Below, in pieces: positions 1 through 32,278 of a stretch of DNA of 32,278 nt. The translations under genes were made by a program, and so were the position numbers. The first letter of the stretch is position 1. Each line of letters begins with the position of its first letter. The notes below the pieces were generated by a model. It made no database searches. It had not been told where the DNA came from and saw only the letters and a program-made list of their open reading frames with translations. Source of the stretch: Methanosarcinaceae archaeon. Its GTDB lineage: Archaea; Halobacteriota; Methanosarcinia; Methanosarcinales; Methanosarcinaceae. Location of the stretch: assembly GCA_016932675.1 (NCBI GenBank), contig JAFGCK010000061.1, positions 1 through 32,278 of the forward strand. The letters run 5' to 3'.

Positions 1-254
1 CTGGACCGGGGATCGAAAACTGCTGCAAGATCATCATAGCGGTCGGGATAAGCAAAATAAGAAAAAGGGAAAATATGATGTTGCAGGAATCCGGCCTGGT
101 TTTTACATGTCGCAAATCCCCGGATACCGGATATAGACAACTTCTGCAATAAAGGAATGTGTTCATACCAGGCATCTGACCTTTTAACATTCCATTGCAA
201 CGAAAACGCGTTATTGACCTTCCTTCCCGATGTCCGCATCCCTGTTTTCCCAGC

Positions 255-407
255 TCAGGCGATCATTATCGAAGAATCAAGTCTTGCTGTTCCTTTTCTG
301 ACCCAGTAGCCACATGTTCCACAGAACTGTATGCCTTTACCATTATCGTCCAGCCGGGATTTGCACACCGGGCATTTTTGCAGCTGTTTCAAATTATCAA
401 CCCACAT
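255..407 (-). CDS. Small zinc-ribbon protein (50 aa)
   Basis: A 50-codon frame begins at the first ATG after an in-frame TGA and ends at TGA. The product carries two Cys pairs, CPVC at residues 12-15 and CGTC at 29-32, separated by a short polar hairpin, followed by YWVRKG; this is the layout of a rubredoxin-like zinc ribbon. Such knuckles bind one Zn(II) and usually mediate nucleic-acid or protein contacts; no specific function can be given. No strong Shine-Dalgarno site precedes the ATG; an A/T-rich TATA-like stretch lies near 480-495 on the coding strand. The plus-strand frame over the same bases has no protein-like features. It could also be the tail of a decayed longer gene, although the stop just before the ATG argues for an independent small gene. 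Confidence 0.5.
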   Translation of the reverse strand: MWVDNLKQLQKCPVCKSRLDDNGKGIQFCGTCGYWVRKGTARLDSSIMIA

Positions 408-636
408 GAATCAGGAAAGATACGGACCACCCAGTCGGTAAAACTGAAAGGTCATTCCCCAATTCAAGTTTATTAAAGTTTTATTATTTAAAATAAACCT
501 GAATGAAATTGCCAGAACATATTCAGATAATACGCCTTTGAATCTTTCAACACGGGCCCTTTAAAGCAATTATCTGAAATATTCTGCGATAATGAACTGG
601 CTCCTCTGGTCAGGAGTCGGTAAAAGCCATCGACCC

Positions 637-654
637 CGGCTGAAGGAACAGCCG
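637..654 (-). terminator. Hairpin just after the PEF-CTERM gene
   Basis: CGGCTG (637-642) and CAGCCG (649-654) form a perfect 6-bp stem with a 6-nt loop, starting 2 nt past the stop of the surface-protein gene. There is no clear U tract after it, so termination is only a plausible role. Confidence 0.35.
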
Positions 655-656
655 TA

Positions 657-1364
657 TCAGTATCTCCTTCTTTCGAATATCAATGCCAGGCAGATTGCCA
701 CAAGAACGGGAACCAGGACTGTGGGGAATTCGGGTATGCTACCAAGTTCATTTTTACCGAAATAGAAGACAGATGACTGGTCGCTGCAGAACTCCCTGCT
801 ATTTTCACAGAACCCGCTCACCCTTGCTGTGCTTGAGAACTTGCCTTCCTGAACGACGTGCTTCTGTTCCATGGTAATGCTTTCATCCACACCAAGAAGA
901 TCATATTCTCCTATGGCTCCAGAACTGTCGTCATCCACGCGGATATCGACAATCCTGCAATCACCACAATTGCTGATCACGTAAGATACAGTGACCTGAG
1001 ACCCTGTGACAAGAACAGGGCCTGGAGATGTACTGGCTTGCTGTCCGTTGACAAGTATCCTTATATCAATGTCCGGACCTTTGGCAGATGAAACGTTTTC
1101 AGAGGCGGGAGAGTTTCCAGAGCCTGAAACATTCAGATAGTCAACGTGGCTGTGACCGGTGTGTTTCCACCAGCCGGGCCTTTCATCAGCAGTTGCTTCC
1201 TGTTCATCATCTGGCGATGACATCAAAGGCGCAGGGCCGCTTTCATCCTCAGGAAGTTCAACAGGAATCTCAGGAACATCAGAATATTCATGGGGGAACT
1301 CCGGTGAAATGATTGCAACGAAGAATGCCAGAAAAAGCAGCGCTATGATATATTTTGGTTCCAT
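657..1364 (-). CDS. PEF-CTERM surface protein
   Basis: The 235-residue product has an N-terminal hydrophobic signal segment (about residues 5-21), an acidic Pro/Ser/Glu-rich linker (25-95), a beta-rich region (about 98-195) with two Cys pairs (NCGDC and CENSREFC), and a C-terminal tail PEFPTVLVPVLVAI... ending in a basic FERRRY. The PEF motif, transmembrane stretch and basic end match the PEF-CTERM sorting signal recognised by an archaeosortase in Methanosarcinales. The expected fate is export, cleavage near PEF and attachment to a membrane lipid, so the protein should sit on the cell surface. The beta region resembles CARDB-like adhesion or stalk domains, by inference only. A TATA-like TTATATATG element lies about 65 nt upstream on the coding strand. 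No archaeosortase gene is in the window. Confidence 0.75.
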   Translation of the reverse strand: MEPKYIIALLFLAFFVAIISPEFPHEYSDVPEIPVELPEDESGPAPLMSSPDDEQEATADERPGWWKHTGHSHVDYLNVSGSGNSPASENVSSAKGPDIDIRILVNGQQASTSPGPVLVTGSQVTVSYVISNCGDCRIVDIRVDDDSSGAIGEYDLLGVDESITMEQKHVVQEGKFSSTARVSGFCENSREFCSDQSSVFYFGKNELGSIPEFPTVLVPVLVAICLALIFERRRY

Positions 1365-1725
1365 GTTCCAACCTCACGCTCATATCCTACTTTTGCGTAA
1401 CAACACCAGAACATAGTAATGTAATTATCATATATAATTAGATGCCGGCTTATTTCCCTTGGGGCTGCCGTGCGTAAAGAGAGACATAGACTCAAAATGT
1501 CTCAGATGTATTTTTGCAAGAGCAGGTAAACCCCGCAAGCAGAGGGCCTGGTCGGGTCAATTGACAGATGTATCTTTTATTTCCATTCAATATAGCTCCG
1601 AACTTTATTTTGTATCCAGATATAATAAAAATGACATCGGAATATAAAAAAATGGCAGATCCAGCAAAAAATAAGCAATTCAGATCGACGGGTCAGAGAG
1701 TGAAAAGGTAAAGAAGGTGGCCAGT
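1365..1725. other. Intergenic region without a supported gene
   Basis: This 361-nt A/T-rich stretch separates the mscS stop from the start of the PEF-CTERM gene. It holds the likely TATA element of the latter (near 1428-1440) and T-rich tracts after mscS on the minus strand (around 1640-1675) that could end its transcript. The 62-codon plus-strand frame at 1459-1647 shows no family features. Confidence 0.5.
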
Positions 1726-2685
1726 TCAGGAACTACTGCCGGTCGATAATTGATCATCATCCGTTCCTTGCATATATCTGCCCTGCATCGACTTATAGAT
1801 CAGCCTTAATAACCGGTCCTTAATGATATCTTTCTCCTGATAAGAGCATCGGTAGTCCGCCCTTATTTTCATGCCTTCCTTATCGGAGTCAAGCCTGAGG
1901 ATCGCTTTCGTGGAAAATGTATCCGCAATTTCAGCATTCAGATCATCCAGCAGAGCATCAAGGTCAGGCGGAATGTTAGCAATGTCTGCTGGCATCTTGT
2001 TAAGATAAAGTTCAAAAAAACTGGAAAAACGGCCCTTTCCGTAATTATGGATCGTCTTTTCCAGAAAAAGCTTGTTGGGTATCCTGTAGTAATCTTCGTA
2101 TGTCTCAGGAGAGTCATCCAGAAGCACATAGAACATCCCTATATGCTTTACCTGTCCCTCTATTCCATCGACATGGATATAATCCCCTATCTTGAAAGGC
2201 TTCTTGGTGAGCATTATGAACCAGCAGATGTATGAAAGGATGACGTCCCTTAAAGCAAAAGCAAACCCTGTGGTGATCAAACCAAGGAATATTGCAATGT
2301 CCTGTACCTTGATACCAAGCCTTATAAAGACATATACCGTTGCTATGGTGTACAGCAACCCTATGTAGGCTTTGCTGAGCAGTATCCTCTGTTCCGGTTC
2401 GAATGTTTCGCCAGAGAGATCCATTATCCGGCTCACTGTCAGCCTGGCCACTATGGAAGCCATGGCGTAGGACAGCAGAATACTTATTCCCAGGAACATG
2501 TAATCAATCATGACCAGGGGAATGCTGATAATGTTCTGCTGGTTTGCCAGGACAAGTAACACCATTAACAGTGCCATGAATATGAACACCAGTATCGTCC
2601 TGTTGAGAAAGGTGTGCCTGAGCCTGCCTTTGAACTGTTTCAAAGCAGTTCCATTCTTTCTTTCAGCCGGGGATCCACTGTCCAT
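1726..2685 (-). CDS. MscS-family mechanosensitive channel
   Basis: The 319-residue protein has the MscS small-conductance channel plan. Transmembrane segments lie at about 28-50, 55-85 and 105-125, followed by the pore-lining helix and beta domain (about 128-190) with the family-typical run IGDYIHVDGIEGQVKHIG and a polar C-terminal cytoplasmic domain (190-305). The family opens under membrane tension and releases solutes on hypo-osmotic shock. The pore helix (LGLITTGFAFALRDVILSY) is Gly/Ala-rich as expected. The ATG is preceded by AAGGT at a spacing of 5. Homologues in archaea are often several per genome, so the particular gating properties are unknown. The gene appears monocistronic. Confidence 0.88.
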   Translation of the reverse strand: MDSGSPAERKNGTALKQFKGRLRHTFLNRTILVFIFMALLMVLLVLANQQNIISIPLVMIDYMFLGISILLSYAMASIVARLTVSRIMDLSGETFEPEQRILLSKAYIGLLYTIATVYVFIRLGIKVQDIAIFLGLITTGFAFALRDVILSYICWFIMLTKKPFKIGDYIHVDGIEGQVKHIGMFYVLLDDSPETYEDYYRIPNKLFLEKTIHNYGKGRFSSFFELYLNKMPADIANIPPDLDALLDDLNAEIADTFSTKAILRLDSDKEGMKIRADYRCSYQEKDIIKDRLLRLIYKSMQGRYMQGTDDDQLSTGSSS

Positions 2686-2850
2686 AAGATACCTTTTTTC
2701 AAAACCTTTAGCATATCCACAGCGTTTGCCTTTATATATTTTTATATGACCTTGAGTTAGAGAGGACTTATAAAACCATTAAATACATCTGCTGAAACTG
2801 ATAATGAATATTTTTTAACAGGGGCCGTTCCCAACAGATACCTGTCACCA

Positions 2851-3192
2851 TCATTTGTACTTACCGTATGCATTTGTCCAGGTATCAGCAATCCTGATGA
2901 ACTCGGCATAACCGTTGAGTCTGATAAACTCGATCGCCTGCTTGTATTTAGTGTACTTATACCCTTTTTTATCGTAGAAGGCATTGATCTTCTGGCACGT
3001 AAGGATGTCCGGACAATCCGCACAGGAAGTATAGCCTTTCCGGACGCAGCAGACCTTCATCTTGCATCTGGCCTTGTTTATGTCCCGTTCCCCACTGTCA
3101 TACCCGATCTTGCAGCCCTTGCATATTTGTTCTTTAAAGGCCCTGCATGTACCGCAATATGCTCCACAGCATCCAATCTCAATTAAAGTCAT
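2851..3192 (-). CDS. DUF3795-type cysteine-rich protein
   Basis: The 113-residue protein is Cys-rich in its first two thirds: CCGAYCGTC at 8-16, CKGC at 24-27, then C43, C48, C49, C58, C61 and C66. This resembles the DUF3795 family, common in methanogens and anaerobic bacteria, which is presumed to bind zinc or an Fe-S cluster. The last third (70-113) is Lys/Tyr-rich and probably helical. No enzymatic role is established. The ATG has AAGGA seven bases upstream. It stands alone between mscS and the CBS genes on the same strand. Confidence 0.75.
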   Translation of the reverse strand: MTLIEIGCCGAYCGTCRAFKEQICKGCKIGYDSGERDINKARCKMKVCCVRKGYTSCADCPDILTCQKINAFYDKKGYKYTKYKQAIEFIRLNGYAEFIRIADTWTNAYGKYK

Positions 3193-3412
3193 GTGACAAT
3201 CCTTTTAGAATCGACTATATAAAATCTTTCTTTTCACTGGAAGCACAGTGATGAATGCAGACCATGAATATCACATAGACCACCATCAAAAGGATAGCCA
3301 GGTATATCCGAAAATAAGCTCGCGGAAAACATGAAACGATATCCTGGGAAGGATAGTCCATGTAATTTTGCACACAGGAAAGTCCGGATATCGGAGGGTT
3401 AAAGGCCGGTTC

Positions 3413-4414
3413 TCACCCGGACATTGCCTTCAGGAAATCCCTTTCTGTAATGATCCCTGCAAGCCTGCCATCATCCAGCACCGGAAGTGAACCAATATCC
3501 TTCTCCAGCATCAGATGTGCAGCAGTTCCCATATCAGAACCAATGTCTATACTTACAAGCTCCCTTGAGATGAGAGAATCCGCTGGTTCATCAAGTGCCT
3601 CATGGAAGTTGCCTGTCATTAGCCTCTTGAAGGCATCCCCGCTGCCCAGAAAGTGCATTATGTCAGAAGCTGTGACCATTCCCATGATCTTTCCCTCCCT
3701 TATTATCGGCACTCTCCGGAATCCATTGTCTATCATCATCTTTGCAACATCGCCAATGCCTGTTTGCGGAGAAGCATGTTTCACTTTCCTGCTCATGTAA
3801 TGGGCCACCCGCTTATTGGAGATGACACCTTCGGCAAACCGGAGAAAATCCCTTTCTGTGCAGATAGCAAGAACATGTCCGACGCCATCCACAACAGGCA
3901 AGCCCCCTGTATTTTCAGCAAGCATGAGACGCAATGACTCTGCGACATCGGCTGCTTCCGAAATACTGGCAGCATCGTGCTGCATTATCTCCCTTACAGG
4001 CGCATTGACAGCTGCAAGCAGGTTTCCATTATAATGGTTCTCAACAAGCAGGTTCTTGCTTCCACCTCCCAGAAAATCAATGATGTCAACGGATGAGATC
4101 ATCCCCTCCAGCCTGTTCGTACCGGCGTCTGTGACCGGAAGGCGCCTGAATCCATTATCGGTCATTGTTCTTATGGCAGTGATGATCGTTGTGGTCGGAG
4201 GGATGGTCACAACATCCCTGCTTGAGATAGACATTATGCTGCCTTCATGTTCTGCTATCCTTTCATCGAAGTCAACAGGACCGGTGTGGATGATATCATT
4301 ACTGCTATACATCGCCGGGTCCTTCTTGTTAAAGGATCTTTCACCGGGGTTCTGTTTTGCCCTGGTCCTCAGATCCCTTTCATTTACCATGGAACGCTTG
4401 TCACGTATATTCAT
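3413..4414 (-). CDS. Four-CBS-domain protein
   Basis: The 333-residue protein has a basic, disordered N-terminus (1-60) and then two Bateman modules, i.e. four CBS repeats at about 63-115, 137-190, 203-255 and 280-331. Each repeat ends with a typical strand and GI(V/I)T(E/S)xDI(L/F)-like signature (MVTASDIMHFLG, IITERDFLKAM). CBS pairs bind adenine nucleotides or SAM-type ligands and act as energy or metabolite sensors. There is no catalytic domain, so it probably regulates another protein by contact. A second four-CBS gene lies 115 nt upstream on the same strand, and the two could be co-transcribed. Methanogen genomes carry many such stand-alone CBS proteins, and the partner cannot be deduced here. 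Confidence 0.85.
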   Translation of the reverse strand: MNIRDKRSMVNERDLRTRAKQNPGERSFNKKDPAMYSSNDIIHTGPVDFDERIAEHEGSIMSISSRDVVTIPPTTTIITAIRTMTDNGFRRLPVTDAGTNRLEGMISSVDIIDFLGGGSKNLLVENHYNGNLLAAVNAPVREIMQHDAASISEAADVAESLRLMLAENTGGLPVVDGVGHVLAICTERDFLRFAEGVISNKRVAHYMSRKVKHASPQTGIGDVAKMMIDNGFRRVPIIREGKIMGMVTASDIMHFLGSGDAFKRLMTGNFHEALDEPADSLISRELVSIDIGSDMGTAAHLMLEKDIGSLPVLDDGRLAGIITERDFLKAMSG

Positions 4415-4529
4415 ATTATAACACCATACTCACTTGATCAGCTGGTCATATGACCCACATATGCACCGCAATACAAAAGATCCATGCGGTGGAACAGATT
4501 GTTTTCAATTGCCTGTCACGGATACGTGA

Positions 4530-5306
4530 TCAACGTATACCGGCTCCGGCCAGGCACGCTTTCAGCAGATCATACCTGTCGGCAATTCCCACCAGTTCGT
4601 TATTCTGTGTGATACATATTCTGCCAATATTGTGTTCAAGCACACTGTGGATGGCCTCGCTCACAGAGGACTCCGGAGGGATGGAATACAAAGGTGTGGA
4701 CATTACCTTCTCCACCTTTGGTGCATCACCAGAGCCCTTGCCATGCATATCACCTGAACCGATCCTTGCATATCCGGATCTTATGATATCACTTCGGGTA
4801 ACGATACCGATTGCCTTGTTCTTATGGGATATCACGGGTATGCCGGTATAGTCCCATTCAAGCATGTTCAACCATAGTCTGGCAATGCTCTCATCAGGAT
4901 ATGTGGTCTCGACAGATCCTGTCATGATATCCTGCACGGTAGCCGGTGATTTTTTCGTGGGCTGTACATTCCTGAGGATATCCACTTCGCTCACCACCCC
5001 TACCAGGGTTTTGTCTGAAGGAGAGGCGATCACAGGTGCAAGATGCTGCTTTGCTTCAAGGAGCAGCCTGGCAGCCACCAGCACGTCCGTATCCGGTGAG
5101 ATCACAGGATACTCCCTTGCATAACCCCTGACGGTTATGTTGGATCTACTGGATCTGATCCTGAGTATGTCCTGATCGGTCAGGACACCCACCACTCTTT
5201 GCTTACCATCCAGAACTGGAAGAGCTCTTAAGAAACTATCCCTCATGACCTGCCTTGCATGGGTCATGTGATCGTCCTCCCGGACAGAGACAGGATCTTT
5301 TGACAT
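4530..5306 (-). CDS. Four-CBS-domain protein, start uncertain
   Basis: The 258-residue product consists almost entirely of four CBS repeats, with signatures such as GVLTDQDIL, GVVSEVDIL, GIVTRSDII and GIADRYDLL. It should form two Bateman modules that bind adenosyl ligands. The first canonical start (ATG at 5306) begins inside the first CBS strand at MSKDPVSV. Upstream, in frame, the DNA would encode KVGLI, which would complete the usual M-K-V-x-x-I-M-S-x-D-P opening. That extension starts with ATA (5322-5324), preceded by GGGAGTG at a proper distance. The canonical ATG has no Shine-Dalgarno site of its own. A TATA-like ATTTAAATA element near 5392-5400 would suit either start. Confidence 0.82.
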   Translation of the reverse strand: MSKDPVSVREDDHMTHARQVMRDSFLRALPVLDGKQRVVGVLTDQDILRIRSSRSNITVRGYAREYPVISPDTDVLVAARLLLEAKQHLAPVIASPSDKTLVGVVSEVDILRNVQPTKKSPATVQDIMTGSVETTYPDESIARLWLNMLEWDYTGIPVISHKNKAIGIVTRSDIIRSGYARIGSGDMHGKGSGDAPKVEKVMSTPLYSIPPESSVSEAIHSVLEHNIGRICITQNNELVGIADRYDLLKACLAGAGIR

Positions 5307-5497
5307 TATCAGGCCAACTTTTATTTTTTCACTCCCTGGGGTAAGTTAATGATATCACTTTCTCCCCATTCAAAAATATGAACCCGCAATTATTTAAATG
5401 CACCTTTGTGTCATCAGAGATCCCTGCCGGATGTAAGCAGAAACACTAAAAAAAGCAGCTGATCACTCAAAATTACCAGGTGGCTGATAATTGGGAC

Positions 5498-5559
5498 AGT
5501 GAGCACAGGCTTCCGAAAGAATATGGATAGTGAGCACGGTTCCCGAAGGAATGGGTATA
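5498..5559. repeat. Two-copy imperfect 31-bp direct repeat
   Basis: AGTGAGCAC starts at 5498 and again at 5529. The two units continue with related sequence (GG, a pyrimidine run, CCGAA, GAAT, GG). The pair lies between the ykgJ-like stop and the promoter of the CBS operon. Only two copies are present, so it is not a CRISPR array. Confidence 0.5.
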
Positions 5560-5561
5560 TA

Positions 5562-6137
5562 TTATTGCTTCCTCGAATCCAGGAAAATTGAAAGCATTTC
5601 CAGTTCATCGAAGGGTATCTGCATCTCTTTCAGGACCGGTTTGGTATGGAATTCTGCAAGTTCTGCTGCATAGGACTCCACGTTCTTTTGCCATTCATCG
5701 ATGATGCCGGCCCTGTCCTCCCCGGGCAGCTTTGACTTTGATACTGAATCGATTATCCATGCAGCAAAATCCCGGATTATCAAAAAGCCAACCGGGCAGG
5801 GCTGCAAGCCCACGGAGTTACCGGATGCATTGACCTTAAAAGGATACATTCCGCATACAGTGGGCCGCTTAGCGTACACCTCACATCTGCCGGCTTCATT
5901 TAGGAAGGGGCAGGGTGCTTTCATACGATACAGGCCCGGAGCCTGGCCTTCGCGTGTTATCTTTCCGGCCTTTACCCGATCATACGCACTGAGAACTTCC
6001 AGCTCATCCTCGAACATGTGGATCTGCCCTTCAATACAACAATGCGCCCCGCACGTAACAGGGCACTCGTAATGTTTCAGGATGTTCTGGACCACGCTAT
6101 AGCGGATAGCTTTTTTCACAGCAGCACTAATTAACAT
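5562..6137 (-). CDS. YkgJ-type cysteine-cluster protein
   Basis: The 191-residue protein fits the YkgJ/PF03692 Cys-cluster family. An N-terminal CPVTCGAHCC block (residues 25-34) is followed by CPFL (about 76), GRCEVYAKRPTVCGMYPF (about 84-101) and a further CP. The cysteines are thought to hold zinc or an Fe-S cluster; family members have been linked to metal handling and flagellar or lysine modification in bacteria, but no function is settled for archaea. The C-terminal 70 residues are mainly helical. GGTGA lies 11 nt before the ATG. Direct repeats follow the stop. Confidence 0.75.
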   Translation of the reverse strand: MLISAAVKKAIRYSVVQNILKHYECPVTCGAHCCIEGQIHMFEDELEVLSAYDRVKAGKITREGQAPGLYRMKAPCPFLNEAGRCEVYAKRPTVCGMYPFKVNASGNSVGLQPCPVGFLIIRDFAAWIIDSVSKSKLPGEDRAGIIDEWQKNVESYAAELAEFHTKPVLKEMQIPFDELEMLSIFLDSRKQ

Positions 6138-6477
6138 TTATCTCTTTTCACCTGTTCTTTGCCTGCATGAACGACTCTTGAACATCGGTATAAATAAAAA
6201 AGCTGAATATAACTTTTTTGTTTGAAAATATCGGTCTTTGGAATTTTATAAAAAATAAAATTAGTATAGAATAATCTGATGGAAAATCGGATTTACTATA
6301 AATGGTATTTTCTTGGATAAAGACAAATATACTTTTTGATTTCAATTTGTACCTGCGACCTATGTCCGATGTCAAAAAAGACGATATAATATCGCAGATA
6401 TACTTATGAAGCAATCAGAATGTACTGACAGATATATTCTGACAGACATATTCAGATGGACATGATCCATAAACCAG
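6138..6477. other. A/T-rich intergenic region, no gene seen
   Basis: This stretch lies between the Cys-cluster gene and tRNA-Gly. It is strongly A/T-rich, contains TATA-like sequence near 6188-6203 for the minus-strand gene, and T-rich tracts that may end the tRNA transcript. The 88-codon minus-strand frame inside it is Ile/Phe/Ser-rich with no recognisable domain and is probably chance. Confidence 0.5.
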
Positions 6478-6548
6478 TGCGGCTACCGGGATTCGAACCC
6501 GGGTTAGGGGCTTGGGAAGCCTCTGTCATGCCTCTAGACCATAACCGC
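6478..6548 (-). tRNA. tRNA-Gly (anticodon CCC)
   Basis: Read on the minus strand, the gene starts GCGGTTA and its 3' acceptor strand is TAGCCGC with discriminator A (6478), giving a 7-bp acceptor stem with one G-U pair. The D arm contains GGTCTAG and GGCA, the T arm is CCGGG-TTCGAAT-CCCGG, and the 7-nt anticodon loop TTCCCAA places CCC at 34-36 (glycine GGG codons). CCA is not encoded. The anticodon stem GAGGC/GCCCC contains an A-C opposition at 28-42. There is no intron. The gene lies just downstream of pscS on the same strand, with its own A/T-rich upstream region (6570-6600). Confidence 0.93.
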
Positions 6549-6634
6549 ACGGAAAAGAGTAAAAGGAATATGACTTTTAAGATTATAGGTTTTATGGTAG
6601 CAGCCTGACGAATATCCTGAATGTACAGAAAGCC

Positions 6635-7840
<1,206 letters not shown>

Positions 7841-7965
7841 TTACTAATTAAGAGCATTCATTAAAAACTATCCGCATATCTCCAGACATGGACCTATTGG
7901 ATACTGGAACGTACCGTGCTTATGACCTGTCCGGAGTCCCCGAACTGCAAAGCCGAAGGATATGC

Positions 7966-7986
7966 CCTTCCTGGTGGCCAGGAAGG
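7966..7986 (-). terminator. Perfect 9-bp hairpin after rpoL
   Basis: CCTTCCTGG (7966-7974) pairs perfectly with CCAGGAAGG (7978-7986) over a 3-nt loop, 27 nt past the rpoL stop. There is no T tract directly after it, so it may stabilise the mRNA end or be a processing site rather than a simple terminator. Confidence 0.4.
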
Positions 7987-8012
7987 TACACAATATGACA
8001 GATAGATCCAGC

Positions 8013-8291
8013 CTATGCGTTAACCGCACTGGTAAAGACCGAAATGAACTCGTCACACTGGGAAACAAGAACCTGCAGTGAATCCTTTACAACATCTATC
8101 GGATCGGCACCATCTGTTTTCACAAACAGCACAGGGTCACTGATAGATACATGTTTCATATCATAAGTTGCTATCTGAACCCTCTCGTCATCAAGGAGAA
8201 CTGATTTGAGCATATTGAGAAGAGTGTGTGTTTCTCCCCCTATCTCGAGATGCATCTCATCATCAGTCTTGTCAATGATCTTTAATTCCAT
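8013..8291 (-). CDS. rpoL: DNA-directed RNA polymerase subunit L
   Basis: The 92-residue protein is the archaeal RpoL (Rpb11 family; the small alpha-like partner of RpoD). It shows the family core with HTLLNMLKSVLLDD (about 22-35) and the ISDPVLFVKTDGADPIDVV segment, followed by a C-terminal amphipathic helix. RpoL heterodimerises with RpoD to form the assembly platform of RNA polymerase. It follows csl4 by 37 nt with AGGTGA seven bases before the ATG, so the two genes are likely one operon, a known archaeal neighbourhood. Confidence 0.94.
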   Translation of the reverse strand: MELKIIDKTDDEMHLEIGGETHTLLNMLKSVLLDDERVQIATYDMKHVSISDPVLFVKTDGADPIDVVKDSLQVLVSQCDEFISVFTSAVNA

Positions 8292-8328
8292 CTTAATCTC
8301 ACCTGATATAATTGGATCATTCGTGGTA

Positions 8329-9054
8329 TCAGAATATACCGGTCCCGTAGTCAGAGGATATCTTCCTCTTCTCGGTACGTCCGCATGCCGGGCATTTCAG
8401 CCTGTTGCCGTCCAGCTCAAGTGCAGTCCTGCATTTTGAACAGTATGCCTTCATCACACCAAGCGACTTCTCCGATGTACTCAGGCGCATGTTCTGGGTA
8501 TTTATGACCTTTGCCTTGACAATGTCGGACATGGCGAATTCCTGTCCGAGGTTCTTGACATAGGAGTCCCTCACATTAGAGACATGGATAGCTGCAGGGC
8601 CGTTCATCTGGAACTCACGGTCCCCCTTGCCCTTGATGCCACCGATATCCACAAGAACAACAGAATCGCGCAGATTTGTTATACCGCCAATGACTATATC
8701 ACCCTCGCATAACTCAGGAGGAGTAGCTGTTTTGGGGACTACGGAGATGACCCTGGCCTTCCTGTCGATATGAACATATCCGGTGCCTATCGAATGAATA
8801 TCTCCTACATCCACATAAGTTCCCTTTCCCGCTGTGAACTCTTCAGTAGTACCTACAAGGTCACCTGGCAGGACAAATAGTTTTTCTTCTTCACTCATCT
8901 TATCCTCCTCCGTGGATACACGCTCTGCTTGCTGCTCTACCGCATCACTTTCTTCTGCCATTTCTTCTGACTCCTCTGTCATTGCCTTTTCTTTCTTCAA
9001 AGAACTTTCCAGCGACAGAGAAGTTTCAGCAGACCCTTCAACTTCATCGATCAC
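8329..9054 (-). CDS. csl4: Exosome RNA-binding subunit Csl4
   Basis: Csl4 caps the archaeal exosome, the 3'-5' RNA degradation machine with Rrp41/Rrp42, and can recruit DnaG. The conserved N-terminal domain begins at FVLPGDLVGTTEEF, followed by an S1 domain (about 110-195) and a C-terminal zinc ribbon with CSKC and CPAC. The GTG at 9054 gives 241 residues, with an extra 56-residue Glu/Ser-rich leader. An internal ATG at 8898 (MSEEEKLFVLPG) has GGAGGAGG 5 nt upstream and would give the usual size of about 189 residues. The leader is strongly biased in amino-acid content, which favours real translation, but the good internal Shine-Dalgarno site might be only Glu codons. The exact start is therefore open. 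A TATA-like element sits near 9164-9172. rpoL follows in the same operon. Confidence 0.9.
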   Translation of the reverse strand: MIDEVEGSAETSLSLESSLKKEKAMTEESEEMAEESDAVEQQAERVSTEEDKMSEEEKLFVLPGDLVGTTEEFTAGKGTYVDVGDIHSIGTGYVHIDRKARVISVVPKTATPPELCEGDIVIGGITNLRDSVVLVDIGGIKGKGDREFQMNGPAAIHVSNVRDSYVKNLGQEFAMSDIVKAKVINTQNMRLSTSEKSLGVMKAYCSKCRTALELDGNRLKCPACGRTEKRKISSDYGTGIF

Positions 9055-9235
9055 TTCATCCCCGGAACCGGAAGACTTGATCTTTCTGCGTGAAGTCTTT
9101 CTTCTGTTTCTTATCCTAATTAGAATCCCTCTTATGAACTGAGATTTGTATAATTACTAGATCCTTATATGTATGCCATTGAGATCAAATTCAAAATCTG
9201 GAAATATGACTCTTTGAATAAGACTGCATTATGCC

Positions 9236-9832
9236 TTAAGGATTTATCGCATAAATACGGTATACTTCCACATTGATCATCTCTACTTCTTTCCTGTGGA
9301 ATCTGAACGTCCTTTTCAGTGGAAAGCCCGTTGTATACCAGTCAGTTATCCTGGCATCTCCTATGAACTTCCGGATAAAATCATGGCTCCCACAATTATG
9401 TATCGAGTACACCACATCACTGGTCCTCAATGCACTTAAAAGGAACGGTCGGTCATTGCCCCTGGCCTGGGCACCGAAGGGGGGGTTCATTACAACGGTA
9501 TGGGCATGCCCCTGCACCCCGGAAATATCGCAATGCAGAAACTCCACATCCACCCCCGTCCTTTCCGCGTTCCTCCTGGCGATCTCAAGAGCCCTGTTGT
9601 CCAGGTCGAAGCCTGTTACCTTTTCAGCCCCGAGCAGTTTGGCCCCGATGGCAAGTATGCCTGTCCCGCAGCCAAGGTCAAAGACGGTGTTCTCCAGGTC
9701 ACCCTGCATATAGGCAAAGTGTAAAAGCTCTGCAGCCAGCACCGCGGGAGTGGTGTACTGTTCAAGGGCGGCGCTGGGGGAATCAAAACCCTCCACCTGT
9801 TCAAGCAGGATCTCGAGTTTGCGCTGTTTCAC
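9236..9832 (-). CDS. METTL5-like SAM-dependent RNA methyltransferase
   Basis: The 198-residue class I methyltransferase has the SAM motif DLGCGTG at 52-58, an acidic strand-2 end (GFDLDN, about 75-80) and the catalytic NPPF at 116-119, which is typical of adenine-N6 or guanine-N2 methylation. Overall it matches the archaeal METTL5-like family, whose eukaryotic member makes m6A in small-subunit rRNA with Trm112; the same target here is an inference. It starts with GTG directly after the TGA of dph2 (no spacing), and AGGTGA four bases before supports that start. It is the last gene of the hpt-dph2 operon. Confidence 0.85.
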   Translation of the reverse strand: MKQRKLEILLEQVEGFDSPSAALEQYTTPAVLAAELLHFAYMQGDLENTVFDLGCGTGILAIGAKLLGAEKVTGFDLDNRALEIARRNAERTGVDVEFLHCDISGVQGHAHTVVMNPPFGAQARGNDRPFLLSALRTSDVVYSIHNCGSHDFIRKFIGDARITDWYTTGFPLKRTFRFHRKEVEMINVEVYRIYAINP

Positions 9833-10825
9833 TCACTCACCTGTTATCTCATCAAAGACAAGGTTCTCCCACTGCTTCTCGCCCAGCACGATCTCAAATT
9901 CCTGCGGAGTGAGCATGGGTGCATTGAACCTGCCCACCTCGTCTATCGCAAGCCTGGGGCAGGCGGTGTTCACAAAGGCATCGACCTTGAACTGCAGCAG
10001 CTGGTCAGGGGTCACAAGGTCCATGAAAAGTATGTGGGCCTGCTTTTCGTGCTTTATGGCCAGAGCCTTAAGTTCCCCTGCAAGTTCCATCCTCTCCTGT
10101 CCCGGCTTTGAGGATACGACTATCCCGAAGGTGTTCGCATCCAGGGACTTTGCTATAACGGCACTCCTCTGCCGGAGTATTCGTGAAGGATCGACCTCTC
10201 GCAGCTCATTGACAAAGGGATCTGCCACAAGCACCCTCTTCCCCGTGGAAAGCGAGACGCCAAGCGGGTGGAATTCCCCGCTGCCGATGTAGAGATACTC
10301 GTCACATTCCTCACTGCGTGCCACGGAAAAGTTGCACCCCAGCACCTGTCCGGGATATGCGATCTTGCTGTCACCCATGCCGATAACACACTCCTTTCCG
10401 CCGGATTCCAGGATACCACAGGCATCCTCCAGTTTGTGCACGTGCTGGACAGTGGTGATAAGGCCTATCCTGTGCCCTTTAAGCTGCGTAGCAGCCTGTC
10501 TGACAACCTCGCTGATATCGGCATTGGAGCGGGCCTCAATGAAATAGACCTTGCTCACGAGTGGACTGTCATCAAGCTGAGCATGCCCGAAATGAAAGAG
10601 GAGGTCCACCCTGCCCAGCAGGGTCAGATCAAGGTCGCATGCACCAAAACACGGATCTCCTGAGATGATGACACAGGCCCCGGTCTCATCTTCGATGCGT
10701 TTTGCAATGGCAGGCGATCTGCGTTTGAAGCCTTCCGGCAACTGCAGCCCTACAAGTCCTGCATCACAGTCCCTGATTATAGATACGATGCGTCCGACCT
10801 GAAAATCAAAACTTTGTCCTTCCAT
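9833..10825 (-). CDS. dph2: Diphthamide biosynthesis enzyme Dph2
   Basis: Dph2 is a 4Fe-4S enzyme with unusual SAM chemistry that transfers the 3-amino-3-carboxypropyl group to the target histidine of elongation factor aEF-2, the first step of diphthamide synthesis. Counting from ATG 10825 (MEGQSFDF), the three cluster cysteines fall at C59, C164 and C289, essentially the positions known in the Pyrococcus enzyme. This supports the chosen start over an upstream ATG at 10858 that would overlap hpt. GAGGG precedes the ATG, and hpt ends one base before. Length is 330 residues, normal for the archaeal homodimer. Confidence 0.93.
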
Positions 10826-10826
10826 G

Positions 10827-11381
10827 TCAGCCCTCGATAAAAACGCCATTCTCATCAACGCTTATGCGCACAAGGGTCTTGATATCAAAACCCAGCTCAC
10901 GCATCCGTGTAACCCCTTCGCCTCTCTCGATCACGATAAGCGTATCGCAGACAATAACACCCGCATCCTGCAGGGCAGGGATCAGTGCCATGAGAGTGCC
11001 TCCGGTACTGATCACATCGTCCACTATCAGCACACGGTCACCTTTTTTAAGCGCATTTATATAGAGTTCACCCTTGGAATAACCGGTCTGCTGGGACAGG
11101 ATGATCTCACCATCCAGCCCATATTTACGTTTACGTATGATGGTAAAAGGGATGCCCGATCTCATGGACAGGGCCGTGGCAAGCGGGATGCCCATGGACT
11201 CGATGGCGATTATCCTGTCAACGTCCATATCGGCTATTTCCATGATATGCTCGGTGATCTCCTCCAGCAGTCCCGGCTCAAGGAAAGGGATACCATCGGA
11301 TACGGGGTGGATGAAATAGTGATACTCGCCCCTGCGGACAATGGGAGCGTTCAGTAATGATCTGTGAAGTTTCTCAAGCAT
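10827..11381 (-). CDS. hpt: Archaeal hypoxanthine phosphoribosyltransferase
   Basis: The 184-residue PRTase carries the PRPP-binding motif [13 protein letters not shown] at about 117-129 and an N-terminal purine-recognition part resembling the archaeal Hpt/APRT-like family. It should salvage hypoxanthine (and perhaps guanine) with PRPP to form nucleotides. There is no Shine-Dalgarno site, but TTTATATA (11405-11412) is centred about 27 nt before the ATG, so the transcript is probably leaderless. dph2 follows after a single base, placing purine salvage, diphthamide synthesis and the METTL5-like enzyme in one operon. Confidence 0.9.
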
Positions 11382-11798
11382 ATCTATGGCTTAATATCTG
11401 ACCTTATATAAAGAGGGTCCTATCTTGCATGAAATTGGAGTTCATTGTTCTTGTTAAGGTTATCCGGGTTCTGCAGAAATCCTTTTTATATAGCCAATTC
11501 AAAGGCACTAAGACCCTAAGTTAATGTTCACGGCACTCTTGCGTTTCTATTAGCTCTACTAAAAATCATTGACAGACAAAGAAGAATGTAGCCCCCGCCG
11601 CAGGCGGCACGTTCCTTCGCTACCGTGCTAAAGACTGTAGAATAATTCAGTGATTGAAAATTGCTGACTTCAAAGTTGCAATTAGCAGGATTTCTACAAA
11701 GCCTATTGTTCAATTATTTTTGTATCGGTATCGGTATCGGTCAATTTTAGAGTTAACCGATAATAAGCTGTCAGCTTTATATATCTGCTCCCACCCTG
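11382..11798. other. Intergenic region with hairpins, possible element remnant
   Basis: No supported gene is present. The region contains a second TATA-like block (TTTTTATATAG, 11483-11493) and a locally GC-rich patch (11588-11630) with CCGCC-GCA-GGCGG and GCACG/CGTGC inverted repeats. It also has three copies of GTATCG at 11722-11740 and AAGCTG/CAGCTT at the 3' side of the ATPase gene. The 61-codon minus-strand frame over the GC-rich patch looks like non-coding sequence. A degenerate transposon end or small RNA would fit; neither is proven. Confidence 0.35.
11405..11412 (-). promoter_or_regulatory. TATA box of the hpt operon
   Basis: TTTATATA on the minus strand is centred about 27 nt before the hpt ATG, the standard archaeal TATA-to-start distance. 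Transcription would start at or next to the start codon. Confidence 0.6.
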
Positions 11799-13058
11799 TC
11801 AGTTTTCCAATAACCATTTCCAGACAGGTTTGACAATGATCATTCTTTTGTCTTGCAGAACAATTTCCTCTTCAGTATCTTCTGTCAATATCATGCCTTC
11901 TTTCAATCCATACATATCCATCGCTTCCTTAAGACCCTCTGTCTCTCTTTTTCGAATACCGGGGTCTTCAAGGTCCTGAGTCACCTGTATTGCCTCACGT
12001 ATTTCATAACCGTCCCTTATGACAAAATCGCACTCTTTCCTATCCTTATGGAAGTAGACCTGGACGTTCCTTCTTTTCAAAGCCAGAAACACGATATTTT
12101 CCAGCATGCTTCCACGGTTTTCAGAAAAACGGAAGGAGATATTGTTCACAAGACCGTTATCTATGAAGTAAACCTTTTTGTTGGAATATATCTGTTTCTT
12201 CAATGACGGAGAATATCTAGGCACTGTAAAGATAAGGAAACTGTTTTCGAAGTAATTCAGATATTCCTTGACTGTCGTCGCGTTTGACAGGCCAAGCATT
12301 TTCCTGAGAGAATTGAAACTGAACTCGCGCCCGATATTGGATGCGAGATAATGGATCAGATCCTTAAGTGTTTTCACATCAGGCAGATTATATCTGGCGA
12401 TCACATCCCGATATATTATGCTTTCGTAAAGCGACTTAAGATAATCAGTATTTCCATACATGAGATATTCAGGGATGCCTCCGGCTATAAGATACTCATT
12501 GAAATGTTTTTTTATTATCGAACGTGGCTCTGTAAGATAGAAGTCATCTTTACTAACGGAAATATTGCTGAATCTGAGATATTCCCTGAAAGAGAACGGA
12601 TAAAGTGTGTATGACAGATGTCTCCCTGTTAGACGGCTTCCAAGTTCCCGGCTCAGCATGGAAGCATTCGATCCTGTAATGTAGACCTTATTCCTGTTGT
12701 CGTGCATACGTCTTACAAAAGTCTCCCATTTATCTATATTCTGGATCTCGTCAAAGAAAAATGTATGCTGCAAACCATATAATTCAATATAGATCTCATG
12801 TACTTTCTGAAAATCATCAATATTGAACCCGATCAGGCGTTCATCGTCAAAATTCAGGTAATATCGATTCTCTTTATTGATCCTTCTTATCTGCTGCAGC
12901 AAAGTAGATTTGCCACAACGACGTATCCCATTGATTATAATTATAAAGGGATTTTCACCGGATCCTTTTATCTTATTGAAAATATCCCTCTCAATGAATT
13001 CTTCCCCGGGGATCGAATTCTGAGATATGACTGCCTTTTTAAGGGTTTCAGTATCCAT
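11799..13058 (-). CDS. AAA-family ATPase with DUF4143 domain
   Basis: From ATG 13058 the protein has 419 residues. Its N-terminal AAA_14-type ATPase has Walker A GIRRCGKST (about 44-52), Walker B TFFFDEIQN (about 99-107), an ITGSNA sensor and LTGRH. The C-terminal DUF4143 part (about 210-395) carries the nuclease-like CDFVIRDG stretch. These proteins are abundant, patchily distributed and of unknown role in archaea and bacteria. A longer reading from ATG 13082 is possible, but TATAAATG (13080-13087) overlaps that codon and lies about 26 nt before 13058, which suggests a leaderless start at 13058. The gene is A/T-richer than its neighbours and isolated, so it is probably accessory and transferred. 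Confidence 0.85.
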   Translation of the reverse strand: MDTETLKKAVISQNSIPGEEFIERDIFNKIKGSGENPFIIIINGIRRCGKSTLLQQIRRINKENRYYLNFDDERLIGFNIDDFQKVHEIYIELYGLQHTFFFDEIQNIDKWETFVRRMHDNRNKVYITGSNASMLSRELGSRLTGRHLSYTLYPFSFREYLRFSNISVSKDDFYLTEPRSIIKKHFNEYLIAGGIPEYLMYGNTDYLKSLYESIIYRDVIARYNLPDVKTLKDLIHYLASNIGREFSFNSLRKMLGLSNATTVKEYLNYFENSFLIFTVPRYSPSLKKQIYSNKKVYFIDNGLVNNISFRFSENRGSMLENIVFLALKRRNVQVYFHKDRKECDFVIRDGYEIREAIQVTQDLEDPGIRKRETEGLKEAMDMYGLKEGMILTEDTEEEIVLQDKRMIIVKPVWKWLLEN

Positions 13059-13079
13059 GTGATTATATGGATACTTTAT

Positions 13080-13087
13080 CATTTATA
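13080..13087 (-). promoter_or_regulatory. TATA box of the DUF4143 ATPase gene
   Basis: TATAAATG on the minus strand is centred about 26 nt before ATG 13058 and would drive a leaderless transcript. Confidence 0.5.
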
Positions 13088-13304
13088 GCTATTTTCATTG
13101 GCAATGATAATAAAGCACATCTATTATAATTATCAATGAAAATTCTCTGAATGGTACCATTTTTGATCGTTTTTCGACTTAAATACAATATTTTAGGCTT
13201 TTGATCAACTTATCCACCATTCCGAAAATATTTCATTCTGTAACATCACAGACTATTAAGGTATTGGATATATTGAAAGATTGCCGAAAAGAAAAAGATT
13301 CGAG

Positions 13305-13442
13305 ATGCCTCTGAACACCATCGGGTACATGGTCGTGATACTCCTGCTGATCATAGTGATCCTCATGATGACAACGAGATCGGCCGACGGGCTCTTCGGA
13401 CTGGTAGACGAGAAGATCACCGACCCGGCAGAGAAGAACTAA
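13305..13442 (+). CDS. Small single-span membrane protein (45 aa)
   Basis: A plus-strand frame of 45 codons starts at ATG 13305 and ends with TAA. It encodes MPLNTIGYMVV followed by a strongly hydrophobic helix (about residues 6-23, ILLLIIVILMM) and a charged tail with DGLFGLVDEKITDPAEKN. Third positions are G/C-rich, unlike the surrounding A/T-rich DNA, as expected for coding sequence. An in-frame TTG at 13281 would add the basic leader PKRKRFE. GGATATATTG (13266-13275) could be a TATA element. Orientation is opposite to both flanking genes. The function is unknown, and the protein may be an accessory subunit of a membrane complex. Confidence 0.6.
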   Translation: MPLNTIGYMVVILLLIIVILMMTTRSADGLFGLVDEKITDPAEKN

Positions 13443-13546
13443 TGCCAGATAAAATGCTATAGCTGTTGTAATGATTTTTTAAAGAGACTTTTGAGGGTGG
13501 CAGATCGTACCTGAAAGCTTTTTTGCCGGAGGATTTCAGAATATCC

Positions 13547-15094
13547 CTATGCAAAGGCGGTCTTTGAGTTCCTCTCCTCACAGATGGCGGAATAGATATC
13601 CTCCCTGCTGAGCGAGCCCGGGTGATAGTAGCTGCCGTTGCCCTGCATGGCCATCTCATGGCAGAGCTTCGAGCCACTTTTGCTTATGTCAATGATCAGG
13701 ACATTGATATGGTGCTGTGACAACTGCCTGCAGACCTGCATGACCTCCCTTCTTATATTTCCGCCCAGGTGCAAAGCGCAGTTAGCGGTCCCGTCCGTCA
13801 CAAGGATCATTATGGGGACTGCTGACGGCTCCTTCTTGAGCTCTCTGAGGAGAGTGTCCAGGCCTGTGAGCATGCCCGATGCCAGGGGTGTTGTGCCCCC
13901 GAAGGGAACTTTCTCAAGGTAGCGCTTGGCAGCCTCCACCGATGAGGTGAAAGGGAGCACCAGCTCTGCAGACCTGCCGCAGTAGGTCACCAGGGATACC
14001 CTATCACGCTTCTGGTAGGCGTCCTTGAGCAGGGCAACTACCACATCCGTTGTTATACGTATCTTCTCACGGTCGTCCATGGAACCCGAGGTATCAAAGA
14101 CGATGTTTATCAGGCTGGAGATGCGCCGTCGGCGCACCTTCTCCCTTATGTCGCTCTTTTTTATATCGATCTTCCCGTCCCTTGCACGGAAGGCAGCCGC
14201 ACGCACCGTCGGTGCAATGGCAATGTCCGTGACCTTCTCCCCGGGCATCCTGAACCTTACATAGCGGCCGCGCTTGCTTTTGGTCAGCACCTCCGCACGC
14301 CTGCCGGATTTGAGTCTCCCGGAGGCAAGCCTCTTCTTCTGGGAATTCCTGGCAAACTCGTTGAGTATCTTTCCCACCACACGGTCATCCTGCCTTTCCC
14401 TGAACGGCTTCCCGGAAACACCGGGCAGAAGGCCTTCCTCCAGACCCTGAGCTAAAGGATACTTATCTTCTTTATCTCCCCCTCCGGGGATGTACTCCCT
14501 GGGAGTAAGCTCCACAACGACTTCGGCATCATTGCCAGTGGCAGCTTCGGCCATGAAAAAGACAGGATCGTCCTCTATCCTCATCATATCAGCATCTTCG
14601 CGTGATGATGACAGCGGAGAAGACCTCTCTGCAGGAGAACATCTCCCGATGACGCAATCAAACTCATTCTCTGTGGTTACTTCAATAGTTCCATCGAAAG
14701 GAAGGGACCCATCCCCTGACGGTTCATCTGTCAGGGCAGATCCCGGACCTTCAGAAGAAGCATGAATTGATGAAGAAGAAGAAGCCTCTTTCCCGAATAC
14801 AGGGTCACAGCCATCCCTGCCTTCCAGGAACGGCCTGAAGAAAAGGACGGGGTCTGCCTGCAGGTGATCAGAATCGGCTATGAAGTAAACGGCACCTATC
14901 TCGGCAGGTCTTAGCTGTCCGATATTGGAATCAAGCAGGCCGTATAGCGTATCAGTATCTGCTTTGGAGATCCCAGATACCGAAGTCCGGGGGATGCGCA
15001 GGCCAAGCACCGGTCCGCCTATGTGCATCACCCGGATATCATAGTTCCTCGACAGGTTCCTGCGCAGGCGCCGGGCAGTCTCTTCATCGCTCAT
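13547..15094 (-). CDS. ChlD/BchD-like chelatase subunit with VWA domain
   Basis: The 515-residue protein ends in a von Willebrand A domain with the MIDAS motif DTSGS at 334-338 and a later TDGTANC stretch. Ahead of it is a basic linker (about 240-330). The first ~100 residues are an unassigned domain and 100-235 is low-complexity and acidic. Unlike BchD of photosynthetic bacteria it lacks a degenerate AAA domain. With the ChlI-like ATPase just upstream it should form the motor of a CobN-type metal chelatase. In methanogens that reaction may be cobalt insertion into a corrinoid precursor, but no CobN large subunit is in this window, so the substrate is inferred. The start ATG follows GGTGGGG closely. 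Confidence 0.82.
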   Translation of the reverse strand: MSDEETARRLRRNLSRNYDIRVMHIGGPVLGLRIPRTSVSGISKADTDTLYGLLDSNIGQLRPAEIGAVYFIADSDHLQADPVLFFRPFLEGRDGCDPVFGKEASSSSSIHASSEGPGSALTDEPSGDGSLPFDGTIEVTTENEFDCVIGRCSPAERSSPLSSSREDADMMRIEDDPVFFMAEAATGNDAEVVVELTPREYIPGGGDKEDKYPLAQGLEEGLLPGVSGKPFRERQDDRVVGKILNEFARNSQKKRLASGRLKSGRRAEVLTKSKRGRYVRFRMPGEKVTDIAIAPTVRAAAFRARDGKIDIKKSDIREKVRRRRISSLINIVFDTSGSMDDREKIRITTDVVVALLKDAYQKRDRVSLVTYCGRSAELVLPFTSSVEAAKRYLEKVPFGGTTPLASGMLTGLDTLLRELKKEPSAVPIMILVTDGTANCALHLGGNIRREVMQVCRQLSQHHINVLIIDISKSGSKLCHEMAMQGNGSYYHPGSLSREDIYSAICEERNSKTAFA

Positions 15095-15108
15095 TCCCCA
15101 CCTTACCT

Positions 15109-16230
15109 TCAGACAGCGCCCTCGACAACGGCACGCAGCTGATCTGCGCTGAACTCCTCCTCCTCGAAGGGCTTCTTGCGCATCCTGTGTGGCAGTACCA
15201 TTTCAGCGGCCTCGATGATATCATCGTTTGTGATACGCTCCCTGCCCTCATAGGCTGCGTTGGTGCGGGCCGCACGCTCGATCATGATATCTGCGCGGTG
15301 GCCGTCCACTTTGAAGGCAATGCATATCCGGGCAATGGTGCGCAGGTTATCCCTGGTGGTGCCCACCCCAGGGAGCAGCTGGATCGCTTTTATTATCTTT
15401 GAACGCAGCTTTTCCTGCTCACTCTCGAACTCCCTGATGAATTGCCAGGGATCATCATTGAACCTGTTCCTCCTCTCGACTATCTCGATACGCTGCTCCA
15501 CGTCATAGATTCCCGTGACCTCCACCTGCAGGGCGATCCTGTCCAGCAGCTGCGGCCTCAGTTCACCTTCCTCCGGGTTCATACTGCCAACTATGATGAA
15601 GTTTGAGGGATGGCTCACACTCACACCCTCACGCTCGACGGTGTTGACACCCATTGCCGCCGCATCAAGCAGCGCATCGACCACGAAATCATCAAGCAGG
15701 TTGATCTCGTCAACATAGAGGATACCCCGGTTGGCCTGTGCAAGTATGCCGGGATCGAATGCCTGGATGCCCTGGCGTACCGCTTTTTCAATATCAAGGC
15801 TGCCCACTACCCTGTCCTCGGTGGCGCCTACCGGCAGGTCCACCACCTTCATCTGGCGCTTCTGGACCCTCAGGTTACCGTTCATTCTCTTTTCCGTACA
15901 TTCCCAGCAGAATTTCCCGGGGTCGGATGGATCACAGTTGAACCTGCAACCTTCCACCACCTCTATTTCAGGCAGTACTTCCGCCAGTCCCCTTATAGCC
16001 GTTGATTTGGCGGTTCCTTTCTGACCGCGTATAAGCACCCCTCCAATGGACGGGTTGATGGTGTTCAGTATCAGGGCCCTGAGCATCTGTTCCTGGCCTA
16101 CGATAGCGGATACGGGATACAGCACCCTTTCCGTTCTCGTGGCCGCCCTTACTATCTCCTCCGGTAATATGGCAGGAGTTTCTGTTTCCTTTGGGACCTC
16201 CTTAATCGTCCCGCTGATGTTCAAGCTCAT
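15109..16230 (-). CDS. ChlI/BchI-like AAA+ chelatase ATPase
   Basis: The 373-residue AAA+ ATPase carries Walker [11 protein letters not shown] (about 68-77), Walker [11 protein letters not shown] (about 170-180), the MoxR/ChlI-type sensor [17 protein letters not shown] and the C-terminal helical lid. A Cys-rich insert (CRFNCDPS...CWEC, about 97-114) is characteristic of this archaeal group and may hold a metal. ChlI rings work with ChlD and a large catalytic subunit to insert Mg or Co into tetrapyrroles. GGAG five bases before the ATG supports the start. The ChlD gene follows after 14 nt, so the two are co-transcribed. Confidence 0.88.
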
Positions 16231-16275
16231 ATTATCTCCATCATGAACATAGAATCCCTTTTTATGTGATCGTAA

Positions 16276-16683
16276 TTACAGGTACCTCAGTATTATTGCC
16301 GATATCAGTGCCATAAAGAGCAATACAAGCCCCACGGCGAACAGCCCGAAAAGGATCTTCCTGTGTACCTTCTTTTCCTCATTCTTCGAAAGTCCGTTAA
16401 GTTCGTACAATGCATATATCATGGATAACAGGAAGGTCATTGATGACAACAGCAGAAGCGAGCCTGCCACGACAATATATTCGGCCGTCCATGTCAGGGC
16501 CTCTGCGGTCAGAAGATCGATAAAGAAGTCCTTACCGTTCCTCTCGTATGCAGAGGTGATCCACATCATCGTATATGCTATCTCTGCAGCACTGAGAATA
16601 ACAGAACTTATAGCAGTTGCCAGAAGAGTGATCATTGTCCCTATGTCAGGGATCTTCAGGTCGATTTTCCATTCATCACCCAC
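16276..16683 (-). CDS. Hypothetical membrane protein (3 TM segments)
   Basis: The 135-residue protein has a short polar N-terminus, hydrophobic segments at about 14-42, 66-92 and 107-132, and a charged loop NEEKKVHRK between the last two. It begins with GTG, preceded by AGGTGA four bases before. It ends 45 nt before chlI on the same strand and might be transcribed with the chelatase genes. No family is recognised. A membrane anchor or small transporter component is conceivable, but nothing in the sequence decides it. Confidence 0.6.
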   Translation of the reverse strand: MGDEWKIDLKIPDIGTMITLLATAISSVILSAAEIAYTMMWITSAYERNGKDFFIDLLTAEALTWTAEYIVVAGSLLLLSSMTFLLSMIYALYELNGLSKNEEKKVHRKILFGLFAVGLVLLFMALISAIILRYL

Positions 16684-16846
16684 ATTTTCACCTTGATGTT
16701 TTTATAAAATGATTTTAAGATAGTTTTCAATTACAATTGCAAGTATTTAGTAATTAAAATAATAAAAACATATTTATTGGAGAAACTGTCAGAGTCAGGG
16801 AAAGGAACCTTAACCAATCGAAAGGGCCAGTCACTGAAAGAGCCGG

Positions 16847-17731
16847 TCACTTTTCCCTGACAAGACGAAAACCGGAGTTATAGTAACCGTTTTCCGGATG
16901 GCCGCTTCTACGACAGGCACAACCAAGGTACCAGGGAGTACTGTCCCAGCTCCCACCGCGTAAAACCCTTTTGATGTTAAGGTCCATTTGCAGCTTAGCA
17001 CCGGCAGATGCACCAACACCGGGATCTATCGTTTCAAAAGCACTGCCATTATCCGGCGTGCCCAGATAGGATCCATGCCAGATATCCTGACACCATTCAT
17101 GCACATTTCCATGCATATCATACAGACCCCGGGGATTCGCTTTCTTCTGGCCGGCCGGATGAGTCCGGTCTTCCGGCTGATCAGCATTATATGGATCTGT
17201 ATCATACCATGCATAGTCATCCAGACAGGACTCGCTGTCACCAAAGAAGTAAAACGTAGTGGTGCCAGCCCTGCAGGCATACTCCCATTCGGATACGGAA
17301 GGAAGCCGATACTTATCAGTGTCTTCCATTTCGTTCAGCCTTTTAACAAACTCCCGGACATCATTCCATGAGACCTGCTCTACGGGATTGCTGCCACCAT
17401 CAAAATAAGAAGGGTTGAAGCCCATTACCTTAAACCACTGCTCCTGTGTCACCTCATACTTGCCAGGGTAAAATGGCCTGCCAATAGTTACACTGTGAAC
17501 CGGTCTGCTCCAGCTGGATCCGGCTCCCATCATGAACTCACCTGCCGTGATCTCAACAAAATCCATGCCTATGGAATTGGTGTGATCAACACGGGCGGCG
17601 ATCCCGGGAGAAGCATCAACAGGAGGATTGACAAACTCAGTTAGCTCCGGCACACCAAACCACAAAGCAAAGGCTGACAAAAACAGCGAGATCAGGATCA
17701 TATTAGCTTTTCCGGATCTATTTTTGCCCAT
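16847..17731 (-). CDS. SUMF1/FGE-sulfatase-domain protein, membrane-anchored
   Basis: The 294-residue protein has a signal or anchor helix (about 9-30) followed by a full SUMF1 domain. Hallmarks are EVTQEQWFKVMGFNPSYF, NPVEQVSWNDVREF, YRLPSVSEWEYACRAGT, GNVHEWCQDIW and the final RVLRGGSWD and SGFRLV blocks. True formylglycine-generating enzymes activate sulfatases using two cysteines five residues apart in the last block; here that block reads WYLGCACRRSG, so the first of the two is missing. It is more likely one of the many SUMF1-fold proteins acting outside the cell as binding or modifying proteins. No sulfatase gene is nearby. Confidence 0.85.
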   Translation of the reverse strand: MGKNRSGKANMILISLFLSAFALWFGVPELTEFVNPPVDASPGIAARVDHTNSIGMDFVEITAGEFMMGAGSSWSRPVHSVTIGRPFYPGKYEVTQEQWFKVMGFNPSYFDGGSNPVEQVSWNDVREFVKRLNEMEDTDKYRLPSVSEWEYACRAGTTTFYFFGDSESCLDDYAWYDTDPYNADQPEDRTHPAGQKKANPRGLYDMHGNVHEWCQDIWHGSYLGTPDNGSAFETIDPGVGASAGAKLQMDLNIKRVLRGGSWDSTPWYLGCACRRSGHPENGYYNSGFRLVREK

Positions 17732-17788
17732 CCTGTTCCAAAAAGAAGGGACTGGATAAATAATTTATGGATATGGGCCGGAGAGGTG

Positions 17789-18718
17789 CTAAAGTCCCCG
17801 CATATCCGCAAACTCACGAATTATCATTTCTGATAGCTCCATGCTGACATCCACCGACTTCATCATAGTATCAGTATGCAGCACTTTGCAGCCAATCTCC
17901 TCAAAGGCATCAGCTTCCATGGTATCCTGCGCGTCTGTAATAAAAGTATCCAGGAATTCCCCATAGTAAGAAGCAACACCTGCAGACGATACCTCGATTC
18001 CCTTTGCATGCATGAGCTTCCCGGCAGGTCCGCTCACGGGTTCTGTTCCGATGATAGGACTTACAGCAATGACCTTCTTCTTCCTGAGGATATCAACCAT
18101 GCCCGGAAGTCCTATTATCGGACCAATGCTTGTTATCGGATTGCTTGGCCCGATGAGCACTTCGTCATCGTTCTCAAGTGCGAGCAATACGGCAGGCGAT
18201 ATGGCGGCACTGTCAATGCCTTCCTGGAACACGTCAAGCACTTCAGGCTCTCCTCGCCTGCCGATCCAGAAATCCTGGAAATGCATTTTCCCCCCTGGTG
18301 TGACAATTATTGTAGATACAGGGTCGTCCGACATGGGCAGGATCTTTGCCTTTATCCCCATTGATCCCGATAATTTCATGGTCGCTTCAGATAGTGTATG
18401 ACCTTCCCTGAGATGGTCCGAGCGCATTATATGGGTAGCCCGGTCAAGGTCACCAAGCATCATCCTCTCACTGTGTCCCAGTGACTTCATGGCCTCATGG
18501 GTCCGGAAAGTGTCACCTTCAATGCCCCACCATTTTTTCAGGTCGATCTGATCTGAAAAAAGATAAAGGACAGTGTCAATATCAGGTGTCACAAGGTTAC
18601 CGGAGACCCAGAGGTCCTCTGCAGTATTCACCACGACAGTGATGTCCTGTTCAGGGATCGCTCTGCGAAGTCCGTTCAACAATTTTGGTGTGCCTGTCCC
18701 GCCTGAGAAGATGATCAT
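17789..18718 (-). CDS. cofD: 2-phospho-L-lactate transferase (F420 biosynthesis)
   Basis: CofD joins the activated phospholactate (or phosphoenolpyruvate) moiety to the deazaflavin Fo, giving F420-0, the hydride carrier of methanogenesis. From ATG 18718 the protein has 309 residues and begins MIIFSGGTGTPKLLNGL, the canonical CofD opening and nucleotide-binding loop; GGTG six bases before supports this start. The longer open frame upstream encodes a hydrophobic run without homology and would overlap mutS. Other family blocks are NTAEDLWVSGNLVTPDIDT and GPSNPITSIGPII. It is divergent from mutS over a shared 169-bp intergenic region. Confidence 0.93.
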   Translation of the reverse strand: MIIFSGGTGTPKLLNGLRRAIPEQDITVVVNTAEDLWVSGNLVTPDIDTVLYLFSDQIDLKKWWGIEGDTFRTHEAMKSLGHSERMMLGDLDRATHIMRSDHLREGHTLSEATMKLSGSMGIKAKILPMSDDPVSTIIVTPGGKMHFQDFWIGRRGEPEVLDVFQEGIDSAAISPAVLLALENDDEVLIGPSNPITSIGPIIGLPGMVDILRKKKVIAVSPIIGTEPVSGPAGKLMHAKGIEVSSAGVASYYGEFLDTFITDAQDTMEADAFEEIGCKVLHTDTMMKSVDVSMELSEMIIREFADMRGL

Positions 18719-18849
18719 TGTTTTCACCGCAGCAGATCGAATCAGCTGTACGTCAGAACGTATCCAAACAATAAAAAAGATGTTGAGAACATAGGTTTTA
18801 AGAGTCTTCTCTGAAGTATTTTGACAATGCAAACACAAAAATACTAACA

Positions 18850-18864
18850 CCCAGATAATCTGGG
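18850..18864. promoter_or_regulatory. Hairpin/palindrome before mutS
   Basis: CCCAGA (18850-18855) and TCTGGG (18859-18864) form a perfect inverted repeat with a TAA centre, followed by a run of seven A, 23 nt before the mutS ATG. It could be a protein-binding site or an RNA hairpin in the leader. Confidence 0.35.
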
Positions 18865-18887
18865 AAAAAAACATTCTATCGATCACT

Positions 18888-21545
18888 ATGAAACAGATGA
18901 CCCCTGCCATGCAGCAGTACTACGCTGCCAAGGAAGATCATAAGGATGCCCTCATATTCTTCAGGATGGGGGATTTTTACGAGTCCTTCGGAGAGGACGC
19001 AAAGACCATTGCCAGGGAACTGGAGATAACCCTTACCACCAGAGGAAGAGGAAAAGATGGAAAGGAGATGCCACTGGCCGGTATTCCATATCATGCCATT
19101 GACAACTATCTTCCCAGGCTCATAAAGAAAGGGTACAAGGTAGCCATCTGCGAGCAGCTTGAAGACCCGAAGCAGGCTAAGGGAGTTGTCAAGCGCGGTG
19201 TAGTGAGGATTGTGACTCCCGGTACTGCGATGGACTCCTCCATGTTCGAGGATGCATCCAACAATTACCTCATGGCCCTGTGTGGAGAGGAGCAAGACTT
19301 CGGCCTTGCTTTTCTGGACATATCCACCGGGGAGTTCCTGACCACGCAGCTGACGGACAGCGCGCCCTACGACCGGATAGCCAGCGAGGCCGCCCGTATG
19401 GGACCCTCCGAGTGCATCATGCCGCCGTCCATGCTTGCGAACGAGCGGCTTGTGCAACGCCTGAGGGAACTGAAGCTCATTATCCATGACTACGATGAGT
19501 GTGCCTTTGAAGAGGGAACTGCAGACAAAGTGCTCACCGGCCATTTCAATGTACCCACCCTGGAAGGCATGGGGTGCAGTGATCTGCCGCTTGCGGTATC
19601 GTCTGCAGGGGCAGCACTGGGGTACGCGTTTGATACACAGATGCGGGAGCTCTCCCATGTACAGCAGCTAAAGACCTATTTCGATTCCGAGTTCATGGTG
19701 CTTGACGCCATTACCCTGCGCAATCTGGAGATCGTGAAGAACGTCCGGGGAGAGGGGAATGATTCCACACTTTTGCATGTGCTGGATGACACAAGGACAC
19801 CCATGGGCAGCAGGCTTCTTCAGAAATGGCTCCTCAAACCCCTGATCTCGGTCGATGGTATCAATGACAGGCTGGATGCTGTTGCCGAACTTGAAGCAAA
19901 CACACTTGTGCGCTTTGACCTCAGGTCACACCTTTCCAGGGTACGTGACATGGAAAGGCTGGTTGGCAGGGTGATGTATGGGAACTCCAATGCAAGGGAC
20001 CTGATCTCGCTTAAAAGGTCTCTTGAATCCGTACCCCTGATCCTGGAGTCACTTAAAGGATGTTCTGATCCGGTCCTCCTGAAGCATATAGGCTCAGAAC
20101 TTTCCTCATTCACCGAACTCAAAGAGCTGGCCGGCCTGATAGACAGGGCCATCGTTGACGAGCCGCCCGTGAGTGTAAGGGACGGAGGCATGATAAAGCA
20201 AGGCTACAACGAAAGGCTGGACGAGCTTAAAAGCATGTCAAAGGACGGTAAACGCTGGATAGCAGAGTTTCAGCAGAAAGAGCGTGAACGGACCGGTATC
20301 AAGTCGCTCAAGGTAGGATATAACAAGGTATTCGGTTACTACCTTGAGGTTACCAGGGCCAATATATCCCAGGTGCCGGATGACTACATCCGCAAGCAGA
20401 CCATGACCAACGCCGAAAGGTTCTACACTCCCCAGCTAAAGGAGCGGGAGAGCGATATACTGTCTGCAGACGATAAGTCGACTGCCCTTGAATATGAGCT
20501 GCTCTGCGGGATAAACTCCACTGTGGCGTCCCATGCACAAAAGCTGCAGAGCACCGCATACCTGATAGGCATGCTGGATGTTCTGACCAACCTTGCGGAG
20601 ATTGCAGCAAATAATAACTACGTGCGTCCGGCCATCACCAGCGACTGCAGGCTGCTGATCCGGGACGGAAGGCATCCCGTTGTGGAGAATTCAACTCCGG
20701 GAGGATTTGTTCCAAACGACACAGACATGGACTGCCAGACCAATCAGTTCATACTCATCACCGGACCGAACATGGCAGGTAAGTCCACATACATGCGCCA
20801 GATAGCCATGATCGTGATAATGGCACAGTCCGGCTCCTTCGTGCCGGCATCCCATGCATCCATCGGTATCGTCGACCGTGTGTTCACAAGGGTCGGGGCC
20901 TTTGACGACCTTGCAAGCGGGCAGAGTACCTTCATGGTCGAGATGGTGGAGCTTGCCAACATCCTGAACAACGCGACCCCTAAAAGCCTGGTGCTGCTGG
21001 ACGAGGTTGGCAGGGGCACCAGCACCTACGACGGTTACAGTATCGCAAAGGCAGTGGTGGAGTACATCCACAACAAGGGGCGTGTGGGTGTCAGATCCCT
21101 CTTCGCTACCCACTACCACCAGCTCACGGAAATCGCCGGCACATTGAAAAGGGTGAAGAACTTTCATATCGCAGTAAAGGAGGAGGGGGATGAACTGGTG
21201 TTCCTCAGAAAGATCGTACCCGGTGCAACCGATAAGAGCTACGGCATCCATGTGGCAAGGATCGCAGGTGTTCCACACAATGTCACCAGCAGGGCAAAGG
21301 AGATACTTGAGGATATCGAGAGCGGAAGCACCATACCCATGAGTGATAACAGAACAGGGAAGAAACACCGCAGCAGTGCCAGATATACCCAGGTGATCCT
21401 CTTTGACCGGAATGCTTCCGACGGGGAGCAGGAAACACACCCTGTCATCGAAGAACTCAGGTCGATGGACATAGACTCAATGACACCGCTGGAAGCGCTG
21501 AACAGGCTTAACGAGATAAAGACCAGGCTCTCAGGGAATAAGTGA
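18888..21545 (+). CDS. mutS: DNA mismatch repair protein MutS
   Basis: The 885-residue protein is a full-length bacterial-type MutS. The mismatch-wedge Phe-X-Glu is F30-Y31-E32 in FFRMGDFYESF. Connector, lever and clamp regions follow (about 130-560), then the ABC-type ATPase with Walker A GPNMAGKST at 626-634, Walker B LVLLDEVGRGTS (about 698-709) and ATHYHQ. The C-terminal ~70 residues are a typical dimerisation tail. MutS recognises mispairs and recruits MutL. Most archaea lack MutS-MutL and use EndoMS/NucS instead; Methanosarcinales are thought to have acquired the pair from bacteria. There is no clear Shine-Dalgarno site; ATG at 18888 or at codon 4 are both possible. Confidence 0.95.
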   Translation: MKQMTPAMQQYYAAKEDHKDALIFFRMGDFYESFGEDAKTIARELEITLTTRGRGKDGKEMPLAGIPYHAIDNYLPRLIKKGYKVAICEQLEDPKQAKGVVKRGVVRIVTPGTAMDSSMFEDASNNYLMALCGEEQDFGLAFLDISTGEFLTTQLTDSAPYDRIASEAARMGPSECIMPPSMLANERLVQRLRELKLIIHDYDECAFEEGTADKVLTGHFNVPTLEGMGCSDLPLAVSSAGAALGYAFDTQMRELSHVQQLKTYFDSEFMVLDAITLRNLEIVKNVRGEGNDSTLLHVLDDTRTPMGSRLLQKWLLKPLISVDGINDRLDAVAELEANTLVRFDLRSHLSRVRDMERLVGRVMYGNSNARDLISLKRSLESVPLILESLKGCSDPVLLKHIGSELSSFTELKELAGLIDRAIVDEPPVSVRDGGMIKQGYNERLDELKSMSKDGKRWIAEFQQKERERTGIKSLKVGYNKVFGYYLEVTRANISQVPDDYIRKQTMTNAERFYTPQLKERESDILSADDKSTALEYELLCGINSTVASHAQKLQSTAYLIGMLDVLTNLAEIAANNNYVRPAITSDCRLLIRDGRHPVVENSTPGGFVPNDTDMDCQTNQFILITGPNMAGKSTYMRQIAMIVIMAQSGSFVPASHASIGIVDRVFTRVGAFDDLASGQSTFMVEMVELANILNNATPKSLVLLDEVGRGTSTYDGYSIAKAVVEYIHNKGRVGVRSLFATHYHQLTEIAGTLKRVKNFHIAVKEEGDELVFLRKIVPGATDKSYGIHVARIAGVPHNVTSRAKEILEDIESGSTIPMSDNRTGKKHRSSARYTQVILFDRNASDGEQETHPVIEELRSMDIDSMTPLEALNRLNEIKTRLSGNK

Positions 21546-21576
21546 ACGAGGGGGGTGCTGAATATATCCATCAGCC

Positions 21577-22767
21577 TCATTTACCCGACATTATTCCTGA
21601 CGATACTTTTCTTTGTAATATGGCCCAGGCAGTCAGCACAAGAGCACCGCAGCTTAAGGCAATGATCCCCAGTATCTGTATGCGGTCCATCCATTCCTGG
21701 GAAGCCAGCCACATGCCCACAGCTCCGAGAGTGAAGTAGGTGAATATCAATAAAGAGGATGCTGCACCTGCATCCCTTTTCACCTGTTCAAGCACGAGAT
21801 GATTGCTTGGCGGCCTGCTGATCCCTATGGAATATGTTATCATGGCCATTGGTACGGCAAAGCTCCACGGACCATGCCGGCCGGCAGCAAGAATAAGCAT
21901 CCCTCCAAGCAGTATTCCTGCAAAACCGCCGGTCATCAGGTACCTGGAATCCATCCATTGTGTCAGTTTCAGGAATGATATCGAACCGGTCATCAGTGCC
22001 AGGGCATTGAAAGCAAAGAAATAACTGAAATTCTGCTCGCTCAGGCCGAATCCATTGATATACAGGGCAGAAGACCCGGCGATGAAACTGTATAACGGCA
22101 AAAGGCTTACGGACATCACAAGGACCATAACAACGTAATTCCTGTTGAGCAAGAGGTCCCCATAGGAATGCATGACCTTTGTGAGAGGGGTTGTTGACAT
22201 TTCCTTGAGCGTTTCCGGTGTTCTGAGGACGCCCATAAGACCCAGCACGCCCATAAGACCCTGGGTGAAGAAGATCCAGTGCCATGAAAGAAAGACCAGT
22301 ATCCACCCTCCCACTATAGGAGCGAACATGGGAGCCAGCGCCATGATGATAGCGATATAGGTAAGTGCTCTCTCCCGTTCCTTGCCTGAGAAGATATCCC
22401 TGGTCATTGCCATTGAAAGGGACGCACTGGCAGCAGCTCCTGCAGCCTGCAGTATGCGGGATGCTATCAATGTGGCCGCACTGTCCGCCACTGCGCAGAG
22501 CATGCTGGCAATAATATAAAGTGAGATACCTGCGATCAGAGGTTTCCTGCGTCCGTGTCTGTCCGAGATGGGACCGTAGAAAAGCAGGAAAAAACCATAT
22601 GTTACGAAAAAAACGATGAGGATAAGATTGACCACCGAAAGGGGCTGGTCCCATGTAACGGCAAGGGAAGGGATCGCCGGCAGGATCATATCCGTAGAAA
22701 ATGCCGGAAAGGCCGTCAGAAGTGCCAGTAAAGGCACCATATTTTTAAATTCTGCCGTTCTATGCAT
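21577..22767 (-). CDS. MFS drug-efflux transporter (Bcr/CflA type)
   Basis: The 396-residue protein has about twelve hydrophobic segments and the DHA1 signature between TM2 and TM3 (YGPISDRHGRRKPLIAG, about 64-80). It most resembles the Bcr/CflA drug-resistance subfamily (FSTDMILPAIPSLA near the N-terminus). It should export small hydrophobic compounds by proton antiport; the substrate cannot be told. AAGGG lies about six bases before the ATG. The gene sits on the opposite strand between mutS and mutL, which are usually adjacent, so it probably entered after that pair was in place. Confidence 0.88.
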   Translation of the reverse strand: MHRTAEFKNMVPLLALLTAFPAFSTDMILPAIPSLAVTWDQPLSVVNLILIVFFVTYGFFLLFYGPISDRHGRRKPLIAGISLYIIASMLCAVADSAATLIASRILQAAGAAASASLSMAMTRDIFSGKERERALTYIAIIMALAPMFAPIVGGWILVFLSWHWIFFTQGLMGVLGLMGVLRTPETLKEMSTTPLTKVMHSYGDLLLNRNYVVMVLVMSVSLLPLYSFIAGSSALYINGFGLSEQNFSYFFAFNALALMTGSISFLKLTQWMDSRYLMTGGFAGILLGGMLILAAGRHGPWSFAVPMAMITYSIGISRPPSNHLVLEQVKRDAGAASSLLIFTYFTLGAVGMWLASQEWMDRIQILGIIALSCGALVLTAWAILQRKVSSGIMSGK

Positions 22768-22920
22768 CTTAACCCTTCAGTTCCAATGCTGTTCCCAAAA
22801 AGCATGAACAGATATAACACTTATTGATAGTACATCCATACACATTATCTGACCAGGGAAAATCATTGTGTTTCCTGGCACCTCTCAGGAAAAGCTGCGG
22901 GGCCAGAGAGAAGGAAGGAA

Positions 22921-24813
22921 ATGAGAATGACAGACAAAGCATGTGATATTTCAGTTTCCGGGATAAGGATACTTGACGAGTCCACCATCAATAAGATAGC
23001 AGCCGGGGAAGTAATAGAGAGGCCTGCTTCTGTGGTCAAGGAACTTCTGGATAATTCCATTGACGCACATGCCACCGATATTCGAGTGGAAATAGAGGGG
23101 TCCGGCGCGAAAAATATCACTGTTATTGACAATGGTACCGGGATGAGCCATAAGGATGCTTCCCTGGCCTTCCAGAAGCACGCCACAAGCAAGATCAGCA
23201 CCATCGAGGACCTCAATAGGGTCATGACCCTGGGTTTCAGGGGAGAGGCCCTGGCATCCATCGCCTCGGTCGCAAAGGTTGAGATGATCACCAGGCAGGA
23301 AAAGGACATATCGGGAACAAAGGTCCTCGTCGACAGCAGCGGCCTGAAGAATATCTCGTCTGCCGGCTCAGCTGTGGGGACTTCGATATCCGTGAAAGAC
23401 CTTTTCTATACGACACCAGCCCGCAGGAAATATCTCAAAAGCATGAGGACCGAGCTTGCCCATATAACCGATGTTGTGACAAGACATGCGATATCACACC
23501 CGGATATCTCTTTTACACTTATAAGCGAAGGGAAGGTGATCATCAGGTCACCGACTTCGCATGATCTTCTGGACGCTATCGTCCACCTGTACGGTGCGGA
23601 TGTTGCCCGCCTGCTCATTCCGCTGGAGTTCAGGTCCGATCCTGTATCCATCTCGGGGTATATCTCAAAGCCGGAACTCAGCAGAAGCGGAAATGACCTG
23701 CAGGCCTTTTTCATCAATAACAGGAGCATATCATCCAAACTGATCGGCAATGCGGTAAGGCTTGGATATTACACCCTGCTCCCAAAGGGAAGGTACCCTG
23801 CAGCCTTCCTGAAGTTCACGATAGACCCGATGAACGTGGATGTCAACGTACATCCCACTAAAAAGGAAGTAAGACTGAGCCATGAAAAAGAGATAGGATC
23901 TGCCATAATCACTGCTGTAGAGCAGGCCCTTGCATCAACCATCCTTGTCCCCGGGGCAAGGATAAAGAAAAGGGATAGTGCTGTCCAGTCGACCATTTTC
24001 TCATCGGGGGAAAGTGTATCCCCAGCTGAAGAAAAAGACGCTGAGACACCGGAAGGATCATATCCTGATGATGATAAGCTGTTCCTGATTGCAGGAAAAG
24101 AAGAAAGTAAGAACACCGTGCTTGAGACCAGGGAGGCATACCATTACCCTCCAAAGGATACCCAGAGACGATTAAAGAGGAGTGAGAGGCTTCAGCTGCA
24201 GCATGATACACAGGATCATCCTGAACGAACTCCCCTGAATACTGATGATATTAAGATATACGGCCAGTTCGCAGACCTCTATCTTATAATAGAGACAGAA
24301 GGAAAAATTGTAATGATCGACCAGCATGCTGCACATGAGCGTGTCATGTACGAGGAGGTGCTGAGAATGAAGGAACTGAGCTGGCAGGAACTGATAACCC
24401 CGGTGACGCTGGATCTGAGCACAAAGGAGAAAGCTATAATGGGGGATTACATTCCCTCCCTGGAAAAGATGGGGTTTGCAATATCCGAGTTCGGACCTAA
24501 CAGCTATGTGGTTACCACCATCCCCAGCATATTCGGGAAACTCGAGGACACGGACGTGATACATGATATCATATCGGACCTTCTCTCCCAGGGGAGGGTT
24601 AAAGAGGATACCGAAGTTTACGACCGCCTCTGCAGCACCATGGCCTGCCGGGCAGCCATTAAGGCCGGGGCGGTTTGCGATCCCGAACAGATGCGCGAAC
24701 TCATCAGGCAGCTTATGCTGTGCGAGAATCCCTATACATGTCCCCATGGCCGGCCTACTATGATCTCGTTCACAAAGGACCAGCTGGGGCGCATGTTCGG
24801 GAGAACCGGCTGA
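22921..24813 (+). CDS. mutL: DNA mismatch repair protein MutL
   Basis: The 630-residue MutL has the GHKL ATPase motifs (ELLDNSIDA at 41-49, DNGTGM at 70-75, TLGFRGEAL at 103-111), a transducer domain to about 330, a disordered acidic linker (about 340-440) and a C-terminal domain. That domain has the nicking-endonuclease motif DQHAAHERVMYEE starting at residue 467, an ACR motif, and CPHGRP near 607. It is thus an endonuclease-type MutL, as expected where there is no MutH. AAGGAA abuts the first ATG and is eight bases before the ATG at codon 3 (22927), so translation may start at the latter. Confidence 0.95.
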   Translation: MRMTDKACDISVSGIRILDESTINKIAAGEVIERPASVVKELLDNSIDAHATDIRVEIEGSGAKNITVIDNGTGMSHKDASLAFQKHATSKISTIEDLNRVMTLGFRGEALASIASVAKVEMITRQEKDISGTKVLVDSSGLKNISSAGSAVGTSISVKDLFYTTPARRKYLKSMRTELAHITDVVTRHAISHPDISFTLISEGKVIIRSPTSHDLLDAIVHLYGADVARLLIPLEFRSDPVSISGYISKPELSRSGNDLQAFFINNRSISSKLIGNAVRLGYYTLLPKGRYPAAFLKFTIDPMNVDVNVHPTKKEVRLSHEKEIGSAIITAVEQALASTILVPGARIKKRDSAVQSTIFSSGESVSPAEEKDAETPEGSYPDDDKLFLIAGKEESKNTVLETREAYHYPPKDTQRRLKRSERLQLQHDTQDHPERTPLNTDDIKIYGQFADLYLIIETEGKIVMIDQHAAHERVMYEEVLRMKELSWQELITPVTLDLSTKEKAIMGDYIPSLEKMGFAISEFGPNSYVVTTIPSIFGKLEDTDVIHDIISDLLSQGRVKEDTEVYDRLCSTMACRAAIKAGAVCDPEQMRELIRQLMLCENPYTCPHGRPTMISFTKDQLGRMFGRTG

Positions 24814-24854
24814 GCTAGGTAAATTTTAAAAATATTGAGGACAATTGACCTGAG

Positions 24855-25871
24855 ATGATCGACCCGGTAAACAAATCCAGGATTCCCGATGAATGGTTTG
24901 AGCGCTCAAAATTACCCCGTAATGAACTGGAAAAAGGTATAATGAGCGGGATGCTTGTCTTGCTGAGCGATGGCTCCGTATTGAAAAGGGGATATACTAC
25001 CGGGACAACAGCGGCCCTTGCTGCAAAGGCAGCGGTCCTGTCACTTAAGGAGGACATCACCCACGTTTCTGTCCCTACACCTGTGGGACTGCGTGCCGAG
25101 CTGGACGTGAAGGCAAGCAAAGGACATGCTGTTGCCGTTAAGATGAACAATGACCATGAGTCGGATATCACAAGGGGCCTTGAGTTCGTGGCCGATGCAA
25201 GGGAAGCGGACGATATCCGGGTCTATTCAGGCCAGGGAATAGGTATTGTCACAAGAAGCGGCCTCGAATCCAGGAAAGGACATCCTGCCATTAATCCACG
25301 CCCCATGGAACAGATAAGGGCTTCCATTGCAGAGGGCGTGGAAGAACTCGGACTGAAAGGGGCCGAGGTCACCATATATCTTCCCGGGGGGAGGGAGATC
25401 GCAAAGAAGACACTTAACAGCCGTATCGGCATCATTGACGGCATATCCATACTGGGCACCACGGGTTTCGTTGAGCCCTGGAACGACCACCTTGGGGAGA
25501 TGAAAGGGGATCTTATCCGGGATTCTGACAGGGTGGTGCTCACAACAGGCAGGATAGGCATACGCTATTCTACCATGCTCTTCCCGGACCATACGGTCGT
25601 GCTTGCAGGCAGCCGGATCAGCGAGGCCCTGGAAGCTGCAAAGGGTGATGTTGTAATATGTGGCCTTCCCGGACTTGTGCTCAAGTGGGGCAACCCTGAC
25701 ATGCTCACTGGCAGCGGCTTTGCAACTGTTGTGGAAATGCTTGAACTGGACCCGCAGAACGAGCGTCTGAAAAAAGCCTTTGAGATGGCCGTTGAAAAAG
25801 GCAAAGGTGCCCGTATCGTGGTTGTTGCCAGGGATGGTACCGTGCTGATGGACAGTGGAGAGAGCAAATGA
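24855..25871 (+). CDS. cbiD: Cobalt-precorrin-5B C1-methyltransferase CbiD
   Basis: CbiD methylates C-1 of the corrin ring in the anaerobic B12 pathway using SAM. The 338-residue length fits, and the family signature [16 protein letters not shown] lies at 44-59; [14 protein letters not shown] and the GxPGxxxK-like [11 protein letters not shown] are present near the C-terminus. Archaeal forms carry the N-terminal RIPDEWF extension seen here. It starts 41 nt after mutL and overlaps cbiE by the ATGA arrangement, so the two are translationally coupled. Both act in the cytosol on cobalt-corrin intermediates. Confidence 0.94.
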
Positions 25872-26458
25872 TAATCGTGGGTGTGGGGGTCGGTCCCGGA
25901 ATGCTGACCCAGGAAGCCATCGGGACAATAAGCAATGCTCCTGTGGTCTATGGCTCTAAAAGGGCCATAGAACTTGCCCGGGAACACATAAGATGCGAAG
26001 CCCACCCCATCAAGAGTTTCAAGAACCTGCACCTTCTGCCTGCCGATGCAGTGATACTTTCCACAGGCGACCCCATGTTCTCCGGATTGGGTAAGTTCGC
26101 AGGAGAGAAAGACAGGGTCATTACGGGCATTTCATCCATACAGGCAGCATGTGCACGTTTTCATGTGGAGATGTCAAACCTTGCCATGATCACAGCCCAC
26201 GGAAGGGACCCTGCGCCTGCAAAAGCGGCCCTGATCAGGGAGCTTGAGATGGGAAAGAATATATTCCTGCTACCTGCTGACAATTTCGGTCCGCAGGAGG
26301 TTGCTGCAATCCTTAAAGAAAGGGGCATTGATGCCAGGATATGCATATATGAGAACATCGGTTATCCTGACGAGCGTGCAGTTATCGGGAGTGTCAGCGA
26401 GCCGCCTCTAAATGAATCCGACATGTACTGCCTGCTGGTCGTCAGACGATCAGAATGA
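25868..26458 (+). CDS. cbiE: Cobalt-precorrin-7 C5-methyltransferase CbiE
   Basis: The 196-residue tetrapyrrole methylase begins [14 protein letters not shown], the SAM-binding loop of the family, and has [13 protein letters not shown] (about 64-76) as the second conserved loop. It is the CbiE-only form; the decarboxylating CbiT partner is not fused and not present in the window. Its ATG overlaps the cbiD stop (ATGA). T tracts follow the stop, so cbiDE likely forms its own unit ahead of the cobalt-transport operon. Confidence 0.93.
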
Positions 26459-26459
26459 T

Positions 26460-26520
26460 ATTTTTTTCCGCCTGAAGTGACCGGATGTAAATGGTCAAAG
26501 AGTCTTTTTTGGCTTTTTTT
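26460..26520 (+). terminator. T-tract terminator after cbiDE
   Basis: Runs of seven or more T occur at 26460-26467 and 26514-26520, and six at 26505-26510, directly past the cbiE stop. Consecutive U tracts are the usual intrinsic termination signal in archaea. Confidence 0.6.
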
Positions 26521-26575
26521 AATAATTTGATTTGTTTTTTATTATATACATATATAATATTACTATTCACCAAAG

Positions 26576-26601
26576 TAGTATTACTCAGATAAATAATACT
26601 A
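26576..26601. promoter_or_regulatory. Inverted repeat TAGTATTA-N10-TAATACTA
   Basis: Perfect 8-bp arms (26576-26583 and 26594-26601) sit about 110 nt before the cbiM start. The GTATTA/TAATAC half-sites recall the dyads bound by NikR-type nickel/cobalt regulators, but the spacing differs from the E. coli site. Several ACTATT motifs are scattered around it. Confidence 0.45.
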
Positions 26602-26658
26602 TTTACTATTATTACAAGTCGTTATCTTTATGTAGATTCATGATTTATCACCTTTATT

Positions 26659-26678
26659 AAATCAACTATAGTTGATTT
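26659..26678. promoter_or_regulatory. Perfect 20-bp palindrome, cbiM operator candidate
   Basis: The sequence AAATCAACTATAGTTGATTT reads the same on both strands. It overlaps a TATA-like TTTATTAAA (26653-26661) and ends 20 nt before the Shine-Dalgarno site of cbiM, the position expected for a repressor that blocks TBP/TFB or the transcription start. No other copy was noticed in the window. Confidence 0.65.
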
Positions 26679-26709
26679 GATATTTATATTGAAAAGGAAG
26701 GTGATTCAA

Positions 26710-27405
26710 TTGCATATATTTGAAGGTTTTCTGCCCTCCCCATGGTGGCAGATATGGTTTGTGATCTCTATTCCTGTTATAATGTATGGTATGTACCAGC
26801 TGAACAGACTGGTTAGCAAGAAACGTGAAATAGTGCCTCTGCTTGCTGTTGCAGGTGCATTTATATTTGTACTTTCATCACTGAAACTTCCTTCTGTTAC
26901 CGGGAGTTCCTCACACCCCACAGGTACCGGAATGGCAGCGATCCTCTTTGGACCTGCGATCACTTCTGTTCTCAGTGTCATTGTACTGCTTTACCAGGCC
27001 CTGTTCCTGGCACATGGGGGCCTGACAACACTGGGTGCAAACGTTGCATCAATGGGTATCATCGGTCCATTCGTTGCATTCATATTCTACAAAGCAGCAT
27101 CAAAAGCAGGCATGAATTTCTACCTGAACGTGTTCCTTGCAACAGCCATAGCTGACTGGGTAACATATGTTGTAACTTCTTTACAGCTTGCTCTGGCTTT
27201 CCCTGCACCCGAGGGAGGCGTTATGGCTTCGTTTGTAGCATTTGGGACTGTGTTTGCGACAACCCAGGTACCCCTTGCTATGATGGAAGGAGCACTCACC
27301 GCACTGATCATGAAATATGTGGTACAGATCAAGAGCGATGTGCTTGTTGACCTGAACGTGCTCACAAGCTCTGCTGTCACAAAACTCAAGGAGACCATGC
27401 AATGA
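26710..27405 (+). CDS. cbiM: Cobalt ECF transporter substrate-binding protein CbiM
   Basis: CbiM is the membrane S component that captures Co(II) for the CbiMNQO importer. Starting at TTG 26710 the product is 231 residues with N-terminus MHIFEGFLPSPWW, about six or seven hydrophobic segments and a conserved SSSHPTGTG loop (His69). The TTG is chosen because AGGTGAT lies four bases before it. The family also needs a free Met1-His2 N-terminus to hold the metal; the longer frame from ATG 26677 would bury it. It opens the cbiMNQO run; cbiN overlaps its stop by ATGA. Confidence 0.93.
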   Translation: MHIFEGFLPSPWWQIWFVISIPVIMYGMYQLNRLVSKKREIVPLLAVAGAFIFVLSSLKLPSVTGSSSHPTGTGMAAILFGPAITSVLSVIVLLYQALFLAHGGLTTLGANVASMGIIGPFVAFIFYKAASKAGMNFYLNVFLATAIADWVTYVVTSLQLALAFPAPEGGVMASFVAFGTVFATTQVPLAMMEGALTALIMKYVVQIKSDVLVDLNVLTSSAVTKLKETMQ

Positions 27406-27686
27406 AACTCGAATACCTTGTCGGGATAGTTGTATTGATTTTTGCGGCCCAGTTCTTCTATGGGCTGGCCGCAAATCCGGGTTCTGAATTCGGTGGGGCG
27501 GACGGTGCAGCAGAAGATGTGATCGCGGAGTTGGATCCGGATTACGAACCGTGGTTTGGAGGCATCGGCTTTGAACCACCTGGTGGCGAGACCGAAAGTC
27601 TGCTCTTTGCCCTCCAGGCGGCATTCGGTGCCGTTATAATCGGATATGTCATTGGATATTATAAGGGAAAAGGTGAGAGTAACTGA
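27402..27686 (+). CDS. cbiN: Cobalt transport protein CbiN
   Basis: The 94-residue protein has two transmembrane helices (about 5-24 and 66-85) around an acidic extracytoplasmic loop with Pro/Gly and FGGIGFEPP. That is the standard CbiN build; CbiN loads metal into CbiM. Its ATG overlaps the cbiM TGA, so the two are translationally coupled. Confidence 0.9.
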   Translation: MKLEYLVGIVVLIFAAQFFYGLAANPGSEFGGADGAAEDVIAELDPDYEPWFGGIGFEPPGGETESLLFALQAAFGAVIIGYVIGYYKGKGESN

Positions 27687-27970
27687 ACAAAACTGCGCCT
27701 CTGAGAGAAAGGCATGATCCACTTTATATTTTATTTGTCCTATTTCGGTTTTTGCTGTAATCGATTTATCGTGATAAGGAACGAAGACCGATCGGGGATG
27801 TATTTCAAGGCAGATCCATCCTGTCTTGACTTTTTTCAACGGGCAAAGTTCTGATTGATAGCGATTGTCTACGAAATGCTTATCTATGAAGCACCATATC
27901 TAATCTTCCTGCTGATGTAGACCAAAACAACTAAAATCAATTTTACTTTAATCTAAAACTGGTTTGGAAC
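27687..27970 (+). promoter_or_regulatory. Gap between cbiN and cbiQ, possible internal promoter
   Basis: These 284 nt contain no gene-like frame on the plus strand. TTTATATTTTATT (27721-27733) is a TATA candidate, so cbiQO may have its own start in addition to read-through from cbiM. The minus-strand frame here runs on inside cbiM/cbiN and is a shadow. Confidence 0.35.
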
Positions 27971-28753
27971 ATGACACATATCCTTGATGATTATGCCGTA
28001 TTGAGTCCACTCAGGTACAAGAATAACTGGCTCAAGCTGGCCATTGTTACCTTTGGCATCCTTACTGGCGTTTCGTCCAGCTCGCCCTGTGTTCCGTTTG
28101 TCATAGCCTTATGCATGGGTTTTGCAACTGTCCGTTTCGGAAAGATCTCTGCAGGGTTCTATCTGAGGCTGTTGGCTGCACCTGCCGGTTTTGTTTTAGT
28201 GAGTGCTGTGATCATAGCATTCTTCTTCGGAGAAGGTGCTAAATTATTTTCCTTAGGTGTCTGGGGCCTTACTCTGGGGGTGAGCGAAGCGGGCCTGAAT
28301 ATGGCCCTGCTGGTGCTCGCAAGGACCCTGGGAGGCATGTCCTGCCTCTTCTTCCTCTCTTTAACCACCCCCATGATAGAACTGTTCTCGGTACTCAAGG
28401 CTACAGGATTCCCTGACTCCTTTATTGAGATCGCGATGATGATGTACCGCTACATCTTTGTTTTCCTGGAAGTGGCAATGGGAGTGAAGTACGCACAGAC
28501 GGTCAGGCTGGGGTACAGGGATTTCAGGACATCCTTCAGGTCCATGGTTATGCTTGGAAGCAACCTTTTCATAAGGTCATGGGAACAGGGAGAAAAACTC
28601 TATGTGTCGATGAACGCAAGGTGTTATGACGGAAAGCTGATACTGCTTGACGAAAAAAGGCCTGTTAAATTACCGGAGGTCGTGCTGACCATAGCTTACT
28701 TTGCACTGGTCGTCACGGTATACTACTTTAGCAGGGGCATGTTCATAGTTTGA
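27971..28753 (+). CDS. cbiQ: ECF transporter transmembrane (T) component CbiQ
   Basis: The 260-residue membrane protein has five or six hydrophobic segments and the coupling motif MNARCYDG (about 215-222), the counterpart of the Ala-Arg-Gly helix that docks on the ATPase. It transmits ATP-driven movement from CbiO to CbiM. A Cys replaces the more usual Gly in the ARG triplet. cbiO follows after nine bases. Confidence 0.92.
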   Translation: MTHILDDYAVLSPLRYKNNWLKLAIVTFGILTGVSSSSPCVPFVIALCMGFATVRFGKISAGFYLRLLAAPAGFVLVSAVIIAFFFGEGAKLFSLGVWGLTLGVSEAGLNMALLVLARTLGGMSCLFFLSLTTPMIELFSVLKATGFPDSFIEIAMMMYRYIFVFLEVAMGVKYAQTVRLGYRDFRTSFRSMVMLGSNLFIRSWEQGEKLYVSMNARCYDGKLILLDEKRPVKLPEVVLTIAYFALVVTVYYFSRGMFIV

Positions 28754-28762
28754 GGTGAAAAT

Positions 28763-30115
28763 ATGGCGATACTGGAAACAAAGGATCTTGCTTTTTCCTA
28801 CCCTGATGGCACGCTTGCCCTGGATGATATCAATGTCAGAATAGAACAGGGGAAAAAAATAGCATTCGTCGGCCGCAACGGATCAGGTAAGTCCACACTG
28901 TTCCTGGCAATGAACGGTACCCATCGGCCAAAAAAAGGCGAGATACGTTTCCATGGCAAACCCATGAAATACGATTCAAAGTCCCTCAGGGAGATCCGGA
29001 AGAACATCGGCATCGTTTTCCAGAACTCCGATGACCAGATATTCGCTCCTACGATCTATCAGGATGTAGCTTTCGGACCTGTCAATCTGGGCTATCCAAA
29101 GGAGAAAGTGGAGGAGATCGTTCACAGAACCCTTGAATACGTTGGCCTGACGCACCTTAGGGACAAACCTCCCCACCACCTGAGTGGTGGACAGAAAAAG
29201 AGGGTTGCCATTGCAGGCATTATTGCCATGGATCCCGAGATAATCATTCTTGACGAGCCTCTTGCAAACCTGGACCCCGTCGGGGCAGATGAAGTGATGG
29301 ACCTGCTCAACGAACTGAACTATTTCGGAAAGACCATAATCATATCGACCCATGATGTGGATCTGGCCTACAGCTGGGCCGATTATATCTTTTTGATGAA
29401 CGAACGCAGGGTGATCAGTGAAGGTATGCCGGATGAGATCTTCATGCAGGATGAGAACCTGAAAGCTGCCTCCCTTAAAAGACCTGTGACCCTTGAGATG
29501 TATGAGGAGATCAAAAGACGTGGAATGGCAAGGTACCAATGCTGCCCCAGGAATATCCCCGACCTCGTTCATGCACTGCGTTCTCAGCACCTGCTCTGGG
29601 TGGATGTACCGCCGGAAGTGAAGGAAGGGGACTACGTCAACCTTGGAATACTCTATGGGGAATATGCCCAGAACTCTGCCTACGAGGCTGCAAACTGTAA
29701 GGTCCTGCACATACATGATGATGGACTTGCAATCGTAGAAATGGACAGGAAGGCCTTCCGGGCAGGTTCCATCGGCATATATGACACGGCCAGGCATTCC
29801 AGAGAAGAGCTTTTACAGGTCATGGAACGTGACGGGATCGAGTGTGTGGGCGCCATGGGCAAGAGGAGCAAGCTCCTGGCAGAAAGGGATGAGATACATC
29901 TTGATGTGACCGCCGGAGTCGTCGACCGCTCCATACTCAATGCACTTTCAGGCCAGAGGTGTCTTATTCTGACAAACGGGGGGATGGTGTACCATGCGCT
30001 GGAAAGGATCAGGAACTATATGGATAACAGCGGGTTGAACATTCCAGTAAATATCCTTAATCCGGGATCAGAAGAGGTTGTGAAGCAGGAAACTGCCAGA
30101 AGTATGGAGACGTGA
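28763..30115 (+). CDS. cbiO: Cobalt ECF ATPase CbiO with extra C-terminal domain
   Basis: Residues 1-250 form a normal ECF ABC ATPase: Walker [10 protein letters not shown] (37-45), Q-loop Q87, signature LSGGQ (140-144), Walker B IIILDEP (160-166) and switch H197. A CbiO normally ends near residue 280, but this protein continues to 450. The extension (about 255-450) begins with [16 protein letters not shown], then a beta-rich segment, then an alpha/beta part with [31 protein letters not shown] and [15 protein letters not shown] do not recognise the extension; it may be a regulatory or metal-responsive domain. It is the last gene of the operon and faces the wHTH regulator gene 42 nt away. Confidence 0.92.
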
Positions 30116-30157
30116 GGTCAGGACCCCTTTCTGATCGGTATTAAGGATGTGATGATA

Positions 30158-30733
30158 TTATTCATACACTTCTATGTTCAGGCGCAGTTTTGCAATAGGC
30201 TCGAGTTTTTTCCAGACCACCGTTGCATCTTCCCTGAAGGTACATTTTTGAACTGCCTGGTTACAGAGCTCTCCGTTCAGTTCATAGATATAATAACCCT
30301 CATCCCCGTTTGTTGCTATTACATGTTCTTTTCCATTCCTTTTTCTGGTTTCGATGATAGCTACACCTTTCAGGATATCAAGCAGATTGCTTCCTTTTTT
30401 TACTTTCACGTTTTTGACCGGTGCCAGGATGTCAAGTGAGCTGGCAACATCTTTATTGCTGATCCCCAGGACATGTGTTTTCCCGTAGATGCGTCTTTCA
30501 ATGATGTTCGCATTCTCAAGGATACTTACATGTTTTGATGCTACCGGAACCGACAGGTTCTGCTCGCGGGCCAGTTCCGAGATATATTTCTCATTCTCAT
30601 AGAGGCTCTGGATCATCCTCAGGCGGGTTTTGCTGTCCAGTGCATAGAATAAGTCCAAGAATCGTGAAATTTCAGCCTCCGACCCATCTTTGTTATCTTT
30701 TGAGCTCATGTAAATATCAAAAGCATATATCAT
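30158..30733 (-). CDS. ArsR-like wHTH regulator with DUF4430-like domain
   Basis: Residues 28-95 form an ArsR-type winged helix (LDSKTRLRMIQSL, ISELAREQNLSVPVASKHVSIL, then the beta wing). Residues 107-178 match the DUF4430 pattern, the domain that forms the C-terminal half of vertebrate transcobalamin: a LLDILK helix, GYYIYELNG, and then exactly 20 residues to a Trp in VVWKK. The order and spacing fit well, although identity is low. The ArsR half has no obvious metal-binding CxC. Gene position, convergent and 42 nt from cbiO, suggests control of cobalt or corrinoid genes. ATG 30733 is used; ATG 30709 is an alternative. DNA target and ligand are inferred. Confidence 0.82.
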   Translation of the reverse strand: MIYAFDIYMSSKDNKDGSEAEISRFLDLFYALDSKTRLRMIQSLYENEKYISELAREQNLSVPVASKHVSILENANIIERRIYGKTHVLGISNKDVASSLDILAPVKNVKVKKGSNLLDILKGVAIIETRKRNGKEHVIATNGDEGYYIYELNGELCNQAVQKCTFREDATVVWKKLEPIAKLRLNIEVYE

Positions 30734-31121
30734 GTATAAAAATGTTCCTTAGACCCGTTGATATAATTCTTACAAGCATATCCATAAATAATAAAATTGT
30801 AGAGTGGCTGGACTTTATAACGTAATTAAAACAAAAAATGTCACCATGATCTTACAGAAAGGTGCATGGAATGATCCAAGTATTTTCGGCTAACAGGAGA
30901 GCTGACATCCAAAGCGGCGAAGTACACACAAAAATAGACATGGATGCAGGTACTTGAGACTATAAATGCTCACATAAAAGAAGGTTTGCAGATCTGAGGA
31001 ACACCAGTCAATTGACCGTTGCCCGACAAGCATATTGCCAATTATTGCTGGAATCGGTCATCAGCAGAATACTGAAGACCTTTACATAAGCGAATTTCAA
31101 AGTTCCGGACACAGAGTGCCC
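30734..31121. other. Non-coding region upstream of the regulator
   Basis: No convincing gene is seen. The regulator promoter should lie at 30740-30800 on the minus strand, where TTATATC and a GTTGAT half-site of the cbiM palindrome (30763-30768 on the plus strand) are found. A 28-codon plus-strand frame at 30871-30957 has GGTG before its ATG but no other support. Confidence 0.45.
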
Positions 31122-31126
31122 ATTGA

Positions 31127-31153
31127 GAAAAAAAGACCCTGTCACCAGACAGG
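31127..31153 (-). terminator. Intrinsic terminator of the 64-residue protein gene
   Basis: On the minus strand CCTGTC-TGGT-GACAGG (31138-31153) is a perfect 6-bp stem with a 4-nt loop, followed two bases later by seven T (31128-31134). It begins 26 nt past the stop codon. The shape is that of a bacterial factor-independent terminator. Confidence 0.7.
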
Positions 31154-31179
31154 ACCCCAAAATCAAAGGAACTGGGACT

Positions 31180-31374
31180 TCAGGCTTTAACAGCAACCAG
31201 CGAAAGACCAAGTTTGCCTTCCACTTCTTCGATCTGCTTCAGTTCATCAGCTGACAGCTGTGCATTCTTGATGTCCTGTCCTGAAAAGGCCAGAAGCGTG
31301 ACATCCAGCTTTTTCTCAAGTTCCTCAATGGCCTTTACTGTTGATTCGTCAAGTTTTGAATAGCTCCATAACAT
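31180..31374 (-). CDS. Small two-repeat protein of unknown function
   Basis: The 64-residue acidic protein has two similar halves: residues 12-31 (TVKAIEELEKKLDVTLLAFS) and about 44-63 (ELKQIEEVEGKLGLSLVAVK). Each consists of a helix followed by a short beta strand, with roughly half of the positions identical. The clear helical periodicity and the balanced codon use argue that it is real. GGAG nine bases before the ATG, a palindrome over the promoter and an intrinsic terminator after it make a self-contained transcription unit. I do not recognise a named family; a compact beta-alpha dimer that binds a ligand or protein is possible. Confidence 0.72.
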   Translation of the reverse strand: MLWSYSKLDESTVKAIEELEKKLDVTLLAFSGQDIKNAQLSADELKQIEEVEGKLGLSLVAVKA

Positions 31375-31392
31375 ATATTAGTTCTCCATCTA

Positions 31393-31413
31393 ATGTTAGC
31401 TTAAAGCTAACAT
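31393..31413. promoter_or_regulatory. 21-bp palindrome before the 64-residue gene
   Basis: ATGTTAGCTT (31393-31402) and AAGCTAACAT (31404-31413) are perfect inverted repeats around one A. The site ends 19 nt before the ATG, and a TATA-like TTTTAATATC (31433-31442) lies about 25-30 nt further upstream, so it probably covers the transcription start as an operator. Confidence 0.55.
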
Positions 31414-32278
31414 GGCCCTAGAAAGACCTGGTGATATTAAAAGATTACTTTCGCTATGCTTAAAAAGTAGTTGCTATTAATTGAAATAGTCATGTTTATC
31501 TTCATTTTCAATGCCGCATCTGAGGATTTCAGGTAATGTGATTTACTTTTTTTTATAACAAATAGGATGATATTTCCGACGGTAGTCTGAAGAGAACACA
31601 GCAAAACAATTGATTTACAATCATCGTATTTACCATCCCATTTTAAGCATGAACAGTATCTTATAATGCAGCACTGCACATTTTTACACTGCAGAGGACT
31701 TCCTAACACCGGACATGTATTCTGGATGATGCCAGATGCACCGGAAATATACCGGAGGTTCAAAAAACATCTCTGTTAGTGGAAAAATACTTATAGTCCT
31801 GAATACTAATACGTGTAAACATACATTGGATATTTTCCTTTATGCAAATCCAGAATTGCAGGACGCACATGTCCACAAGCCTGAAAAGCACCATGGACAT
31901 ACATGAGCCGTGGACGATACATCACTCATGAGACAAACATAGCAGCCGGTTCAAGCCTTTCCTTAAATGAGAGTACCGTCTGGCCTTTGATAAAGGAAAG
32001 GTTTGAAGCGCACGTAATCAGCCAGCCATCATAGCTCTTTTTGTTATGCTGTTTTAGTGTTATTATTATATTAATAAATAACACATTATACATATTATTC
32101 TGGAAAATACCTGGAACATGACGATTTGTATAACATTTTAACACAAGAACCGATCCGGATAAATATTCCACCTACAGAGAAGCTTTTTGATCTTTAAAGT
32201 TGATTGTAATACGTAAATCCGGATATTTCATGACTTTTGGATTTCGAATGAAGAACTACCACTTCTATCCAGTAATAC
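31414..32278. other. Gene-free region with strong inverted repeats
   Basis: No frame in this stretch looks coding; two minus-strand frames (31437-31763 and 31926-32171) are low-quality. It contains ATGTCCA/TGGACAT (31869-31875 and 31894-31900) and a 15-bp stem (31950-31964 with 31993-32007). TTATAG near 31791-31796 and CTTTTTG near 32037-32043 could be promoter and end of a plus-strand RNA. Confidence 0.4.
31950..32007 (+). ncRNA. Candidate structured RNA hairpin
   Basis: TTCAAGCCTTTCCTT (31950-31964) pairs with AAGGAAAGGTTTGAA (31993-32007) through 15 bp with a single G-U pair and a 28-nt loop. The G-U is stable only if the plus strand is the RNA (it becomes A-C on the other), so plus is preferred. 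A smaller hairpin lies just upstream at 31869-31900. Function is unknown. Confidence 0.35.

Follow-up and report, generated by a model that had tools for sequence, protein, structure and literature searches.

A candidate corrinoid-responsive regulator of the Methanosarcinales that joins an ArsR-type winged helix to a predicted transcobalamin-type domain

The regulator described here, encoded beside the cobalt-uptake genes of a Methanosarcinaceae archaeon, is probably a corrinoid-responsive one-component factor that controls corrinoid and cobalt acquisition in the Methanosarcinales. The window, that is the whole stretch of DNA that was analysed, measures 32,278 nucleotides (contig JAFGCK010000061.1 of assembly GCA_016932675.1). 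A B12-type sensor switch is made probable by the predicted transcobalamin-like fold of the C-terminal domain, together with the frequent location of relatives beside B12 or cobalt genes. We propose that the protein would be a cytoplasmic one-component transcription factor whose ArsR-type winged helix binds DNA, and whose C-terminal beta-grasp domain would bind a corrinoid, which could be a cobamide or one of the precursors (e.g. cobinamide), and thereby report corrinoid supply. The presence of corrinoid on the beta-grasp domain would change DNA binding, and the uptake genes would follow. At the level of the Methanosarcinales, the family would control both corrinoid and cobalt acquisition, with cbiMNQO as the putative target in Methanolobus, a BtuFCD-like transporter with CbiZ in ANME-2-type archaea, the DUF2162/CobN cluster in Methanosarcina and CbiZ elsewhere. 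The most likely sign would be a lowering of uptake when corrinoid is sufficient, which we infer from the usual logic of uptake genes and with which candidate dyads over the promoter would agree. The mechanism put forward in an earlier note on this DNA, a corrinoid-sensing repressor of cobalt import, is plausible. The energy metabolism of methylotrophic methanogens runs on corrinoid proteins, and a regulator with defined candidate targets makes the question of their corrinoid control testable, while putting to work a prediction made in 2007. If the proposal is true, the fold of the animal B12 carriers would also be an intracellular gene switch and sensor in archaea.

That prediction concerns the ArsR-SLBB fusions of Methanosarcina, which Burroughs et al. 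proposed in 2007 as one-component transcription factors, with B12, its precursors or another solute as the ligand (PMC1796856). The window protein, an ArsR-like winged helix followed by a transcobalamin-clade SLBB domain, has the same two-domain architecture and proposed role as these fusions, of which gi:72395507 is the example in that paper; Methanosarcina members (L050-L077 among others) fall within the family surveyed here. The expectation of a new regulator type in archaea was thus anticipated by the 2007 proposal, and the regulator as a corrinoid sensor is a well-supported hypothesis already published in outline. In its passages on these fusions, the 2007 treatment consists of architecture and inference, with no neighbourhood, structure model or operator there; its account of extracellular SLBB proteins links them to CbiO/CbiQ operons (PMC1796856). 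Related prior work also includes, in the part concerned, PMC2667541. Among the open-licence papers listed, none studied such a regulator experimentally or described a corrinoid-responsive regulator of methylotrophic methanogens. The ArsR-family regulator MM2441, which was studied in M. mazei together with sRNA162, was considered as a possible family member. It may be one but is not counted as such here, as the neighbours given in the relevant section of that study (MM2440, MM2442 and the sRNA gene) show nothing of the DUF2162/fibrillarin setting that the Methanosarcina members have (PMC3510493).

The regulator and its neighbours in the window are as follows.

30158..30709, minus strand: wHTH-DUF4430 regulator gene, 183 aa from the start that relatives use
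30497..30634, minus strand: ArsR-type winged helix (PF01022 HTH_5), residues 34-79 of the 191-aa frame
30209..30388, minus strand: predicted DUF4430 / transcobalamin-type beta-grasp domain (Pfam residues 116-175, sub-threshold; modelled as residues 100-191)
30311..30355, minus strand: predicted beta-hairpin after the helix, residues 127-141 (strands 127-132 and 135-141)
30730..30742, minus strand: TATA-like element 5' of the regulator start, 25-33 nt upstream of the ATG at 30709
30116..30157: intergenic 42 nt where the regulator and cbiO converge
28763..30115, plus strand: cbiO, ATPase of the cobalt ECF transporter, extended at its C-terminus
27971..28753, plus strand: cbiQ
27402..27686, plus strand: cbiN
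26710..27405, plus strand: cbiM, probably starting with the TTG at 26710 (the longer ORF opens at 26677)
25868..26458, plus strand: cbiE, cobalt-precorrin-7 C5-methyltransferase
24855..25871, plus strand: cbiD-like ORF, conserved beside cbiE in congeners, putatively cbiD

The open reading frame as first read (30158-30733, minus strand, 191 codons) exists as the earlier note had reported. Relatives use an internal ATG at 30709, eight codons inside this frame, and a TATA-like element lies upstream of it, so the protein most likely has 183 residues rather than 191; in an alignment of the region upstream of the regulator in close Methanolobus relatives, assessed by eye, this element is the sole conserved block. 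The distance of 42 nt from cbiO is also correct, but the two genes are convergent and of opposite orientation, and the regulator is a neighbour of the cbi operon in the window, not part of one operon with it. The extension of cbiO measures about 190 residues (residues about 256-450), and in the homologue at L030 3376-4830 it matches DUF7839 at 23.2 bits, short of the cut-off of 27. A further ORF of 64 aa, which contains an internal repeat (31180-31374, minus strand), lies upstream of the regulator and on its strand; Pfam and NCBIfam searches gave nothing over cut-off for it, and it has a counterpart, likewise upstream of the regulator and on its strand, at 9617-9811 of locus L003.

The regulator is not a chance ORF, since 129 of the 185 genomes of the order (counted from the search listing) have a match at a best E≤3.5e-52, which in some genomes is interrupted by a stop; the family is real and order-wide. 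The larger count of 163/185 at E≤0.001 includes 34 genomes with weak matches only (best E 1e-10 to 6e-4), in which the matching proteins are probably ordinary ArsR proteins. In a sample of the phylum, the C-terminal domain was matched in 109/392 genomes at E≤1e-6, and the matches listed belong to the order of the window and to two families outside its class (f10, and f21 once); shared neighbours and the tree probably place L079 (ANME-1), L078 and L080 in the f10 lineage. Half of the window-genus genomes in this sample (10/20) have two or three C-domain matches, and a tree built by a quick method, with many open forks, separates the copies of this genus into a window-like type and a more widespread second type. 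In the genome of the window, the second copy (G000:C163:9279-9808; L111, L112) is split across two reading frames, and one of its matches contains a TGA, the cause being either an assembly error or decay.

The link of the C-terminal domain to transcobalamin rests on predicted structure and on Pfam matches, as searches of PDB sequences with the C-domain profile gave nothing credible (best E 0.33) and no B12 carrier. When modelled, the domain is predicted to adopt the beta-grasp fold of the transcobalamin beta domain, including a hairpin after the helix, at 14-16% identity to the animal B12 carriers in structural alignments of the model. The earlier suggestion of a transcobalamin-like structure is thereby borne out by prediction, and that of a DUF4430 layout is favoured by the predicted fold. 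In the family, 37/39 C-terminal domains match PF14478 at E≤0.1 (best E 1.5e-8); the window protein itself reaches 13.5 bits (E 0.1, residues 116-175), or 14.9 bits for its C-domain alone, against a cut-off of 23.8, and a PF14478 search of its own genome gave no match at E≤0.001. Four of eight relatives scanned lie at or over this cut-off (23.8, 24.1, 28.8 and 30.9 bits), the last two being near-identical proteins. The predicted hairpin sits between the helix and the next strand, before core strand 3, which is the position of the ligand-contacting insert in the transcobalamin clade as the relevant sections of two papers describe it (PMC1796856, PMC1949818). Tyr or Phe occupies both positions 148 and 150 in 91/91 distinct sequences, and their equivalence to a ligand-contact residue of transcobalamin is putative. 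The predicted fold and hairpin are thus shared with the beta domain of transcobalamin, haptocorrin and intrinsic factor; these animal carriers also contain an alpha domain, whereas the window protein has a single predicted sensor domain on a DNA-binding unit. If it binds corrinoid, the window protein would be a B12-binding transcription factor, as are the CarH-type B12 photoreceptor repressors. The latter have other DNA-binding and B12-binding domains, are bacterial and depend on light.

The ArsR-like winged helix claimed for the N-terminal part is confirmed by PF01022 at 37 bits (cut-off 22). In a PDB sequence search with the whole protein, the significant end consists of ArsR-type chains (best E 5e-05), and the best 50 Foldseek matches of the full-length model are ArsR-type winged helices, with no B12 carrier among them, which is why the C-domain was modelled alone.

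The gene context of the family is not random. Within eight genes of the regulator, specific corrinoid or cobalt genes occur in 48 of 80 genome loci, or 51 if BtuF/BtuC-like genes are counted, and 29 have neither, many of them on short contigs; Pfam assignments of neighbours were made on one representative per cluster. The arrangements are diverse. In L055, L060 and L064 the regulator is followed on the same strand by genes for a periplasmic binding protein, FecCD, an ABC ATPase and CbiZ, types that lie upstream of the regulator in L030, together with CbiM and CbiO. In Methanosarcina the regulator is divergent from DUF2162, ExbB-type, DUF2149 and CobN genes; many second-type Methanolobus copies have a CbiZ-domain gene two positions upstream; CbiM is the next gene downstream in L076; and the tail-to-tail arrangement with cbiMNQO in the window is matched in L003 by a position two small genes off the cbiMNQO end. 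Specific corrinoid or cobalt genes were found in 28 of 40 Methanosarcinales regions, hand-picked from about 150 places for long contigs with the related loci already seen, vs 4 of 80 random positions on the same contigs, unmatched for holding the regulator and including two that overlap each other (L216 and L217); the Fisher p of 6.6e-14 ignores shared ancestry. CbiO-type matches were excluded from this count because ABC ATPases are common, 13/80 controls having one. By genus group, the context is present in 14/17 regions of g1 (the window's genus, Methanolobus by identical sequences), 11/11 of g13 (probably Methanosarcina, by arrangement), 1/1 of g5, 1/2 of g9 and 1/2 of g12. It is missing from 12 of the 40 regions, among them all those of g7 (0/3), g10 (0/3) and g16 (0/1), one g7 region having BtuF/BtuC-like genes only. 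The association with corrinoid genes therefore holds for the Methanosarcinales as a whole, but not for these groups or for the second archaeal lineage, where a specific corrinoid gene appears in 0/5 stretches of 11 kb, in a blastp search (E≤1e-6) whose query panel came from the Methanosarcinales and which distant genes may escape. A generic ABC ATPase lies in one of these five stretches, and L079, probably of the same lineage, has two periplasmic-binding-protein genes nearby. As a separate observation, the gene directly upstream of the regulator in four of the five stretches (L336, L337, L339, L340) resembles, by eye, an ADP-ribosylglycohydrolase; the pairing is conserved and has no relation to corrinoids. 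Members of one gene family precede the regulator by one to five genes in L001, L002, L025, L034, L035, L041 and L042, the L001 member being a type II/IV secretion ATPase according to Pfam.

Several other explanations can be considered for the same protein. The beta-grasp domain may bind another solute or none, and serve a different role, with the corrinoid neighbours as regional baggage. We regard this as unlikely, though with some weight behind it, given the second lineage and the several genus groups in which the corrinoid context is missing, and the other copies that adjoin DNA-repair-like, his or pilus-type genes. In the published exchange on the 2007 paper, one referee questioned whether every domain of this kind binds B12, and the authors toned down their statement (PMC1796856). 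Against this stands the occurrence of several unlike corrinoid arrangements in different lineages, which baggage would hardly explain.

It could also be hypothesised that the protein senses cobalt or nickel as ArsR/SmtB regulators do, holding its metal on the winged helix, with DUF4430 as a dimerisation or accessory part only. The winged-helix fold is common to both, the gene adjoins a cobalt transporter, the top NCBIfam match is the metalloregulator subfamily NF033788 (50.3 bits, under its cut-off of 55), and three His columns (50, 68 and 87) are almost invariant among 91 distinct sequences. However, among the columns where the window protein has a residue, none has Cys in at least 80% of these sequences, in which the family differs from the ArsR/SmtB metalloregulators, and the window protein itself has Tyr where column 50 is otherwise near-invariant His. 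The CbiZ neighbours, by the function that their family name implies, act on corrinoids and not on free metal. A corrinoid is favoured over free cobalt because of the CbiZ and Btu-like neighbours, with which the absence of a conserved Cys column agrees, and a metal sensor appears rather improbable. B12 riboswitches are the usual bacterial way of corrinoid control, and one of them could govern the cbi genes here, the protein being incidental. This is very improbable, as the whole window, scanned against Rfam at gathering thresholds, gave no cobalamin riboswitch, its sole match being a tRNA gene at 6478-6548 (minus strand).

For the preferred reading, a corrinoid-responsive factor acting on uptake genes, candidate operators were found by sequence comparison in two genera. 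Two of them lie ahead of cbiM in the window.

26621..26641, plus strand: candidate operator 1, degraded (right arm lost); the TATA-centred dyad is intact in most congeners
26660..26677: candidate operator 2, perfect 18-bp palindrome AATCAACTATAGTTGATT

In the cbiE-cbiM gap of Methanolobus, a 21-bp dyad (dyad 1) is centred on a TATA-like box. With up to 2 mismatches it gives 29 matches in 24/27 genus genomes, and the reversed pattern gives 14, which makes the pattern by itself of limited specificity; 18/20 retrieved loci fall between cbiE and cbiM. At the same stringency it is absent from the window's genome, G123 and G133. Four genomes (G116, G118, G131, G132) have dyad 1 before cbiM while the only regulator copy found lies in a region without cbiM, and dyad 1 therefore does not need the window-type copy. 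As it is intact where the only copy is elsewhere and broken in the window, it may be a site of the second paralogue or of a different regulator. Dyad 2 lies about 20 bp downstream of dyad 1, a variant form being found ahead of cbiM in congeners, and its pattern AATCAACTWTAGTTGWTT (up to 1 mismatch) gives 15 matches in 11/27 genomes, palindromes being counted on both strands, vs 3 for the control. A looser form, AATCAAN6TTGATTT, gives 38 matches in 20/27 genomes vs 1 for the reversed pattern, which is a poor composition control. Only 10/30 retrieved loci of this looser form (7 distinct sites) are at cbi genes, which makes dyad 2 weak as a regulon marker; the remaining ones adjoin unrelated genes, and some of them fall where a coding frame ends. 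A more complete version of the proposal, in which a lone transcobalamin-type domain of this Methanosarcinales factor would sense cobamide or cobinamide and shut down corrinoid and cobalt acquisition, the Methanolobus dyads over the TATA box and start of cbiMNQO being bound, is tentative and on balance doubtful.

In Methanosarcina, the region between the regulator and DUF2162 (e.g. L070 9513-9982) carries two facing 8-bp boxes, CAAGTAAA and TTTACTTG, which may likewise be operators and are strongly conserved in an alignment of 18 sequences, except in L075. A comparison of these boxes with the Methanolobus dyads gave no common motif. The strict CAAGTAAA/TTTACTTG pattern has one match each in 11/30 genomes, and 10/10 retrieved loci lie between the regulator and DUF2162. 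Among the 12 retrieved loci of dyad 2, 8 are at cbi genes, 3 are near no panel gene and 1 adjoins DUF2162/DUF2149 genes of a Methanolobus-type genome (L275 around 1501; G113:C8:88253), where the dyad-2-like site perhaps marks a second target.
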